The translations under genes were made by a program, and so were the position numbers. Positions 1-64,000 of a stretch of 64,000 nt of DNA are shown here, one piece after another (within the stretch, counting starts at the first letter, position 1; every line of letters starts with the position of its first letter). Origin of the DNA: Rhodophyticola porphyridii (GTDB lineage Bacteria > Pseudomonadota > Alphaproteobacteria > Rhodobacterales > Rhodobacteraceae); assembly GCF_003688285.1 (NCBI RefSeq), contig NZ_RCNT01000005.1, positions 73,106-137,105 of the forward strand, in the 5' to 3' direction. The notes beneath the pieces are model-generated. The model was not told the DNA's origin and ran no database searches. It saw nothing but the letters and a program-made list of their open reading frames with translations.

Positions 1-860
1 AGGCCGTTGCAGGGGATCCCGATATCGACATCGCCCTGATCGTCACGCCCCCCGATGCACGGCTGGAGCTCATTACACCGCTCGCCCGCGCGGGCAAGGC
101 GATCTTGCTGGAAAAACCCGTGGCGCGAAACGCAAGCGAGGCCTTGGCAATCGTCACCCTCTGCGAAGAACTGAACGTCCCGCTCGGGGTCGTGTTTCAG
201 CATCGGGTGCGGGCCGCTTCGCAACACGCGGCGGCGCTTGTGAGCACGGGCGATCTCGGCGCGCTCGGCCTTGTGGAGATAACCGTGCCCTGGTGGCGGG
301 AGCAGGCTTATTATGACGAGCCCGGGCGCGGCACATATGCGCGCGACGGTGGCGGGGTCCTCATTTCGCAGGCAATCCACACGATTGACCTGGCCCTGAG
401 CCTGACCGGGCCGGTGACAGAGGTTCAGGCGATGACCGCGACCACCCGGTTCCACGACATGGAAGCGGAAGATTTCGCCACTGCCGGGCTCAGCTTTGAA
501 AACGGCGCCGTCGGCTCGCTGGTTGCCTCCACGGCCAGCTTTCCCGGAGGCGCGGAGACCATCACCCTCCATTTCGAACGCGCCAGCCTGCATCTGGGCG
601 AAGGCGTGTTGACAGTTCACTGGCGCGACGGCCACAGGGAGACACATGGGGCGGCCGCGGGAACCGGCGGCGGGGCCGACCCGATGGCCTTCACCCATGA
701 GTGGCACAAGGACATTCTGGAGGATTTCGCGGCCGCCTTGCGCGACGGCCGCGCGCCGATGATCACCGGCAGGCAAGCTCTGGAGAGCCACCGCCTGATC
801 GACGCGATTGCTTTTTCCGCGTGTGAAGGTCGTGCCGTAAGCTGCGGGGAAATTTCATGA
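1..860 (+). CDS. Gfo/Idh/MocA family oxidoreductase (5' end outside window)
   Basis: NAD(P)-dependent sugar or sugar-derivative oxidoreductase of the Gfo/Idh/MocA fold. The frame is open from base 3, and the protein enters inside the Rossmann domain at 'DIALIVTPPDARLELI', so the N-terminal GxGxxG is to the left of the window. The family EKP motif is present ('LLEKPVARNA'). It is followed by the C-terminal substrate domain with 'GGGVLISQAIHTIDL', whose His is the usual active-site residue region. The stop overlaps the next gene by 4 bases (ATGA), so it belongs to the operon with the genes at 857-8564. It resembles the third gene here (1861-2946) more than the second. The substrate cannot be read from the sequence. 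An in-frame TTG at 105 is not a plausible start because it lies inside the conserved EKP strand. Confidence 0.9.
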   Translation, partial: AVAGDPDIDIALIVTPPDARLELITPLARAGKAILLEKPVARNASEALAIVTLCEELNVPLGVVFQHRVRAASQHAAALVSTGDLGALGLVEITVPWWREQAYYDEPGRGTYARDGGGVLISQAIHTIDLALSLTGPVTEVQAMTATTRFHDMEAEDFATAGLSFENGAVGSLVASTASFPGGAETITLHFERASLHLGEGVLTVHWRDGHRETHGAAAGTGGGADPMAFTHEWHKDILEDFAAALRDGRAPMITGRQALESHRLIDAIAFSACEGRAVSCGEIS

Positions 861-1864
861 GTTTGCGCTTTGGAGCCCTCGGCCTCGATCATCGGCACAT
901 CTACGGCATGGCGGCGAACATGATCGGCGCGGGGGCCGAGTTCGCAGGCTGGTGGACCGATGGCAACCCCAACACTCTGGACGGGTTCGGCAAGCGCTTT
1001 CCGGGCGTGCCGCGCGTGTCAGACAAGGACGCGCTACTCGACGATCCCGCGATCGATCTGATCCTGATCTCCGCCATCCCCCGCGACCGTGCCGCGCTTG
1101 CCATCTCGGCGATGGAGGCGGGCAAGGACGTGATGGTGGACAAGCCCGGCTGCACCACTTTGGCGCAGCTCGACGCGATCAGGGCCTGTGTGGCGAAGAC
1201 CGGGCGGATCTGGTCGGTGGATTTCTCGGAACGGTTCGAGGTGCCGTGCGTCACCCGCGCCGCCGAACTGGTGGCGGAGGGGGCGATTGGCCGGGTGGTG
1301 CAAACCGTCGGTCTGGGGCCGCACCGGCTGAATCGCGCCTCGCGGCCGGAGTGGTTTTTCGACCGCGGGGCCTATGGCGGGATCCTGACCGATATCGCCA
1401 GCCACCAGATCGACCAGTTCCTGTTCTTCACCGGCTCCACCGATGCCGAGATCACACTGGCTTCGGTCGGGAACTTCGCCAATCGGAAAGATCCCGGTTT
1501 GCAGGATTTCGGAGAGATCGCCCTTCGCTCGGATACCGGGCATGGCTATATCCGCGTCGATTGGTTCACGCCGGACGCGCTGCCCACCTGGGGCGACGGG
1601 CGGCTGACCATTCTGGGCACCGAGGGCTATATCGAACTGCGGAAATATGTGGATGTCGGCGGGCGGGCGGGAACCGATCATCTGCTGCTGGCGAACGGCA
1701 CCCGCTCCGAGATGATCGACGCATCCGATGCGGGCCTGCCCTATTTCGCGCGGCTTGCCCGCGATATCCGCGACCGGACCGAAACAGCAATGCCGCAGGC
1801 CCATGCCTTCAAGGTGATGGATCTGGCGTTACGCGCCCAGGCCATGGCGGAGGGACGCGGGTGA
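857..1864 (+). CDS. Gfo/Idh/MocA family oxidoreductase, divergent type
   Basis: Second of three tandem Gfo/Idh/MocA proteins (335 aa, normal length). The N-terminus reads 'FGALGLDHRHIYGMAANM', which replaces the classic GxGxxG loop with a G-L-D-H-x-H version. The EKP motif is DKP ('VMVDKPGCTTL'). The C-terminal domain has 'GGILTDIASHQIDQFLFFTG', the family's conserved Asp/His patch. The ATG overlaps the preceding stop, and its own stop overlaps the following GTG (GTGA), so translation is coupled on both sides. The altered nucleotide loop and DKP suggest a different substrate or cofactor role from its neighbours, perhaps a tightly bound NAD as in the NAD-dependent glycosidases of this fold. 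That last point is inference. Confidence 0.9.
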   Translation: MSLRFGALGLDHRHIYGMAANMIGAGAEFAGWWTDGNPNTLDGFGKRFPGVPRVSDKDALLDDPAIDLILISAIPRDRAALAISAMEAGKDVMVDKPGCTTLAQLDAIRACVAKTGRIWSVDFSERFEVPCVTRAAELVAEGAIGRVVQTVGLGPHRLNRASRPEWFFDRGAYGGILTDIASHQIDQFLFFTGSTDAEITLASVGNFANRKDPGLQDFGEIALRSDTGHGYIRVDWFTPDALPTWGDGRLTILGTEGYIELRKYVDVGGRAGTDHLLLANGTRSEMIDASDAGLPYFARLARDIRDRTETAMPQAHAFKVMDLALRAQAMAEGRG

Positions 1865-2946
1865 TCCGGGTGGCGATCATTGGCGCGGGGATCGGCGCGG
1901 CCCATCTGGAAGGGTACCGCGCCCTGCCCGATCTGTTCGATGTCCGGGTGCTGTGCGATCTGGACGTGGCGCGGGCACGGCTGGTCGCGGGCGACGGGCT
2001 GGCCATCGCCACGGATTTTTCCGCGATACTCGCCGATGACACGCTCGATCTCATCGATATCTGCCTGCCGCCGCATCTGCATTTCGAGATGTCTGCAGCG
2101 GCGCTTCGGGCAGGAAAGCATGTGGTCTGCGAAAAGCCGATGGTGCGGTCTCTGGCCGAGGCCGATGCGCTGGCCGATGTGGCGCGCGCATCGGGCCGCG
2201 TGTTTTCGCCGGTTTTCCAGTACCGGTACGGTCCCGCTACCGCGCAGCTCGATGCGCTGATCGCCGCGGGTTTGGCTGGCAAGCCGCAGGTGGCGAGCCT
2301 TGAAACCCACTGGAACCGGGACGCGGTCTATTACAAAACCCCTTGGCGGGGCACATGGGCCGGCGAATCCGGCGGCGCGGTCCTGGGTCATGCAATCCAC
2401 AATCATGATCTGCTTGGGCGCTATTTCGGGCCTGTCACGATTCTGAGCGCGCAGGTTGAAACACGAATAAACAGCATTGAAACAGATGATTGCGCCGCAA
2501 TCCTCATGCAGTTTGAAAATGGCGCATTGGCCACCAGCTCGGTCACACTCGGTGCCGCGACAGACACCTCACGGCTGCGGCTGGTCTTCGAGACGCTGAC
2601 CGCGACCAGCGGCACCACACCCTATGCGCCCGCCGAGGACATCTGGACATTCGAGGCGCGCGCGCCGGTTGAGCAAAGTCAGATAAACGCGGTTCTGGCC
2701 ACGGTGCCGGAAGTCAGATCGGGCTTTGCGGGCTTCTTCGAAGCGCTGGCAGAGGCCATCCACGGGCGGCCCGGCCGCGAGGTCACCGGAGAAGACGGCC
2801 GCCGCTCGATCGAGCTGGTCACCGCGATCTATGACGCGGCGCGAACCGGGAAAAGGATTTCTTTACCGCTTGGTACAAACGCGGCACTCTACCAAGGCTG
2901 GCTGCCGGCGCAGGCGGCCAAAGGAAACAAACAAGAACAGAAATGA
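1861..2946 (+). CDS. Gfo/Idh/MocA family oxidoreductase
   Basis: Third tandem Gfo/Idh/MocA oxidoreductase, 361 aa from the GTG at 1861, which overlaps the upstream TGA. The Rossmann loop is intact ('VAIIGAGIGAAHLEGY', residues about 3-18). The EKP motif ('VVCEKPMVRSL') and the C-terminal 'GGAVLGHAIHNHDLLGRYFG' follow in family order. A longer open frame extends upstream to 952 but runs antisense to nothing and overlaps gene 2, so the GTG start is preferred. It is separated from the solute-binding protein gene by 24 bases containing a strong AAAGGGAGG ribosome-binding site. It is probably a sugar dehydrogenase or redox-assisted glycosidase acting on the substrate imported by the ABC transporter downstream. 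Confidence 0.9.
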   Translation: MIRVAIIGAGIGAAHLEGYRALPDLFDVRVLCDLDVARARLVAGDGLAIATDFSAILADDTLDLIDICLPPHLHFEMSAAALRAGKHVVCEKPMVRSLAEADALADVARASGRVFSPVFQYRYGPATAQLDALIAAGLAGKPQVASLETHWNRDAVYYKTPWRGTWAGESGGAVLGHAIHNHDLLGRYFGPVTILSAQVETRINSIETDDCAAILMQFENGALATSSVTLGAATDTSRLRLVFETLTATSGTTPYAPAEDIWTFEARAPVEQSQINAVLATVPEVRSGFAGFFEALAEAIHGRPGREVTGEDGRRSIELVTAIYDAARTGKRISLPLGTNAALYQGWLPAQAAKGNKQEQK

Positions 2947-2970
2947 CCATATCCAAAGGGAGGAAACGAC

Positions 2971-4242
2971 GTGAGACAAAGAATTCTGACAACCACCTTG
3001 CTGACATCGGCAATGCTGGCGGGCGCCGGAGCGGTCTCGGCCCAAGAAGTCCGCTTCATGTGCTATTCCGATGGCAACGAATGCGAAGTCTATGAAGATG
3101 TTCTGAACCGGTTCGAGGCGGAGAACGAAGGCATCACGGTGGCCATCGACGTTGTGCCCTACCAGGCGATCCTTGAGAATCTGCCGGTTCAGCTTGCCGC
3201 CGGCACGGGGCCGGACATCGCCAAGGTCACCGATTTGGGCGGCCTCAACGAATACTATCTGGATCTGACGCCCTATGTGGATGCCGGGTACTGGGAAGCC
3301 AGCTTCGGCGATACGCTGGACTGGTATCGCGGCGGCGATGACCGGCAGGGCATCTATGGTATGCACAGCCAGTTGACGATCACCGGGGCCTTCATCAATG
3401 CCACGCTGTTCGAACAGGCCGGCATCGAGATCCCGGGCGAGGACGCCACCTGGGCCGAATGGGCAGAGGCCGCGCGCGCCGTGGCCGAAGCGACCGACAC
3501 GCCCTTCCCCATGGCGATCGACCGCTCGGGCCACCGGGTTGCGGGCCCCGCGATCTCCTATGGCGCGGCGCTCTTCAACGAGGATGGCGAGGCAATCCTC
3601 GTCGATGACGGGTTCCGGGCCTTCGTGCAGCAATTCGTCGATTGGCACGAAGACGGCACGATGGCGCGCGATGTCTGGGCCGGTCAGGGCGGCGCGACCT
3701 ATCAGGACGCGGCTCAGGAATTCATCAATGGTGAGCTGGTCTTCTACTATTCCGGCAGCTGGCAGGTGGGCCGGATGAACGAACAGGTCGGCGATTTCTT
3801 CGACTGGCAGGTCGTGGGCTCACCCTGCGGTCCGGCGGGGGCGTGTTCCGGCATGCCTGGCGGCGCGGGCATCGTGGGCTTCGCACAGACCGACCACCCC
3901 GAGGCGGTGGCCGCGGTGATCGACTTCCTGGCGCAGGAAGACGTCTATGCAGAAGTGACGGCGCGCACTTCAAACCTGCCCGCACATCTGGGCGTGGCGG
4001 CCGCGGGCGTGACCTATGAGGGCGTCTCGGAAGGTGCGCAGGCGGCGCTCAACGCATTTGCCGGCGATCTGCCCGATGTGGCGCCTGCGGCCTTCGCCTA
4101 TCAGGGCTATGCGGGCAACCGCGCGATGTTCGGCATCACCGTCGAGCGGGTCAGCCAGGCCATTGTCGGCGAGTTGACGGTCGATCAGGCGATGGAGCGC
4201 GCCGCGGCCGATCTCGAAGCCGCCATGGCCGAGACCCAGTAA
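2971..4242 (+). CDS. ABC transporter sugar-binding protein (family 1 solute-binding protein)
   Basis: Periplasmic binding protein of a carbohydrate ABC importer, 423 aa, GTG start with GGGAGG 8 bases upstream. A Sec signal peptide is visible (residues 1-24, cleavage after 'AVSA'). The mature part has the family-1 pattern: an open first strand ('VRFMCYSDG'), 'LPVQLAAGTGPDIAKV' near residue 75, and an Arg/Ser/His-containing stretch 'AIDRSGHRVAGPAISYG'. A Cys pair lies in 'GSPCGPAGACSGMPGG', an unusual feature that could form a disulfide next to the ligand site. Together with the monooxygenase/reductase pair nearby, this kind of binding protein would fit a sulfoquinovosyl-glycerol or sulfoquinovose importer (SmoF type). 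That assignment is inference from context and remembered family resemblance. Confidence 0.93.
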   Translation: MRQRILTTTLLTSAMLAGAGAVSAQEVRFMCYSDGNECEVYEDVLNRFEAENEGITVAIDVVPYQAILENLPVQLAAGTGPDIAKVTDLGGLNEYYLDLTPYVDAGYWEASFGDTLDWYRGGDDRQGIYGMHSQLTITGAFINATLFEQAGIEIPGEDATWAEWAEAARAVAEATDTPFPMAIDRSGHRVAGPAISYGAALFNEDGEAILVDDGFRAFVQQFVDWHEDGTMARDVWAGQGGATYQDAAQEFINGELVFYYSGSWQVGRMNEQVGDFFDWQVVGSPCGPAGACSGMPGGAGIVGFAQTDHPEAVAAVIDFLAQEDVYAEVTARTSNLPAHLGVAAAGVTYEGVSEGAQAALNAFAGDLPDVAPAAFAYQGYAGNRAMFGITVERVSQAIVGELTVDQAMERAAADLEAAMAETQ

Positions 4243-4248
4243 AGTTTT

Positions 4249-4280
4249 GGTCCCGCGCGGTTTTCGGATCGCGCGGGACC
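4249..4280 (+). promoter_or_regulatory. Intercistronic hairpin after the binding-protein gene
   Basis: A perfect 11-bp stem GGTCCCGCGCG / CGCGCGGGACC (4249-4259 with 4270-4280) and a 10-base loop lie 7 bases after the binding-protein stop and 10 bases before the permease start. There is no T run, so it is unlikely to be a full terminator. Such hairpins commonly protect the upstream mRNA, giving more binding protein than permease. A comparable structure follows the TRAP binding-protein gene at 55146-55181. Confidence 0.75.
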
Positions 4281-4290
4281 GGTACGTGCC

Positions 4291-5259
4291 ATGCTGGTGA
4301 TACTCAATCCTCTGATGCGGATCATCGAAATTCCGATGATGGCGCTGCAACGGCTTCTCGGGGTCAATCGGCTGGCCTGGGTGTTTCTGTTGCCCAATCT
4401 TCTGCTGTTCGGGCTGTTCGCCTTTCTGCCCGTCATCCTGAACTTCTCCTATTCGCTGACCGGCGGCGACAATGTGCTGCTGGAGGCGCGGCCTTATGTG
4501 GGCGGGCGCAATTTCGAGACTCTGACCAGTTGCAGCAGCTTTCTCGACCCCAACACCTGTATCGAAGACAAATTCTGGCGCGCGGTCTGGAACACGCTCT
4601 GGTTCGTGACGCTTCAGGTCGGCATCATGGTCGGCTTCGCACTTCTCACTGCGATCATCCTCAATCGCGACATCCGCGCGCGCGGCTTTTTCCGCTCGGT
4701 CTTCTTCTTTCCGGTACTGCTGTCGCCGGTTGTCGTGGCACTGATCTGGAAGTGGATCCTGCAGCGCGAAGGCGTGCTGAACGCATTTCTCGACTGGATC
4801 GGGATCGGCGGGTTCAACTGGCTGATCGACGCGGAATGGGCCTTTGCCTGGACCGTTTTCCTCTCGGTCTGGGCGCATATGGGGTTCTACACGCTGATCC
4901 TGCTGGCGGGGCTGCAGGCGATCCCGCGAGACGTGTATGAGGCGGCACTGATGGACCGGGCTTCGCCCTGGCGAACCTTCCGGCGGATCACCCTGCCGCT
5001 TCTGTCGCCCACCATGCTGGTGGTTCTGGTACTGGCGCTGATCAAGGGGGTTCAGACCTTCGACGAGGTCTATGCCTTCACCGGCGGCGGGCCCGGGACG
5101 GCCACCACCTTCATCATCCAGTACATCTACGAGGAAGGCTTCGCCGGTGCACCGCGGCTCTTCGGCCTTGCGGCCGCCGCATCGCTGCTGGTGGCAATCG
5201 TTCTGGTGATGCTCACGCTGATACAGCTTTGGATCAACCGGAGGAATGTGGATGGCTAA
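4291..5259 (+). CDS. Sugar ABC transporter permease (MalF-like)
   Basis: First inner-membrane subunit of the importer, 322 aa. It has six or so hydrophobic segments starting near residue 25 ('LAWVFLLPNLLLFGLFAF'), a periplasmic loop with three Cys ('CSSFLDPNTC') and the EAA coupling motif 'EAALMDRASPWRTFRRITLPLL' region (residues about 215-236), which docks to the ATPase. The ATG at 4291 follows the intercistronic hairpin. The stop overlaps the next permease gene by 8 bases when that gene starts at 5252. The pair of permeases plus one ATPase is the standard arrangement for CUT1-type oligosaccharide or glycoside importers. Confidence 0.92.
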   Translation: MLVILNPLMRIIEIPMMALQRLLGVNRLAWVFLLPNLLLFGLFAFLPVILNFSYSLTGGDNVLLEARPYVGGRNFETLTSCSSFLDPNTCIEDKFWRAVWNTLWFVTLQVGIMVGFALLTAIILNRDIRARGFFRSVFFFPVLLSPVVVALIWKWILQREGVLNAFLDWIGIGGFNWLIDAEWAFAWTVFLSVWAHMGFYTLILLAGLQAIPRDVYEAALMDRASPWRTFRRITLPLLSPTMLVVLVLALIKGVQTFDEVYAFTGGGPGTATTFIIQYIYEEGFAGAPRLFGLAAAASLLVAIVLVMLTLIQLWINRRNVDG

Positions 5260-6300
5260 TCTCTGGTCGATGCTGACGGCGACACGCAACAAGGGAAGGT
5301 GGGACTGGACCGACTGGGTATCCTACTCCTACCTGTTCCTTGGCGTTTTCCTGATGTTCTTCCCGGTCATCTGGCTGGTCCTTTCCAGCTTCAAGACCGA
5401 GGCCGATTTGCAGCGCTACCCGCCGACTTTCCTGCCTTACCAGCAGGAAACCGTGATGGTGGAGGGTTTTGACGAGCCTTTGCCGCTGTTCCGGATGACC
5501 GCGGGAGACTACGAGGGGCAGACCCTTGCACAACTCCGGCGGGTGGGCTTGCAGGCGCAGATGATCGACCCCGCCAACCCGGCGGAGCGGCTGCGTGTCT
5601 CGATCGACGACAGGGAACCGGTGCAGGGCGTGGCGCTTGCGCTGGAGAACTACACCGGCCTGTTCGAACGGTTCAATTTCCTGCGCTTCTTCTGGAACTC
5701 CACCTTCATCACGGTGACCGCCACGCTCATTATGTTGCTGGTCAATGCGATGGCCGCCTTCGCCCTTTCGAAATACGAGTTCCGCGGGCGGACGACCGTG
5801 CTGCTTCTGGTGATCGGCACGCTGATGATCCCGCAGACGGTGGTGCTGGTACCACTTTTCCTGATCGTGAGCGAGTTGGGCATGCTCAATTCACTATGGG
5901 GGGTGATCATTCCGGGCGCAGCCACGCCCACCGGTGTCTTCCTGCTCAGGCAATACATGATCACGATTCCCGACGAGATCCTCGACGCCGCGCGGATGGA
6001 CAAGGCCAGCGAGTGGAAGATCTTCTGGCGGATCATCCTGCCGCTGTCGGCCCCGGCCATTGCGGTCCTTGCGATCCTTGCGATCATGTGGCGCTGGAAT
6101 GATTTTCTCTGGCCGCTCATCGTGCTGACGCAGTCGGAAAACTTCACGCTGCAACTGGCGCTCAACTCCTTCCAGGGGGAGTTGCAGACCGATTGGTCGA
6201 GCCTGCTGGCGATGACGGTGCTGACACTTCTTCCCATCGCGGCCGTCTTCATGTTCCTGCAAAAATACATCGCCACCGGCATCGCCTCGACAGGAGGGAA

Positions 6301-6304
<4 letters not shown>
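5252..6304 (+). CDS. Sugar ABC transporter permease (MalG-like)
   Basis: Second permease subunit. There are two in-frame ATGs, at 5246 and 5252. I chose 5252 because GGAGG lies 7 bases upstream of it and only 1-2 bases from the other. The protein (350 aa) has a long periplasmic loop (about residues 50-125) between the first and second membrane segments, longer than in typical MalG. The EAA loop follows ('DAARMDKASEWKIFWRIILP', about residue 245). The stop overlaps the ATPase start (ATGA). It forms the translocation pore with the preceding permease. Confidence 0.92.
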
Positions 6305-7382
<1,078 letters not shown>

Positions 7383-7386
<4 letters not shown>

Positions 7387-8564
7387 GGCAAACCTGGCGC
7401 TGGTTCGGGCCCGCTGACCCGATCTCGATTGCCGAGATCCGGCAAACCGGGGCCCAGGGCGTGGTGTCTGCCCTGCATCACATCCCACCCGGGCAGGTCT
7501 GGCCAGTCGCCGAGATCGCCCGGCGCAAGGCCCTGATCGAAGGGACGGAAGACGCGCCCTCCGGTCTCTCCTGGGATGTAGTGGAAAGCCTGCCCGTCAG
7601 CGAGCCGATCAAGACCCGGACAGGTCCGTGGCGCGACCATATCGTGGCCTACAAGGAAAGCCTGAAGGCGCTCGCGGCGACCGGACCGCAGGTGATCTGC
7701 TACAATTTCATGCCCGTGCTTGACTGGACCAGAACCGCCCTGCGCCAGCCCCTGCCCCACGGGGGCACCGCCATGCGGTTCGACCTGACCGATTTCGCGC
7801 TGTTCGATATTCACCTTCTGGCGCGTCCCGGCGCCACCCATGACTATCCCGAAAGCGTACAGGCCGAGGCCGCCAAGCGGCTGCCGGATACGGATACAGG
7901 CCAGCTTGTGGCCAATATCGTGGCCGGGCTGCCTGGCGCTAATGACAGCTGGACATTGGAGGATGTCCGCGGCTTGCTGCTGCGTTATGACCAGATCGAT
8001 GCGGATCGCCTGCGCCGGAACCTGATCGACTTTCTGGGTGAGGTCGCGCCGCTTGCGGAGAGCCTTGGCCTGCGCCTTTGCTGCCATCCAGACGATCCGC
8101 CCTTTCCGCTGCTCGGGCTGCCCCGGGTGATGTCGGACCTGTCGGATTACCGTGCCGTGACGGCTGCCGTGGACCTGCATGCCAACGGAGTTACCTTCTG
8201 CACCGGTTCACTGGGCGTCCGCGTGGATTTCGACCCGGTGGCGTTTGTCGAAGCGCTTGGGCCGCGGATCCATTTCGTCCATCTCAGAAACACACGACGC
8301 GACACGTCGATGGCGCGGCCCGGCTTTACAGAAAGCGATCATCTGGCGGGCGATACCGATATGGTCGCAACGATCCGCGCGCTTCTGGCCGAGCAGAACC
8401 GCAGACAGGCCGAAGGCCGCGATGACTGGCAAATTCCGATGCGCCCCGATCACGGGCACGATCTGCTGGATGATCATGCCCGCGCCTCGCAGCCCGGATA
8501 TCCGCTGATCGGACGGATGAAGGGGCTGGCCGAACTCAGGGGCGTCATCGCGGCCCTGTCCTGA
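7383..8564 (+). CDS. uxuA: Mannonate dehydratase family protein (UxuA)
   Basis: UxuA converts D-mannonate to 2-keto-3-deoxygluconate using a metal-dependent TIM barrel. This 393-aa protein matches the family along its length: N-terminal 'WRWFGPADPISIAEIRQTGA', 'GVVSALHHIPPGQVW', 'CYNFMPVLDWTRT', metal-site 'CCHPDDPP', 'HFVHLRN' and the C-terminal 'RPDHGHDLLDD'. It is the last gene of the plus-strand operon, with a 4-base overlap to the ATPase. No uxaC, uxaB or kdgK is visible next to it, so it may serve another sugar acid produced by the oxidoreductases. The 55 bases after it separate it from a convergent gene. Confidence 0.93.
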
Positions 8565-8619
8565 GACAGGTTTGCAATATCCCCACCGCCGACACACCGC
8601 CCGGCAGCGGCTCAGATGC

Positions 8620-9516
8620 CTATGGCACCTCCTGACCCAAGGCGGCGGTATAGATCTCGAACCATGTCTCCCGGTCCAAATCCACATTAACCGCATCCCC
8701 GATCTTACTGATCCGGTTCAGATTATTGGTTCCCATAACCGGCATGATGCGGGCCGGATGCGCCAGCAGCCACGCCACCGCAACCGCGTCCAGCCCCACG
8801 CCCTGCGCTTCGGCGACGCGGTTCAGCACGACGCGGACCGGCGCGGCCTCCGGTGCGAAGAGCGCCCCGCCCGCAAGGGGCGACCAGGCCATCGGGGGGA
8901 TGCCACGCTCCTGCATCCAGGCGATATCCCCATTGGTGAACGGCACATGATGCAGTACGCTCGCCTCGATCTGGTTGGTCACCAGCGGTGTGGACATGGC
9001 CGATTGCAGCAGCGTCCAGTCATACAACCTGAAGTTCGACACGCCCACCGCGCGCACCTTGCCGGAGGCGACAAGATCGTCCAGCGCCCGGCCGGTTTCC
9101 AAATGATCCATCAAGGGGTCCGGCCGATGGATCAGCAGCAGATCGATCCGGTCCGTCCGCATCAGCGCCAGCGAGCCTTCCACCGAGGCCGTGATATGCG
9201 CGGCGGAGGTGTCGTAATACTTCACCCGTCTGGTGGCGTATTTGCCGATCGGCGCGATAATATCGCATTTGGTGACAAGTTCCACCTGATCGCGCAACTG
9301 CGGGGCCGCGCGAAAAGCGTCTCCGAGGATTTCCTCGGCCCCGTAATCGCCATAGATATCGGCCTGATCCATGGTTGTGATGCCCTGGGCCAGACAGGCT
9401 TCGATCTTGGCCTGAACATGGGCAGGCGAGGTATCCGCATCATCCCCGATCCGCCACATCCCATACACGAGCCGCGACAGAGCAAGCCCGCCGGGCGAGA
9501 GGTCGATCCGCTCCAT
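8620..9516 (-). CDS. Aldo/keto reductase, YdhF-like (candidate 6-oxoglucose reductase, SmoB type)
   Basis: NADPH-dependent aldo/keto reductase barrel, 298 aa. The catalytic tetrad is complete: Asp50 and Tyr55 ('DQADIYG'), Lys83 ('VTKCD') and His130 ('LLIHRPDP'). 'VGVSNF' and the C-terminal cofactor segment 'PVMGTNNLNRI' also fit. The start is taken as the ATG at 9516, which shares one base with the stop of the upstream monooxygenase (TGATG), so the two proteins are made together. In sulfo-SMO clusters a YdhF-type reductase (SmoB) reduces the 6-oxoglucose left after the monooxygenase removes sulfite. Family and active site are directly visible. The substrate is inferred from the pairing. Confidence 0.92.
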   Translation of the reverse strand: MERIDLSPGGLALSRLVYGMWRIGDDADTSPAHVQAKIEACLAQGITTMDQADIYGDYGAEEILGDAFRAAPQLRDQVELVTKCDIIAPIGKYATRRVKYYDTSAAHITASVEGSLALMRTDRIDLLLIHRPDPLMDHLETGRALDDLVASGKVRAVGVSNFRLYDWTLLQSAMSTPLVTNQIEASVLHHVPFTNGDIAWMQERGIPPMAWSPLAGGALFAPEAAPVRVVLNRVAEAQGVGLDAVAVAWLLAHPARIMPVMGTNNLNRISKIGDAVNVDLDRETWFEIYTAALGQEVP

Positions 9517-10670
9517 CACCGCCGCTCCCCCGCGGCCAGCGGTGTTGCCGGCGGCTGATCGGGCACCCGCCCGTAAACCTCAGGCAAAGAACATGTTTCA
9601 AGATGCGGCATCACCTTTTGCCCGAACTGCCTGCATTCCTCCAGATGCGGGTATCCAGAGAAGATGAAGGCCCGGATACCCATCTTCCGATAGGCCTCGA
9701 TCTCGCTGAGCACCTGATCCGTCGAGCCCACCAGGGCCGCACCGCAGCCCGATCGTGCGCGGCCGATCCCGGTCCAGAGATTGGGCTCCACATAGCCGAA
9801 TTTATCAGCCAGTTCCCGCGCCCTGGCCTGATGTGCCACGCCAAGTGAAATGCTGTCATGGGCCCGATCACGGATCAGCTTGCCATAGTCATCGTCAAGC
9901 TTGCTGGTGAGATGTTCGGCATACTCCCGCGCTTCAGCTTCCGTATCGCGCACGATCATATGAACGCGCAACCCGTAATCCAGGGTTCTTCCATATTTGT
10001 CAGCAACTTCGTGGACGTCCTTCATCCTCTGTGCAATCTGCTCCTTGGGCTCGGGCCACATCAGATACACGTCGCAATGCTGGCCGCAGAGCTCAAGCGC
10101 AGCCGGGCTGTACCCGCCGAAATACAGAAGCGGCCCACCCGTCTGATACGGTTTTGCCGGATCGGTGGTCAGCCCCTCGAACTCGTAGACATCGCCCTTG
10201 TAGCTGATCTCGTCCTGGGTCCAGGCCTGTTTCAGGATCTCGACCACCTCGCGGGAGCGTTGATATCTAAGGGAACTTTCGGCTTTTTCGCCCGGGAAAT
10301 CGGACGAGATGATGTTGATGGTCAAGCGCCCCTTTAGCATGTGATCGAGGGTGGCGATGGTGCGCGCGAGCATGATCGGCTGCATCTCCCCGCAGCGGAC
10401 GGCGGCAAGCATATTGATCCGCTCGGTGATCGGCGCGCAGCCCGCAACGAAGCTCAGAGTGTCCTGCCCGACCTGATAGGAACTGGGGCAAAGAATGTTT
10501 CTGAATCCCTGATTTTCAGCCTCTTTCATGATGGCAGAGCAATGCTCCCAACTGGATCTGAGGGAACCGTCGGGCACCCCGAGAAACTGGTAATCGTCGG
10601 AGCAGAGTGCTGCGAACCACGAGATCTCCGCGGCATCCAGGTCGGCTGATGTGACGGGCACAACTGTCAT
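9516..10670 (-). CDS. LLM-class FMNH2-dependent monooxygenase, SsuD-like (candidate sulfoquinovose monooxygenase)
   Basis: Bacterial-luciferase-like barrel of the alkanesulfonate monooxygenase type, 384 aa. I chose the ATG at 10670, which has GAGGATC 5-10 bases upstream and begins 'MTVVPVTSADLDAAEISWF'. An upstream in-frame start would add 14 basic residues. Family signatures are 'NILCPSSYQVGQDTLSF', 'INMLAAVRCGEMQPIMLAR', 'GRLTINIISSDFPGE' and 'LLYFGGYSPAALELC'. These proteins need reduced FMN from a partner reductase, and none is encoded in the window. The gene overlaps the aldo/keto reductase, faces a GntR regulator, and its promoter region holds the likely operator at 10720-10744. The pairing suggests cleavage of a C-S bond in a sulfosugar. 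Confidence 0.92.
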   Translation of the reverse strand: MTVVPVTSADLDAAEISWFAALCSDDYQFLGVPDGSLRSSWEHCSAIMKEAENQGFRNILCPSSYQVGQDTLSFVAGCAPITERINMLAAVRCGEMQPIMLARTIATLDHMLKGRLTINIISSDFPGEKAESSLRYQRSREVVEILKQAWTQDEISYKGDVYEFEGLTTDPAKPYQTGGPLLYFGGYSPAALELCGQHCDVYLMWPEPKEQIAQRMKDVHEVADKYGRTLDYGLRVHMIVRDTEAEAREYAEHLTSKLDDDYGKLIRDRAHDSISLGVAHQARARELADKFGYVEPNLWTGIGRARSGCGAALVGSTDQVLSEIEAYRKMGIRAFIFSGYPHLEECRQFGQKVMPHLETCSLPEVYGRVPDQPPATPLAAGERR

Positions 10671-10719
10671 CTTGATCCTCCCCCGGATGCGCAGTTTCGA
10701 CTTGCGTAGCATCGGGTTT

Positions 10720-10744
10720 GGGGTAGATCAATGGTATATCAATT
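10720..10744. promoter_or_regulatory. Candidate GntR operator between monooxygenase and regulator genes
   Basis: The AT-rich core CAATGGTATATCAATT (10729-10744) lies midway between the divergent starts at 10670 and 10766. TGGTATATCA is palindromic except at two positions, resembling the TGGTATACCA-type sites bound by GntR-family repressors. A second, 25-base near-copy with one mismatch sits at 33569-33593. Confidence 0.6.
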
Positions 10745-10765
10745 TCCGCGCGGGAGGGCGCCGAG

Positions 10766-11470
10766 ATGACCGAACCGGGCGCCTTGCCGGCTTATCTGCA
10801 GATCAGCGAGCTGCTGATCCGCGACATCGCCGCAGGGCGTCTGGCCGACGGACAGCGCCTGCCGCCGGAGCGTCGAATGGCGGCGGATCATGGCGTGTCG
10901 GTGGTGACACTGCGCAAGGCGCTGGCCGAGCTTGAGCGGCGCGACCTGCTGGAGCGCCGGCAAGGCTCCGGCAACACGATCCGGGCGGGACAGAACGCGC
11001 GCGGCCTATATGCGCTCTTTCGGCTGGAACTTCTCAATGGCGGCGGGTTGCCCACGGCGCGGCTGCTTGATCTGCGCAAGATGACCAAACCCGACGACAT
11101 CCCGGATATCGGCAATGTGGTCGATTTTGGCTGGCGTATCCGGCGGCTCAGGTTTCTGAACAAGCTGGCCGTGGCGGTGGAGGAGATCTGGCTCGATGGC
11201 CGCTTCACCGGCGATATCCGCGCCGGGGATTTGAGCCAGTCCCTTTATCTCTATTACCGTGACGCGCTGCGCCTGTCGGTTCTGCGCGCCGATGACAGGG
11301 TGGGCATCGCCGAGGCGCCGGATTGGGTGCCGGACGCGTTCGGCCTTGCAGCGGGCGCCACGACCGGCCTTGTCGAGCGCCGCGCCTGGAGCCAGCATAA
11401 CGAGCCGGCGGAGTTCTCCCGCACATGGTTCGATCCCGCCCGCGCGCGTTACGTTGCGCGGATCAGCTGA
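10766..11470 (+). CDS. GntR family transcriptional regulator with UTRA domain (HutC type)
   Basis: DNA-binding regulator, 234 aa. The N-terminal winged helix is typical of GntR ('LPAYLQISELLIRDIAAG', 'LPPERRMAADHGVSVVTLR', 'LERRQGSGNTI', residues 5-72). Residues from about 85 to the end form a UTRA effector domain that usually binds a small carbohydrate-like ligand. It is transcribed away from the monooxygenase/reductase pair across a 95-base gap holding the candidate operator, so it most likely represses that pair and itself until the substrate arrives. The ATG at 10766 has GGGAGGG upstream. The following Gfo/Idh/MocA gene starts 44 bases after the stop and is probably co-transcribed. Confidence 0.92.
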   Translation: MTEPGALPAYLQISELLIRDIAAGRLADGQRLPPERRMAADHGVSVVTLRKALAELERRDLLERRQGSGNTIRAGQNARGLYALFRLELLNGGGLPTARLLDLRKMTKPDDIPDIGNVVDFGWRIRRLRFLNKLAVAVEEIWLDGRFTGDIRAGDLSQSLYLYYRDALRLSVLRADDRVGIAEAPDWVPDAFGLAAGATTGLVERRAWSQHNEPAEFSRTWFDPARARYVARIS

Positions 11471-11514
11471 CTCCACCCGAATGAACTGACGTTCCACAAC
11501 AGGAAAGAACGCAT

Positions 11515-12594
11515 ATGCGATACGGCATCATTGGCTGCGGCATGATGGGGCAGGAACATATCCGCAATATCCGGCTGCTGCCCGGAGTCACGGTCGCAGC
11601 GATCGCGGAGCCGGACCCGGGCATGCGGGAGACGGCGCGGGCGCTGGCTCCGGATGCCGCGTTTTGCGACAGCATCGCCGAGCTTCTGGCCCGGCGCGAT
11701 ATCGACGCGCTGGTGATCGCCACCCCCAATCATCAACATCTTTCGCAACTGGAGGAAATCGCGGCGACGCGGCCCCTGCCCGTCCTTGTGGAGAAGCCCG
11801 TTTACACCGATCCGGCAGAGGCGCCGCGGCTGGAAAAGCTTCAGGTCAGCTATCCTGCCCTGATCTGGGTTGCATTGGAATATCGATATATGCCCCCGAT
11901 TGCGAAATTCCTCTCCCTGGCCCGGGAAGAGACCGGCGGCATCGCCATGCTGAGCATTCGGGAACACCGGTTTCCGTTTCTCCCGAAGGTCGGGGACTGG
12001 AACCGGTTCAATCGCAACACCGGCGGCACGATGGTGGAAAAATGCTGTCATTTCTTTGACTTGATGCGGCTCACCCTGAACTCGGAACCGGTTCGGGTCA
12101 TGGCCAGCGCAGGGCAGGCCCTGAACCATCTGGAGGAGCGTTATGGTGACGAGATCCCGGATATCTGGGACCATGGTTACGTGATCATCGATTTCGCCAA
12201 CGGAGCGCGGGGAATGTTGGAATTATGCATGTTCGCCGAAGGCTCCCGCTATCAGGAAGAGCTATCGGCGATTGGCCCGCGCGGCAAGATCGAGGCGCTG
12301 GTGCCCGGGCCCGGACGGTTCTGGCCCGCCCATCTGGGCCCCGCCCCGGTGCCGCGCGTGATCGTCAGCCCGCGCATGCCGCAGGGCCCTCGCGAGATGG
12401 AGATTCCGGTCGATCCGACATTGTTGGAGGCCGGAGACCACAATGGCGCAACCTTCTATCAGCACCGGTTGTTTCTGGAGGCTGTGCAGAGCGGCACGCC
12501 GCCCGCGGTCAGCCTGAGCGACGGGATCGCGGCAGTGCGCATGGGGCTTGCCGCGCAGGAGGCGGCGCGCGAAGGACGGGTCGTGACCCTGTGA
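11515..12594 (+). CDS. Gfo/Idh/MocA family oxidoreductase (candidate NAD-dependent glycosidase or dehydrogenase)
   Basis: Fourth Gfo/Idh/MocA protein of the island, 359 aa. It has a clean Rossmann loop 'YGIIGCGMMGQEHI' (residues 2-15), 'VIATPNHQHL', EKP ('VLVEKPVYTD') and a C-terminal domain with 'GGTMVEKCCHFFDLMRL', in which Lys and His are the usual catalytic pair. It is longer in the C-terminal half than the other three. It lies directly behind the GntR regulator of the monooxygenase/reductase operon, so it probably acts in the same pathway. A separate family of NAD-dependent sulfoquinovosidases has this fold, and this protein or the one at 857-1864 are the best local candidates. AGGAAAG precedes the start. 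Confidence 0.9.
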   Translation: MRYGIIGCGMMGQEHIRNIRLLPGVTVAAIAEPDPGMRETARALAPDAAFCDSIAELLARRDIDALVIATPNHQHLSQLEEIAATRPLPVLVEKPVYTDPAEAPRLEKLQVSYPALIWVALEYRYMPPIAKFLSLAREETGGIAMLSIREHRFPFLPKVGDWNRFNRNTGGTMVEKCCHFFDLMRLTLNSEPVRVMASAGQALNHLEERYGDEIPDIWDHGYVIIDFANGARGMLELCMFAEGSRYQEELSAIGPRGKIEALVPGPGRFWPAHLGPAPVPRVIVSPRMPQGPREMEIPVDPTLLEAGDHNGATFYQHRLFLEAVQSGTPPAVSLSDGIAAVRMGLAAQEAAREGRVVTL

Positions 12595-12637
12595 TGACCG
12601 CTGGCCGGGGATCGTCTTGCCGCGTAGATTGGCTGTC

Positions 12638-12899
12638 ATGCGGGCGCGGATCACGATCGGGATAAATGGCGGGGGCAGCGGCTGCCGGGTGGCGATACGC
12701 CTGCCCGATGGCGGGGTGCTGCGGGTCGATTGGGGGCCTCGCCAACGCCTTCACCGATGCCGGGCGCGCCGCTGGTCCTGACCGGCGGTTTCGGCAGGCG
12801 CTGGCCATGCATTTGCCCGACGGTTTGCGGGCCGGTATCGTGTCGGCGAAGGGCAGCGCCTTGGACGGGGCGCTTGCAATGGCGGCGGCGCTGCCATGA
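12638..12899 (+). pseudogene. Decayed BadF/BadG-type sugar kinase (N-acetylglucosamine kinase family)
   Basis: Fragments of one kinase are spread over three frames. Frame 2 from the ATG at 12638 gives 'ITIGINGGGSGCRVAI', the N-terminal phosphate-binding loop. Frame 3 near 12735 gives 'GGLANAFTDAGRA', the next conserved block. Frame 1 near 12767 gives 'PLVLTGGFGR', and frame 3 from about 12801 to the stop at 12897 gives 'SAKGSALDGALAMAAALP', both from the C-terminus. About 200 residues of the middle are absent. The gene has therefore suffered an internal deletion and frameshifts. An intact copy in relatives would probably phosphorylate the sugar released by this pathway. Confidence 0.75.
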
Positions 12900-13051
12900 G
12901 CGCGGATCGGCGCGGTGTAGCCGACATAGGAGAGGATCGGCACCCGCCCGGGATGTGTCGGGGCACCGGCTGACGGGAAAGTCCGGCGCATGTGATGGCC
13001 CGTGCGTCCGGTGGTGTTCAATCTTCAGGCGATCTGCGAGACGGGCCGGGC

Positions 13052-13762
13052 TCAGAGCGCCTGCCCCACCAGAGCACCGATCACCGAGGTAGCGGCCATG
13101 GCCAGGACACCCCAGAGCATCACCCGCGCCGCCGCGCGCAGTTTCGGTGCCCCGCCTGCCTTTGCGCCGAGCCCGCCGAGGATCGCCAGCGCCAGAAGCG
13201 TGGCAATCCCGACCGACGGCAGAACCATCGCAAGCGGGCTGATCATGGCCACGATCAGCGGCACGCCCGCCCCGAGGGCGAAGGTCGACGCGGAGACGAC
13301 GGCCGCCTGAAGGGGGCGCGGCGGCGACAGATCGGTCAGCCCGATTTCGTCCCTCAGATGGGTGCCGAGCGCATCGGCCCGGGTCAGTTCCTCGGCCACC
13401 TGCGTCGCAAGCTCGGTGCTGAGCCCCCGGGTCCGGTAGATCGCCACCAGTTCACGCAGTTCCCCTTCGGGATTGCGCTTCAATTCGGTTTTCTCGCGTG
13501 CGATATCGGCGCGCTCCACATCCGCCTGGCTGGACACGGAAACGTATTCGCCCGCCGCCATGCTCATGGCTCCGGCCACCATCCCCGCCACACCGGCGAG
13601 GATCATCTCCACCCGGTCCGCGCCACCGGCGGCCACCCCCACGATGAGAGACGCGGTGGACAGGATGCCGTCATTGGCGCCCATGACGGCGGCGCGCAGC
13701 CAGCCGGAGCGGCCGGAGAGATGGGGTTCCTTATGGGCGGTGAAGCGATGCGTTTCGGTCAT
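13052..13762 (-). CDS. VIT1/CCC1 family membrane transporter
   Basis: Predicted iron/manganese transporter of the VIT family, 236 aa. The N-terminal 'LRAAVMGANDGILSTASLIVGV' region (residues about 22-43) is the diagnostic first helix with metal-binding Asp. It is followed by 'AGMVAGAMSMAAGEYVSVSSQ' with the conserved Met/Glu residues, then a cytoplasmic acidic helical segment and three more membrane helices. In the family, metal is moved out of the cytoplasm in exchange for protons. It lies alone between the kinase remnant and the flavoprotein gene, 35 bases from the latter's stop, on the same strand. Confidence 0.9.
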   Translation of the reverse strand: MTETHRFTAHKEPHLSGRSGWLRAAVMGANDGILSTASLIVGVAAGGADRVEMILAGVAGMVAGAMSMAAGEYVSVSSQADVERADIAREKTELKRNPEGELRELVAIYRTRGLSTELATQVAEELTRADALGTHLRDEIGLTDLSPPRPLQAAVVSASTFALGAGVPLIVAMISPLAMVLPSVGIATLLALAILGGLGAKAGGAPKLRAAARVMLWGVLAMAATSVIGALVGQAL

Positions 13763-13797
13763 AGAGGTTCTTTGGAGTGCAGGGGATAGGGGGCATG

Positions 13798-15207
13798 TCA
13801 GGTCGGCAGGCCGATCTTGCCGGGGTTGAGAATGTTATACGGGTCGATGCCCGCCTTTATCGCCGCCATAACCTGCATCGCGGGGTCGCCCAGTTCCCGG
13901 ACCAGATAGGGTGCCTTGCCCTGCCCGATCCCGTGTTCGCCGGTGCAGGTGCCGTCCATCGAGATGGCCAGATCGCTCAGCCAGCCGACGAAGTTTTCGG
14001 CCCGTGCAACCTCGGCGGTGTCGTCCATGTCGATCAGCAGAAGGACATGGAAGTTGCCATCGCCCACATGGCCCACGACCGGGGCGACAAAGCCCATCTC
14101 GGCGGTCTTATCCTGCGCCGCGGTCACGCAATCGGCAAGGCGCGAGACCGGAACGCAGACATCGGTGGAGATGCCCTTCGCTCCCGGGCGCAGCGCAAGC
14201 GAGGCCCAATAGGCATCATGACGCGCCTGCCACAGGCGGTTGCGCTCTTCCTCAAGCGTCGTCGCCTCGAACCCGCCCGCACCGAACTCGTCCGCGATCT
14301 CGCCAAAGGCGGCGGCCTGTTCGGCCACGCCCGCGGGCGAGCCGTGAAACTCCACCAACAGAAGCGGCGTTTCGGGCAGGCTGAGCCGGGAATAGGCGTT
14401 GACGCCCCGGACGGTCAGCGCATCCAGCAGTTCGATCCGGGCCACGGGCAGACCGTACTGGATGGTCGCGATCACCGTGTTGCAGGCGGCCTCCACGCTC
14501 GGAAAGGAACAGGTGGCCGCGGAGATTGCCTCCGGAATGCCCTGCAGACGCAGCGTCAGTTCGGTGATCAGGCCAAGCGTGCCTTCGGAGCCGACCATCA
14601 GCCGGGTCAGATCGTAGCCCGCGGAGGTCTTGCGGGCGCGCGTGGCGGTTTGCAGCACCTCACCCGAGGGCAGGACCGCTTTCAGCGCCAACACATTGTC
14701 CTTCATCGTGCCGTAGCGGACCGCATTGGTGCCCGAGGCATTGGTCGCGGCCATCCCGCCGAGCGAGGCATCGGCGCCGGGATCGATGGGAAAGAAAAGG
14801 CCCGTGTCGCGCAGATGGGTGTTCAGCGCCTTGCGGGTCACGCCGGGCTCGATCACCACATCCATATCCTCGGGATGCACGGCGAGGATCCGGTCCATCT
14901 GGCTGAGATCGACGCTGATCCCCCCGGCGGGGGCGTTCACATGGCCCTCCAGCGAGGTGCCGGTGCCGAAGGGAATGATCGGCACGCGGTGGGTGGCGCA
15001 GATGCGCACGATCTCCTGCACCTCGTCGGTCGAATGAGGGAAGACAACCGCGTCGGGGGGCTGGTTTTTCAGCCATGTCGTGGTGTGGCCATGCTGTTCG
15101 CGCAGCGCGCGGCCCGTATCCATACGCGGTCCGAACCGTTGGGCGAGGATACCCAGAGCCGCGGCAATCCCGTCTTCGTTGCGCGGCAGATCGGCCAGAA
15201 GCGCCAT
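13798..15207 (-). CDS. FAD-linked oxidase, GlcD / D-lactate dehydrogenase (cytochrome) type
   Basis: Flavoprotein that oxidises a 2-hydroxy acid such as D-lactate or glycolate and passes electrons to the respiratory chain, 469 aa. The PCMH-type FAD domain holds 'PIIPFGTGTSLEGHV' (about residue 75) and 'ATNASGTNAVRYGTM'. The C-terminal half holds 'HVGDGNFHVLLLID' and ends with 'GTCTGEHGIGQGK', the family's metal/substrate residues. It lacks the C-terminal iron-sulfur domain and no glcE or glcF follows, so the single-subunit Dld-like form is more likely than the GlcDEF complex. The ATG has GAAGGA upstream. Confidence 0.9.
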   Translation of the reverse strand: MALLADLPRNEDGIAAALGILAQRFGPRMDTGRALREQHGHTTTWLKNQPPDAVVFPHSTDEVQEIVRICATHRVPIIPFGTGTSLEGHVNAPAGGISVDLSQMDRILAVHPEDMDVVIEPGVTRKALNTHLRDTGLFFPIDPGADASLGGMAATNASGTNAVRYGTMKDNVLALKAVLPSGEVLQTATRARKTSAGYDLTRLMVGSEGTLGLITELTLRLQGIPEAISAATCSFPSVEAACNTVIATIQYGLPVARIELLDALTVRGVNAYSRLSLPETPLLLVEFHGSPAGVAEQAAAFGEIADEFGAGGFEATTLEEERNRLWQARHDAYWASLALRPGAKGISTDVCVPVSRLADCVTAAQDKTAEMGFVAPVVGHVGDGNFHVLLLIDMDDTAEVARAENFVGWLSDLAISMDGTCTGEHGIGQGKAPYLVRELGDPAMQVMAAIKAGIDPYNILNPGKIGLPT

Positions 15208-15704
15208 GGGGGTGGTCCTTCACAGTTGTCTCCGGCCCAGACTACGGCCTTTTCCGCCCAAGGTGTATCGGAATTCTCGGTCCCGCCGTCGCAAGGGCCG
15301 CCAGGAGCGCGGACGCAGGAACACGGCATGCGACGGACGCGCGGCCGGGCGAGGGCCGCTTATCCACAGGTTTCGGGGGCCGGACCGGGATGATTATGCA
15401 GATGTCACCGCGGCTTTACGTGGCTGACATGTTCGTCGGCAGAGTCGGCCCTGCCTGCCTTGGCCCTCCGGTCCGCGGCAGTCTGCCCTACCCGGCCCCC
15501 CGTGCTGGCCCCCAGCAGCGCAGAGCCGGGACCCTTGTTCCCTCAGGCAGATTGTCGGGGGCCGGAGACCTGAGGGCCCCCGGCACGGCCCCCGCGGAGT
15601 TTCCCCTGGGGTAAGATCATTTCATCACGTGTGGGGTGGCCCCCCGGGGCTGCCCCTATTTCCGCCCGCCAGTTGTGGCGGCAGGATACGTGTCCCTGCC
15701 CGCG
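15208..15704. other. 497-base gap without a recognisable gene
   Basis: The gap lies between the ends of two minus-strand genes, so it should hold the ispG terminator and the promoter of the flavoprotein gene. The only structure I see is an 8-bp stem CGGGGGCC / GGCCCCCG at 15556-15563 and 15575-15582 with an 11-base loop and no T run. The open frames crossing it are Arg/Pro-rich and show no family motif or plausible ribosome-binding site. Confidence 0.6.
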
Positions 15705-16847
15705 CTACTCCGCAGCCTGGCTTGCGGCGTCTTCGGCGGCGCGGGTTTGCTCAAGCTCGGCGGCCTTTTTTTCCACCTGTTCGACGATATGCTCGATCAT
15801 CTCGTCATTGGACAGCTTGTGGCTCTGCTTGCCCGCAAGATAGACCATGCCGCTGCCGGCCCCGCCGCCGGTGAAACCCACATCGGTCATCAGTGCCTCA
15901 CCCGGGCCGTTGACCACGCAGCCGATGATGCTGAGGCTCATCGGGGTCTTGATGTGTTCCAGACGCTGCTCCAGCGCCTCGACCGTCCTGATCACGTCAA
16001 ACCCCTGCCGCGCACAGGACGGGCAGGAAATGATGTTGACCCCGCGATGGCGCAGGCCAAGGGATTTCAGGATTTCGAAGCCGATTTTCACCTCTTCGAC
16101 CGGATCGGCGGAAAGACTGACCCGCATCGTGTCCCCAAGCCCCGCCCAGAGCAGATTGCCCAGCCCGATGGCCGATTTCACGGTTCCGCCGACAAAACCC
16201 CCGGCTTCGGTGATGCCCAGATGGAAAGGCGCATCGGTCTGTTCGGCCAGCATCTGATAAGCCGCGACCGTCATGAACACGTCCGACGCCTTCATGGAGA
16301 TCTTGAAGTTCAGGAAGTCGTTGTCTTCGAGGATCTTGATGTGATCGAGACCGGATTCCACCATCGCGTCGGGACATGGCTCGCCATATTTGTCCAGCAG
16401 GTGCTTTTCCAGGGATCCCGCATTCACCCCGATCCGCATCGAGCAATTGTTGTCGCGAGCCGCCTGAATGACCTCTTTCACCCGGCTTTCGTCGCCGATA
16501 TTGCCGGGGTTGATCCGCAGGCAGGCCGCCCCGGCCTCCGCCGCTTCGATGCCGCGCTTGTAGTGGAAATGGATATCCGCAACGATCGGCACCGGGCTTT
16601 CGGCCACGATCTCCTTCAGCGCCCTGGAGGACGCCTGATCCGGGACCGAGACGCGGACGATATCGGCGCCCGCCTCCGCGCAGGCCTGAACCTGAGCGAT
16701 CGTGCCTTTGATATCCGTGGTCAGCGTGTTCGTCATGGTCTGCACGGTAATCGGGGCGTCGCCGCCCACAGGCACATTGCCCACATGGATCTGCCGGGTC
16801 TTCCGGCGATCGATATTGCGCCATGGGCGGATCGGATTATGCGACAT
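15705..16847 (-). CDS. ispG: 4-hydroxy-3-methylbut-2-enyl diphosphate synthase (flavodoxin)
   Basis: IspG (GcpE) makes HMBPP from MEcPP in the non-mevalonate isoprenoid pathway. The protein is 380 aa from the ATG at 16847 ('[20 protein letters not shown]'). A longer open frame adds 23 residues that do not match the family. The TIM-barrel part holds '[15 protein letters not shown]' and '[10 protein letters not shown]'. The 4Fe-4S ligands are in the C-terminal domain: '[14 protein letters not shown]' and '[13 protein letters not shown]'. The C-terminal tail is acidic and Ala-rich. It is preceded on the same strand by the RodZ-like gene, 81 bases away. Confidence 0.97.
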
Positions 16848-16928
16848 GCGCGAAAACTCCGTCGGATCGGCGTGACAGTCAGATTGAAAGATAGGCCGAC
16901 CGGGCCGCAGGCACAACGCCCTCGGGCC

Positions 16929-18194
16929 TCATTCCTCGGCCTGGGGCGCGTCGCTCAGAACCAGGGCGGCCACCTCGGCCAGATCCGGGTCGGTCGTGGC
17001 ATCGGCCATCACATAGGCCTCCGAGATCGCATCGGCGGAAAGGACCACATCGCGCGCCACGGAGGTTCCGGGCCCGGCAGGGCCCATGGTGACGCCGTTC
17101 ACCGCGAAATAGAGCGAGCCGGAATTGCCCGCGCGCAAGGTCGGCGGCACTTCAGATGCCGGCAGCACATAGCTGTCGCCCGCGTTCAGCGTGCCTTCGT
17201 AGATCACCGTACCGGAGGCCGATGTGACGCGCACCCAGGAGGGGCGGACGGCAAACAGCATCACCTCGTCCCCGGTGCGTTCGGTCACCTGCACCTGACT
17301 GCCCGTGGGCGGGGTGTCGGCAAGGGGCAGCGGATCGCCGGTCAGACGGTGCACCGCCGGCGCCAGCGCCCCGACCTCGTCGGGGTCGAGCGTGGCAAGC
17401 GGCTGGTCGCGCGGGGTCATGACCGGCACATCCAGCGCCTGAGGGCGGTAAAGCCGGTCGAGCGCGTCGGCGGCGGGAACGGCGGTGGCCACATCATCGG
17501 GCAGGTCGGCGCCGAAATTGCCATCGACCGCGCCGCCGAGCGGCGCCAGCGTGGCCAGCGTATCGGGGGCCTGTTCGACGGGCGCGAATTGCAGGCGCTG
17601 AATGTCGTTCAGCACCGCCCAGGCGCCGTAGCCGATGCCGACGACCAGCGCGATCAGCACAAGTGCCGAGCCCATCGCACCGGGCTCCACCTTCGAGAAC
17701 ACGCTTTCGCGCTCCGGCGCGAAGGAGACCCGCGCGGCCCTGATCACGTCATTGGGGTCGACACGCCCAGGCGCTTCGGCCAGCGAGCGCTTGGCAAGCC
17801 CGGCCTGACGGGCGGAAAACCCGTGTACGCCGGAAAACCCGCTTTCGCGGCAAAATCTCTCGAAGGTCCATTCGGGATCGAGCCCCAGATACCGCGCGTA
17901 GGAGCGCACGTAACCAGCGATGAAACCCTGTGAGGAGAAGACAGAAAGATCAGCGTTTTCTATGGCTGCGATATAGGCGGCCTTGATCTTCAGTTCGCGT
18001 TCGACATCAAGGAGGGATTTGCCGAGCGTCGCGCGCTCGCCGCGCATCAGATCTCCCAAGGGCACGTCGAGAGCTGCAAACTCCTCGAACGGTACACCCG
18101 GCACCTGATGTTCTACCCTGTCATGGCCCATACCGGCCCTGCCCCGCGCGTTTATCCGGACCCTGTTCCACCAATCGGCGGATCGGGCCCGCAT
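16929..18194 (-). CDS. RodZ-like protein: helix-turn-helix, one membrane helix, DUF4115
   Basis: Membrane-anchored relative of the cell-shape protein RodZ. Its cytoplasmic HTH-25 domain includes 'LGKSLLDVERELKIKAAYI', 'FIAGYVRSYARYLGLD' and 'TFERFCRESGF'. One membrane helix ('GSALVLIALVVGIGYGAWAVL') follows, then a long Asp/Pro-rich periplasmic linker and a C-terminal DUF4115 domain ('SYVLPASEVPPTLRAGNSG'). I prefer the ATG at 18194 (421 aa). A TTG at 18236 would start inside a 9-bp hairpin and add 14 unconserved residues. It lies between hemA and ispG on the same strand, and a RodZ-like gene directly upstream of ispG is a widespread arrangement. Confidence 0.88.
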   Translation of the reverse strand: MRARSADWWNRVRINARGRAGMGHDRVEHQVPGVPFEEFAALDVPLGDLMRGERATLGKSLLDVERELKIKAAYIAAIENADLSVFSSQGFIAGYVRSYARYLGLDPEWTFERFCRESGFSGVHGFSARQAGLAKRSLAEAPGRVDPNDVIRAARVSFAPERESVFSKVEPGAMGSALVLIALVVGIGYGAWAVLNDIQRLQFAPVEQAPDTLATLAPLGGAVDGNFGADLPDDVATAVPAADALDRLYRPQALDVPVMTPRDQPLATLDPDEVGALAPAVHRLTGDPLPLADTPPTGSQVQVTERTGDEVMLFAVRPSWVRVTSASGTVIYEGTLNAGDSYVLPASEVPPTLRAGNSGSLYFAVNGVTMGPAGPGTSVARDVVLSADAISEAYVMADATTDPDLAEVAALVLSDAPQAEE

Positions 18195-18221
18195 TGTTGG
18201 TTCGGCGTCATCATCCCCGAA

Positions 18222-18243
18222 CGGGTGATTCCCCAATCACCCG
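18222..18243 (-). promoter_or_regulatory. Hairpin in the hemA to rodZ-like leader
   Basis: The perfect 9-bp inverted repeat CGGGTGATT / AATCACCCG (18222-18230 with 18235-18243) has a 4-base loop and sits 28 bases before the preferred rodZ-like ATG. There is no U run. It may separate hemA and rodZ-like messages or affect translation initiation. Confidence 0.6.
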
Positions 18244-18297
18244 CGTTTGAAACACCTTATCACAAAGGGAGAAGCCTGTGCACCAGCAGAAAAAGGC

Positions 18298-19521
18298 TCA
18301 GGCGCTCAACTCGGCACGATTTAGCGCACAATGGCTCCAGAGCCCGTCCATGGCACGCACCAGCCCGTCGAGCATTTTCGGATCATGGACCGGCGACGGG
18401 GTGAACCGCAGCCGCTCGGTGCCGCGCGGCACTGTCGGGTAGTTGATCGGCTGCACGTAGATCCCGTAATCGGCCAGAAGCATGTCGGAGATCTTCTTGG
18501 TATGGACCGGATCGCCCACGATCACCGGCACGATATGGGAGCCGTGATCGATGATCGGCAGGCCCATCCCCTTCAGGCGCATCTTCAGCACCCTGGCGCG
18601 TTCCTGTTGCAGATCGCGGCGGGTCTGGTCGGTCTTCAGATGGCGCACGGAGGCGGCCGCCCCGGCGGCAATGGCCGGCGGGATCGAGGTGGTGAAGATG
18701 AAGCCCGGCGCATAAGACCTTATGGCATCGCACATTTTTGCGCTTGCCGCGATATAGCCTCCCATCACGCCATAGGCCTTGCCCAGGGTGCCGTTGATGA
18801 TGTCGATCCGGTCCATCAGGCCGTCACGCTCCGCCACGCCCGCGCCGCGCGGTCCGTACATGCCCACGGCATGCACCTCGTCGATATAGGTCAGCGCGCC
18901 GAATTCGTCGGCCAGATCGCAGACCTGCTCGATCGGGCCGAAATCGCCATCCATGGAATAGATCGATTCGAAGGCGATCAGTTTCGGCGCGTCCGGGTCG
19001 TCGGCGGCCATCAGCTCGCGCAGGTGGTCCATGTCATTATGGCGGAAGATGCGCTTGGCGCCGCCATTGCGGCGGACCCCTTCGATCATCGAGGCATGGT
19101 TCAGCGCATCGGAATAGATGATGAGGCCCGGAAACAGCTTGGGCAGCGTGCTCAGCGTCGCGTCGTTCGCGATATAGGCGGAGGTGAAGACAAGGGCCGC
19201 CTCCTTGGCGTGCAGATCCGCAAGCTCGGCCTCCAGCGCCTTATGATAGACTGTCGTGCCCGAGATGTTGCGCGTGCCGCCCGAGCCCGCGCCGGTGGCC
19301 TCCAGCGCCTCTTTCATCGCGTCGAGAACGACCGGGTGCTGCCCCATGCCCAGATAGTCGTTGCCGCACCAGACGGTGATCTCCTGTGTGGAGCCGTCGG
19401 GCCGGGTCCAGACCGCGTGGGGGAACTGACCGCGCCGCCGCTCGATATCGATGAAGGTCCGATAGCGCCCTTCGTCATGCAGACGGTTCAGGGCTGTATC
19501 AAGCGCGCTGTCGTAGTTCAC
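18298..19521 (-). CDS. hemA: 5-aminolevulinate synthase
   Basis: PLP enzyme that condenses glycine with succinyl-CoA, the first step of haem synthesis by the C4 route used in alphaproteobacteria; 407 aa, full length. Family motifs are in order: '[18 protein letters not shown]', '[16 protein letters not shown]', '[14 protein letters not shown]', '[17 protein letters not shown]' with the PLP-binding Asp and His, and '[15 protein letters not shown]' with the Schiff-base Lys. GGGAGAC precedes the ATG. An FNR-type box lies about 170 bases upstream, as expected for an oxygen-regulated hemA. It probably heads a transcription unit with the RodZ-like gene. Confidence 0.97.
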
Positions 19522-19689
19522 TGGCTGTCTCCCTTCCGGGTGGGTTCCGGACTACGATCCGGGACCTGACCCAAAGACGCTGGCTGTCTTTTCCCGCCGC
19601 CCCGAGCGAACGGCCATCTCTTTCTTCTGCCGCTGACTTATGGCGGCGGGGCTGTCATGGCCAAGTTACAAATTGCCGCGCTGTGTACT

Positions 19690-19703
19690 TTGACATGTAT
19701 CAA
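19690..19703. promoter_or_regulatory. FNR/FnrL-type box upstream of hemA
   Basis: TTGACATGTATCAA matches the FNR consensus TTGAY-N4-RTCAA at every fixed position. It is 169 bases upstream of the hemA start in the gap behind the gene at 19725-20303. FnrL control of hemA is known in Rhodobacter sphaeroides, which supports a functional site. Confidence 0.8.
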
Positions 19704-19724
19704 GCAAGCGGCGGAAACCGCACG

Positions 19725-20303
19725 TCAATCGGCGATGACGGCACGGCAATCCGCCTGCCCGCAGGCGGCATTCGCGGATGTCTCCGTATCGCCTATCCCC
19801 CAGGCTCCGGTGGCCGGCGATATCGCGAAGACCTTCGGGCGGTCGGCGCGCCGGTAGTCGCCGCGCAAGACCGCGCTGGCCGACGCGCTGAGCTGCAGGG
19901 CCGCGCCCGGCTCCCAGCCGCGCGGACGCACGACCAGAACCACCACGCAGTCCGCGCCCTCCTCCCGGCCCGCTTCGCATTGGGCCAGTGCGGCGTCGCG
20001 CGCCGCGGCCTCGTCGTGGTAGTTTCCGACGGCGGCGGTCGTGGCCGGGTTGGCCAGCCCCGCATCCGGCGCAATCGCCAGAGCGCCGTAATAGAGCATA
20101 TCCGGCAGCAGGCCCTCGTCGATCGCCCCGCCCAGCAGCGCGATTTCGGCCGCGTTCAGGCTCTCATGGGGGATGACCACGCCCTCGGCCTGGCCGCGAG
20201 GCGAAAACAGCATCCGCTGCGCCTCCCGGCCGGTCGGCAGGCTTTGGGCCAGAACCGGCAAGCCCAGGGCCGCAATCGCAACTGCTCCGATGATGGCGCG
20301 CAT
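19725..20303 (-). CDS. Secreted protein with a DUF4189-like C-terminus
   Basis: 192-aa protein of unknown function, exported by a Sec signal ('IIGAVAIAALGLPVLAQ', cleavage near residue 20). I start it at the ATG at 20303. The longer reading adds 41 low-complexity residues. Two regions, 'AAARDAALAQCEAGREEG' with a following 'DCVVVLVVRPRGW' and the terminal 'AWGIGDTETSANAACG', look like the Ala/Cys repeats of DUF4189, in which paired cysteines stabilise a small fold. It lies upstream of hemA on the same strand with 200 bases between, and that gap holds the FNR box, so it is not tightly coupled to hemA. Confidence 0.75.
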   Translation of the reverse strand: MRAIIGAVAIAALGLPVLAQSLPTGREAQRMLFSPRGQAEGVVIPHESLNAAEIALLGGAIDEGLLPDMLYYGALAIAPDAGLANPATTAAVGNYHDEAAARDAALAQCEAGREEGADCVVVLVVRPRGWEPGAALQLSASASAVLRGDYRRADRPKVFAISPATGAWGIGDTETSANAACGQADCRAVIAD

Positions 20304-20482
20304 GTCTCCGCTCCTCTTGCTGCTTTCAAAACTCTCCGCCGGTGGCGTTCCGGCGCCTCCGCCCGTCGGGCGGGCCGGTGTCGCGCGATGTAGCGGATCG
20401 GCCCGGCTCCGGCAACCGCTGGACACCGGGCAGGAGCAGCGTAATGTTCGGCGAAACCGCCTGACCCAAAGGAAACACCCCC

Positions 20483-21856
20483 ATGTCGCTTGATGCCGTT
20501 CTTGCCCGAGTCGATGCCGATCTGGATGCCGCCACCGGCCGATTGATGGAACTGCTGCGCATTCCTTCGATTTCCACCGATCCGGCCTTCAAGGCGGATT
20601 GCAGCAAGGCCGCGGACTGGTTGGTGCGGGAGCTGACCGCGCTTGGCTTCGACGCCTCGGCGCGGCCCACGCCCGGCCACCCGATGGTTGTGGCCCATGG
20701 CGGCGGGGACGGCCCGCACGTTCTGTTCTACGGGCATTACGACGTGCAGCCGGTGGACCCGCTGGATCTGTGGCATCGCGATCCGTTCGATCCCGCGATC
20801 GAGGAGACGCCCAAGGGCAAGGTCATTCGCGGCCGCGGTGCGGCCGACGACAAGGGCCAGCTGATGACCTTCGTGGAGGCCTGCCGTGCCTGGAAGGCGG
20901 AGACGGGGACCCTGCCCGCCCGGGTGACGATCTTCTTCGAAGGGGAGGAGGAAAGCGGATCCCCCTCGCTGATCCCGTTTCTGGAGGAAAACGCCGACGA
21001 ACTGCGCGCCGATATCGCGCTGATCTGCGACACCGGGCTCTTCGACCCCGAAACGCCGGCAATCGTCACGCAGTTGCGCGGGCTTCTGGGGGAGGAAATC
21101 CGCGTCACCGGCCCGTCACTCGACCTGCATTCGGGGATGTATGGCGGGATCGCGATGAACCCGATCCGGGCGCTGACCAGGGTTCTGGCCGGGCTGCATG
21201 ACGACAACGGCGTCATTCAGGTGCCGGGCTTCTACGACGATGTGGCCGAGCTGTCGCCCGAGTTGAAGGCGCAGTGGGACGCGCTCGGCTTTGACGAAGC
21301 GCGGTTTCTGGGCGATGTCGGATTGTCCGGGAAAGCGGGCGAAGCCGGGCGGTCTGGTCTTGAGATGATCTGGTCCCGGCCCACGGCGGAGATCAACGGG
21401 ATCTGGGGCGGCTACACGGGCGCGGGGTTCAAGACCGTCCTGCCATCGGAGGCGCATGCCAAGGTCAGTTTCCGGCTGGTGAGCGGTCAGGATCCGCTGA
21501 AGCTGCGCGAGAGTTTCCGGGCCTGGGTGCGGGAGCGGCTGCCAGCCGATTGCGAGGTGAGCTTCACCGATCACGGCGCCTCCCCCGCCGGCCATATGGA
21601 TACCGGCCATCCCGCCTTCGAGGTGGCGCGGGCGGCGCTGTCGGCGGAATGGCCGAAACCGGCGGCCTTCATCGGCTGTGGCGGCTCGATTCCGGTGGCG
21701 GGATATTTCAAGAGCCATCTGGGCATGGACGCGCTGCTGGCCGGGTTCGGCAATGATGACGACGCGGTGCATTCGCCGAACGAGAAGTACAATCTGAGCA
21801 GCTTCCATCGCGGTATCCGGGCCTGGGCGCGGGTGCTGGGCGGCCTGTCGGCCTGA
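20483..21856 (+). CDS. M20 family metallopeptidase (dipeptidase-like)
   Basis: Cytoplasmic zinc peptidase of the M20/M25/M40 family, 457 aa, probably releasing amino acids from dipeptides or modified peptides. The dinuclear metal site is visible: 'VLFYGHYDVQPVDP' (His and Asp), 'IRGRGAADDKGQLM' (bridging Asp), 'IFFEGEEESGSPSL' (Glu pair, general base), 'LICDTGLFD', and near the C-terminus 'NDDDAVHSPNEKYNLSSF' with the last His. The dimerisation domain lies between about residues 205 and 350. It has its own ribosome-binding site (AAAGGAAAC) and is flanked by oppositely oriented genes, so it is likely monocistronic. Confidence 0.93.
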   Translation: MSLDAVLARVDADLDAATGRLMELLRIPSISTDPAFKADCSKAADWLVRELTALGFDASARPTPGHPMVVAHGGGDGPHVLFYGHYDVQPVDPLDLWHRDPFDPAIEETPKGKVIRGRGAADDKGQLMTFVEACRAWKAETGTLPARVTIFFEGEEESGSPSLIPFLEENADELRADIALICDTGLFDPETPAIVTQLRGLLGEEIRVTGPSLDLHSGMYGGIAMNPIRALTRVLAGLHDDNGVIQVPGFYDDVAELSPELKAQWDALGFDEARFLGDVGLSGKAGEAGRSGLEMIWSRPTAEINGIWGGYTGAGFKTVLPSEAHAKVSFRLVSGQDPLKLRESFRAWVRERLPADCEVSFTDHGASPAGHMDTGHPAFEVARAALSAEWPKPAAFIGCGGSIPVAGYFKSHLGMDALLAGFGNDDDAVHSPNEKYNLSSFHRGIRAWARVLGGLSA

Positions 21857-21964
21857 ACGTGGCACCCATCCGAAGCTGCGGCTGGTGGCGGGTGCCGCCG
21901 GCGGGAAGAAACACTTGGCAGGCGGGGCGCGGCGGTTTCCGCCACGCGCCTTGCCCGGTCATGG

Positions 21965-23320
21965 TCAGGCCGGGTTTGTCAGCCGGGCCGGGCCGCGCCA
22001 GAACCGCGCCATCATCAACGCGCCCGCAAAGGCCAGCCCCACCACCAGACCGAGCCAGATCCCCACCGCGCCCATGCCAAGGAGGAACCCGAACAGATAG
22101 CTGCAGGGGATGCCGATCAGCCAGTAGCTGAAGACCGCGTAGAGCATCGGCAGGCGCGTGTCCTGCACCCCGCGCAGAAGGCCGAGCGCCATGATCTGGG
22201 CCGCATCGGCCAGCTGGAACAGCGTCGCCACCGCCAGCAGCCCCGAGCCGATGGCGATGATCTGCGGCCTGAGCGGATCGGCGGGATCGACGAAAACCGA
22301 CATCAGCGGTTCCGGCAGGGCGAGGAACAGAACGATGGTCAGCGCGACCATGATCGCCGAGAGGGTCAGCGCGGCGATGGCCACATGGCGCAAGGCGGAG
22401 ACGTCGCTGCGCCCCCAGGCGTGGCCGGCGCGCACCGTTGCCGCCGAGCTGAGCCCCACATGCACCATGAAGGTGACCGAGACGATCTGGAGCGCAACCC
22501 CGTGTGCGGCCAGTTCCAGCGTGCCGATCCAGCCCATCATGATCATGGTGGCAATGAACAGCCCCCCTTCGGACAGCAGCGTCAGCGCGATGGGCCAGCC
22601 AAGGCGAAAGACCTGGCCGAACGCCTCCCAGTCGGGGCGCCAGAGCCGGGCGAAGAGATCGTATTCGGCGACGCCCCGCGCACGGGCCGCATAGACGGCG
22701 ATGATGGTCATCATCACCGCGTTGGTGCCGAGCGACGCGATGGCCGCGCCCTGCAGGCCCAGTTCGGGCGCGCCCAGATTGCCGAAGATCAGCACCCAGT
22801 TCAGCGCCACGTTCATGACCACACCGGCCAGCGTGGACCACAGCACGACCTTGGTGTGTTCCAGTGCCGACAAGTGGCTTCGCAGCACCAGAAACATCAC
22901 CGCGAACCCTATCGCGCCGCCCGCGATGCGCAGATAGGATTGCGTGTCGGCGGCGACCTGCGGCTCCTGCCCGAGGGCCAGCAGAAGCGGGCCGGAAAAC
23001 CAGAAGACCGGCAAGGTGGCCAGACTGAAGAGCACCGCGATCCAGAGACCCATGCGGGTCACCCGGCGGACCTGCGTCTTGTCGTCATTGGCGACGGCGG
23101 CGGCCACCATCGGCATCACCGCAAGGGCGAAGCCCAGACCGACGACCAGAACGATGTGGAAATAGGACGCGCCGAGCGCCACGGCGGCCAGTTCGGGCAC
23201 ACCGTACCAGCCGACCATGATCGTGTCGGTCAGCCCGATGGATATCTGGGCCAGCTGGCCGCCAATGAGCGGCAGGCCAAGCGTGAGCGTGGCGCGCATA
23301 TGTGTGCGGAACGGAGACAT
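21965..23320 (-). CDS. MATE family efflux transporter (NorM-like)
   Basis: Multidrug/metabolite exporter driven by Na+ or H+, 451 aa with twelve hydrophobic segments in two symmetric halves. The first helix holds 'LTLGLPLIGGQLAQISIGLTD' region with the typical Gly/Pro/Gln pattern. 'DTIMVGWYGVPELAAVALG' follows, and the second half repeats the pattern at 'GWPIALTLLSEGGLFIATMI'. Nothing nearby indicates the substrate. It ends 108 bases from the convergent peptidase gene. Its start is 50 bases from the stop of the nickel/cobalt exporter gene on the same strand, so read-through is possible. Confidence 0.93.
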   Translation of the reverse strand: MSPFRTHMRATLTLGLPLIGGQLAQISIGLTDTIMVGWYGVPELAAVALGASYFHIVLVVGLGFALAVMPMVAAAVANDDKTQVRRVTRMGLWIAVLFSLATLPVFWFSGPLLLALGQEPQVAADTQSYLRIAGGAIGFAVMFLVLRSHLSALEHTKVVLWSTLAGVVMNVALNWVLIFGNLGAPELGLQGAAIASLGTNAVMMTIIAVYAARARGVAEYDLFARLWRPDWEAFGQVFRLGWPIALTLLSEGGLFIATMIMMGWIGTLELAAHGVALQIVSVTFMVHVGLSSAATVRAGHAWGRSDVSALRHVAIAALTLSAIMVALTIVLFLALPEPLMSVFVDPADPLRPQIIAIGSGLLAVATLFQLADAAQIMALGLLRGVQDTRLPMLYAVFSYWLIGIPCSYLFGFLLGMGAVGIWLGLVVGLAFAGALMMARFWRGPARLTNPA

Positions 23321-23370
23321 GACGATCCGGGCTTATCCGGGGTTGACGGACTTGCCAAGGTGCGCGTTGG

Positions 23371-24276
23371 CTAAATCACGCCGAGCGCCAGACGGCCCGC
23401 CAGAAGCGCGATGACGATGCCTGCCCCAAGCTCGATCATCGGCTGCACCCGGGCGATGGCCGCGCTGCCCGGCAGGCTGGCCAGCGCGCCCTCCCGCAGG
23501 GTCACGGCGGCGATGGCCACGGCCACGGTCACGCTTGCGGTGCCAAGCCCCATGGCCAGCGCACCGGCGATGCCGGTGGCGAAGATGCCCATCTGCGCGG
23601 TGAGGATCAGGACGAAAAGCGCGCCGGTGCAGGGCCGGACGGCCACCGCGCCCACAAGCATGGCCGTATCGCGCCAGCCGGTGGCCCGCTCCAGATCCGC
23701 GGGCGCGGGCGCATGGGCATGCCCGCAGGTCGTGCAGAGACCATCGGGCCCGGGAGCATGGGCACGGGCATGGGCATGGGCATGACCGCCACCCAGCGCG
23801 CGGGCCCCGCGCCAGGCCAGCCACAGCCCCACAAGGGCCACCAGTGCGAAGCTGAGTGGCGCGAAACTGTCTTCGGCAAGGCCGGTCATCCGCTCGCGGC
23901 TCCATCCCAGAACCCAGAGACCCGCCGCAACAAGCAGAATGGCGGTCAGAGCCTGTGCAAGGCTCGACAGAAGCGCGATGCCCGACAGACGCCAGGGCCC
24001 CACCCGCCGCGCCGCGCCATAGCCGCCGATCAGGATCTTGCCGTGGCCGGGGCCCGCGGCATGAAAGAACCCGTAGGCGAAACAGAGCGCTGCAAAGGCG
24101 GCCATGGCGCCGGGATCGCCCGCGCGGAGCGCGCGCAGAGCCCGGGCCAGCGCGTTCTGGGTGTCGCGCTGCTCCTCCATGGCCCAGCGCAGAAGCATGT
24201 CGTCGGCCCCGGTCAGGACCAGCGCCGCCAGCCCGACGGCCAGAAGAGCGGCGAGCAGGATCAGGGCGCGGCGCAT
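23371..24276 (-). CDS. NicO family nickel/cobalt transporter with His-rich loop
   Basis: Membrane exporter of the NicO/RcnA family, 301 aa with about seven membrane segments. The family signature '[17 protein letters not shown]' (residues about 70-86) contains the metal-binding His residues. The cytoplasmic loop between helices is rich in His ('[14 protein letters not shown]', then '[12 protein letters not shown]' with a CxxC), and the DNA there is a run of GGGCAT-like repeats. It overlaps the upstream DUF1007 gene by 16 bases. The NicO + DUF1007 pairing is a known metal-export or metal-handling unit. Ni, Co or Zn cannot be told apart here. Confidence 0.9.
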
Positions 24277-24923
24277 GTCACCACCACCCGGTCGGCGAAG
24301 ACCGCGCCCACGGCGGGAAAATTGTCTTCGGCGGAAACCGCGCCGCCGATCCGCTCGATCTCGGCCTGAAGCGTGGCATAGGCGGCATCCAGATCGGCGC
24401 GCACCAGCCGGGGGGTGCAGCCGTCGCGCCCGGAGATCGCCATCGGCAGCGTCATCTCGAAGGCGATGTAGAATTCGGGATCGTAGATCGCCGCCTCCAG
24501 CGGCAGAGCCCCGGAGGCCGCGCCGGTGACGGGACGGCGGTGGGTGGTTTCCAGATGTCCGTCGGTCAGGCTCAGGCTGACCGGTTCGGGTGCGCCGATA
24601 TCCAGCACGGCGCCATCCGCCGAGAGGGTCAGCCCCCCCTCGAACCCCGCGCCCCAGTTGAGATCGAAACCAAGGGTCCGGGCAATCTCGTCTTCGGTCA
24701 GAACGCCATCGAAATCCGGGTCCAACCCATAATCCTGAAGGATCAGAAGCGAGTAAAGCTCGTCATAGCGCCATGTCACCCGCACCTCGACAAGGCTGCC
24801 GTCATCATCATGGATCAGGTCGAGCCCCGCATCGATGAAGATATGCGGATGCGCGCCCGCCAGAGTGGGGGCCGATGCCAGGAAGGCCGACAGGGCGAGA
24901 GAGCGCAGAAACGATCGCGTCAT
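24261..24923 (-). CDS. DUF1007 family periplasmic protein
   Basis: 220-aa protein from the ATG at 24923, with a signal peptide ('[19 protein letters not shown]') directly followed by '[12 protein letters not shown]'. The HPH motif at the mature N-terminus is typical of DUF1007 and probably binds a metal. An acidic stretch '[18 protein letters not shown]' resembles an EF-hand-like loop. The larger reading frame upstream adds 43 residues without a signal peptide and is rejected. It is the first gene of the pair with the NicO exporter, where DUF1007 proteins are thought to deliver or sense the metal. Confidence 0.88.
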
Positions 24924-25112
24924 AAGCGCGATATAGGACCCTTCGGCGGCCCGCCGCAACCGCCCGAACCGCGCGCCGGCAGACACCTGCCCAAGCCATT
25001 GTTTCGCAAAACCTGGTTCATTGTTGTGGCGCTGATCAACAATCGGCCACAATTATGCCCATATTTTGGGGCATGTACTGTCTTTGATTGAATGTGGTGA
25101 GGTTGATGAAAA

Positions 25113-25568
25113 ATGTCTGAATTTTTTAGACAGTTTTTCCGCGATGAAAGCGGCGCCATCACTGTGGACTGGGTTGTGCTGTCCGCTGCGGCCGTCTCGA
25201 TGGCCGTTGCGGCGACCGACGTTCTGGAAGGCAGTATCGGCGAGCTTGCGTCGGATCTTGAGGCTCAGCTGCGGACGCAGCAGATATCGGATTCCTTCGT
25301 CCAGTTCACCTCTGCCCATTTCGAACCCTTCTATCAGCAAGACCTACTCACCGTCGCGCAGGCGGAGCAGTTGTTCACCAACGCCAACGAGATGACCAAC
25401 TCGGCCATTCTTACCGCGCTGGAAAATGGCATCTCGGCGATGAACGCGGGCACCCTGACAGATGCGCAGATGGCCGAACTGGTCGCGGTGGCTTCGGTGG
25501 CCTACCAGCGGAACATTGTCGATGATGCCGTCATCGAGCAGTTCTTCAGCGACATCCACACCGTCTGA
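25113..25568 (+). CDS. Flp-pilin-like small protein with extended C-terminus
   Basis: 151-aa protein that begins like alphaproteobacterial Flp/TadE pilins: 'FFRDESGAITVDWVVLSAAAV' spans residues 8-28, with the Gly-Ala processing site, the invariant Glu and a hydrophobic segment. True Flp pilins are usually about 55-70 aa. Here about 120 residues of mostly helical, Ala/Gln-rich sequence follow, without Cys or known domain. No tad assembly genes are in the window. It may be a pseudopilin-like secreted or membrane protein. A GAGG lies about 10 bases before the ATG. The function is unknown. Confidence 0.75.
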   Translation: MSEFFRQFFRDESGAITVDWVVLSAAAVSMAVAATDVLEGSIGELASDLEAQLRTQQISDSFVQFTSAHFEPFYQQDLLTVAQAEQLFTNANEMTNSAILTALENGISAMNAGTLTDAQMAELVAVASVAYQRNIVDDAVIEQFFSDIHTV

Positions 25569-25663
25569 CGCCCCGACACACCGCCACGGCCCTGATATTC
25601 CACCCGAAATAGCGGCGTTTTTTCTGCGCCCGGGCCAGTGCTTGGCGCCGCCGCTCTCCGCAG

Positions 25664-26611
25664 TCATCCGCCGCGACGGGCATCCGGATGCAACGAAGTG
25701 CCAAGGATGTGGTCCGCCTTGTGGATCACATGGGCCGCACGGCCCACAATCAGCGGGTCGGGGTGCCGCGCGACCCGGGGGTTCTTGTCGGGGTAGTCCA
25801 GACTGTCCAGGAAATGCAGCATGCAGTTCAGCCGTGCGCGTTTCTTGTCGTCCGACTTGATCACGGTCCAGGGCGCGTCGGCGGTGTCGGTGTAGAAGAA
25901 CATCGCCTCCTTCGCCTCAGTATAGTCGTTCCATTTGTCGAGGCTGGCCATGTCGATGGGCGACAGTTTCCATCTTTTGAGAGGGTCGAGCCGCCGGCTT
26001 TCGAACCGCGCGCGCTGCTCCTCCTGAGTGACGGAAAACCAGTATTTGTAGAGCCTGATGCCCGAGCGGACCATCATCCGCTCCAGATCCGGCGTCTGGC
26101 GCATGAACTCCAGATATTCATTCGGCGCACAGAAGCCCATGACGCGCTCCACACCGGCCCGGTTGTACCAGGAGCGATCGTAGAACACCATTTCGCCTGT
26201 GGTGGGCAGATGTTCGATATAGCGCTGGAAAAACCACTGCCCGCGTTCCTCGTCGGTGGGTTTGTTGAGCGCCACCACCCGCGCTTCCCGCGGGTTCAGA
26301 TGTTCCATGAAACGCTTGATCGTGCCGCCCTTGCCCGCCGCATCGCGGCCTTCGAACAGGATCACGATTTTCTGACCCGTTTCGCCCACCCATTTCTGCA
26401 CCTTCAGCATCTCTGCCTGAAGTCTGGCTTTCTGCGCCTCGTAACTGCGGCGCGACAGCTTGGTGTCGTAGGGATAGGCCCCGGTCTCGAACGCGTGGCG
26501 GATCGTATCCGGTGTCACGGTCGGGAACCCGCGCTTGCGCGGGAGGGTATCAATGGCTGGTTTGGCCGTCTCTGCCGCATTTCCTGCGGTCGCGGGATCA
26601 AGGTCTTCCAT
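25664..26611 (-). CDS. ppk2: Polyphosphate kinase 2
   Basis: PPK2 transfers phosphate between polyphosphate and nucleotides, usually making GTP/ATP from polyphosphate; 315 aa, single-domain class. Walker A GRDAAGKGG is at residues 88-96, 'NPREARVVALNKP' at about 106-118 forms part of the lid region, and Walker B 'VFYDRSWYNRAG' is at 142-153. 'ERMMVRSGIRLYKYWFSV' follows. The first 30 residues are a variable tail. It is divergent from the secreted proline-rich gene across a 191-base gap that holds an FNR-type box, so it may respond to oxygen. Confidence 0.95.
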   Translation of the reverse strand: MEDLDPATAGNAAETAKPAIDTLPRKRGFPTVTPDTIRHAFETGAYPYDTKLSRRSYEAQKARLQAEMLKVQKWVGETGQKIVILFEGRDAAGKGGTIKRFMEHLNPREARVVALNKPTDEERGQWFFQRYIEHLPTTGEMVFYDRSWYNRAGVERVMGFCAPNEYLEFMRQTPDLERMMVRSGIRLYKYWFSVTQEEQRARFESRRLDPLKRWKLSPIDMASLDKWNDYTEAKEAMFFYTDTADAPWTVIKSDDKKRARLNCMLHFLDSLDYPDKNPRVARHPDPLIVGRAAHVIHKADHILGTSLHPDARRGG

Positions 26612-26688
26612 CGCACGACACCTCTATTCTGGCTAAAAGATCTTGCTGAAAGGTGTCACGCCCCTGTCACGTTCCGCGCGCGCGGACC

Positions 26689-26702
26689 TTGATCAGTGTC
26701 AA
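26689..26702. promoter_or_regulatory. FNR/FnrL-type box between ppk2 and the secreted repeat protein
   Basis: TTGATCAGTGTCAA fits TTGAY-N4-RTCAA at every fixed position. It lies 78 bases upstream of ppk2 and 101 bases upstream of the gene at 26803, in an AT-richer divergent promoter region. Confidence 0.75.
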
Positions 26703-26802
26703 ATCGGACGCGGTATCTTTGGAAAAAAGCATCAATGTGATAGGTTTTCCACAACCGGCCACGTATTTCCGGCCGGACATGACCGTCTGAGGGGGGACCG
26801 GC

Positions 26803-28350
26803 ATGGCCTATTCTGTCAGCCAGGGCGTGCGGGATTCAGTGCGTAGTCTGTCGATGCGCCTGTCCATTCTGGGGCTTTGCGCTGTGATCGGCGGCGTGCT
26901 GGCGGATGATCTGAAGGCCCAGACACTGCTGAGCAATCCCGACGAGGGCAAGAATGTCGCAGGTGGCACCGGGCCACTGGCGCCACGGCCCGCACCGCCT
27001 CCGACCGAGCCCGCGGTCGGTACGACGGACCCGAAGGGCGGCCCGGCCCCCGCGCCCGTCCCGCTGCCGGTCCCGGCCCCGCAACCGGAGCCGCCGCAGC
27101 CGGCACCGGCGCCCGAGACACCGCAGGAGGCCGGCACAACCCCGCCCGAGGAGACGGCCGATACCGGGACGGAGACGCCCGAAGCCGGGGCGCTCGCACC
27201 GGAGGAGAGCAGCGGCCCCGCGCCCGCAGTCGGGGCGGACATTCCCGCCACCTTGGCGGTACTGGCCGCGGGCTTCCCCGAAGGAGAGGCCGAAAGCTTC
27301 ACCCAGATGCTCATCGGCCTGCCGGACGGGGTGAGCGCGGACACGATCGGCCATCTGCTTTACCCGCGCCGGCAGTTCGACCGGGCCGCATGGTTCTTCG
27401 GCGTCGCGGCCCAACGGCCCGGGGCCAGTGCCGCGAGCCTGAACAATTTCGGTGTGCTGGCGATGGAGGTTTATGCCGATGCCCCCGACGCCTGGCCCGA
27501 GACCATGCTGCAGGCCGCCCATGACGCGCTGGTCGCGGCGAACGCGGTACAGCCGGACGAGCCCGCGATCCTGACCAATCTGGGCAATGCAGCCCGGCGG
27601 CTGGGGCTGCATGACGCGGCGGCGGAGCATGGCGGGCGCGCCACCGAACTCGCCCCCGAGGAACCGCTTTACTGGACCAACCTTGCCCGGTCGCTGGCCG
27701 CTGCGGGCGATGCGGACGGGGCCGCCGCGGCGCTGGCCCGGGCCCATCTGCTTGAGCCCAACGGTTTGGCCTTGCTGGAAACCCTGCCGGCGCTGCCCGG
27801 AGCCGCGCCCGGCTATTCCCGCGCCCTGCAGACCCAGTGCGACGTCAATTTCCGCTGTCAGGAGATCTGCCCCCGCTCGATCATCGGCGGGCTGATGTCG
27901 GTGACCTACGAGATCGAAAACAGCTCCGCCCAGATCGCCTGCACCGAAGGCCGCCCCTACCCGACCAGCTATCGCTGCGAGGAGGATCTGCCCGAATACG
28001 GCATTCTGATCCCGGGCCTGAATTCCGGTTTCTCGGTGGCGGTGCCCGGTTTCTCGGCCCATGTTCTGGTGCAGGGGGACGGCAGTGTCGATGTGCGGGT
28101 GGAGGCCGGGGCGTCGATCGGGCCGGTGGGCGGATATCTGCGTGCCGACGGCCATTACGACCCGAGCGGCGGGGTCAGTTTCGACAATCCGGGCGGCGGT
28201 GTCCGGGTCAACCTGCTGCCCAATTCGCCCGCCAACCAGCTTGCCAGCGATCTCGGCCACCCGCCGGTCCATATCGAGGCCGAAACCCTGAATGGCGGGC
28301 CGGTGCAGATCAACGGAGAAGCGTATAACGCGGGCCTTCTGTCCTTCTGA
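26803..28350 (+). CDS. Secreted proline-rich protein with TPR-like repeats
   Basis: 515-aa protein of unknown function. A signal-like segment spans about residues 18-40 ('ILGLCAVIGGVLADDLKAQ'). It is followed by about 110 residues rich in Pro, Ala and Glu, then TPR-like helices ('ILTNLGNAARRLGLHDAAAEH', 'LYWTNLARSLAAAGDADGAAA' region, about residues 250-320). The C-terminal 170 residues carry six Cys around 'CDVNFRCQEIC', suggesting disulfides outside the cytoplasm. A strong GAGGGGGG precedes the ATG. The FNR box lies 101 bases upstream. A small lipoprotein gene follows 91 bases later on the same strand. It probably acts as an envelope scaffold, but nothing specific can be claimed. Confidence 0.8.
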   Translation: MAYSVSQGVRDSVRSLSMRLSILGLCAVIGGVLADDLKAQTLLSNPDEGKNVAGGTGPLAPRPAPPPTEPAVGTTDPKGGPAPAPVPLPVPAPQPEPPQPAPAPETPQEAGTTPPEETADTGTETPEAGALAPEESSGPAPAVGADIPATLAVLAAGFPEGEAESFTQMLIGLPDGVSADTIGHLLYPRRQFDRAAWFFGVAAQRPGASAASLNNFGVLAMEVYADAPDAWPETMLQAAHDALVAANAVQPDEPAILTNLGNAARRLGLHDAAAEHGGRATELAPEEPLYWTNLARSLAAAGDADGAAAALARAHLLEPNGLALLETLPALPGAAPGYSRALQTQCDVNFRCQEICPRSIIGGLMSVTYEIENSSAQIACTEGRPYPTSYRCEEDLPEYGILIPGLNSGFSVAVPGFSAHVLVQGDGSVDVRVEAGASIGPVGGYLRADGHYDPSGGVSFDNPGGGVRVNLLPNSPANQLASDLGHPPVHIEAETLNGGPVQINGEAYNAGLLSF

Positions 28351-28441
28351 AATCCGGGCAGGAACCGGCCGATGGGCGGCGGGGGGCTTGCATCTGCCCC
28401 GCGCCCTGTCATTCTGGCGAAAATGACCGGAGGGAGCAGCC

Positions 28442-28783
28442 ATGATCCGACCCATTCTGTTGACCAGCCTGATCGCGCTTTCGGGCTGCATCACGTATCA
28501 GACCGGACCGATCCGCACATCGACCACCTACACGCCCGTGCCCTCCAACCCCGCGCCCGCGCCGGTGATCAACGGCGTGCCCGTCACGCTAACCGATGGC
28601 AGCCAGGGGCTTGCGCTGTGGTGTTCGGTGCCGGGCGACTGCATCGCGGACGCGCGCACCGCCTGCAACAACCGCCAGTCGATCCGCACCGTCTCCGATA
28701 TCGACGGCAGTTCGCCCCGCGCCTCGGAGTTCTTTGCCCGGCGCGAGACCGAGCCCAGTTCGCTGGTGGTCGCCTGTAGCTGA
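28442..28783 (+). CDS. Small lipoprotein
   Basis: 113-aa protein with a lipoprotein signal: 'LLTSLIALSGC' has the lipobox LSGC with Cys at residue 18. The mature part is short, begins with Ser/Thr/Pro-rich sequence and has four further Cys ('LWCSVPGDC', 'TACNN', terminal 'ACS'), so two disulfides are possible. GGAGGGAG lies just upstream of the ATG. It ends 76 bases before parE. No known domain is recognised. The family may be Rhodobacterales-specific. Confidence 0.8.
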   Translation: MIRPILLTSLIALSGCITYQTGPIRTSTTYTPVPSNPAPAPVINGVPVTLTDGSQGLALWCSVPGDCIADARTACNNRQSIRTVSDIDGSSPRASEFFARRETEPSSLVVACS

Positions 28784-28859
28784 GGCGACGGGAGACACTT
28801 CCCCCCTGCCCCCAAACCTGCTCTAATACGGCGCAACAAACACAAGATAGAGCAGATGC

Positions 28860-30821
28860 ATGGCTGACGACCTTCTTTCCGGCGCGCCCGATCCGAATGC
28901 CTATGATGCCTCCTCCATCGAGGTGCTGGAAGGTCTGGAGCCGGTGCGCAAACGCCCGGGCATGTATATCGGCGGCACCGATGAGCGTGCGCTGCACCAT
29001 CTGGTGGCCGAAGTGCTCGACAATTCCATGGACGAGGCGGTGGCCGGTCACGCCACCCGGATCGAGGTGGAGCTGAACTCGGATTACTCCGTCACGATCC
29101 GCGACAACGGGCGTGGCATCCCCGTCGATCCACACCCGAAATTCCCCGACAAGTCCGCGCTTGAGGTGATCCTCTGCACGCTGCATGCGGGCGGCAAGTT
29201 CTCCGGCAAGGCCTATCAGACCTCGGGCGGGCTGCATGGCGTGGGCGTGTCGGTGGTCAACGCGCTGTCGGATCATTTGCGGGTGGAGGTCGCGCGCAAT
29301 CGCGAGTTGTTCGTGCAGGAGTTCTCACGCGGTCTCCCGCAGGGCCCGGTGGCCGCGGCAGGCAGCGCGCCGAACCGGCGCGGCACCTCCATCACCTTCC
29401 ACGCGGATGACCAGATTTTCGGCCAGCACCGGTTCAAACCCGCCCGGATGATGAAGATGGTGCGCTCCAAGGCCTATCTGTTCTCCGGGGTCGAGATCCG
29501 CTGGAAAACAGCGATAGACGATGGCGAGACCCCGGCGGAGGCGGTGTTCCACTTCCCCGGCGGCCTGTCGGATTATCTGGGCGAGACGCTCGGCGGCGCC
29601 TCCACCTATGCGGAGCGGCCCTTTGCGGGCAAGGTCGCGTTTCAGGAGCGGTTCGGCGAACCCGGCAGTGTTGAATGGGCGATCAACTGGACGCCGTCGC
29701 GGGACGGGTTCATCCAGAGCTATTGCAACACCGTTCCCACGCCCGAAGGCGGCACCCATGAACAGGGGTTCTGGGCCGCGATCCTGAAGGGTATCCGCGC
29801 CTATGGCGAGCTGGCCGGCAACCGCAAGGCCGCGCAGATCACCCGCGACGACCTGATCACCGGGGGCTGCGCGCTGGTCTCCTGCTTCATCCGGGAGCCC
29901 GAATTCGTGGGCCAGACCAAGGACCGTCTGGCCACAACCGAGGCCGCGCGGATGATCGAAGGCGCGGTGCGGGACCATTTCGACAACTGGCTTGCGGCCG
30001 ATACCAAATCGGCGGGCGCGATCCTCGATTTCCTGATCCTGCGGGCGGAGGAACGGCTGCGTCGGCGGCAGGAAAAGGAAACCGCGCGAAAATCGGCTAC
30101 GAAAAAGCTGCGCCTGCCCGGCAAGCTTGTGGATTGCTCGCAACAGGCCCGCGAGGGCACGGAGCTGTTCATCGTCGAGGGGGACTCCGCCGGCGGCTCG
30201 GCCAAGATGGCGCGGGACCGCAAGACCCAGGCCCTGCTGCCGCTGCGCGGGAAAATCCTGAACGTGCTTGGCGCGGCCTCCTCCAAGATGTCCCAGAACG
30301 CCGAGATTTCCGATTTGTGTCAGGCGCTTGGCGTTGGAATGGGCACGCGGTTCAACCTGGACGACCTGCGCTATGACAAGATCATTATCATGACCGACGC
30401 GGATGTGGACGGCGCGCATATCGCCTCCCTGCTGATGACGTTTTTCTTCACCCAGATGCGCCCGATGATCGATGCGGGGCATCTGTATCTCGCCTGCCCG
30501 CCGCTTTTCCGGCTGACCCAGGGCGCGCGCCGGGTCTATTGCCTGGACGACACGGAACGCGATGAATGGCTGGCCAAGGGTCTGGGCGGCAAGGGCAAGA
30601 TCGACGTCTCCCGCTTCAAGGGTCTGGGAGAGATGGACGCGAAGGACCTGAAGGACACCACGATGAACGTGGAGACCCGCAAGCTAATCCGTGTGTCCAT
30701 CGAGGAGGATGAGCCGGGGGAAACCGGCGATCTGGTGGAAAGGCTGATGGGCAAGAAGCCGGAACTGAGGTTCCAGTATATCCAGGAGAACGCGCGGTTT
30801 GTGGAGGAGTTGGATGTCTGA
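28860..30821 (+). CDS. parE: DNA topoisomerase IV subunit B
   Basis: ATPase subunit of topoisomerase IV, which decatenates chromosomes with ParC; 653 aa. The GHKL ATP-binding domain has 'VLEGLEPVRKRPGMYIGG', 'EVLDNSMDEAVAG' (Mg/ATP Asn), 'DNGRGIPVD' and 'SGGLHGVGVSVVNALS'. The transducer is followed by the TOPRIM domain with 'VEGDSAGGSAKMARD' (about residue 440) and 'TDADVDGAHIASLL' (about 512). The C-terminus matches ParE, and the length (about 650 rather than 800) fits ParE rather than GyrB. Its stop codon lies in a short 7-bp inverted repeat at 30819-30838. It stands between a lipoprotein gene and a convergent AT-rich gene. Confidence 0.96.
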   Translation: MADDLLSGAPDPNAYDASSIEVLEGLEPVRKRPGMYIGGTDERALHHLVAEVLDNSMDEAVAGHATRIEVELNSDYSVTIRDNGRGIPVDPHPKFPDKSALEVILCTLHAGGKFSGKAYQTSGGLHGVGVSVVNALSDHLRVEVARNRELFVQEFSRGLPQGPVAAAGSAPNRRGTSITFHADDQIFGQHRFKPARMMKMVRSKAYLFSGVEIRWKTAIDDGETPAEAVFHFPGGLSDYLGETLGGASTYAERPFAGKVAFQERFGEPGSVEWAINWTPSRDGFIQSYCNTVPTPEGGTHEQGFWAAILKGIRAYGELAGNRKAAQITRDDLITGGCALVSCFIREPEFVGQTKDRLATTEAARMIEGAVRDHFDNWLAADTKSAGAILDFLILRAEERLRRRQEKETARKSATKKLRLPGKLVDCSQQAREGTELFIVEGDSAGGSAKMARDRKTQALLPLRGKILNVLGAASSKMSQNAEISDLCQALGVGMGTRFNLDDLRYDKIIIMTDADVDGAHIASLLMTFFFTQMRPMIDAGHLYLACPPLFRLTQGARRVYCLDDTERDEWLAKGLGGKGKIDVSRFKGLGEMDAKDLKDTTMNVETRKLIRVSIEEDEPGETGDLVERLMGKKPELRFQYIQENARFVEELDV

Positions 30822-30916
30822 GCGGCGGTATCCGCTCAAACATTCGCCTGAACAGGTTATGGGTAAGCAATATTACACGGTATGATCGATTCTGAAGTCT
30901 GCCGGCGGCTTCGCGG

Positions 30917-31357
30917 TCATAGCGTTCCGATGTGGGTCCAGACGAAGCCACAATATGCTAGGCATCCCAAAATCAGAAAGACCATCCCGAGGCGGTACTT
31001 CGCTCCATGCCTTGCCCATAATCCTGATTGGCGGTCGAACACCAGGCGTCGTGCGTCGGCTCCCTGAGCGGTTTCCAACATGACGCGCGCAACTGCAAAT
31101 GCGTTCATGTGAATGCGGCGCATATAAATGAAATGGCAAAGCGCCGCGAGCAAAAGACATGCGGTGCTCACGCCCAGCCAGAGGCGCAGTTCGGCCGGGA
31201 CAGTCTCACCCGCCGCGAAAACCACGTTGCCAAAAGACAGGTCTTTCAGGGTGAGTATCGGTAAGCCAATCTCGAAAGCGACAAACAACATCATCTGTTG
31301 CTTATCAGATTCAAGAAGTGAAATCAGCGGTTTACAGTATTCTTGATCATTTGGCAC
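30917..31357 (-). CDS. Hypothetical membrane protein
   Basis: 146-aa protein with three hydrophobic segments ('MMLFVAFEIGLPILTL', 'WLGVSTACLLLAALCHFIYM', 'RLGMVFLILGCLAYCGFVW'). It starts with GTG at 31357, only 6 bases after the stop of the cytochrome c gene on the same strand, yet without a clear ribosome-binding site. The base composition of 30,840-31,360 is distinctly less GC-rich than its neighbours and codon choice is looser, suggesting a recently acquired gene. No family is recognised. Confidence 0.7.
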   Translation of the reverse strand: MPNDQEYCKPLISLLESDKQQMMLFVAFEIGLPILTLKDLSFGNVVFAAGETVPAELRLWLGVSTACLLLAALCHFIYMRRIHMNAFAVARVMLETAQGADARRLVFDRQSGLWARHGAKYRLGMVFLILGCLAYCGFVWTHIGTL

Positions 31358-31363
31358 GACTGT

Positions 31364-31765
31364 TCACTCTACCTGCACGGTCTCCAACCACCCGACCAGA
31401 TCCACCACCTCGCGACTGGTGAGCAGCGTTCCTCCGCCCCGTTCGCGCAGGACCACGTTGAACTCCCCGAAGACGAAGCCGAAGATCGGCATGTCGCCGC
31501 CATGGGTCAGGATCGGGTCCCGCCCGTCGATCAGCCGGGCGATCTGGATGACGGGGAACACACCGTCGCGACGTTCGGCAATGCGGGTGAGATCAGGAGG
31601 CGGCACCATCAGCACCTCCGCCATCGGGCCGCCGCCCTGCGCGATCTCGCCGTGGCAGACGGCGCAATGCTGGAAATAGAGCCGTTCGCCGCGCTGGACA
31701 TCCTGCGCCAGCGCCGGCAGGCCAAGGAGCAGGGCCCCCGTCAAAATCAGTGCTTTCACTGCCAT
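31364..31765 (-). CDS. c-type cytochrome, monohaem
   Basis: 133-aa periplasmic class I cytochrome c. The signal peptide (residues 1-20, 'LLLGLPALAQ') is followed by the haem site CAVCH (Cys34, Cys37, His38). The probable axial Met is in 'GGDMPIFG'. It is a clear paralogue of the next gene upstream (31831-32256), with the same 'IDGRDP' and 'HGG-MP-FG' blocks, so the two arose by duplication. They are 65 bases apart on one strand and share an FNR-type box upstream. Likely a small electron carrier for a terminal oxidase or dehydrogenase. Confidence 0.9.
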   Translation of the reverse strand: MAVKALILTGALLLGLPALAQDVQRGERLYFQHCAVCHGEIAQGGGPMAEVLMVPPPDLTRIAERRDGVFPVIQIARLIDGRDPILTHGGDMPIFGFVFGEFNVVLRERGGGTLLTSREVVDLVGWLETVQVE

Positions 31766-31830
31766 GTCTTACTCCGTCTGCAGCCCTGGTCCGGGCCGGG
31801 ATACGCGACCGGCCCCGCCTTGGGCCAGAC

Positions 31831-32256
31831 TCATTCCTGTATCTCCTGCAAATACGTCACCAATTCGGCAATCGGTTGCGTTGTCATGATCGGCTGGCCC
31901 GTGGCGTCGGCAATGGCGACATCGGCGCCGGCCTCCTGAAAGAAGCTTCCGAAGAGCGGCATCTCACCTCCATGGGCCAGCAACGGATCGCGCCCATCGA
32001 TCTGGCGCGCCACGCGGTAGGTGGGGAAAACTCCGTCATTTCCTGCGCTTAGCTGGGTCAGATCGGGCGGCAGCACGGTCAGCAACTCCGCCATACGGCC
32101 ATCGCCCCGTCCCTCCATCCCGTGGCAGGCGGCGCAGTAGGTGACGAAATGCTCCCGCCCCGCGGCGGCGTCCTGCGCCAGAGCGGGCGGGGCGAAGACA
32201 AGGGCTCCGGCAGGGGCGGCGGCCAGGGCTGCGAAGGTCAGCATGGTGATGCGCAT
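31831..32256 (-). CDS. c-type cytochrome, monohaem (paralogue)
   Basis: 141-aa exported cytochrome c with a signal peptide ending near residue 28 ('APPALAQ'), haem site CAACH (Cys41, Cys44, His45) and probable axial Met in 'HGGEMPLFG'. GAGGAG lies upstream of the ATG. It is the promoter-proximal gene of the cytochrome pair, with the FNR-type box at 32313-32326 57 bases before its start. Shared spacing and motifs with the downstream cytochrome indicate tandem duplication. The partner enzyme is not encoded next to them. Confidence 0.9.
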   Translation of the reverse strand: MRITMLTFAALAAAPAGALVFAPPALAQDAAAGREHFVTYCAACHGMEGRGDGRMAELLTVLPPDLTQLSAGNDGVFPTYRVARQIDGRDPLLAHGGEMPLFGSFFQEAGADVAIADATGQPIMTTQPIAELVTYLQEIQE

Positions 32257-32312
32257 CGATAGGCTCCTCGGCTGATGACACGGTCAGGATGACCGATTGA
32301 TCACATGCCGCA

Positions 32313-32326
32313 TTGATCGGCGTCAA
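32313..32326. promoter_or_regulatory. FNR/FnrL-type box upstream of the cytochrome pair
   Basis: TTGATCGGCGTCAA fits TTGAY-N4-RTCAA at every fixed position. It lies 57 bases upstream of the cytochrome start at 32256 and 92 bases upstream of the divergent lipoprotein gene. A partial half-site (TTGATCACA) is 16 bases to its left. Confidence 0.75.
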
Positions 32327-32417
32327 ACCCGCCCGGCAATCGGATAATCCTCTGCGCGGGCGGGATTTTTCGTGAACGGCATTTCCAAGCCAGAATGGCT
32401 TGCCTATCGTGACCTTC

Positions 32418-33101
32418 ATGCGCCTGATGATCTGTTTGCTGTTCCTGAGCCTTGCCGCCTGCGGCCGCCCGCTGACAGAGGCGGAGCGGGCCTTCATGGG
32501 CACCCTGCAGGGCGACCAGCTGGATGTGAGCCAGGTCAGGATCATCGAGAACCCGTTGGTGGGGCTGCGCAGGCAGGTTTTCCCGGTCCGGCCCCGAACC
32601 ACTTGCCGGGAAAGGATTTTTCCCGAGCCGGAAGGGGAGTTTCTGGTCGGGCAGACCGCGGGGATCGTGCTGTTCAACCGGCTGCATGTGCGCCGGGATT
32701 ACGCGATACCCGATTATGTGCGCACCGCCGATGGCGGCATGAATCTGGTCGCGGCGATGTTCTTCGCCCATGAAATGACCCATATCTGGCAATGGCAGAA
32801 CCGCGATGTCACCGGCTATCACCCGGCGCGCGCCTTCGCCGAGCATCTGCGGACGGAAGACCCCTATCTCTTTGACGGGGATAGTGACTTCGGATTTCTG
32901 GACTATGGCTACGAGCAACAGGCGAGCCTTGTGGAGGAATATGTCTGCTGCCGCACGCTGGACCCCGACGGCGCGCGGACGGAGCGGCTGTTGCACCTGC
33001 TGCAAGAGGTGATGCCCATTCAGCCCTTGCAATCCCGCGTCGACGGGATGCAGGTTTACCTACCATGGGACGGGGTGGAGTTGCGCGGGATATGCTCGTG
33101 A
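32418..33101 (+). CDS. Lipoprotein with HExxH metallopeptidase-like motif
   Basis: 227-aa protein from the ATG at 32418; an upstream in-frame ATG at 32400 would precede the signal by 6 residues. The lipobox is 'LSLAACG' with Cys15. The centre carries 'FAHEMTHIWQWQ': H118-E119-x2-H122 is a zincin-type motif, and Glu residues in 'YEQQASLVEEYVCC' downstream could supply the third ligand. Such 'HEMTHVWQ' proteins resemble DUF4157-like zinc peptidases, but the rest is unfamiliar. It is divergent from the FNR-linked cytochrome pair and 27 bases upstream of a small transporter gene. Confidence 0.8.
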   Translation: MRLMICLLFLSLAACGRPLTEAERAFMGTLQGDQLDVSQVRIIENPLVGLRRQVFPVRPRTTCRERIFPEPEGEFLVGQTAGIVLFNRLHVRRDYAIPDYVRTADGGMNLVAAMFFAHEMTHIWQWQNRDVTGYHPARAFAEHLRTEDPYLFDGDSDFGFLDYGYEQQASLVEEYVCCRTLDPDGARTERLLHLLQEVMPIQPLQSRVDGMQVYLPWDGVELRGICS

Positions 33102-33128
33102 TTCCCCCATATTTATCAGGATCTTGAG

Positions 33129-33575
33129 ATGACACATCAGGCATTGATCATGCTGGCCGCCGGGATCGGCATTCCGCTCTTGGCGGCGCTGAATGCGCGG
33201 TTGGGTGCGAATATCGGCTCGCCCGCCGCGGCGGCGCTGATCCTGTTCATCGTGGCTTTCGCGGCGACGGCGGTGACGATGGTGCTCAGTGGCGGGACCG
33301 GCGCGCTGGCCGATCTGCCGGATCAGCCCCGGCATCTGTTTCTGGCGGGGTTGCTGGTGGCGTTCTACGTGCTGTCGATCACCTGGGTCGCGCCCACGTT
33401 CGGCGTTGGAAACGCGGTGTTTTTCGTGCTTCTGGGGCAATTGATCTCGGCGGCCGCGATCGACCATTTCGGGCTGTTCGGGGCGCAGGTGGCGAGCCTC
33501 TCGCCGATGCGGGCCGCGGGAATTGTGGTGATGGCCGCGGGCGTCGCCCTGACGCAATTCGGGGCAAGGGGGTAG
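33129..33575 (+). CDS. DMT/YdcZ-type small transporter (DUF606)
   Basis: 148-aa membrane protein with five hydrophobic segments, matching the DUF606/YdcZ half-size members of the drug/metabolite transporter group: 'LAAGIGIPLLAALNARLG', 'PRHLFLAGLLVAFYVLSI', 'NAVFFVLLGQLISAAAIDHFG' region and 'RAAGIVVMAAGVALTQ'. These usually work as dimers, and the substrate is unknown. It follows the HExxH lipoprotein closely on the same strand. Its TAG stop lies inside the 25-base copy of the GntR-type operator (33569-33593). Confidence 0.85.
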   Translation: MTHQALIMLAAGIGIPLLAALNARLGANIGSPAAAALILFIVAFAATAVTMVLSGGTGALADLPDQPRHLFLAGLLVAFYVLSITWVAPTFGVGNAVFFVLLGQLISAAAIDHFGLFGAQVASLSPMRAAGIVVMAAGVALTQFGARG

Positions 33576-33593
33576 AACAATGGTATATCAATT
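33569..33593. repeat. Near-identical copy of the GntR operator from 10720-10744
   Basis: The two 25-base segments differ at one position (base 9: T in the first, A here) and share the 16-base core CAATGGTATATCAATT. This copy overlaps the stop codon of the small transporter gene and ends 18 bases before the convergent uup stop, so it does not lie at an obvious promoter. Confidence 0.75.
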
Positions 33594-33611
33594 CGAGGCC
33601 GCGGCCGTGCC

Positions 33612-35426
33612 CTAGCCTTCGGCCTTTTCCGCCAGAAGCAGCCATTCCTCCTCCGCCTCGGCCAGGGCCGTCTGACGGGCGGCAAGCGCCTCGGTCGCCT
33701 TGCGGAACTTCACCGGCTCACGGGTGAAAAGCTCCGCATCGGACAGGAGTGATTCCAGCTTGGCGATCTCGGCCTCCAGACGGGCGATGACCGCCGGCAG
33801 ATCCTTCAGGCGGTGCGCCTCGGTGAAGGAGAGACGCGATGACCCGGGCGCAGGCGCGGGTTTCGGCGCGGCGGCGGGCCGGGCGGGTTTCGGGGTGGCA
33901 CCGGTGCTGCCCGCCTGAGGGCCCCGCTGCGCCTGATAATCGCTCCAGCCGCCGGCATAGATCGTGGCCTGCCCGTCGCCTTCCATCGCGACTGTGGTAC
34001 CGACCACCCGGTCGAGGAAATCGCGGTCATGGCTGACCAGCAGCACGGTGCCGGGATAATCGCCAAGGATATCCTGCAACAGATCGAGTGTTTCCACGTC
34101 GAGATCGTTGGTGGGCTCGTCCAGCACCAGAAGGTTGGATTCACGCGCCATGATCCGGGCCAGAAGCAGGCGCGCCTTTTCGCCGCCCGAAAGCGACCGG
34201 ATCGGCGCGCGCGCCTGCGCATCGTCGAACAGGAATTCCTTGAGATACCCCACCACGTGGCGCGGCTGACCGCGCACCATCACCTGATCGGAGCGGCCGC
34301 TGACCCCCATCAGCGGATCGTTGGTGAGACTGTCCCAGAGCGTGGCGTCCGGGTCGAGCGCGCTGCGCGTCTGGTCGAAGACGGCCATCGACAGGCCGGT
34401 GCCGAGGGTGACGCTGCCGGTGTCGGGGGCAAGCTGCCCGGTCAACATGTTGACCAGCGTTGTCTTGCCCGCGCCATTGGGGCCGACAAAGCCCACCCGG
34501 TCGCCGCGCAGGACCCGGAAATCGAACGGTTTCAGAATGAGCCTCCCCCCGTAGCTCTTTGAAATACCTTTCGCTTCGATGACCCGCTTGCCGGATTTCT
34601 GACCTGCGTCCAGCACCATGCCCGCCGCGCCCTGACGGCGGATCATATTGGCCCGCTCGGCCCGCAGATCGGCCAGCGCGCGCACCCGGCCCATGTTGCG
34701 CTTGCGCCGGGCAGAGATGCCTTCCACGGCCCAGCGCCCCTCCGCCTTGATCTTGCGGTCAAGCTTGTGGCGGGCGAGATCTTCCTCTTCCCATGTCCTG
34801 TCGCGCCAGGCCTCGAAATCGGCGAAGCCCTTTTCCTGCCGCCGCACCTTGCCCCGGTCGATCCAGAGCGTGGCGCGGGTGAGCGCGGTCAGAAACGCAC
34901 GGTCATGGGAGATCAGCACGAAGGCGGCGCGGGTCTGCCCCAGCTCGGCCTCCAGCCAGCGGATCGCCTCGATATCGAGATGGTTGGTGGGCTCGTCGAG
35001 CAGCATCAGGTCCGGCGCCTCGGCCAGCAGCTTGGCGAGGGCCGCGCGGCGCCGTTCGCCGCCGGAGGCCTTGTCCACATCGGCATCGAGCCGGAGCTTC
35101 AGCCCCTCGGCGGCGGCCTCCACGCGCCAGGTCTGATCGGGGCCCAGATCGCTGAGCGCGTAATCGCCCAATGTGGCGAAACCCGCGAAATCCGGGTCCT
35201 GCTCCATATAGCCGGTATGGATGCCGGGCGGCAGGGTTCGGGTGCCGCTATCGGCTTCAACAAGCCCTGCCATCACCTTGAGAAGGGTGGATTTTCCCGA
35301 ACCGTTGCGCCCGACGAGCGCGACGCGGCCGCCCTCCTGCAGGACCAGGTCGAGCCCGGCGAAAACCGGATCGCCGCCGAAAGTCAGCGAGATGTCGTTG
35401 AGTTGCAAAAGCGGTGCGCGGGCCAT
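33612..35426 (-). CDS. uup: ABC-F family ATPase Uup
   Basis: Cytosolic ABC-F protein with two ATPase domains and no membrane part, 604 aa. Uup-type proteins act on ribosomes or branched DNA intermediates. The first Walker A GRNGSGKST is at residues 39-47, followed by the signature ASGGERRR and LLDEPTNHLD. A basic linker ('SARRKRNMGRVRALADLRAE') is typical of ABC-F. The second domain has GPNGAGKTT, LSGGEKAR and VLDEPTNDLD. The C-terminal 90 residues are Pro/Ala-rich and then form a coiled coil, the Uup DNA-binding tail. The family is clear. It is followed by the convergent transporter gene. Confidence 0.94.
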   Translation of the reverse strand: MARAPLLQLNDISLTFGGDPVFAGLDLVLQEGGRVALVGRNGSGKSTLLKVMAGLVEADSGTRTLPPGIHTGYMEQDPDFAGFATLGDYALSDLGPDQTWRVEAAAEGLKLRLDADVDKASGGERRRAALAKLLAEAPDLMLLDEPTNHLDIEAIRWLEAELGQTRAAFVLISHDRAFLTALTRATLWIDRGKVRRQEKGFADFEAWRDRTWEEEDLARHKLDRKIKAEGRWAVEGISARRKRNMGRVRALADLRAERANMIRRQGAAGMVLDAGQKSGKRVIEAKGISKSYGGRLILKPFDFRVLRGDRVGFVGPNGAGKTTLVNMLTGQLAPDTGSVTLGTGLSMAVFDQTRSALDPDATLWDSLTNDPLMGVSGRSDQVMVRGQPRHVVGYLKEFLFDDAQARAPIRSLSGGEKARLLLARIMARESNLLVLDEPTNDLDVETLDLLQDILGDYPGTVLLVSHDRDFLDRVVGTTVAMEGDGQATIYAGGWSDYQAQRGPQAGSTGATPKPARPAAAPKPAPAPGSSRLSFTEAHRLKDLPAVIARLEAEIAKLESLLSDAELFTREPVKFRKATEALAARQTALAEAEEEWLLLAEKAEG

Positions 35427-35465
35427 GGCCGCCTGCTATGGGGCGGAGCCGCGGAGGTCAAGGTG

Positions 35466-36443
35466 TCAGTTGCCCAGCATCCAGTCGCCATCGGGCCAGA
35501 ACGCATGATAGGCAAAGGCGAACATCACGTCATGGGGCAGGTCTGCGCCGGCGGCATCGCGCACCCGGATCATGCCCACATCACGGCCGGCACCGATGTC
35601 TGCCGTATCAAGCGCGGAGGCCTTGCCCGCCGCCCAGGAGATCGTCACCCCGGCTTCGGTGATCTCGCCCAGGTCGGCCAGCCGGGTCAGCGGCCAGGCC
35701 CGGTCGCCCACGCGGACCATGCGGGCCAGCGGCTCGATGCCATGGGGCGGCATCTGGCCGTCGTAAAGGAAGGGCTGGGCGAGACTGTCATAGCCGACAT
35801 AGGGATTGCGGCCATAGGGGCGGCGCCAGTCGGGCTCATCCATCACCAGCCCATCGGGGTTGCGGGCGCGGAACGCGGCGAAGCTTTCCATCCAGCCTGG
35901 CAATTCGACGAGGTCGGCCCCTGTCATTGTGCCCACGATCGCCTCACCCACCGCCTGTTGCCACCAGCTTTCGGTTTCGCGGTCGTACATCACCATGTCG
36001 GAATGGCGAAGATTGCCCGAGACCCCGAAGCTGAGCGTCCGTCCGTCGACGCGGCGGTCGAAGGTCATGGCGGAGTTGCACAAGGGACAGAAGGTGACCG
36101 CCACGGGAATGCCCGCGACCGTATCGTTCACGATCTCATGCCAGGTCAGATAGCGGATCGGATAGGCGCGTGGCGCGACGCCCTCGAACTCCAGCGTGAT
36201 GACCGGCTCGCGCGCGGCGATGCGGGTTTCCCCGGCGGCCGGAATGAACGCGGGATCATCGAGGGCCGGAATGCCGTCGCGCCCCGGACCGCCGGCGCGG
36301 ATCTCATCGAGATCGACCGAGGCCGTACCGAAATCGGTATTTGGCCATTCGGCGGCCCAGCGGGGCTGCTGCGCCGGGGCCGGCAGGCTGACGGCTGCGA
36401 CGAACACCGCGAAGAGAGGGACGGCAAGCGGGGCAAGGCGCAT
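35466..36443 (-). CDS. DUF3179 domain secreted protein
   Basis: 325-aa exported protein from the ATG at 36443 ('MRLAPLAVPLFAVFVAAVS', signal peptide to about residue 25). The DUF3179 blocks are present: 'RAYPIRYLTWHEIVNDTV', 'PVAVTFCPLCNSAMTFDR' with CxxC, 'FGVSGNLRHSDMVMYDR', 'ESWWQQAVGEAI' and a C-terminal 'AFWFAF'-like region. The CxxC/His pattern suggests a metal- or haem-associated periplasmic protein, but no activity is established. It lies 40 bases from the uup start and 97 bases downstream of the exported cyclophilin gene, all on one strand. Confidence 0.88.
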   Translation of the reverse strand: MRLAPLAVPLFAVFVAAVSLPAPAQQPRWAAEWPNTDFGTASVDLDEIRAGGPGRDGIPALDDPAFIPAAGETRIAAREPVITLEFEGVAPRAYPIRYLTWHEIVNDTVAGIPVAVTFCPLCNSAMTFDRRVDGRTLSFGVSGNLRHSDMVMYDRETESWWQQAVGEAIVGTMTGADLVELPGWMESFAAFRARNPDGLVMDEPDWRRPYGRNPYVGYDSLAQPFLYDGQMPPHGIEPLARMVRVGDRAWPLTRLADLGEITEAGVTISWAAGKASALDTADIGAGRDVGMIRVRDAAGADLPHDVMFAFAYHAFWPDGDWMLGN

Positions 36444-36539
36444 CTGGATCGGGGCTCCTTCCACAAGGCAAACCTACCGTGCCAGAGCGCCGCCGGGCCG
36501 CCTAGCCCCGCTCACGCGGATGTGCGCTTTCCTGATCGG

Positions 36540-37139
36540 TCACTCCGTCAGGGCGACGGGCTCGGGGTCTTCCTCCAGCACGCGCAGGGCGACCATCCGG
36601 TCGGGCTGTCCGATGACGGCGCCATTGCGCCCCTCGCCCCGCTTGATCGCATCGACCACATCCATGCCGCCAACCACTTCACCGATCACGGTATAGTCGC
36701 CGTTCAGTTGCGGGGTGGGCGCGAACATGATGAAGAACTGGCTGTTGGCGCTGTCGGGATCGGCGGCGCGGGCCATGCCGATCACGCCCCGCTCGAACGG
36801 CAGATCGGAAAACTCGGCCGGCAGGTCCGCAAGCTCGGACCCACCGCGCCCGGCATAGCGCATATCCATGCCCATGCGGCCGAACTCCACATCACCCGTC
36901 TGCGCCATGAACCCGTCGATCACCCGGTGAAACACCACATCGTCATAGGCGCCATCCGCGGCCAGGGTCACGATCCGCTCCACATGGGCCGGGGCCACCT
37001 CTTCGAAGAGGTCGATGACGATGGTGCCCTCGGCTTCCCCGGCCAGATCGATCTCAAGCCCTGTCGCGGCGGCGGGCGCGGCGAGAGACAGAAGCGCCGG
37101 GCCGCTCAGCAGGCAGAGCGCGGCGGCCAGCCTATGCAT
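36540..37139 (-). CDS. Exported cyclophilin-type peptidyl-prolyl isomerase
   Basis: 199-aa PpiA-like protein with a signal peptide ('LAAALCLLSGPALLSLAAPA', residues 3-22). The cyclophilin core has 'YDDVVFHRVIDGFMAQTGD' with the catalytic Arg and Phe, then 'ANSQFFIMFA' and 'GDYTVIGEVVGGMDVVD'. It catalyses proline isomerisation during folding in the periplasm. It overlaps the cytoplasmic paralogue upstream by 8 bases, so the two isomerases are translationally coupled and arose by duplication. Confidence 0.93.
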   Translation of the reverse strand: MHRLAAALCLLSGPALLSLAAPAAATGLEIDLAGEAEGTIVIDLFEEVAPAHVERIVTLAADGAYDDVVFHRVIDGFMAQTGDVEFGRMGMDMRYAGRGGSELADLPAEFSDLPFERGVIGMARAADPDSANSQFFIMFAPTPQLNGDYTVIGEVVGGMDVVDAIKRGEGRNGAVIGQPDRMVALRVLEEDPEPVALTE

Positions 37140-37632
37140 CAGCGGCCACCTTGACGGAGATCATCTTGTCGGGGTTCGCGGGCGGCTCGCCACGGGTGAT
37201 CGCATCCACATGCTCCATCCCCTCGATCACACGGCCATAGACCGTGTATTGCCCGTTCAGGAAGTGATTGTCGGAAAAGTTGATGAAGAACTGGCTGTTG
37301 GCCGAGTTCGGGTTCTGCGACCGGGCCGCGCCAAGAGTACCGCGATCATGGGGCAGCTTGGAGAACTCCGCCGGGAGATCGGGCTTGTCGGAGCCGCCGG
37401 TGCCGGCGGCGCGCAGATTGCCGCCTTCCTTGCCATTGGCCACATCGCCGGTCTGCGCCATGAACCCCTCGATCACCCGGTGAAACACCACGCCGTCATA
37501 GGCGCCGTCGCGGGCCAGTTCCTTCATCCGTTCGGTATGTTTGGGGGCCACATCGGGCATCAGCTCGATGACGACGGTGCCGGCTTGCAGCTCCATCAGA
37601 ATGGTGTTTTCGGGGTCTTTGATCTCGGCCAT
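37132..37632 (-). CDS. ppiB: Cytoplasmic cyclophilin-type peptidyl-prolyl isomerase
   Basis: 166-aa PpiB-like cyclophilin without signal peptide, starting at the ATG at 37632 ('MAEIKDPENTILMELQAG'). The core is intact: 'YDGVVFHRVIEGFMAQTGD', 'ANSQFFINFSDNHFLNGQYT' and 'YGRVIEGMEHVDAI'. It overlaps the exported paralogue. The coaD stop is 64 bases upstream on the same strand, a common neighbourhood in this group, so coaD-ppiB-ppiA may form one transcription unit. Confidence 0.94.
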   Translation of the reverse strand: MAEIKDPENTILMELQAGTVVIELMPDVAPKHTERMKELARDGAYDGVVFHRVIEGFMAQTGDVANGKEGGNLRAAGTGGSDKPDLPAEFSKLPHDRGTLGAARSQNPNSANSQFFINFSDNHFLNGQYTVYGRVIEGMEHVDAITRGEPPANPDKMISVKVAADA

Positions 37633-37695
37633 CGGGCGCTCCTTCTGCAACAGTCGCGGCGGACCCTACTGCGCGCGGCCCGAAAGGAAAAGCGC

Positions 37696-38190
37696 CTAGT
37701 GCGGGAACTTGCCGAGAAGGGCCTGATGCACCGCGGGCGGCACGAAATGGGAGACGTCCCCGCCAAGCCGCGCGATCTCCTTGACCAGTTTGGAGGCGAT
37801 GGCCTGCCGGTCGGCCTCGGCCATGAGGAACACGGTGGTGATCTTGCTGTCCAGCTTGCGGTTCATGCCAACCATCTGGAATTCATACTCGAAATCGGCC
37901 ACAGCGCGCAGGCCGCGGATGATCACGCCCGCGCCGACATCCTTGGCGCAGTCGATCAGCAGGTTCTCGAACGGATGGACCACGATCTCGCATCCGGTCG
38001 CCTCGGCCAGACGCGCGCATTCCGCCTCAACCATCTCCACGCGCTCTTCCAGCGTGAACAGCGGTCCCTTGTCGCGGTTGATCGCCACGCCGATGACCAG
38101 CCGGTCGACCAGCGTGCAGGCCCGCCTGATGATGTCGATATGACCCAAGGTGATCGGGTCAAAAGTGCCCGGATAAAGCCCCACACGCAT
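37696..38190 (-). CDS. coaD: Phosphopantetheine adenylyltransferase
   Basis: CoaD adds AMP to 4'-phosphopantetheine, the penultimate step of CoA synthesis; 164 aa, full length. The nucleotidyltransferase motif 'LYPGTFDPITLGHIDII' (T/HxGH) is at residues 5-21, followed by 'LVIGVAINRDKGPLFTLEER', 'IIRGLRAVADFEYEFQM' and the C-terminal 'SKLVKEIARLGGDVSHFVP' (phosphopantetheine loop). It is placed before the two cyclophilin genes on the same strand. Confidence 0.96.
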   Translation of the reverse strand: MRVGLYPGTFDPITLGHIDIIRRACTLVDRLVIGVAINRDKGPLFTLEERVEMVEAECARLAEATGCEIVVHPFENLLIDCAKDVGAGVIIRGLRAVADFEYEFQMVGMNRKLDSKITTVFLMAEADRQAIASKLVKEIARLGGDVSHFVPPAVHQALLGKFPH

Positions 38191-38388
38191 CGCCAGCCGT
38201 CCCTTCCAAGTCTCAGCCTCGCCAACGCAACATCATTGCGCGGCCTTGTCCAGCCCCGGATGCATCGGACGCCCGGGCGTGTTGCCGGCGGGGGCCTGCC
38301 CGGACCTCCGCGCGCGGAGAGAGACACAAGCGGATGCCGCGCGCCACCCTTGAGCGGGCGCGCCTTCGGCGACCGGCCTGCCGCCGTC

Positions 38389-38823
38389 TCAGAACCCCTT
38401 GATCATGCTTTCCAGCGCCTCTTTCTCCATCGCCAGTTTGGAGAGCTGCGCCTTGACCACGTCGCCGATGGAGATCAGCCCAACCATGTCGGCCCCGTCC
38501 ATCACCGGCATGTGGCGAAACCGGCCCTGGGTCATCTTGGCGAGCACCGCATCGGAGGTCTCCTCGCCGGTGCAGGAAATGATGTCCCTGGTCATCAGAC
38601 TGTCCACGGTTTCGGCCATGCAGGAGGGCCCGCGCGCGCCCAGTTCGCGGACGATATCGCGTTCCGACACGATCCCGGCCACAGCCTTTCCATCCGGGGA
38701 GACGACCAGCGCGCCGATCCGCTTCTTCGACAGGGCTTCGGCCACCTGCGCGACGGTGCTGCCGGGCTCGATCGTGTCCACACCCTGAGTGGGTTTGCTT
38801 TTGAGGATCTGCTGAACAAGCAT
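38389..38823 (-). CDS. CBS-domain protein
   Basis: 144-aa protein of two CBS repeats (about residues 8-60 and 78-130). The first ends 'GALVVSPDGKAVAGIVSERDIV' region and the second 'GRFRHMPVMDGADMVGLISIGDVV' region, each with the terminal Gly-Ile-x-S/D-x-x-D nucleotide-binding motif. Stand-alone CBS pairs bind adenosine nucleotides and modulate partner proteins. A Cys-containing linker ('GPSCMAET') joins them. It has its own promoter gap on both sides and the partner is not known. Confidence 0.92.
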   Translation of the reverse strand: MLVQQILKSKPTQGVDTIEPGSTVAQVAEALSKKRIGALVVSPDGKAVAGIVSERDIVRELGARGPSCMAETVDSLMTRDIISCTGEETSDAVLAKMTQGRFRHMPVMDGADMVGLISIGDVVKAQLSKLAMEKEALESMIKGF

Positions 38824-38898
38824 GGGCGCCTCCTTTTGTCTGGATGTCTGGAATGATGCGTCCCTTGAAAGCAGCGTCCACCGGATCGCCCTTTACTG

Positions 38899-39831
38899 TC
38901 AAGAAGATGTGTTGCGCGCCGCGCCCGTCTCGGCCCGTGTGACGGCGGTTTCCAGCCGGATGATTTCGGCGCGGATGCCATCGGCGAGAAGCCCGGCAAA
39001 TCGCTGCAACCGGCGGTCGCGGAGCGCCTGTGCATGGCGGATCAGCCAGAAACTGCGGTGCAGCGCGATCTGCCCCGGCAGCACCCTGCGCAGACCCGGT
39101 GCCGCCGGCAACGCGAAATCATGGACCACCGCCAGACCCGCGCCCGCCCGCGCCCAGTTGAGCTGGACCGAAACGGAGTTGGAGGCCAGCGGCACATGGC
39201 TGAGCCCCAGTTCGGCCAGATAGTCCAGTTCGGCATCGAAAATCATGTCCGGGATATAGCCGATCATCCGCGCGCCCTGCAGATCGGCCCGGCTTCGCGG
39301 GGCCCCGTGCCGGGTGAGCCATGCCTCCGACGCGGCGAGGGACAGGCGGTAGGCGCTGAGCTTTTCGGCGCGGAGCCGCGCGGTGCGGGGCCGCGAGACG
39401 GCGATGGCGAGATCCGCTTCCCGCCGGCTGAGATCGACGACGCGGGGCAAGGCGAGGATCTGGACCTCCAGCCCCGGGTTGAGGTCGCAGATCGCGGCGC
39501 AGACCTGCGGCAGGAGATAGTTGGCGCAGCCATCGGGCGCGCCGATCCGGATGCTGCCGGAGAGCGTTTCGCCGCCTCCGGTCAGATCGCTGACACCCGC
39601 GGACAACGCCGCCTCCGCCTCTTCGGCGGCGGGCATCAGACGGGCGCCCGCCTCGCTCAGCCCGTAGCCTTGCGGCGATTTCAGGAACAGATCGGCGCCA
39701 AGCCGGCTTTCCAGCCTTGCAATGCGGCGGCCCACGGTCGCGGGATCCATCCGCAGGGATTTGCCCGCCGCGGTGAGGCTCTGGCCACGCGCGACGGACA
39801 GGAAGATACGCAGGTCATCCCAGTTGGTCAT
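38899..39831 (-). CDS. LysR family transcriptional regulator
   Basis: 310-aa regulator starting at the ATG at 39831 ('MTNWDDLRIFLSVARGQSL'); an in-frame ATG three codons earlier is less likely because the site at 39843 would abut it. The N-terminal winged helix is clear ('TAAGKSLRMDPATVGRRIARLE'). The effector domain follows from about residue 90 ('SGSIRIGAPDGCANYLLPQV'). It is divergent from mmsA across 109 bases with a T-N11-A type repeat (39843-39856) next to its own start, so it probably controls itself and valine breakdown. Confidence 0.92.
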   Translation of the reverse strand: MTNWDDLRIFLSVARGQSLTAAGKSLRMDPATVGRRIARLESRLGADLFLKSPQGYGLSEAGARLMPAAEEAEAALSAGVSDLTGGGETLSGSIRIGAPDGCANYLLPQVCAAICDLNPGLEVQILALPRVVDLSRREADLAIAVSRPRTARLRAEKLSAYRLSLAASEAWLTRHGAPRSRADLQGARMIGYIPDMIFDAELDYLAELGLSHVPLASNSVSVQLNWARAGAGLAVVHDFALPAAPGLRRVLPGQIALHRSFWLIRHAQALRDRRLQRFAGLLADGIRAEIIRLETAVTRAETGAARNTSS

Positions 39832-39842
39832 CGGGGCCATCC

Positions 39843-39856
39843 TTGCATTTTCGCAA
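39843..39856. promoter_or_regulatory. Candidate LysR-type binding site between the regulator and mmsA
   Basis: TTGCATTTTCGCAA is an inverted repeat TTGC-N6-GCAA, matching the T-N11-A style of LysR sites. It lies 12 bases upstream of the regulator start and 85 bases upstream of the mmsA start. A half-site (TTGCAAGG) occurs at about 39893-39900. Confidence 0.55.
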
Positions 39857-39940
39857 AACGCTTTTGAGAACCTGCCCCTTTTCCGCGCAGCATTGCAAGG
39901 CTAGGGTTTGCGCCGAACCGCATATGGGAGGACACCGGCG

Positions 39941-41440
39941 ATGGAAGAGCTGAGCCATTGGATCAACGGCCAACACGTCAAGGGCACATCGGGGCGATTT
40001 GCCGATGTGATGAACCCGGCCACTGGCGAGGTGCAGGCACGCGTGCCGCTGGCCTCCAAGGCGGAGCTGGACGCCGCCGTGGCCGATGCCGCCGCCGCGC
40101 AGCCGGCATGGGCCGCGATGAACCCGCAGAAACGCGCCCGGGTGATGATGGCCTTCGTGCAGCTGATCAACCGCGACATGGACAAGCTGGCCGAGGCGCT
40201 GAGCCGCGAACACGGCAAGACCTTTCCCGACGCCAAGGGCGATGTGCAGCGCGGGCTGGAAGTGGTGGAGTTCTGCATCGGCGCGCCGCATCACCTGAAG
40301 GGCGAGTTCACCGACAGCGCCGGGCCCGGGATCGACATGTATTCGCTGCGCCAGCCCCTGGGCGTGGCGGCCGGTATCACACCGTTCAACTTTCCGGCGA
40401 TGATCCCGATGTGGAAGATGGCGCCGGCGCTGGTCTGCGGCAACGCCTTCATTCTGAAGCCGTCGGAGCGTGACCCCTCGGTGCCGCTGATGCTGGCGGA
40501 ACTGCTGAAAGAGGCCGGGTTGCCCGATGGCGTGTTGCAGGTGATCAACGGCGACAAGGAGAGCGTGGATGCGATCCTGGACAACCCGGTGATTGCCGGG
40601 GTGGGCTTCGTGGGATCGACGCCGATTGCGGAATACATCTATTCCCGGGGCTGCGCCAACGGCAAACGCGTGCAGTGTTTCGGCGGCGCCAAGAACCACA
40701 TGATCATCATGCCCGATGCCGATCTGGATCAGGCGGCGGATGCGCTGGTGGGCGCGGGCTATGGTGCGGCGGGCGAACGCTGCATGGCGATCAGCGTCGC
40801 GGTGCCGGTGGGCGAGGAGACCGCCGACCGGTTGATGGAGAAGCTGGTGCCCAAGGTCGAGGCGCTGAAGATCGGGCCCTATACCTCCGGAGACGATGTG
40901 GATTTCGGCCCCGTGGTGACCGCGGCGGCCAAGGAGAACATCCTGCGGCTGGTGCAGACCGGCATCGATCAGGGGGCGGAGCTGCTGGTCGACGGGCGCG
41001 ATTTCTCGTTGCAGGGCTATGAGAACGGCTTTTTCGTCGGCGCGCATCTGTTCGACCGGGTGACGACGGATATGGACATCTACAGGACCGAGATCTTCGG
41101 CCCGGTCCTGTCCACCGTCCGGGCCAAGACCTATGAGGAGGCCATCGGCTACGCGATGGATCATGAATACGGCAACGGCACCGCGATCTTTACCCGCGAC
41201 GGCGACACGGCGCGGGATTTCGCCAACCGGATCAATATCGGGATGGTCGGGATCAACGTGCCGATCCCGGTGCCGCTGGCCTATCACACCTTCGGCGGCT
41301 GGAAGAAGTCGGGTTTCGGCGATCTGAACCAGCACGGGCCGGATGCGTTCCGGTTCTACACGCGGACCAAGACGGTGACGGCGCGCTGGCCGTCGGGCAT
41401 CAAGGAAGGCGGCGAGTTCTCGATCCCGGTGATGGAGTGA
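39941..41440 (+). CDS. mmsA: Methylmalonate-semialdehyde dehydrogenase (CoA-acylating)
   Basis: Final enzyme of valine degradation: converts methylmalonate semialdehyde to propionyl-CoA; 499 aa from the ATG at 39941, with GGGAGGA 8 bases upstream. The aldehyde-dehydrogenase fold shows 'SREHGKTFPDAKGDVQRGLE', the NAD loop 'VGFVGSTPIAEYIYS', the active-site Cys in 'GAAGERCMAISVAV' and 'YGNGTAIFTRDGDTAR'. The C-terminal 'GMVGINVPIPVPLAYHTFGG' and 'WKKSGFGD' are diagnostic of MmsA. It is separated from the rest of the valine genes (44567-47683) by three unrelated genes, which is unusual. A strong hairpin follows at 41501. Confidence 0.95.
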   Translation: MEELSHWINGQHVKGTSGRFADVMNPATGEVQARVPLASKAELDAAVADAAAAQPAWAAMNPQKRARVMMAFVQLINRDMDKLAEALSREHGKTFPDAKGDVQRGLEVVEFCIGAPHHLKGEFTDSAGPGIDMYSLRQPLGVAAGITPFNFPAMIPMWKMAPALVCGNAFILKPSERDPSVPLMLAELLKEAGLPDGVLQVINGDKESVDAILDNPVIAGVGFVGSTPIAEYIYSRGCANGKRVQCFGGAKNHMIIMPDADLDQAADALVGAGYGAAGERCMAISVAVPVGEETADRLMEKLVPKVEALKIGPYTSGDDVDFGPVVTAAAKENILRLVQTGIDQGAELLVDGRDFSLQGYENGFFVGAHLFDRVTTDMDIYRTEIFGPVLSTVRAKTYEEAIGYAMDHEYGNGTAIFTRDGDTARDFANRINIGMVGINVPIPVPLAYHTFGGWKKSGFGDLNQHGPDAFRFYTRTKTVTARWPSGIKEGGEFSIPVME

Positions 41441-41500
41441 CGGCGCCGGGCTGAGGCCCGCGCGCAGGTATTTCGGCCTTGTCCCGTCCAAGAGACAGAG

Positions 41501-41529
41501 AGGCGCGCGGTCCGAATGGCCGCGCGCCT
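41501..41529 (+). terminator. Terminator-like hairpin after mmsA
   Basis: The perfect 10-bp stem AGGCGCGCGG / CCGCGCGCCT (41501-41510 with 41520-41529) has a 9-base loop and is followed by TTCGCG. There is only a short T stretch, so termination may be partial or also serve the convergent hydrolase gene ending at 41597. Confidence 0.6.
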
Positions 41530-41596
41530 TTCGCGCAGGCAAGCGGGCGGCCCGCCTTATGAAGCAAGAACCGACCGGGGCAGAGCCCCTCCCCGC

Positions 41597-42475
41597 TCAA
41601 GTGACGGGGCCGATTTTCAGGGCCTTGCGGATCATCGCCGCGACCGGGCGGTAGAAATGCCTGTCGGCCCAGTATCCGTTATGGGAAGCCGGGGTCCAGG
41701 ATGTGAGCGGACTGCCCGCGTTGATCCAGCGGTCGCTCAGATCCCCGGCATCGGCCATGTCCTGATACCTGGTGCCGGCGGGGGCGAGCGGCATGCCCAG
41801 CACATCGTCCTTGTCGTTGAAATTCTGCCACCATGGGGAGATCCGCCGCGCCTGGGGAATACGGATGCCGGGATAGTTGATCGGCCAGACCTCATCGGGG
41901 GGATAGGCGAAGGTGAAGATCGGGATGTTGCAGCCGAATGTGACGAACCCGGCCATCGTTTCCAGCCGCTGGAACGGCGTCAGCGCCTGCACCCAGGGCG
42001 CATCGAGCCGCATCGCCTTTTGCCGGTCGTAAATGTAGTTGGAGACGATATGGCCGCCAAGCGAATGGGCGAGGACCAGAAGCGGCGTGTCCGGCCCGGC
42101 CACCGCCTGCAGATTGTCGATCGCGCCCGTCACGCGGGCCTGCACGCGCTGATAGACATCCGTTTCGTTGTCGGACACCTTGCGATAGGCGGCGGCGTCG
42201 GTGAGGTTGTGCATCACGAAACGGCGGGTTTTGAGCCAGCGCGCCTTGCCCTTCAGGGCGTTCAGCACGTAGTTTTCCTGCCGTTCCTGCAGGATGTCGG
42301 CCCAGAAAATCTCCCGCCAGGCGACACGGCCGTTCCATTCCTCCGGCGCCATGTAATTGCGAAGCGCGCGGTAAAGCCCGGCGGAAAAGCTGATATCATT
42401 TGGGCCCTGGGGCTTGTCGCCCTGACTGCCCATGCCGTGAATCACGGCGATGGCGACACGGGTTGGGTCTGGCAT
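41597..42475 (-). CDS. Alpha/beta hydrolase, lipase-like
   Basis: 292-aa putative esterase/lipase from the ATG at 42475 ('MPDPTRVAIAVIHGMGSQGD'); a longer open frame adds 28 residues before the family start. The oxyanion segment 'VIHGMGSQGD' is near the N-terminus, and the nucleophile elbow is 'LLVLAHSLGGHIVSNYI' (Ser in AHSLGG). A catalytic His is likely near 'SHNGYWADRHFY' at the C-terminus. No signal peptide is apparent, and the substrate is unknown. It converges with mmsA. Confidence 0.82.
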   Translation of the reverse strand: MPDPTRVAIAVIHGMGSQGDKPQGPNDISFSAGLYRALRNYMAPEEWNGRVAWREIFWADILQERQENYVLNALKGKARWLKTRRFVMHNLTDAAAYRKVSDNETDVYQRVQARVTGAIDNLQAVAGPDTPLLVLAHSLGGHIVSNYIYDRQKAMRLDAPWVQALTPFQRLETMAGFVTFGCNIPIFTFAYPPDEVWPINYPGIRIPQARRISPWWQNFNDKDDVLGMPLAPAGTRYQDMADAGDLSDRWINAGSPLTSWTPASHNGYWADRHFYRPVAAMIRKALKIGPVT

Positions 42476-42684
42476 GGGGTGGCTCCGATCCTTCGTAAAA
42501 TGACTTCCTGAAATGACTTGACGTAGGGGAAGCCTGCCGGATTGAGCCCTGCCGGGCAATGGAGGGATGCCTTACCTCGCGGCCCCGATCTGACAATTGC
42601 GTGAGGCGGCTCCGCGCGCCGTTGTCCGAGCGCGTCGCGGACACCACGTTTCTCCGAAAGGCAGCAGATTGAGGGAGAGACCAA

Positions 42685-43266
42685 TTGAGCGGATCACGGA
42701 TTACACGGCGGAGCACGCTGTTGAGCGGCGCGGCGGTGCTGGCCACTCCGATGCTGGCCCTGGCCGAGGCCCCTGCCCCGAACGTACGCGCCGGCGCGGG
42801 CACAAGGCGCAACCTGTCCTCGTTCCGGGTGCAGCGCTGGCAGGATCATTTCGACAGTCTTGGCCGGGCCACCATCGTTGCCGATATCCAGTCGCGCGCG
42901 CTGCATTACTGGAGCGGCGATGGCAGCGATTACCGGCTTTACCCGTCCTCCGTGCCGCTGACCGACGAGCTGACGCGGCGCGGCTATTCCGAGATCGTGC
43001 GCAAGCGCGTGGACCCCGACTGGACGCCGACGCAATCCATGCGGGAGCGCGACCCGTCGCTGCCCGCCTATATGCCGCCGGGGCCGGACAATCCGCTTGG
43101 CACCCATGCGATGTACCTGACATGGCCCGCCTATCTGATCCATGGCACCCATGATACGCGCAAGATCGGGCGGCGGTCGTCTTCGGGCTGCATCGGGCTG
43201 TTCAACGAACATATCGCCGAGCTGTTCGAACTGACGCCGATCGGCGCGCAGGTCCGTCTGCTTTAG
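42685..43266 (+). CDS. L,D-transpeptidase (YkuD) with Tat-type signal
   Basis: 193-aa exported L,D-transpeptidase that crosslinks or modifies peptidoglycan. The start is the TTG at 42685, with GAGGGAGAG just upstream. A twin-arginine-like signal 'ITRRSTLLSGAAVLATP' leads to the mature protein. The YkuD catalytic motif is 'HGTHDTRKIGRRSSSGCIG' with the nucleophile Cys169 and the upstream His. The usual R after CI is G ('SGCIGLFNEHI'), a variant I note but do not overinterpret. It stands between two valine-pathway parts and has no obvious functional link to them. Confidence 0.87.
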   Translation: MSGSRITRRSTLLSGAAVLATPMLALAEAPAPNVRAGAGTRRNLSSFRVQRWQDHFDSLGRATIVADIQSRALHYWSGDGSDYRLYPSSVPLTDELTRRGYSEIVRKRVDPDWTPTQSMRERDPSLPAYMPPGPDNPLGTHAMYLTWPAYLIHGTHDTRKIGRRSSSGCIGLFNEHIAELFELTPIGAQVRLL

Positions 43267-43365
43267 CGCTAGGCGCGCGCGGCCCGGGCCCGCAGGCGGC
43301 CAAATCGCGGTTTTCTCTTGGCAATTCGCTCGCGGATCGCTTTGCTGGGGCAAAAGGAGACCGCG

Positions 43366-44499
43366 ATGGCGCCATCCATGCCGCCCTTTTCCATGGGCAT
43401 CGAGGAAGAATACCTGCTGGTCGACCGCCAGTCCCTTGATCTGGTCGAGGCGCCCGAGGCGCTGATGGAGGCATGCAAGGCCGAGCTTGAAGGCCAGGTC
43501 AGTCCGGAATTCCTGGCCTGCCAGATCGAGATCGGCACCAAGGTCTGTGCGGATATCGCAGAGGCGCGGGAGGATCTGAAGCGGCTCCGCGCCTGCGTGG
43601 CGAAACAGGCGGCCACCTTCGACATGGCCCCGATTGCGGTGTCCTGCCACCCGTTCGCGGACTGGAAGCATCAGACCCATACGGACAAGGAGCGCTACAA
43701 CACGCTGGAGAAAGATCTGGCCGGCGTGGCCCGGCGGATGCTGATCTGCGGGATGCATGTGCATGTGGGGCTGGACGACAATGATCTGCGCAACGACCTG
43801 ATGGGGCAGTTGAGCTATTTCCTGCCGCATCTTCTGGCGCTGTCGACCTCGTCGCCCTATTGGCAGGGGCAGGATACGGGGCTTGCCAGCTACCGGCTGA
43901 CGATTTTCGACAATCTGCCGCGCACCGGCCTGCCGCCGCATTTCGACAGCTGGTCGGATTATCGCCGGTCGGTGGATGCCATCATCGAACTGGGACTGGT
44001 GGAGGATTCCTCGAAAATCTGGTGGGATCTGCGCCCCTCCCACCAGTTCCCGACGCTGGAGACCCGGATTTGCGATGTGATGCCGCGGCTGGAACACACG
44101 GTTTCGGTGGCGGCGCTGATCCAGAGCCTTGCGCGGATGCTGACGCGGCTCAGGCAGAAAAACCAGCGCTGGCGGCTGTATGACCGGTTTCTTGTGGGCG
44201 AAAACCGGTGGCGCGCGCAACGCTACGGGGTGGGTGACGGGCTGATCGATTTCGGGCGGCGCGCGCTGGTACCGATGAATGAGCTGCTCGACGAGATCAT
44301 CGAGCTGGTGCAGGAGGACGCCGATGCGCTTGGCTGTCTGGCCGAGGTCGAGGGGGCACGGAACATCCTGCGCGACGGCACCAGTTCGGAGCGTCAGCGC
44401 GGCGTCTATGACGGGGCACGGGTCGCCGAACGGGACCATGACGAGGCGATGCGCGACGTGGTGCGGCATTTGATCGAGGAGTATCATGCCGACCTGTGA
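43366..44499 (+). CDS. Glutamate-cysteine ligase-like carboxylate-amine ligase (YbdK family)
   Basis: 377-aa member of the GCS2/YbdK family, which forms gamma-glutamyl bonds weakly in vitro and whose physiological reaction is unsettled. The ATG at 43366 has AAGGAGA upstream. Family blocks are '[19 protein letters not shown]' (metal/ATP Glu residues), '[19 protein letters not shown]' and '[20 protein letters not shown]'. The reaction cannot be read from the sequence. It lies between the L,D-transpeptidase and the acyl-CoA dehydrogenase genes on one strand, each with its own ribosome-binding site. Confidence 0.9.
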
Positions 44500-44530
44500 G
44501 GGGTTGCAATAGTTCTGCAACAATCGCTAA

Positions 44531-44547
44531 TTAAACAAGCGTTCAAT
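44531..44547 (+). promoter_or_regulatory. Possible TetR-type site upstream of the valine-degradation genes
   Basis: TTAAACAAGCGTTCAAT lies 20 bases before the acyl-CoA dehydrogenase start. The centre AAC-AAGC-GTT is an imperfect palindrome resembling the AAACNNNNGTTCAA-type sites of TetR repressors of acyl-CoA metabolism. No TetR gene is in the window, so this is weak. Confidence 0.4.
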
Positions 44548-44566
44548 TCATCGAGGGAGGGAGCCG

Positions 44567-45712
44567 ATGGACTTCGCACTGACGGAGGAGCAGGAGGCGA
44601 TTTTCGAGATGGCGCGCGCGTTCGGATCCGAGCATATCGCGCCCCATGCCCAGGCTTGGGAGACCGACGGCACGATCCCGAAAGAGCTTTGGCCGAAACT
44701 GGCAGAACTCGGGTTCGGCGGGCTCTACGTCTCGGAGGAGAACGGGGGATCGGGCCTGTCCCGACTGGACGCGACGTTGGTGTTCGAGGCGCTGTCGATG
44801 GCCTGCCCCTCGGTCGCGGCGTTTCTGTCGATCCACAACATGTGCGCCGCGATGGTGGAGAAATTCGGCAGCCCCGAGTTGAAGGCCCGGTTTCTGCCCA
44901 GGGCCATCGCGATGGAGAGCTTCCTTGCCTATTGCCTGACCGAACCCGGCAGCGGCTCGGACGCGGCGGCACTGAAGACCCGCGCGGAGCGGACCAATGA
45001 CGGCTATCGGCTGACCGGCACCAAGGCGTTCATCTCGGGCGGGGGGTATGCGGATGCCTATATCGTCATGTGCCGGACAGGCGAGAACGGGCCGCGGGGC
45101 ATATCTTCCATCATCGTGGAGGACGGGGTGCCGGGGCTGAGCTTCGGCGGGCTGGAGGAGAAAATGGGCTGGCGGTCGCAGCCCACGCGGCAGGTGCAGC
45201 TGGACGATTGCGCCGTGCCGGCCGAAAACCTGCTGGGAGAAGAGGGCAAGGGTTTCAGCTATGCGATGGCGGGGCTGGACGGGGGCCGGTTGAACATCGC
45301 GGCCTGCTCGCTTGGCGCGGCGCAGGCGGCGTTGGCGGCAACGCTGGCCTATATGGGCGAACGGACGGCGTTCGGGCAGCCGATCGACCAGTTTCAGGCG
45401 TTGCAGTTCCGGCTTGCCGATATGGAGATCGAGCTTCAGGCGGCGCGCGTGTTCCTGCGGCAGGCGGCGTGGAAGCTGGATCATGGCACGGCGGATGCCT
45501 CCAAGCACTGCGCGATGGCGAAGAAATTCGTGACCGAGGCCGGAAGCCGCATCGCCGATCAATGCCTGCAACTGCATGGCGGTTACGGTTATCTGGCCGA
45601 TTACGGGGTGGAGAAGATCGTGCGCGATCTGCGGGTCCATCAGATCCTCGAAGGCACGAACGAGATCATGCGGGTGATCACCGCGCGGCATCTGCTGGCG
45701 GAGCGGGGCTAG
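44567..45712 (+). CDS. Acyl-CoA dehydrogenase, isobutyryl-CoA type
   Basis: 381-aa FAD enzyme. Family features are the N-terminal helical domain, 'YCLTEPGSGSDAAALKTRAE' (FAD/substrate loop, residues about 125-144), 'GTKAFISGGGYAD' and the C-terminal 'ILEGTNEIMRVITARHLL', in which Glu in EGTNEIM is the catalytic base position of short branched-chain dehydrogenases. The next two genes (hydroxyisobutyryl-CoA hydrolase, mmsB) place it at the isobutyryl-CoA step of valine breakdown. GAGGGAGGGAG precedes the ATG. Confidence 0.92.
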   Translation: MDFALTEEQEAIFEMARAFGSEHIAPHAQAWETDGTIPKELWPKLAELGFGGLYVSEENGGSGLSRLDATLVFEALSMACPSVAAFLSIHNMCAAMVEKFGSPELKARFLPRAIAMESFLAYCLTEPGSGSDAAALKTRAERTNDGYRLTGTKAFISGGGYADAYIVMCRTGENGPRGISSIIVEDGVPGLSFGGLEEKMGWRSQPTRQVQLDDCAVPAENLLGEEGKGFSYAMAGLDGGRLNIAACSLGAAQAALAATLAYMGERTAFGQPIDQFQALQFRLADMEIELQAARVFLRQAAWKLDHGTADASKHCAMAKKFVTEAGSRIADQCLQLHGGYGYLADYGVEKIVRDLRVHQILEGTNEIMRVITARHLLAERG

Positions 45713-45755
45713 CGCGCGCGCCTGGCGGGCCGCAATTTCTGAGGCAGGGGGTTTG

Positions 45756-46793
45756 ATGAGCACCGATATCCATATCCGCATCGAGGGCCGCGCGGGGCGG
45801 ATCACGCTGAACCGGCCGGACGCGCTGAACGCGGTCACCCATGAGATGTGTCTGGCGATCGAAGAGGCGCTGACGGCCTGGGAGGGGGACCCGGCCGTCG
45901 CCCTGCTGGTGATCGACGGCACGGGCGAGCGGGCGTTCAGCGCCGGCGGCGACCTGATGCAGATGTACGAGACCGGTACGCGGGGCGATTTCGGCTACGG
46001 GCGCAGGTTCTGGGCAGACGAATACCGCATGAACCGGCGGATGTTCGAGTTTCCGAAACCGGTCGTGACCTTTCTGCACGGGTTCACCATGGGAGGCGGC
46101 GTCGGCGTCGGCTGCCACGGGTCGCACCGGATCGTCTGCGAGGACAGCCAGATCGCGATGCCGGAATGCGGCATCGGGCTCGTGCCCGATGTGGGCGGCT
46201 CGCTGTTGCTGGCGCGCGCCCCGGGGCGCGTGGGCGAGTATCTGGGCGTGACCGGCACCCGGATGGGCCCGGGCTGCGCGATCTTCGCGGGCTTCGCCGA
46301 TTACTACATCCCGCGCGCCGACTGGCCCCGGCTGATCGGGGTCTTGAGCGAAACCGGCGACTGGGACGCGGTGGACCGGAGCACCCTGCCCCCGCCCGAC
46401 AGCCCGCTGGCCGCGATGCAGGCCGATATCGACGACAGCTTTGCCGGCGAAACCCTGCGCGATATCCTGACGATGCTGGAGTTTCGGGACACGGACTTCG
46501 CCCGCGAGAGCCTGAAGAAGATCGCGCGCAATGCGCCCTTGTCCATGGCCTGCACGGTGGAGCTGGTGCATCGGGCGCGCAGCCGGGACCGGATCGACGA
46601 GGCGTTGATGCAGGAATACCGCTTTACCTCACGGTCGATGGAACAGGGCGATTTCCTGGAAGGCATCCGCGCCCAGATCATCGACAAGGACCGCACACCG
46701 AAATGGGCCCATGCGGCGGCCCGGGATGTGACGCTGGCGGAGGTGGCGCAGATGCTGCGCCCGGTTCCGGCTGCGGACGCACCGGATATCTAG
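45756..46793 (+). CDS. 3-hydroxyisobutyryl-CoA hydrolase (enoyl-CoA hydratase/isomerase family)
   Basis: 345-aa crotonase-fold enzyme, longer than true hydratases and matching HIBCH. It hydrolyses 3-hydroxyisobutyryl-CoA, avoiding accumulation of reactive methacrylyl-CoA. The oxyanion hole is in 'AFSAGGDLMQMYE' and 'GFTMGGGVGVGCHGSHRIV'. The catalytic Glu/Asp pair is in 'MPECGIGLVPDVGGSLLLAR'. The start is the ATG at 45756 (a TTG lies directly before it). It lies 43 bases after the acyl-CoA dehydrogenase and 17 bases before mmsB, so the three form one operon. Confidence 0.9.
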   Translation: MSTDIHIRIEGRAGRITLNRPDALNAVTHEMCLAIEEALTAWEGDPAVALLVIDGTGERAFSAGGDLMQMYETGTRGDFGYGRRFWADEYRMNRRMFEFPKPVVTFLHGFTMGGGVGVGCHGSHRIVCEDSQIAMPECGIGLVPDVGGSLLLARAPGRVGEYLGVTGTRMGPGCAIFAGFADYYIPRADWPRLIGVLSETGDWDAVDRSTLPPPDSPLAAMQADIDDSFAGETLRDILTMLEFRDTDFARESLKKIARNAPLSMACTVELVHRARSRDRIDEALMQEYRFTSRSMEQGDFLEGIRAQIIDKDRTPKWAHAAARDVTLAEVAQMLRPVPAADAPDI

Positions 46794-46810
46794 AACAGGG
46801 ACATTACACC

Positions 46811-47683
46811 ATGAAGATCGGGTTTATCGGGTTGGGAAACATGGGCGCGCCGATGGCGGCCAATCTGGCGGCGGCGGGCCATCAGGTGACCGGGTTCGAC
46901 CTTGTGGCCGAGTGCCCCGAGGGGGTGAGCCAGGCCGGCAGTGCGGCCGAAGCCGCGAGCGATCGGGATGTGGTGATCACGATGCTGCCCAATGGCGCGA
47001 TCCTGCGCCGGGTGGCCGACGAGATCCTGCCGTCGATGCAGCCAGGCGCTGTGCTGGTGGATTGCTCCACGGTGGAGGTGGACGCGGCCCGCGATGTGGC
47101 GGCCGCGGCGGAGGCGGCGGGGCTCGGCTTTCTCGACGCACCGGTCTCCGGCGGGGTTGGCGGCGCGGCGGCGGGTACGCTGACCTTCATGGTGGGCGGC
47201 AGCGACGCGGCATTCGAAACCGCCAGACCGCTTTTCGACATCATGGGCCAGAAAGCGGTGCATTGCGGCGGCGCGGGAAACGGACAGGCGGCGAAGATCT
47301 GCAACAACATGATCCTCGGCGTGACCATGATCGCCACCTGCGAAGCCTTCGCGCTGGCCGACAAGCTGGGGCTGGACCGGCAGGCGATGTTCGATGTGGT
47401 CAGCACCTCGTCGGGGTATAGCTGGACGATGAACGCCTATTGCCCGGCCCCCGGCATCGGCCCGCAAAGCCCCGCCGACAACGAGTACAAACCCGGTTTC
47501 GCGGCGGAACTGATGCTGAAGGATCTGCGCCTGAGCCAGCAGGCCGCCGAGGCCGCGGATGCCGACACGCCCATGGGTCAGGCGGCAATGGCGCTGTATC
47601 AGCGGTTCGTGGAGGAAGAAGGCGGCGCGGGCCGCGATTTCTCGGCCATGCTGCCCCGGTTCGAAGCGCGCGGGCGCGGCTAG
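46811..47683 (+). CDS. mmsB: 3-hydroxyisobutyrate dehydrogenase
   Basis: NAD-dependent oxidation of 3-hydroxyisobutyrate to methylmalonate semialdehyde, feeding MmsA; 290 aa from the ATG at 46811. Motifs in order are the Rossmann loop 'GFIGLGNMGAPMAANL', 'LVDCSTVEVDAARDVA', the substrate motif 'DAPVSGGVGGAAAGTLTFMV', and 'GNGQAAKICNNMILG' with the catalytic Lys. Its TAG stop overlaps the stop of the convergent AHSA1 gene by three bases. It completes the valine pathway with the acyl-CoA dehydrogenase, hydrolase and mmsA. Confidence 0.95.
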   Translation: MKIGFIGLGNMGAPMAANLAAAGHQVTGFDLVAECPEGVSQAGSAAEAASDRDVVITMLPNGAILRRVADEILPSMQPGAVLVDCSTVEVDAARDVAAAAEAAGLGFLDAPVSGGVGGAAAGTLTFMVGGSDAAFETARPLFDIMGQKAVHCGGAGNGQAAKICNNMILGVTMIATCEAFALADKLGLDRQAMFDVVSTSSGYSWTMNAYCPAPGIGPQSPADNEYKPGFAAELMLKDLRLSQQAAEAADADTPMGQAAMALYQRFVEEEGGAGRDFSAMLPRFEARGRG

Positions 47684-48183
47684 GACATCCCGGGGATCAG
47701 CCGGTCGAGCTGCCGGTAGCTTTGCTCCATCCCGTCGGTCATACCGGTTTCAAGCGCGGCACGGCAGGCTTCGGGCGAGGCAAACGCGATCCGCGTGGTC
47801 AGGATCGTGCCGGAGCCATCCTCGGCGAAATCTATGGTGACGGTGCTGGGTGGCCCCATCTCCCCGCCCATGGTGCCGGGATCGTAGATCTGCGTTTCCA
47901 CCAGCCGGGCGTGGGTGACGACCTCCAGAAACTCGCCGTGAAAGCCGAAAATGGCGCCATCGGCCTCGTTCCGCCATTGCCAGCGATAGGTGCCGCCCAC
48001 GCGCAGGTCCATCTCGCAGACCGGCATGGTCCATCCCGGCGGGCCAAGCAGCCAGCGCTGCATCAGCGCCGGTTCGGTATAGGCCCGGAAGACCAGAGCG
48101 CGCGGCGCGGAAAACCGGCGGGTGACGAGGATCTCGGCATCGCCCGGCTGCGTGACCCGGGCCGTGTTCGAAGGGGTGGTCAT
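47680..48183 (-). CDS. SRPBCC / AHSA1 family protein
   Basis: 167-aa START-like fold protein of the AHSA1 group, from the ATG at 48183 ('MTTPSNTARVTQPGDAEIL'). It begins 'LVTRRFSAPRALVFRAYTEP' and has 'VGGTYRWQWRN' and the C-terminal 'GMTDGMEQSYRQLDRLI'. AHSA1 proteins paired with ArsR regulators are common and often of unknown ligand. It overlaps the ArsR gene upstream by 4 bases (ATGA) and converges on mmsB with overlapping stop codons. The larger reading upstream belongs to the ArsR shadow. Confidence 0.9.
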   Translation of the reverse strand: MTTPSNTARVTQPGDAEILVTRRFSAPRALVFRAYTEPALMQRWLLGPPGWTMPVCEMDLRVGGTYRWQWRNEADGAIFGFHGEFLEVVTHARLVETQIYDPGTMGGEMGPPSTVTIDFAEDGSGTILTTRIAFASPEACRAALETGMTDGMEQSYRQLDRLIPGMS

Positions 48184-48524
48184 GTATCGTCTCCGCTCTG
48201 GGTGGGAGGAGCGTCCTGCAACTCGGCCAGAAGCGCGTCCAGCCGGGCGTAGTTTTGCTCGAACGCGGCGCGGACATCCTCCAGCCACTCCCGCGCGGGG
48301 GTCAGCGCCTCGGCCTTCAAGACCCGCGGGCGGGACTGGCCCGCAACCCGCGCCTCAATCAGCCCCGCCTCCTCCAGCACCTTGAGATGGCGGGAAATGG
48401 CGGGCTGGCTGATGCGGGAAAGCGCGCGCAGCTGGGTGACGGTCGCCTCCCCGCTGGCGAGCCTTGCGAGGATCGCGCGCCGGGTGGGATCGGACAGCGC
48501 GGCAAAGGTCCGGTCAAGCTGCAT
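48180..48524 (-). CDS. ArsR family transcriptional regulator
   Basis: 114-aa winged-helix repressor: 'FAALSDPTRRAILARLASG', then the recognition helix region 'ALSRISQPAISRHLKVLEEAG', and 'RVLKAEALTPAREWLED'. There is no Cys pair for arsenic or cadmium, so it belongs to the non-metal ArsR group that is co-encoded with AHSA1 proteins. It overlaps its partner gene by 4 bases. AT-rich palindromic sequence 24-40 bases upstream of its start is a likely autoregulatory site. Confidence 0.92.
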   Translation of the reverse strand: MQLDRTFAALSDPTRRAILARLASGEATVTQLRALSRISQPAISRHLKVLEEAGLIEARVAGQSRPRVLKAEALTPAREWLEDVRAAFEQNYARLDALLAELQDAPPTQSGDDT

Positions 48525-48547
48525 GACATGGGCATCCTGCTAAATGC

Positions 48548-48563
48548 ATATATACTTATATAA
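48548..48563. promoter_or_regulatory. Candidate ArsR operator
   Basis: ATATATACTTATATAA is a near-palindromic AT-rich block in otherwise GC-rich DNA, 24-39 bases upstream of the ArsR start. A second AT block (CTATATAATG) is at about 48572-48581 and may hold the -10 element. Confidence 0.5.
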
Positions 48564-48745
48564 CTGATTCGCTATATAATGTCTTCGGGAAAATAGTGTC
48601 TTCTGTAAAGCCGGATACGGCATCCGGCACGGGCGCGCGCTGGGCAGACCAATACCTCCGGTCGCACCTCCTTCGCGCCGCATGTAAAAAAGATTCACTT
48701 TTTGACAGGCGCCCTCTTGCGCGGCGCGGTCGGAATACCATATGA

Positions 48746-48766
48746 GTTAATGTGATTAACATTAAC
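48746..48766. promoter_or_regulatory. Palindrome upstream of the first DUF2852 gene
   Basis: Perfect 8-base arms GTTAATGT / ACATTAAC with a 5-base spacer (48746-48753, 48759-48766) lie 30 bases before the DUF2852 start. A nested repeat GTTAAT-N3-ATTAAC is contained in it. It resembles an operator. The TTAA repeats recall CtrA sites, but their spacing (5 and 2 bases) does not match the CtrA consensus of 7. Confidence 0.6.
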
Positions 48767-48795
48767 ATCCAAGCCTGAATAAAGGAGCACAGCAA

Positions 48796-49206
48796 ATGTC
48801 CACAACAGCCGCCCACGTCGAAACCGCCCAAGGCTGGTTTTCGCGTTCCGAGGCCTGGCTTGACAGCAAAGGCAAAGGTGCCTGGATCGCTGCCATGATC
48901 CTTGGCTTCATCTTCTTCTGGCCCATCGGGCTGGCCCTTCTGTTCTATATGATCTGGAGCAAACGCATGTTCAACGGTTCCTGCAAATCCCGCCGTCTCG
49001 CCCATGTGGGCAGCCACAAGTTCCGCAGCTCGGGCAACACGGCGTTCGACAGCTACAAGGCCGACACACTGCGCCGGCTGGAGGAGGAGCAGACCGCGTT
49101 CGAGGAATTCCTGCAACGTCTGCGGGACGCCAAGGACAAGGCCGAGTTCGACCAGTTCATGAATGACCGCAAGAAGCCGGCAACGGCCGACGAGTCCGAC
49201 GATTGA
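48796..49206 (+). CDS. DUF2852 membrane protein
   Basis: 136-aa protein of the DUF2852 family, common in alphaproteobacteria and of unknown role. One membrane segment ('AWIAAMILGFIFFWPIGLALLFY', about residues 30-52) is followed by a basic stretch and a coiled coil ('RLEEEQTAFEEFLQRLRDAK', about residues 93-112) that ends in the conserved 'EFDQFMNDR'. AAGGAG lies upstream of the ATG. The palindrome at 48746 is directly upstream of the promoter-proximal region. It is a paralogue of the gene at 49289. Confidence 0.88.
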   Translation: MSTTAAHVETAQGWFSRSEAWLDSKGKGAWIAAMILGFIFFWPIGLALLFYMIWSKRMFNGSCKSRRLAHVGSHKFRSSGNTAFDSYKADTLRRLEEEQTAFEEFLQRLRDAKDKAEFDQFMNDRKKPATADESDD

Positions 49207-49214
49207 CCTGAAAG

Positions 49215-49241
49215 GCCGGGCCCGCCGAAATCGGGCCCGGC
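49215..49241 (+). terminator. Hairpin between the two DUF2852 genes
   Basis: The perfect 10-bp stem GCCGGGCCCG / CGGGCCCGGC (49215-49224 with 49232-49241) has a 7-base loop and is followed by GATCCTTTATT. The U content is low, so it may be a partial terminator or mRNA-protecting hairpin after the first DUF2852 gene. Confidence 0.65.
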
Positions 49242-49288
49242 GATCCTTTATTGCGGATATTGGCCGCGCATTCTGAAGGAAAGACATC

Positions 49289-49762
49289 ATGACCACCAAC
49301 AGTGGAGCCTCTTCATCATCTGCAGTGCCGAGCCAGCGCGTCCCGGTGCCGGTGCAGATCCTCTCGATCCTCCTCTATGGCGGTTTCGCGATTTCGGTTT
49401 CGATCGTGGCGATGGCGCTGTTCGGCCTGATCGGGGTTTTTCTGGCCGTTCTCTTCGCCTGGCAATGGGGCCGCATCCCCACACTGGGCGGCCGCATGAG
49501 CGTTGACGACGCGGTCGATCTGCTCCGCCCGGAGGTGGAGCACAGCGCACCGAGATCGAGCGGCAACCAGAGTTTCGACTCCTATCGCGACCAGCTCCTC
49601 AACCGGCTTGAAAAGGAGCAGGCGGAATTCGAGGGTTTCCTGTCGCGGCTGCGCGCCGCCAAGGACACGTTCGAATTCGACAGGTTCATGGATGATCGCG
49701 CAATGTCGCGAGGCCATGAACAGAGTCGCCCGGCCGCAGCTCTCGTCCCCCACTCCGGCTGA
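49289..49762 (+). CDS. DUF2852 membrane protein (paralogue)
   Basis: 157-aa second DUF2852 protein. A membrane segment ('VPVQILSILLYGGFAISVSIVAMALFGLIGV', about residues 18-48) leads to the same C-terminal coiled coil and 'EFDRFMDDRAM' as in its neighbour, with 'NQSFDSYRDQLLNRLEKEQ' matching 'NTAFDSYKADTLRRLEEEQ' there. Tandem duplication is clear. AAGGAAAGACATC lies upstream of the ATG. Function unknown. Confidence 0.85.
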   Translation: MTTNSGASSSSAVPSQRVPVPVQILSILLYGGFAISVSIVAMALFGLIGVFLAVLFAWQWGRIPTLGGRMSVDDAVDLLRPEVEHSAPRSSGNQSFDSYRDQLLNRLEKEQAEFEGFLSRLRAAKDTFEFDRFMDDRAMSRGHEQSRPAAALVPHSG

Positions 49763-49847
49763 GCGCAGCGCGGTCCCGGGCCGGTCAGAGCCCTCCCGGC
49801 TCCGGGGCCGCGACATCATTCATCTTGCAAAAGGTTCATGATCCCCC

Positions 49848-50309
49848 ATGTCCAGTTCCATGTCATTTGCCTCCCCCCCTTCCCGCCTGCCCGACCCGCA
49901 TTACCAGTCCGTCTTCTACGAGGGCGTGCCAACGAAACGGTTTTTCGCCTGGGTGATCGACGTGGCACTGATCACACTGATCACGGTGACCCTCGGCATA
50001 CTGACGCTGACGGCCCTGTTCTGGTTCTGGCCGCTGGTCTATCTCACCGTGAGTTTCCTCTATCGCACGATAACCATCGCCGGCGGCTCCGCCACGCTCG
50101 GCATGCGGATCATGAACCTTCAGCTGCGCGGCCCCACCGGCGAAAGGCTTTCAGGCGGCGAGGCGACGATCCACACGCTGGCCTACCTGACCTGTTCCGC
50201 CTTTGCGTTGCCGCAACTGATCTCTCTGGTGCTGATCGTGATCGGGGACAAACACCAGGGCCTGCATGACATGCTGATCGGATCGGCCGCCATCAACCGC
50301 CCCCGCTGA
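49848..50309 (+). CDS. RDD family membrane protein
   Basis: 153-aa protein with the RDD domain: 'RFFAWVIDVALITLITVTLG' (about residues 25-45) and further segments ('TLTALFWFWPLVYLTVSFLY', 'GEATIHTLAYLTCSAF'). It ends 'KHQGLHDMLIGSAAINR', the family's conserved cytoplasmic motif. RDD proteins are proposed transporters or ion-coupled membrane proteins. It lies 85 bases after the second DUF2852 gene, likely in the same unit. It precedes the transferase gene by 93 bases. Confidence 0.88.
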   Translation: MSSSMSFASPPSRLPDPHYQSVFYEGVPTKRFFAWVIDVALITLITVTLGILTLTALFWFWPLVYLTVSFLYRTITIAGGSATLGMRIMNLQLRGPTGERLSGGEATIHTLAYLTCSAFALPQLISLVLIVIGDKHQGLHDMLIGSAAINRPR

Positions 50310-50402
50310 CCGCATCATCGTTAACGAAACAAAAACCAGTTGCCCCCAACCGGGCGACTGGTGCAGGCTTTGGCGTAACACGCGGACAACTCAGCCCTGG
50401 AT

Positions 50403-51221
50403 ATGCGCCACACCCTTCCGATTGCCACACAGTTTTATGTGACAGCGCCGCAGGCCTGCCCCTATCTGGATGGCCGGCGGGAGCGGAAACTGTTCACGGC
50501 GTTGCAGGGGGAACATGCGGGCAAGTTGAACGATGCCTTGTCCAAGCAGGGCTTTCGCCGGTCGCAGAACGTGCTTTACCGACCGTCCTGCGCGGATTGC
50601 TCGGCCTGTCTGTCGGCACGGATCCGGGTGGCGGATTTCGAACCCTCGAAAAGCCAGCGCCGGTCGATCCGCCGCAACGCCCATCTGACCCGCACCGCGC
50701 GGTCGCCATGGGCGACCGAGGAGCAATATGCCCTCTTCCGCCGCTATCTCGACAGCCGCCACGCCGATGGCGGAATGGCGGATATGGATGTGTTCGAGTT
50801 CGCCGCGATGATCGAGGAGACACCGGTGCGGTCCCGCGTCGTGGAGTATCGCGACAGCACGACCGACGAACTGACGGCGGTGTGCCTCACGGATGTGCTG
50901 GATGACGGGCTGAGCCTTGTCTACAGCTTCTTCCGGCCGGACCTGCCCGCCCAGTCTCTTGGCACCTATGTGATCCTCGACCATCTGGAAATCGCGCGCG
51001 AGGCGGGCCTGCCCCATGTCTATCTGGGCTATTGGGTGCCAGGCAGCAGCAAGATGGGCTACAAGGCGAACTTCTCCGCCCTGGAGATCTATCTCGATGG
51101 TGCGTGGCAGGATCTGGGCGACCCGGCGAAGTACTCCAACAAGACCCATCCGCTCTCCGTCGATCCCATCGCGCAGCAGGTGGCGCAGATCAGCCTGCCC
51201 GACCTGCGCGCCGACGATTGA
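50403..51221 (+). CDS. bpt: Aminoacyl-tRNA-protein transferase (Bpt/Ate family)
   Basis: 272-aa enzyme of the N-end rule that moves leucine (Bpt) or arginine from tRNA to acidic N-termini, marking proteins for ClpS/ClpAP. Motifs are '[17 protein letters not shown]' with a Cys near the N-terminus, '[18 protein letters not shown]' (conserved Cys cluster, about residues 60-77), '[19 protein letters not shown]' and the C-terminal '[18 protein letters not shown]', the GNAT-like active region. Whether it uses Leu or Arg cannot be told from the sequence alone. Confidence 0.93.
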
Positions 51222-51224
51222 AAC

Positions 51225-51611
51225 GTGCCGCGCCTTGCCACGATCACCCTGTTGGTGCCGGATTACGACACGGGCCTCGCGTTTTTCGTGAGCGGCCTCG
51301 GCTGGACCTGCACTGCGGACGAGGATCAGGGACGCAAGCGATGGGTGACCGTTTCCCCTGACCCGGAGGGCGGTGCCGCGCTGCTCCTCTCCGAGGCGAT
51401 GACACCGCTTCAGACCCGGACCGTCGGCGCGCAGACCGGCGACCGGGTGGCGTTTTTCCTCGAAACCGATGATTTCGGGCGCGACGCGGCCCGGATCACC
51501 GCCGCCGGCGGCACGTTCCTCGAAGCGCCGCGGCAGGAACCCTATGGCACCGTCGCGCAATGGCGCGATCCGTTCGGCAATCTGTGGGATTTGCTTCAGC
51601 GCACGGGCTGA
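51225..51611 (+). CDS. VOC / glyoxalase-like protein
   Basis: 128-aa protein of the vicinal-oxygen-chelate fold: 'LATITLLVPDYDTGLAFFVSG' at the N-terminus, 'RVAFFLETDDFGRDAARI' in the middle and 'YGTVAQWRDPFGNLWDLL' at the end. The last motif carries the Glu/Trp pattern typical of glyoxalase/bleomycin-resistance-like proteins. The ligand is unknown. The GTG start is 4 bases after the transferase stop. The downstream gap of 154 bases holds the terminator of the convergent TRAP operon. Confidence 0.88.
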   Translation: MPRLATITLLVPDYDTGLAFFVSGLGWTCTADEDQGRKRWVTVSPDPEGGAALLLSEAMTPLQTRTVGAQTGDRVAFFLETDDFGRDAARITAAGGTFLEAPRQEPYGTVAQWRDPFGNLWDLLQRTG

Positions 51612-51710
51612 CGCACCCTTGTCATCTTGGGCAAAGCGATCTTGCGAGGCGGGCGCGTCTGGCCTGTATCCCCTGCCTGTCTGGCATCCTGGCGAGACCC
51701 CGAAACCAAA

Positions 51711-51740
51711 CGGGCCGGACGCCTCCCCACGTCCGGCCCG
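51711..51740 (-). terminator. Terminator of the TRAP operon
   Basis: The perfect 11-bp stem CGGGCCGGACG / CGTCCGGCCCG (51711-51721 with 51730-51740) has an 8-base loop. Read on the minus strand it is followed by TTTGGTTTCG, a T-rich stretch expected of a rho-independent terminator. It lies 26 bases after the dctM-like stop and also faces the plus-strand VOC gene, so it may serve both. Confidence 0.75.
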
Positions 51741-51765
51741 GTGCCGCCTTGATGCCGATCTCGGA

Positions 51766-54123
51766 TCAGGGCAGCAGGTCCGGCACGATCGTCACGATCC
51801 CCGGGAACAGCCAGAGCAGCGCCAACCCGATCACCTGGATCCCCACGAACGGAATGACACCGCGGTAGATATGCCCCGTTGTCACCGATTTCGGCGCCAC
51901 GCCGCGCAGGTAGAAGAGCGCGAAGCCGAAAGGTGGCGTCAGGAACGAGGTCTGGAGGTTCACCGCGATCATGATCGTCACCCATTTCGGATCGAGCGTG
52001 CCACCATAGATGACCGGCCCCACGATCGGGATCACGATGTAGATGATCTCCAGGAAATCCAGCACGAAGCCCAGGATGAACAGGATCAGCATCACCAGCA
52101 GGAACACCACCATCTCGTTGTCGAAGGCGCGCAGGAACTGCTGGATGTAGTGCTCCCCCCCGAAAGAGATCAGCACGAGGTTCAGAAGCTGCGAGCCGAT
52201 CAGGATGGTGAAGACCATTGAGGTGACCTTGGCCGTTTCCCGCACCACGGGGCCCAGAACACTGGTCCGGAACAGCACCCAACAACTGAACAGCAGGCCG
52301 AAGAAGGCGAAGTGATAGGCGCCCTGGGCCACGATATAGGCCACCCAATCGGCAAAGGGCACGCTTTCGCGCGTGATCCGCAGGTCGAAGTTCACGCCCA
52401 CGATGATCATGATCACAAGGGCGAAGCTGGCCCAGATCACGATCTTGGATTTGCCGTTCTCCTCCTTCAGCTTGCGATAGGCCGCGAGCATGATGGCACC
52501 CGCCGCGCCGAGCGCTGCGGCCGGCGTCGGGTTGGTGATCCCGCCCAGAATGGAGCCCAGAACCGCCACGATCAGGACCAGCGGCGGGAAGACGACGCGC
52601 AACAGCTCGTTCTTGGAAAGTCGCATCATCGCGACACGGCAGCCGTAAAGCGTGAGCAGCGTGGGAATTGCCAGGATCATGAAGGTGGCGCCCGGTCCGG
52701 TCAGCGGCCCGATCAGCAGGATATCGGCCAGCAGCGCCAGCACGATGCCACCCCCGCCGATGATCAGCGGCATCGGATCGCCGGAGGGCGATACACCGCG
52801 CGCGATGATCAGCACCAGAGCGAGCAGCGTAAACAGGACCGCGACCCCGGTGCCGATGGGCGCAGCATTGGCCAGCACATCGGCGCGCGCCGCGATCAGT
52901 TCTTCCTCTGTAAGTTCGACAGCCGTTTCTGTATTGGTCCCGGCTTCGGCCTGAGCGGCGCGTTGCGCGACCGCCTCGTCCCAGGCCTCCTGCCCGTGCA
53001 GGTCGATCATCGCGGCCTGGCACTGTTCGGAGACGTTGGTCCGCAGGGCGGGGCCGGCCTCACGCTCGGCATAGTCCGAGACGAAGATCGTCTGGCTGCC
53101 CACAAGGCCGGCGGACCCGGCAAGAACCATCGCGACGATCAGCGCGACCGGCGCCGCCAGATACCAGGTCAGCGCCTCGTTGCGGGTGACCGGTTCGCTG
53201 TTGCTGCCGCCTTCGATCACCACCGGCGGTGCCGCGGACGGTTTGACCAATGCGAAGCCGAAGGCATAGGCGCCGTAGAGGAAGGCGAGGAACAGACCCG
53301 GCAAAAGCGCCGCCTGGAACAGGGTGCCCACCGACAGAACGGCCGGTTCGCCCAGGAAGGTCAGCGCGTCGGAGCAGCCCGCAAGCTGCGCGCGGGTTTC
53401 CTGACCCGTCGCATAGAGGTCGCCCACGAGCGTGCCCAGAAGAACGATGACGATGGAGGGCGGGATGATCTGGCCCAACGTGCCCGAGGCCGCGATGACG
53501 CCGGTGGCAAGTTCGGGCGAATAGTTGTTGCGCAGCATCGTCGGCAGAGCCAGCAGGCCCATTGTCACCACGGTGGCGCCGACGATCCCGGTGGAGGCGG
53601 CGAGGAAGGCGCCCACAATCACGATGGACACGGCAAGGCCGCCGGGCAGCGGGCCGAAGACGCGGGCCATGGTGGTGAGCAGGTCTTCGGCGATCTTGGA
53701 GCGTTCCAGCGTGATGCCCATCATCACGAACATCAGAACCGCCAGCAGGGTTTCGATGCTCTGGCCCGCGATCACCCGCTCGTTCATCCGGTTGACTATG
53801 AAGGAAATGTTCCGGTCCATCGCCTGTTCCCAACCGCCGGGGAACAGGGCCTCTTCGATCCGGGGCAATTCGGGGTATCGGAAGACCGATATGGCGTCCC
53901 GCGCCACCCCCTCGGCCACCAGCGCAGAGTATTCGGCCGAGCTTGTGTCGATGGCCTGGTGGATCAGAAGCCCCGCACTGTCGAGCGCAGCGATGATCGC
54001 GAAGGAGATGACCCCGGCCCCGCCGATGGCGAAGGCCACCGGAAAGCCTGTCATGATCCCTGCGAAGAGTGTCAGGAAGACGATGATCAGTCCGATCTCG
54101 ACTCCATCCAATCCGAAAAGCAT
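51766..54123 (-). CDS. TRAP transporter large permease (DctM type), extended form
   Basis: Membrane subunit that couples Na+ flux to substrate import; 785 aa, about 350 longer than usual DctM (about 430 aa). Conserved blocks are present at both ends: 'GIMTGFPVAFAIGGAGVISF', 'GIVGATVVTMGLLALPTMLR' and 'SGTLGQIIPPSIVIVLLG' near residues 170-215, and 'TPPFGFALFYLRGVAPKS' near 740. Between about residues 310 and 560 an insertion adds extra hydrophobic helices and a polar, acidic loop ('ETAVELTEEELIAARADVLA'). It is the last gene of the operon DctP-DctQ-DctM. Confidence 0.9.
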   Translation of the reverse strand: MLFGLDGVEIGLIIVFLTLFAGIMTGFPVAFAIGGAGVISFAIIAALDSAGLLIHQAIDTSSAEYSALVAEGVARDAISVFRYPELPRIEEALFPGGWEQAMDRNISFIVNRMNERVIAGQSIETLLAVLMFVMMGITLERSKIAEDLLTTMARVFGPLPGGLAVSIVIVGAFLAASTGIVGATVVTMGLLALPTMLRNNYSPELATGVIAASGTLGQIIPPSIVIVLLGTLVGDLYATGQETRAQLAGCSDALTFLGEPAVLSVGTLFQAALLPGLFLAFLYGAYAFGFALVKPSAAPPVVIEGGSNSEPVTRNEALTWYLAAPVALIVAMVLAGSAGLVGSQTIFVSDYAEREAGPALRTNVSEQCQAAMIDLHGQEAWDEAVAQRAAQAEAGTNTETAVELTEEELIAARADVLANAAPIGTGVAVLFTLLALVLIIARGVSPSGDPMPLIIGGGGIVLALLADILLIGPLTGPGATFMILAIPTLLTLYGCRVAMMRLSKNELLRVVFPPLVLIVAVLGSILGGITNPTPAAALGAAGAIMLAAYRKLKEENGKSKIVIWASFALVIMIIVGVNFDLRITRESVPFADWVAYIVAQGAYHFAFFGLLFSCWVLFRTSVLGPVVRETAKVTSMVFTILIGSQLLNLVLISFGGEHYIQQFLRAFDNEMVVFLLVMLILFILGFVLDFLEIIYIVIPIVGPVIYGGTLDPKWVTIMIAVNLQTSFLTPPFGFALFYLRGVAPKSVTTGHIYRGVIPFVGIQVIGLALLWLFPGIVTIVPDLLP

Positions 54124-54171
54124 GTGCTTATGTCCCTTTGCTGCGCGCGTCTTTGGCGTCGTCGTTACGGA

Positions 54172-55083
54172 TCAGGTCGAGCCCGAGTGAATCGCGTGTT
54201 CGAGGTCTTCGGCCTCGTCACCGGTGGTGTCATAATCGGCGTATTTGCCCGCGCTGTCCTCGCCTTCGATCCATTCGAGGTAGGAGCGCCAGAAAAATGC
54301 GATGGCCTGCAGGAACACCATGACGCAAAAGGCCACGATCAGGATCTTGAACAGGAAATACGCATTGAAGCCGTTCGGGCTGAAACCGATCGTCTCGACA
54401 TTCCAGCGGAAGATGCGGGCCTGCATCAGCATCCGGTCGAGATCGCTGGTGGCCGTCACCGTGGGTGTCATCAGATGGCGCCACATGAAGAACCAGGCGT
54501 AGAGATAGGTGATCGTGATCGCCGGGATCATGAAGAACAGGCTGCCGAACATGTCGATCACGCGCCGCGTGCGGTGACTGACGGCGGAATAGACCAGATC
54601 GACGCGCACATGGCTGCCCTGCACGAAGGTGTAGGACACGCACAGGCAGACGACGATGGCGTTATAGAGCTTCAGCTCCTCGCCCCACCAGCTGAGATCT
54701 TGCGAAAACGCGGTGCCGAGCGGGCCGAGCTGGATTTCCGCGACCCGGAAAATGCGCTGCAGGAACACGATCATGACCTGCTGGAGGACCATCAGCAGAC
54801 CGGCCCAGGCCGCGAACCGGCCGACGCCGTTCGCAAAGGCCTCCAGCACGCGCACGCAGGTCCAGAGAATTTCGCGCTTCCAGGCCATGCCGAGCGCGCT
54901 GATCACGGCGAAGGCGGTCATGACCACGAAGAAGAATTCGACCGAGGCCCCGTAATAGATGAAGCGCATCACCGCTTCGGGATTGGACCAGTTCAGCCAG
55001 TCGCCGGGGTTCGTGATCGCAAGGAACAGATGGTACGGGGCCAGCGCGATATTCTGCAGCACCCAGACGATAAAGTCGATCAT
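54172..55083 (-). CDS. TRAP transporter small permease (DctQ type), long form
   Basis: 303-aa four-helix subunit, longer than common DctQ (about 170-220 aa). Conserved DctQ core 'RIFRVAEIQLGPLGTAFSQDLSWWGEELKLYNAIV' region lies near residues 110-145, and 'FVQGSHVRVDLVYSAVSHRTRR' follows. The C-terminal part has an extra helix and a charged tail ('GDEAEDLEHAIHSGST'). It sits between binding protein and large permease on one strand, 48 bases upstream of the latter. Confidence 0.88.
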   Translation of the reverse strand: MIDFIVWVLQNIALAPYHLFLAITNPGDWLNWSNPEAVMRFIYYGASVEFFFVVMTAFAVISALGMAWKREILWTCVRVLEAFANGVGRFAAWAGLLMVLQQVMIVFLQRIFRVAEIQLGPLGTAFSQDLSWWGEELKLYNAIVVCLCVSYTFVQGSHVRVDLVYSAVSHRTRRVIDMFGSLFFMIPAITITYLYAWFFMWRHLMTPTVTATSDLDRMLMQARIFRWNVETIGFSPNGFNAYFLFKILIVAFCVMVFLQAIAFFWRSYLEWIEGEDSAGKYADYDTTGDEAEDLEHAIHSGST

Positions 55084-55145
55084 ACGGTTGTCCCCCCGAA
55101 CGCGGCCGGATTGCGGACGCGACGATCATGGCATGTCTCGAAGCT

Positions 55146-55181
55146 GGCCCCGCCCGCCTGGATTACGGGTCGGGCGGGGCC
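55146..55181 (-). promoter_or_regulatory. Intercistronic hairpin after the TRAP binding-protein gene
   Basis: The 11-bp perfect stem GGCCCCGCCCG / CGGGCGGGGCC (55146-55156 with 55171-55181) has a 14-base loop between the stop of DctP (55205) and the start of DctQ (55083), with no T run. It probably protects the abundant binding-protein message, as does the hairpin at 4249-4280. Confidence 0.7.
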
Positions 55182-55204
55182 ATCATGGTTCCACCTGAGG
55201 CGGA

Positions 55205-56293
55205 TTAACCTGCGGCGTTGACCCGGTTACGCTGACGCATGTACTCGCCGTCCGCGATCTCGTACCAGCCGGCCGATTCTTCCATCGACGCGAAGTAGCT
55301 GTTGGCGATTTCCGCATAGAGCGGATCGCCCATGTTCTCTTCGCGGACCTCGGCGGAGGCACGACCGAACGCATCCCAGACATCGTCGGGGAACTGACGC
55401 ACCTGCACGCCACCGGCCTGCAGACGGGCAAGGGCTGCACCGTTTTCGGCCAGCGAAAGCGCCGTGTTCTGCGCGTGCGCGGCCTGCGCGGCGACGTTGA
55501 CGATCGCCTTGTGCTGTTCGCTCAGCTCGTTCCAGACGTCGAGGTTGAAGCCCAGTGCCAGCGCCGAGCCCGGCTCGTGGAAACCGGCGGCATAGTAGGT
55601 GTTGGTGACCTCCTGGAAGCCCATCCGCTCGTCCGCATATGGGCCGATCCACTCGGCACCGTCGATCTGGCCGCTTGCCAGCGCCTGATAGATCTCCCCG
55701 CCGGGAATGTTCTGCACCGACGCGCCGAGGCGACCGAGAACCTGACCGCCCTGGCCCGGCATCCGGAACCGCAGACCCTGCAGGTCTTCCGCCGAGGTGA
55801 TCTCGATGTTGTACCAGCCGCCGGGCTGCATCGCGGTCATGCCGCACATGATCGGCTTGAGGTTGAACAGCGACGACAGGTTGTCATGCAGATCCTGACC
55901 GCCACGGCGATAATACCAGTTGGCCATTTCCTGCGCCGTCATGCCGAAGGGCACGGAGGTGAAGAAGGCGAAAGCCGGATGCTGGTTCAGGAAGTAGTAT
56001 TCCGCGGAATGGTAGACATCCGCCTGGCCCGAAGACACGGCGTCGAACACTTCGAACGCGCCGACGAGGCTGCCCGCGGGCATCTTGTTGAAGCTCAGCG
56101 CGCCATCGGTCATCGCGGTGATGTAGTCGATGGCCAGCTGTGCCGCATCGTCGAAGATGGCGAAGCCATCCGGCACGGACGTGACCATGGTCAGTGTCCG
56201 GTTGCCCTGCGCATATGCCGGTGCGGCCAGCGTTGTCGATGCCGCTGCCGCGCCACCAAGTGCAGACGTTCTCAAGAAAGAACGACGATCCAT
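55205..56293 (-). CDS. TRAP transporter substrate-binding protein (DctP family, 2-oxo-acid-binding type)
   Basis: 362-aa periplasmic protein with a twin-arginine-type leader ('MDRRSFLRTSALGGAAAAS'). GGGGAGGAT lies upstream of the ATG. The 'NIPGGEIYQALASGQIDGAE' and 'WIGPYADERMGF' region (about residues 190-220) matches the TakP group that binds pyruvate and other 2-oxo acids; its Arg/Trp/Glu positions probably contact the ligand's carboxylate. The protein is divergent from ilvI, whose substrates are 2-oxo acids. The binding specificity is inference from that motif. Confidence 0.9.
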   Translation of the reverse strand: MDRRSFLRTSALGGAAAASTTLAAPAYAQGNRTLTMVTSVPDGFAIFDDAAQLAIDYITAMTDGALSFNKMPAGSLVGAFEVFDAVSSGQADVYHSAEYYFLNQHPAFAFFTSVPFGMTAQEMANWYYRRGGQDLHDNLSSLFNLKPIMCGMTAMQPGGWYNIEITSAEDLQGLRFRMPGQGGQVLGRLGASVQNIPGGEIYQALASGQIDGAEWIGPYADERMGFQEVTNTYYAAGFHEPGSALALGFNLDVWNELSEQHKAIVNVAAQAAHAQNTALSLAENGAALARLQAGGVQVRQFPDDVWDAFGRASAEVREENMGDPLYAEIANSYFASMEESAGWYEIADGEYMRQRNRVNAAG

Positions 56294-56828
56294 ATGGTAT
56301 CCTCCCCATTCGGAATTGCCGCTATCCCCCTCGGATAGCGGATTATTGGTTCATGGTGACCACACGTTAGCGAAGCCGTGGGTCGCAGAAAACAGTTTTC
56401 AACTCGAAACACGGTTTTTTGTCAAATTTTTTTACCAAAATCGGCTTTTGGGCGGATTTTCTACCTGAGGTTGCATGACGTTATCGCTAACTCCCGCGGA
56501 TGCCCGAAAAATTAGCTTTGAGTGCAAGGAATTCGCACCGGGATCGATCGTGACTCGGGGTCTGTCGCCGCCCGGACCGACCCGGACGCGACCCATTCGC
56601 GGGAAGATCACCAGCCTGTCACCGAGGCCGGGGCGCCGCACATCCGGGCCACCGTCAGGCGGGATTGCTCCGGACCCCTTACCCCGATGGCGCCACCAGC
56701 GCCGTGGCCTGCCCCGGATCACGCCCGATATGCCGGCTTCGGGGGCCGCATTGCGGGGACGAGACCGTACACGCAGCATTCTTGCGCAAAAAATCGCGCC
56801 TGGGACAGTTTATTATCGGAATTGCCTG
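56294..56828. other. Divergent promoter region, no gene seen
   Basis: The first 170 bases next to the TRAP gene are AT-rich, with T and A runs around 56415-56440, and should hold the TRAP promoter. The rest is GC-rich. A frame open from 56475 to 56873 has no ribosome-binding site and an Arg/Pro-rich random-looking product, so I do not call it. Confidence 0.55.
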
Positions 56829-56857
56829 TTGACGCCTCTGGCACCCGATCCTAATGT
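56829..56857 (+). promoter_or_regulatory. Candidate sigma-70 promoter of the ilv leader
   Basis: TTGACG (56829-56834), a 17-base spacer and TAATGT (56852-56857) match -35 and -10 elements at ideal spacing. Transcription would start near 56864, about 23 bases before the leader-peptide ATG. Confidence 0.65.
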
Positions 56858-56886
56858 CCCGCGCAGACGATAACTCAGAGGGTCAC

Positions 56887-56934
56887 ATGGCCGGCATTCT
56901 CGTACTTGTAGGAAACACGCGCATGGGTCGGTGA
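56887..56934 (+). CDS. ilv operon leader peptide
   Basis: A 15-residue open frame [15 protein letters not shown] with AGAGGG just upstream of its ATG, ending 103 bases before ilvI. Residues 4-8 are Ile-Leu-Val-Leu-Val, the three amino acids made by the operon's pathway. This arrangement is the hallmark of ribosome-mediated attenuation. The peptide itself needs no function. Ribosome stalling at these codons when charged Ile, Leu or Val tRNA is scarce would let the operon be read through. Confidence 0.85.
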
Positions 56935-56985
56935 CGACAGCCATATCGGTTTCCCATGCGCCCCCGCCGGATCGGGGGCTTTTTT
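56919..56985 (+). terminator. Attenuator: antiterminator and rho-independent terminator of ilv
   Basis: The terminator stem GCCCCCG / CGGGGGC (56960-56966 with 56973-56979, 6-base loop) is followed by six T. An alternative 9-bp stem GCGCATGGG / CCCATGCGC (56919-56927 with 56953-56961) uses the last leader codons and takes two bases of the terminator arm. A ribosome reaching the leader stop at 56932 would mask 56919-56927 and allow termination. A ribosome stalled at the Ile/Leu/Val codons would leave it free and favour read-through. Confidence 0.85.
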
Positions 56986-57037
56986 ATGCGAGAGTGTCGG
57001 CGGACACGCCACACAGACGGTAAAGGACAAGGGCAAG

Positions 57038-58792
57038 ATGACACGTCAGATGACCGGCGCACAGATGGTGGTCGAGGCTTTGAAGGATCAGGGCGTCGAT
57101 ACGATTTTCGGCTATCCGGGCGGCGCGGTGCTTCCGATCTATGACGAGGTGTTCCAGCAGAACGAGATACGCCACATCCTCGTCCGCCATGAACAGGGCG
57201 CGGTGCATGCGGCGGAGGGCTATGCGCGCGCCACCGGGCGGCCGGGCGTAGTTCTGGTGACCTCCGGCCCCGGGGCGACGAATGCGGTGACCGGGCTGAC
57301 CGACGCCCTGATGGATTCGATCCCGATCGTGGTTCTGACCGGTCAGGTGCCGACCTTCATGATCGGCTCGGACGCGTTTCAGGAGGCCGACACGGTGGGC
57401 ATCACCCGGCCCTGCACCAAGATGAACTGGCTGGTCAAGGAGACCGAGGCGCTTTCGGGCACGATCCACGAGGCCTTCCATATCGCCACCGCAGGCCGCC
57501 CCGGCCCCGTTCTGGTGGATATTCCCAAGGATGTGCAGTTCGCGACCGGAACCTATACCGACAAGCGTCAGGTCAGGCTGCACCACTACCAGCCGCGCGT
57601 GAAGGGCGACACGCAGATCATCACCGCGCTGGTCGAGGCGATGGAAACGGCCGAGCGGCCGGTTTTCTACACCGGCGGCGGGGTGATCAACTCGGGCCCG
57701 CAGGCCAGCACCCTGCTGCGCGAACTGGTGGAGGCGACCGGGTTTCCCATCACCTCGACCCTGATGGGTCTGGGCAGCTACCCGGCCTCGGGCAAGAACT
57801 GGCTGGGGATGCTCGGCATGCACGGGCTCTACGAGGCCAATCTGGCGATGCATGGCTGCGACCTGATGATCAATATCGGAGCGCGGTTCGACGACCGGAT
57901 CACCGGGCGCATCGCCGATTTCAGCCCCGGATCGCGCAAGGCCCATGTGGACATCGACCCCTCCTCGATCAACAAGGTGATCCATGCCGATTTCCCGATC
58001 ATCGGCGACGTGGCCCATGTGCTGGAAGACATGCTGCGGATCTGGAAGGCGCGCGGGCGCAAGACCAATTCCGCCGCGCTGGCCAAGTGGTGGGATAAGA
58101 TCGAGACGTGGCGCAAGACCGATTGCCTGTCCTACAAGCCCGACGCCAAGACGATCAAACCGCAATACGCGCTGGAACGGCTTGAGGCGCTGACCAAGGA
58201 TCACGACCGGTATATCTGCACCGAGGTGGGCCAGCACCAGATGTGGGCCGCGCAATATCTCGGGTTCGAGGGGCCGAACCGCTGGATGACCTCGGGCGGT
58301 CTCGGCACGATGGGTTACGGCTTCCCCGCCTCCATCGGGGTGCAGGTCGCCCATCCCGACGCGCTGGTCATCAATGTTGCCGGAGAGGCGTCGTGGCTGA
58401 TGAACATGCAGGAGATGGGCACCGCGGTGCAGTATCGCCTGCCGGTGAAACAGTTCATCCTCAACAACGAACGCCTCGGCATGGTGCGCCAGTGGCAGGA
58501 GCTGCTGCATGGCGAGCGCTACAGCCACAGCTGGTCGGAGGCGCTGCCCGATTTCGTAAAGCTGGCCGAGGCATTCGGCGCCAAGGGGATCATCTGCAAG
58601 GATCCCGCCGATCTGGATGACGCGATCATGGAGATGCTGGCCTATGACGGGCCGGTGATCTTCGATTGCCTGGTCGAGAAGCACGAGAACTGCTTCCCGA
58701 TGATCCCGTCGGGCAAGGCCCATAACGAAATGCTTCTGGGCGAGGCGGAGACCCAGGGCGTGATCGGCGCCGAGGGGGGCGTTCTGGTGTGA
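57038..58792 (+). CDS. ilvI: Acetolactate synthase large (catalytic) subunit
   Basis: Thiamine-diphosphate enzyme that forms 2-acetolactate and 2-aceto-2-hydroxybutyrate, the first common step to Val, Leu and Ile; 584 aa. The N-terminal ThDP domain has '[17 protein letters not shown]' and '[19 protein letters not shown]' with the catalytic Glu, then '[20 protein letters not shown]'. The FAD-binding region ('[15 protein letters not shown]') and the C-terminal ThDP motif ('[20 protein letters not shown]', which has Gly-Glu where Gly-Asp is usual, then '[10 protein letters not shown]') follow. GGGCAAG lies upstream of the ATG. Its TGA overlaps the next gene's GTG, so the following secreted protein is coupled to it. 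Confidence 0.96.
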
Positions 58793-59298
58793 CATCCCGA
58801 GCGGCCATATGCAGCGCCGCGCTGGTGGCGTCGCTCTTGGGCATGGGCCTTGCCGGAGCCGGCGCGCGGGCCGACACGCCCGGCAGCCTGCATGAGCTTC
58901 TCTGCGACCGGACCGTCCATGTCTATTACGGTGTCGGAAACCAGATCGAGTTTCTTGCGGCCAACGGCGACAGCTATTTCTGGCAACCGGGCAGCGCGGC
59001 GGTCATCGAGGGCACCTGGCGCATCGGCGAGACGCAGGAGGGCGGAGCGCAAATCTGTTTCCAATATGCGCAAGACGCGCTCCGCCCGGGCTACGACGGG
59101 GAGGAGTTCTGCTTTTCGGGCGACTGGTTTCTGGGCACCTTTCTCAGGGACGGCCTGCGCGACGGCGACCCTTACAACCTGCGCAGCGGCACCCCGCCCT
59201 ATGTTCTTGCCGCGCAGCCGCCGCTCGATATCGCCTCGCTCAGCATGGATTTTCCCGATGACGCGCGCAGCACGAGCTGCAGCGCCAACCTGTCATGA
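58789..59298 (+). CDS. Secreted Cys-containing protein, first of a tandem pair
   Basis: 169-aa exported protein (signal peptide to about residue 29, 'GLAGAGARA'), GTG start overlapping the ilvI stop. It contains '[17 protein letters not shown]', '[20 protein letters not shown]' and '[18 protein letters not shown]', plus several Cys that could pair. The next gene has the same layout with 'CGRTVHYFSPELGNQIEY' and '[18 protein letters not shown]', so they are paralogues. Neither matches a domain I know. Both lie between ilvI and ilvH and are translationally coupled. Confidence 0.85.
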
Positions 59299-59825
59299 GC
59301 GCCGGTGACCCTGCCCGTGCGACGCGGCAGATGCGCCACCGCACCCGCCTTGCCGGGATTTTGGCGGCCACTCTGACCGCCCTTCCCGCCAGCGCGCAGG
59401 ATGCGGCCTCGATCCTCGCGCTGATCTGCGGACGCACGGTGCATTACTTCAGCCCCGAGCTTGGCAACCAGATCGAATACACCGCGCCCGACGGCTCCGC
59501 CTATCTCTGGCATAGCGGCAACGAGGTTCTGGTCCTGGGTATCTGGGAGGTCACGGAGATCACGCCCGATATCGGAGAGGTCTGCTATGTCTATCGACCT
59601 GGCTCGTTCGGCGCGGACGATCCGGGCTCGGAATTCTGCTTCGATTGGGAGATGCTGATCTCGGATGTGCCGCAAGACGGCGTGCGCGACGGCGATCCCT
59701 ACAATCTCGCCTCCGGCCTGCCTCCGTTCGCTCTGCCCTTCAGCCGGCCCGTTTCGGTCGCGGCGCTGCGGACCGAGTTTCCCGACCAACCGCCCGAACG
59801 GGCCTGCGGCACCCTGATGATGTGA
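59295..59825 (+). CDS. Secreted Cys-containing protein, second of the tandem pair
   Basis: 176-aa exported protein. The ATG overlaps the preceding stop by 4 bases (ATGA). The signal peptide covers about residues 18-35 ('LAGILAATLTALPASAQ'). Conserved blocks shared with the first copy are 'CGRTVHYFSPELGNQIEY', 'GSAYLWHSGNEVLVLGIWEV' and '[18 protein letters not shown]'. Cys positions are mostly shared too. The sequences have diverged strongly outside these blocks. It ends 70 bases before ilvH. No enzymatic motif is visible, and an envelope role is only a guess. Confidence 0.85.
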   Translation: MSAGDPARATRQMRHRTRLAGILAATLTALPASAQDAASILALICGRTVHYFSPELGNQIEYTAPDGSAYLWHSGNEVLVLGIWEVTEITPDIGEVCYVYRPGSFGADDPGSEFCFDWEMLISDVPQDGVRDGDPYNLASGLPPFALPFSRPVSVAALRTEFPDQPPERACGTLMM

Positions 59826-59895
59826 CCGCCCCGCAAGATAGCCGGCCCCTTTGGGCCGCGCGCCCACAAGGACCCCCAAAGATGAAAGCCCGAAC

Positions 59896-60456
59896 ATGTC
59901 CCCGCTGAAAATCGAACAAGGCGCCAGCAGCCATTCCGCCTATGACCTTCGCAGCCATATGTCCGACGAGATCGAGACCCATACGCTGGCCGTTCTGGTC
60001 ACCAACGAGGCCGGCGTTCTGGCGCGCGTTATCGGCCTGTTCTCGGGCCGTGGCTACAATATCGACAGCCTGACCGTGGCCGAGGTGGACCATGAAGGCC
60101 ATCGCAGCCGCATCACCATCGTGACCAGCGGCACGCCGCAGGTGATCCAGCAGATCAAGATGCAGCTGGAACGTATGGTTCCCGTTCACGAGGTCTCGGA
60201 CCTGTCGGTCGAGGGCGCCTTCGTCAGCCGTGAACTGGCGCTGATCAAGGTGATGGGGAAGGGCGAGGCCCGGGTGGAGGCCTTGCGGATTGCCGAGATC
60301 TTCCGGGCCAATGTGGTGGATTCGACGCTGGAAAGCTTCGTTTTCGAGATCACCGGCACGCCGGACAAGATCGACGCCTTCTGCGAACTGATGCGCCCGC
60401 TTGGCGATGTGCGCCTGGCCCGGACGGGCGTGGCGGCAATCGCGCGCGGGATCTGA
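59896..60456 (+). CDS. ilvN: Acetolactate synthase small (regulatory) subunit
   Basis: 186-aa regulatory subunit (IlvN/IlvH) that confers valine feedback on the large subunit. The ACT domain is at residues about 27-100: 'HTLAVLVTNEAGVLARVIGLFSGRGYNIDSL' region with the valine-binding Gly/Asn, then 'HRSRITIVTSG'. The C-terminal domain has 'SRELALIKVMGKGEARVEAL' and 'GTPDKIDAFCELMRPLG'. I start at the ATG at 59896. A longer frame adds 15 residues without conservation. The ribosome-binding site is weak. Two secreted-protein genes separate it from ilvI, unlike the usual adjacent order. Confidence 0.94.
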   Translation: MSPLKIEQGASSHSAYDLRSHMSDEIETHTLAVLVTNEAGVLARVIGLFSGRGYNIDSLTVAEVDHEGHRSRITIVTSGTPQVIQQIKMQLERMVPVHEVSDLSVEGAFVSRELALIKVMGKGEARVEALRIAEIFRANVVDSTLESFVFEITGTPDKIDAFCELMRPLGDVRLARTGVAAIARGI

Positions 60457-60564
60457 GCGGCACCGGTTCGCCTGCCGAGGCCGAAGTTACATTTTCGGCC
60501 CGAGGCACGACCGGCCCGGGCCGTGATCGTGACGGTCCCTTTGGTCGGAACCGCCCTGTGGTCA

Positions 60565-60603
60565 GAACCGGCGCAGCCGAGGCATAAACAGCCGCGCCGG
60601 TTC
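60565..60603 (+). terminator. Hairpin after ilvH, convergent region
   Basis: The 10-bp stem GAACCGGCGC / GCGCCGGTTC (60565-60574 with 60594-60603) has a 19-base loop, 109 bases after the ilvN stop. A smaller 7-bp stem GGCCGAA / TTCGGCC lies at 60479-60485 and 60494-60500. Neither has a T run, but together they may end transcription between the convergent genes. Confidence 0.5.
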
Positions 60604-60665
60604 CCGCATGCACCCTGCCCCGGTGGATCGGGGATTACGGGGCGCAGGTACACACGTCCCCCGCG

Positions 60666-60950
60666 TTAACCTGCGGGAATGATGCCGGCCTCTTGCGCCG
60701 CATTCAGCTCATCCGCGTCCAGCGCGCCGCTTTCATCGGCGTCCAGCGTGGCGAAATCGGTCTCGGTCATGTCGGGCATGGCCATCAACAGCTCGGTATA
60801 CGAGACCAGCCCGTCGCCATCGGTATCCAGCGACGAGCCTTGGCCCATCGCATAGCTTGCGGCAACGAGACCCATGACAAGCGCCAGAGCGCCGAGCCAG
60901 AGAGCAAAAGTACGGCGGCCCGTGGCCTGTTTGATTTGGGGAAAGGTCAT
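60666..60950 (-). CDS. EF-hand membrane protein
   Basis: 94-aa protein with one N-terminal membrane helix ('TFALWLGALALVMGLVAASY', about residues 14-33) and two EF-hand calcium loops: residues 42-53 ('DTDGDGLVSYTE') and 70-81 ('DADESGALDADE'), each with the expected Asp/Gly/Glu positions. The loops lie outside the cytoplasm if the helix is a signal anchor. It is divergent from the ECF sigma factor gene across 293 bases. It may sense Ca2+ in the periplasm; the link to the sigma factor is a guess. Confidence 0.85.
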   Translation of the reverse strand: MTFPQIKQATGRRTFALWLGALALVMGLVAASYAMGQGSSLDTDGDGLVSYTELLMAMPDMTETDFATLDADESGALDADELNAAQEAGIIPAG

Positions 60951-61243
60951 CCGTGTCGTCTCCTTTGAGAACAGTTGGGTTTCGAGAACCGGTCCGAACC
61001 GGCACCCGTGGTTAACAAGACAAGGTTAGCGAGAGTTTAATCCCCCTATCGCACCGCCCGCCGGATCTCGGCAGGGCACCGCTGAAACCGCGCCACCGGA
61101 CCCAGCAAGCCGCCGCCGATGCAAATGAGCCCGCGCGGTCCTTTGCCGATCCGCCGCCGCTTTGGGCCAGCCGCCGCCGAGATGGTCGGGCCAATGCGCA
61201 CCCCCGATTGCACAAGCTCCGCGCGTGCCTAAGGGTGAGGCCC

Positions 61244-61948
61244 ATGCCACATCTCAAACCCGTCCCGAGAGCGTCCATGCCCCAGCCCCGCCCCCCGTCC
61301 GACGGTGCACCGCCCGACCCTCAGGCCCGGCCAGGCGGCCCGCCGCGCCCGCGCCATGCACCGCTGGATGTCGCGGCGACCCGCCCTGACGGCGTCGGCG
61401 CCCCATCCAACGGCCCCGTCCCATCCAACGGCCCTGTCCCGCGGGTGATGCCCACCGATACCGCCCGCAAGCTGGAGGCGCTCCTTCCCGATCTGCGGCG
61501 GGTCGGACGACGCCTGAGCCGGACATGGGAGGATGCCGACGATCTGGTGCAGGACACGCTCCTGCGGGTCTGGACCCGGATGGCCGATCCCGAGGGCGGG
61601 GAGATTGAGGATCTGCGCGCCTATGCCTTCACCGCGTTGCGCAACCGGGCGCGCGCGCGAAGCCTGCCCTGGGCCGAACTGACGACCGAGCCCGCCAGCC
61701 CGCCGGAGGCGCCCGCCCGTCTTGCCTGCGCCGAAACGCTGGCGGCAATAGACGCGCTGCCCGCCGATCAGGCCCATCTGCTGCGCCTGCGCGCGCTTGA
61801 AGGCCAAAGCTATGCGGAGATCGCGGCGGCCACGGGACTGCCCATCGGGACCGTCACCTCGCGGCTGGCACGCGGGCGCGCCGCGCTCTGCGAAAAGATG
61901 GGGCTGAGCCCCGACACCCCGGTTTCCGCACTTCTCGATCAGGGCTGA
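61244..61948 (+). CDS. ECF-type RNA polymerase sigma factor with proline-rich N-terminus
   Basis: 234-aa alternative sigma factor. Residues 1-68 are Pro-rich with an internal 6-residue repeat (PSNGPV twice). The conserved part begins about residue 69 ('MPTDTARKLEALLPDLRRV'). Region 2 holds 'TWEDADDLVQDTLLRVWTRM', where the Asp-rich -10-binding helix is intact, and region 4 holds 'LEGQSYAEIAAATGLPIGTV'. The ATG at 61244 has AAGGGTGAGG 3-12 bases upstream. A shorter start at 61448 would give a standard ECF length. No anti-sigma gene is obvious, and the divergent EF-hand gene is the nearest neighbour. Confidence 0.85.
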   Translation: MPHLKPVPRASMPQPRPPSDGAPPDPQARPGGPPRPRHAPLDVAATRPDGVGAPSNGPVPSNGPVPRVMPTDTARKLEALLPDLRRVGRRLSRTWEDADDLVQDTLLRVWTRMADPEGGEIEDLRAYAFTALRNRARARSLPWAELTTEPASPPEAPARLACAETLAAIDALPADQAHLLRLRALEGQSYAEIAAATGLPIGTVTSRLARGRAALCEKMGLSPDTPVSALLDQG

Positions 61949-62134
61949 GACGGGTGGGCGTGGCCGGAAGCGCGCCGAAATCCCCGTCCGGACCCTGCCC
62001 CGTCATGACACCCATGCCCGCGCGCTCCGCGGTTTGTTCGCGACATCGCCCATGTCGCCGGTGAAGAAGACGGCCCCCGCCCCGCCGCGCCAGCCTGTCG
62101 CGGTGAGAATGACACGCCGAGGGGGTCACTGCAC

Positions 62135-63283
62135 ATGGCCGACGATATGCGGATCACCGGGCTGGAAGACGTCCAGGCCCCGATCGAACGGGCCCGTGGC
62201 CTGCCGAACGCCCATTACACGGACCCCGCAACCATTGCCGAGGAAACCCGCGCCGTGCTGGCGGATACCTGGGCCGGGCTGGCGGTAGGCGCGGATGTGC
62301 CCGCGCCGGGCGATGCCGTGCCGATCAGCTTTCTGGGCCAGCCGCTTCTGTTGCTGCGGGACGAGGCAGGGCAGGTTCGCGTGTTCCAGAACATCTGCCG
62401 CCATCGCGGCATGATCCTCGTCTCGGCGCCGCGCCGGATCGAGGGCGCGATCCGCTGCCCCTATCATTCCTGGTGCTATGCCAAAGATGGGCGGCTGGTG
62501 GCCACGCCCCATGTGGGCGGCCCCGGCCAGAACACCCACGCGGGGATCGACCGCGCCTCGCTTGGGCTGATCGAGGTCCGCAGCCATGTCTGGCGCGATG
62601 TGGTTTTCGTGAACCTGTCGGGCGACGCACCCGGCTTCGCCGAGGGTCATGGCGACGTCATCGCCCGGTGGGCGGAGTTCGACAGACCGCTTCACCATGG
62701 CGGCGAGGACAGCCGCTTCACGCTGGATGTGGCGACGAACTGGAAGCTGGCGGTGGAGAATTACTGCGAGAGCTATCACCTGCCCTGGGTTCATCCGGGC
62801 CTGAACAGCTATTCCCGGCTGGAGGATCACTATCATATCGAGGCGCCGGGCCGGTTTTCCGGTCAGGGCACCCATGTCTACCGGCAACTGACCGATGAGG
62901 CGGGGCGGACCTTCCCCGATTTCGAGGGGCTGTCGCCGAAATGGGACACGGGCGCGGAATACATCTCCCTTTTTCCCAATGTGCTGTTCGGGGTTCACCG
63001 CGATCATGCCTATTCGATCGTTCTGGAACCGGTCGACCATATGCGGACCCGGGAGCATGTGAATATCTACTATGCGCGCCCCGACACCGACCCGGCCCTG
63101 CGCGCGCGGAATGCCGAGCAGTGGCGCGCCGTCTTCGAAGAGGACATCTTCGTGGTCGAGGGCATGCAGGCCGGGCGCGCCGCGCCGGGGTTCGATGGCG
63201 GGCGGTTTTCACCGGCGATGGATGGCCCTACGCATCTGTTCCACGCCTGGGTTGCGGGCCGGATCGCCGCCCGGCAGGCATGA
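62135..63283 (+). CDS. Rieske-type aromatic ring-hydroxylating oxygenase, alpha subunit family
   Basis: 382-aa iron-dependent oxygenase. The Rieske 2Fe-2S site is C88-x-H90 ('NICRHRGM') and C108-x2-H111 ('RCPYHSWC'). The mononuclear iron site is 'VENYCESYHLPWVHPG', with Glu212-x2-His215-x4-His220 in place of the usual Asp. No reductase or beta subunit is next to it. This layout also occurs in N-demethylases and choline/carnitine-type monooxygenases, so aromatic activity is not implied. The start has AGGGGGTC upstream. The stop overlaps a small coupled gene. Confidence 0.9.
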   Translation: MADDMRITGLEDVQAPIERARGLPNAHYTDPATIAEETRAVLADTWAGLAVGADVPAPGDAVPISFLGQPLLLLRDEAGQVRVFQNICRHRGMILVSAPRRIEGAIRCPYHSWCYAKDGRLVATPHVGGPGQNTHAGIDRASLGLIEVRSHVWRDVVFVNLSGDAPGFAEGHGDVIARWAEFDRPLHHGGEDSRFTLDVATNWKLAVENYCESYHLPWVHPGLNSYSRLEDHYHIEAPGRFSGQGTHVYRQLTDEAGRTFPDFEGLSPKWDTGAEYISLFPNVLFGVHRDHAYSIVLEPVDHMRTREHVNIYYARPDTDPALRARNAEQWRAVFEEDIFVVEGMQAGRAAPGFDGGRFSPAMDGPTHLFHAWVAGRIAARQA

Positions 63284-63495
63284 CGCGCGACGATCTGGAC
63301 CGCGCCCTTCTGGCAGCCCATGCCAGGGACGACCGGACGGCGCTGATCGCGCTTTATGCCAAGGCGTCGGACATGGCGGCGGAGCGCACGGCCCGCGCCT
63401 TCTATCTGACGCAGGCCTATGTCTTTGCGCTTGAGGCGGGCACGCCGGAGGCCGAGAGGCTGCGCGCGGGCCTGCAGGCGCTGAACGCGATCTGA
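63280..63495 (+). CDS. Small protein coupled to the Rieske oxygenase
   Basis: 71-aa helical protein, ATG overlapping the oxygenase TGA by 4 bases. Composition is Ala/Arg/Asp-rich ('DDLDRALLAAHARDDRTALI', 'AERTARAFYLTQAYVFALEAG') and predicted to form helical hairpins; 'TQAYVFALEAG' resembles TPR-like helices. It may assist the oxygenase, for example as a stabilising subunit. No family is recognised. Confidence 0.7.
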   Translation: MTRDDLDRALLAAHARDDRTALIALYAKASDMAAERTARAFYLTQAYVFALEAGTPEAERLRAGLQALNAI

Positions 63496-63597
63496 CAGGA
63501 CCCTCCGGTGCGGCGACCGGGGTGCGGGTTTGATGCGGTCATTCGGGGGATTGGGTGACGGCGAGACCGACGGACAGGCGCGGTTTGCGCGGCGGGC

Positions 63598-64000
63598 TCA
63601 GCTACTGCCCAGGATCACCCGCACGTAGTTCCGCGTTTCGCGGAACGGCGGTACGCCATTGTGCCGGGTCACGGCTTCGGGGCCCGCGTTATAGGCCGCC
63701 AGCGCAAGCCGCCAGGACCCGAATGTGCGGTATTGCTCCGCCAGGTACCGCGCGCCGCCATCGAGGTTTTGCGACGGATCGCGCGGGTTGACGCCCAGAA
63801 TGCGCGCCGTGCCGGGCATCAACTGCGCCAGACCTATGGCACCCGCATGGCTGACCGCATTGGGGTTCCAGTTGCTTTCCTGACTGACCAGCCGCAGAAA
63901 CAGGTCTTCGGGAATTCCGTGCCGCCGCGCGGCGGCCCGGGCCAGATCGAGATAGGGGCCGCGATAGCTGCCGGTCCAGCGGGGCACGACGGTGGAGGCG
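63598..64000 (-). CDS. Lytic transglycosylase, SLT domain (5' end outside window)
   Basis: C-terminal part of a murein lytic transglycosylase. The SLT domain has '[20 protein letters not shown]' with the catalytic Glu, '[18 protein letters not shown]', '[18 protein letters not shown]' and '[20 protein letters not shown]'. It cuts glycan strands between MurNAc and GlcNAc, forming 1,6-anhydro ends. The frame stays open past base 64000 with 'ASTVVPRW', so a signal peptide and start lie beyond the window. The GTG at 63987 is within the coding frame and is not needed as a start. Confidence 0.93.

What the first reader, a model, noticed from the sequence alone, without database searches (positions are those of the whole stretch)
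2971..12594. Candidate oxidative sulfoquinovose pathway (sulfo-SMO) without its usual glycosidase
An SsuD-like FMNH2 monooxygenase and a YdhF-type aldo/keto reductase overlap by stop and start. They face a GntR regulator and lie beside a sugar ABC importer. That set is the core of the sulfo-SMO route, in which sulfoquinovose is oxidised to 6-oxoglucose plus sulfite and then reduced to glucose. The catalytic tetrad of the reductase and the monooxygenase family blocks are seen directly. The sulfosugar substrate is inferred. The expected GH31 sulfoquinovosidase is absent, while four Gfo/Idh/MocA proteins are present, which points to a variant pathway.
Basis: partly seen in the sequence, partly recalled or inferred. 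Interest (0 to 1): 0.8.

Follow-up and report, generated by a model that had tools for sequence, protein, structure and literature searches.

The report
Sulfoquinovose-degrading gene cluster with NAD-dependent glycosidase
This is an ordinary bacterial gene cluster for eating the plant and algal sulfur sugar sulfoquinovose; the glycosidase thought to be missing is present as an enzyme of a recently described kind, and the less expected part is a sugar importer that may be shared with a neighbouring uronic-acid pathway.

Summary
The headline is wrong: the glycosidase is not missing. The Gfo/Idh/MocA protein at 11515-12594 is a GH188 NAD-dependent sulfoquinovosidase, 66% and 50% identical to solved homologues, with the five checked sulfonate and active-site residues kept. 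GH188 in Roseobacter sulfo-SMO clusters is published (PMC10755693).

The other three Gfo/Idh genes, the ABC importer and mannonate dehydratase form a separate hexuronate-type operon; 12 of 80 SmoC loci carry any of it.

The less expected part is transport. 47 of 80 SmoC loci carry a TRAP transporter, absent beside SmoC here. Relatives of this importer sit inside SmoC operons in six genomes, tend to replace the TRAP (TRAP in 6 of 39 importer-bearing against 14 of 15 importer-free SmoC loci), and in six other genomes carry the SmoC-type operator. I read the family as a likely alternative sulfoquinovoside importer, perhaps shared with hexuronides here; that step is inferred.

The parts
9516..10712 (-). 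SmoC-type FMNH2-dependent sulfoquinovose monooxygenase; likely start at about 10670 (conserved MTVVP)
   Evidence: 79% identical over 383 aligned residues to 7olf and 7oh2; next solved relative 202 against 712 bits
8620..9519 (-). SmoB-type aldo/keto reductase (6-dehydroglucose to glucose)
   Evidence: 66% identical over 297 residues to 7bbz at 425 bits; next 4r9o 218 and YdhF 210 bits
11515..12594 (+). GH188 NAD-dependent sulfoquinovosidase (SqgA), the glycosidase said to be missing
   Evidence: 66% to 8zn9, 50% to 8qc2 (FlSqgA); R166, L170, K172, E189, H193 (ArSqgA numbering, PMC10755693) conserved
10766..11470 (+). GntR/UTRA regulator, probably of the sulfoquinovose genes
   Evidence: PF00392 and PF07702; divergent from SmoC
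10724..10744 (-). tandem-repeat operator AATTGATATACCATTGATCTA, probably bound by the GntR/UTRA protein
   Evidence: one site (up to 3 mismatches) in 79 of 80 SmoC loci, not in L069, which lacks this GntR (the same-genus genome G167 keeps a degenerate site, 20.9 bits); none in 100 shuffles of the window; within 1.2 kb of SmoC in 104 of 124 SmoC genomes, any site in 3 of 171 genomes without SmoC
2971..4242 (+). solute-binding protein of the ABC importer, candidate importer of sulfoquinovosides and/or hexuronides
   Evidence: PF13416/PF01547; relatives are inside SmoC-SmoB operons in 6 genomes
4291..5259 (+). ABC permease 1
   Evidence: PF00528
5246..6304 (+). ABC permease 2
   Evidence: PF00528
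6304..7386 (+). ABC ATPase (UgpC/MalK type)
   Evidence: PF00005; NF008653 470 bits, cut-off 432
7383..8564 (+). UxuA mannonate dehydratase, only PF03786 match in the genome
   Evidence: TIGR00695 444.6 bits, cut-off 199.55
1..860 (+). GfoA, Gfo/Idh/MocA oxidoreductase (5' end lies upstream of the window)
   Evidence: best PDB matches 3q2i and 3q2k, then 8tdi glucuronide-3-dehydrogenase
857..1864 (+). GfoB, Gfo/Idh/MocA oxidoreductase
   Evidence: best PDB matches 3u3x and 2p2s, labelled only as oxidoreductases
1861..2946 (+). GfoC, Gfo/Idh/MocA oxidoreductase
   Evidence: best PDB matches 3q2i and 3q2k, then glucose-fructose oxidoreductase

Best explanation
Two adjoining systems. (1) The core of the known sulfo-SMO pathway in its Rhodobacteraceae form: SqgA (GH188) cleaves a sulfoquinovoside such as sulfoquinovosyl glycerol by transient NAD-dependent oxidation at C3; SmoC with reduced FMN and oxygen turns sulfoquinovose into 6-dehydroglucose and sulfite; SmoB reduces 6-dehydroglucose to glucose. 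The divergent GntR/UTRA protein probably controls both arms through a tandem-repeat operator in the shared promoter. Reduced flavin must come from a reductase encoded elsewhere. (2) A hexuronate-type operon: FCD-type GntR, three Gfo/Idh/MocA enzymes, ABC importer, UxuA. The importer probably also brings in the sulfoquinovoside here, because the TRAP transporter that most relatives keep beside SmoC is absent. Enzyme identities are shown by strong sequence similarity; their reactions are taken from the published families; regulation is inferred from co-conservation; the import role is inferred and less certain (about 0.55). The confidence below is for part 1.
For: SmoC 79%, SmoB 66%, SqgA 66%/50% to solved homologues, five sulfonate and active-site residues kept in SqgA. 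SmoB in 80 of 80, SqgA in 77, GntR in 77 (plus one partial) of 80 relatives. Operator in 79 of 80 loci. Importer: same-strand SmoC-SmoB-(SmoA)-importer runs without Gfo or UxuA in G179, G037, G032, G117, G161, G289, in two separate clades of the binding-protein tree; SmoC on the same fetched stretch in 16 of 48 genomes, 6 label changes on the tree; any TRAP beside SmoC in 1 of 16 linked, 5 of 23 assessable unlinked importer-bearing and 14 of 15 importer-free SmoC loci; operator over 20 bits 90-219 bases upstream of the importer's binding protein in 6 of 25 unlinked SmoC-bearing genomes and 0 of 7 without SmoC. Best DctP match in the window's genome is 26% identical.
Against: The window's binding protein groups with importers of the hexuronate operon (G107, G210, G293, G182 just outside its clade; G210 has no SmoC) rather than with the six SmoC-operon ones. 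No operator lies upstream of the importer or of GfoA in the window. Importer-bearing genomes are related, so Fisher values overstate independence; the 15 importer-free genomes (of 82) were picked by hand. Five genomes carry both this importer and the usual TRAP at SmoC, and G159, which has the importer near SmoC, has another kind of TRAP there and no SmoB. 21 of 80 loci show neither TRAP nor this operon, some of them on cut contigs, so other importers probably exist. No SmoA orthologue was found (best about 30%). The operator-like motif has 12 further copies in this genome with no visible link to sulfoquinovose.
Confidence: 0.9

Rival explanations
1. The ABC importer serves only the hexuronate operon; its place beside SmoB is accidental, and sulfoquinovosides enter by an unrelated transporter elsewhere in the genome.
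For: In the window the importer is embedded between GfoC and UxuA; near rows of the tree include genomes with the hexuronate operon away from SmoC (G144) or without SmoC (G210). No operator upstream of it here.
Against: The same family is inside SmoC operons in six genomes, tends to replace the TRAP, and carries the SmoC-type operator in six others, including G144, which lies in the window's own clade and has the importer inside the hexuronate operon.
Confidence: 0.4
2. One reading: a sulfo-SMO pathway lacking a glycosidase, in which the four Gfo/Idh/MocA proteins point to new chemistry.
For: No GH31 sulfoquinovosidase in the window.
Against: One of the four is GH188 by 50-66% identity with conserved residues; the other three are missing from most SmoC loci, and GfoB occurs in 19 of 171 genomes without SmoC (68 of 295 in all).
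Confidence: 0.03
3. The monooxygenase and reductase act on another alkanesulfonate, not sulfoquinovose.
For: NCBIfam's nearest named family is alkanesulfonate monooxygenase (250 bits, cut-off 518).
Against: 79% identity to SmoC-type structures against far weaker similarity to SsuD-type ones, plus near-constant linkage to a GH188 gene.
Confidence: 0.03

Closest known systems
sulfo-SMO (sulfo-ASMO) pathway, e.g. Agrobacterium tumefaciens
   Same: SmoC and SmoB orthologues, overlapping genes
   Different: GH188 in place of GH31; no adjacent SmoA flavin reductase; importer not recognisable as SmoF by sequence; GntR/UTRA regulator (the Agrobacterium gene order is recalled)
Roseobacter-clade sulfo-SMO clusters with GH188 (PMC10755693)
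   Same: SmoC, SmoB and GH188 together, no GH31
   Different: lacks the SmoA and TRAP genes found near SmoC in 47 of 80 relatives; a hexuronate-type operon with an ABC importer lies there instead
Hexuronate (UxaC-UxuB-UxuA) operons
   Same: UxuA in the operon; UxaC and a UxuB-type dehydrogenase lie near the same operon in relatives such as G208, G243, G049 and on another contig here
   Different: three Gfo/Idh/MocA enzymes and an ABC importer are added; substrate not known

Membership tests
sulfo-SMO pathway | SmoC sulfoquinovose monooxygenase | tested here: met
   79% identity to 7olf and 7oh2
sulfo-SMO pathway | SmoB 6-dehydroglucose reductase beside SmoC (SmoB plus SmoC is the criterion used in PMC13372026) | tested here: met
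   66% identity to 7bbz; adjacent
sulfo-SMO pathway | SmoA flavin reductase | tested here: not met
   none adjacent; two PF01613 genes elsewhere; best match to the SmoA of relatives about 30% identical; 15 of 80 relatives also show none nearby, some on cut contigs
sulfo-SMO pathway | sulfite release from sulfoquinovose | not testable with these tools
   needs an assay
GH188 sulfoquinovosidase | full-length similarity to solved SqgA | tested here: met
   66% to 8zn9, 50% to 8qc2
GH188 sulfoquinovosidase | sulfonate-binding R166, L170, K172 and active-site E189, H193 | tested here: met
   all five conserved by position (residues); K107, Y136 and H321 were not checked by position
GH188 sulfoquinovosidase | NAD-dependent cleavage of SQ-glycerol | not testable with these tools
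   needs an assay
SmoF-type sulfoquinovosyl glycerol importer | sequence relation of the binding protein to SmoF | tested here: inconclusive
   no chain so named among 34 matches up to E = 10; I could not confirm which PDB entries are SmoF, and the SmoF paper is not held
GH31 sulfoquinovosidase | GH31 gene in the cluster | tested here: not met
   none in the window

The most novel reading that the evidence does not exclude
One ABC importer family moves between sulfoquinovose and hexuronate operons in Rhodobacteraceae and, in this genome, serves both: the two acidic C6-substituted sugars (sulfonate and carboxylate), perhaps as their glycosyl glycerols, enter through one door, and the Gfo/Idh trio oxidises or cleaves the uronoside at C3 much as GH188 cleaves the sulfoquinovoside.
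Probability: 0.3. Interest if true: 0.5.

Novelty: new member of a known kind. Interest (0 to 1): 0.33.

Why it matters
Sulfoquinovose is made at about 10 billion tons a year (PMC10755693). The comparison here gives a concrete candidate importer family, a tendency for it to replace the TRAP transporter, and a short operator found at SmoC in 104 of 124 SmoC genomes, all testable.

Tried and rejected
AlphaFold model of the binding protein from six sequences: mean pLDDT 41, not used. GH31 as the glycosidase: the genome has two, both on another contig; L128 is nearest the alpha-xylosidase MeXyl31, L129 was not compared. TRAP transporter elsewhere in the genome: best DctP match 26%. Operator upstream of the hexuronate operon: none. 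Literature searches for the Gfo/UxuA operon and for a TRAP transporter of sulfoquinovose gave nothing useful; an early search on the pathway's terms returned nothing. These cover only the open-licence library. The ISME J 2023 Roseobacter paper and the SmoF paper are not held and may already describe the transporters.

Counts (0 of 16, 5 of 25, p 2.7e-8) are superseded.

Papers: PMC10755693, parts 1-3 of 4 of the text; PMC11465081, part 1 of 2; PMC13372026, PMC12890257, PMC12421959, passages only; all other papers, listing only.

Recalled, not from a call: that 7olf and 7oh2 are SmoC and 7bbz SmoB of Agrobacterium or Rhizobium (the PDB labels are generic); that 3q2i is a UDP-sugar-acid 3-dehydrogenase; the gene order in Agrobacterium.
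Full report
What is there. The window belongs to a 3.8-Mb genome in 22 contigs; the named loci with the closest SmoC are mostly labelled Rhodobacteraceae or genera of that family.

The sulfoquinovose part. The 9516-10712 protein is 79% identical over 383 residues to two solved SmoC-type enzymes (7olf, 7oh2) and the 8620-9519 protein 66% identical to 7bbz (the names SmoC and SmoB for these entries are recalled). The 11515-12594 protein is 66% identical to 8zn9 and 50% to 8qc2, an SqgA structure of family GH188. Kaur et al. 2023 (PMC10755693) give R166, L170 and K172 as sulfonate contacts and E189 and H193 among the residues that bind the sugar; all five are conserved at the matching positions. 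The same paper reports near-universal GH188 in the sulfo-SMO clusters of Roseobacter-clade bacteria, which lack GH31. The 'missing glycosidase' is therefore a known enzyme under a generic annotation.

Conservation. Of 80 loci fetched with the SmoC protein (the best 80 of at least 590 relatives), 80 have SmoB, 77 the SqgA gene and 77 the GntR/UTRA gene over most of its length, with a further partial hit in L096. Two of the three loci without SqgA (L089, L096) are contigs that begin less than 350 bases before SmoC. In 295 family genomes, 124 have SmoC at E up to 1e-100. Among 56 SmoC loci taken from these genomes, 53 have SmoB nearby; G159, G065 and G002 do not.

Regulation. The gap between SmoC and the GntR gene holds a tandem repeat, AATTGATAYANNATTGATCTA. 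With up to 3 mismatches it occurs exactly once in 79 of 80 loci and not in L069, which has no hit for this GntR; the same-genus genome G167 keeps only a degenerate site of 20.9 bits. Over 295 genomes (pattern ending YTA, up to 2 mismatches), a site lies within 1.2 kb of SmoC in 104 of 124 SmoC genomes; 3 of 171 genomes without SmoC have any site. G037, where the two operons are separated, has a site before each. I infer that this is the GntR operator; binding was not tested.

The neighbouring operon. GfoA, GfoB, GfoC, the ABC importer and UxuA are collinear with overlaps or short gaps. Parts of this set (50% identity or more) are near SmoC in 12 of 80 loci. GfoB occurs in 68 of 295 genomes at E up to 1e-100, 49 of them with SmoC (28.6 expected). 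In G208, G243, G049, G144, G211, G210 and G107 UxaC and UxuB-type genes lie close by (in G211 the Gfo genes are not on the stretch); here UxaC and a UxuB-type gene are together on another contig, and the only UxuA is in this operon. This points to hexuronate or hexuronide use. GfoA and GfoC match best 3q2i/3q2k; 8tdi, a glucuronide-3-dehydrogenase, is third for GfoA and lower for GfoC, behind glucose-fructose oxidoreductase and others. These are distant similarities.

The importer. 47 of 80 SmoC loci carry a flavin reductase plus a TRAP transporter; none of these has operon genes, and none of the 12 operon loci has the TRAP; 21 have neither, some on cut contigs. A relative of the 2971-4242 protein occurs in 49 of 295 genomes at E up to 1e-80, 42 of them with SmoC (20.6 expected). 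I fetched the neighbourhood in 48 of the 49 (G146 left out). SmoC is on the same stretch in 16. In six (G179, G037, G032, G117, G161, G289) the importer follows SmoC-SmoB(-SmoA) on the same strand without Gfo or UxuA; they form two clades of the binding-protein tree, and the linked label needs 6 changes. A more sensitive TRAP search at the SmoC loci (superseding) finds: linked, 1 of 16 (G159, a TRAP of another kind, with no SmoB); unlinked importer-bearing, 5 of 23, leaving out G144 and G078, whose contigs end just after SmoB; importer-free, 14 of 15, picked by hand from 82. Together 6 of 39 against 14 of 15 (Fisher 1.5e-7). A weight matrix from 53 distinct operator sites finds a site over 20 bits 90-219 bases upstream of the binding-protein match in 6 of 25 unlinked SmoC-bearing genomes (G144, G183, G025, G218, G112, G151) and in 0 of 7 without SmoC. 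Apart from these and the sites at SmoC or GntR promoters, the hits over 20 bits shown for the 48 importer stretches (four best each) and 40 SmoC stretches were two inside SmoB (G037, G127). G151 has both the operator at the importer and the usual TRAP. Together these make the family a likely sulfoquinovoside importer in several lineages.

Limits for this window. Here the binding protein groups with hexuronate-operon importers, one of them in a genome without SmoC (G210), and no operator precedes it. Dual use is an inference from the absence of the TRAP (best DctP match 26%) and from the family pattern. The rows are related, so p-values overstate the evidence. The flavin reductase is unidentified: two PF01613 genes exist elsewhere, the nearer about 30% identical to the SmoA of relatives. 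One PF00174 gene elsewhere might belong to sulfite oxidation (not followed).

Verdict. A new member of a known kind, with a transporter arrangement that deserves a bench test. The confidence of 0.9 applies to the sulfo-SMO plus GH188 core; I put the import role at about 0.55. The corrected TRAP counts did not change these odds.

Noticed in passing
window 33573-33593 (-) and 11 other places in the genome at up to 2 mismatches (17 beyond the SmoC site at up to 3): An operator-like 21-mer (commonest form AATTGATATACCATTGTTATA) is dispersed through this genome, partly inside genes, with unlike flanks; the other 294 genomes hold 17 sites away from SmoC in all. Function unknown.
   Followed up: partly
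L002:10074-10973 (upstream of the window); L034:12575-13474: A hydrolase-like protein lies beside the FCD GntR gene here and directly after SmoC-SmoB-SmoA in several relatives; no Pfam family for the local copy at 1e-5, weak Peptidase_S9 for the relative. An esterase acting on acylated substrates is a guess.
   Followed up: partly
L069:6710-8673, also L087, L046: A BadF-type ATPase/kinase-like gene (PF01869 in L069) and a second gene that looks NagA-like by eye (no Pfam match) follow SqgA in some relatives; role unclear.
   Followed up: no
L002:1027-5976: A sugar ABC binding protein, LacI regulator, GH1 glycosidase and glucokinase (Pfam) lie about 6-11 kb upstream of the window; GH1 and glucokinase are also near SmoC in L100, L046, L053. 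The kinase could feed glucose made by SmoB into glycolysis.
   Followed up: partly
L238 (G159), L206 (G065), L216 (G002): Three SmoC loci have no SmoB nearby; G159 also has a different TRAP directly after SmoC.
   Followed up: partly
G032:C2:68745, G025:C1:186471, G230:C5:164663, G249:C11:68626, G040:C37:8982: Operator sites away from SmoC in other genomes could mark further regulon members; neighbours not examined.
   Followed up: no
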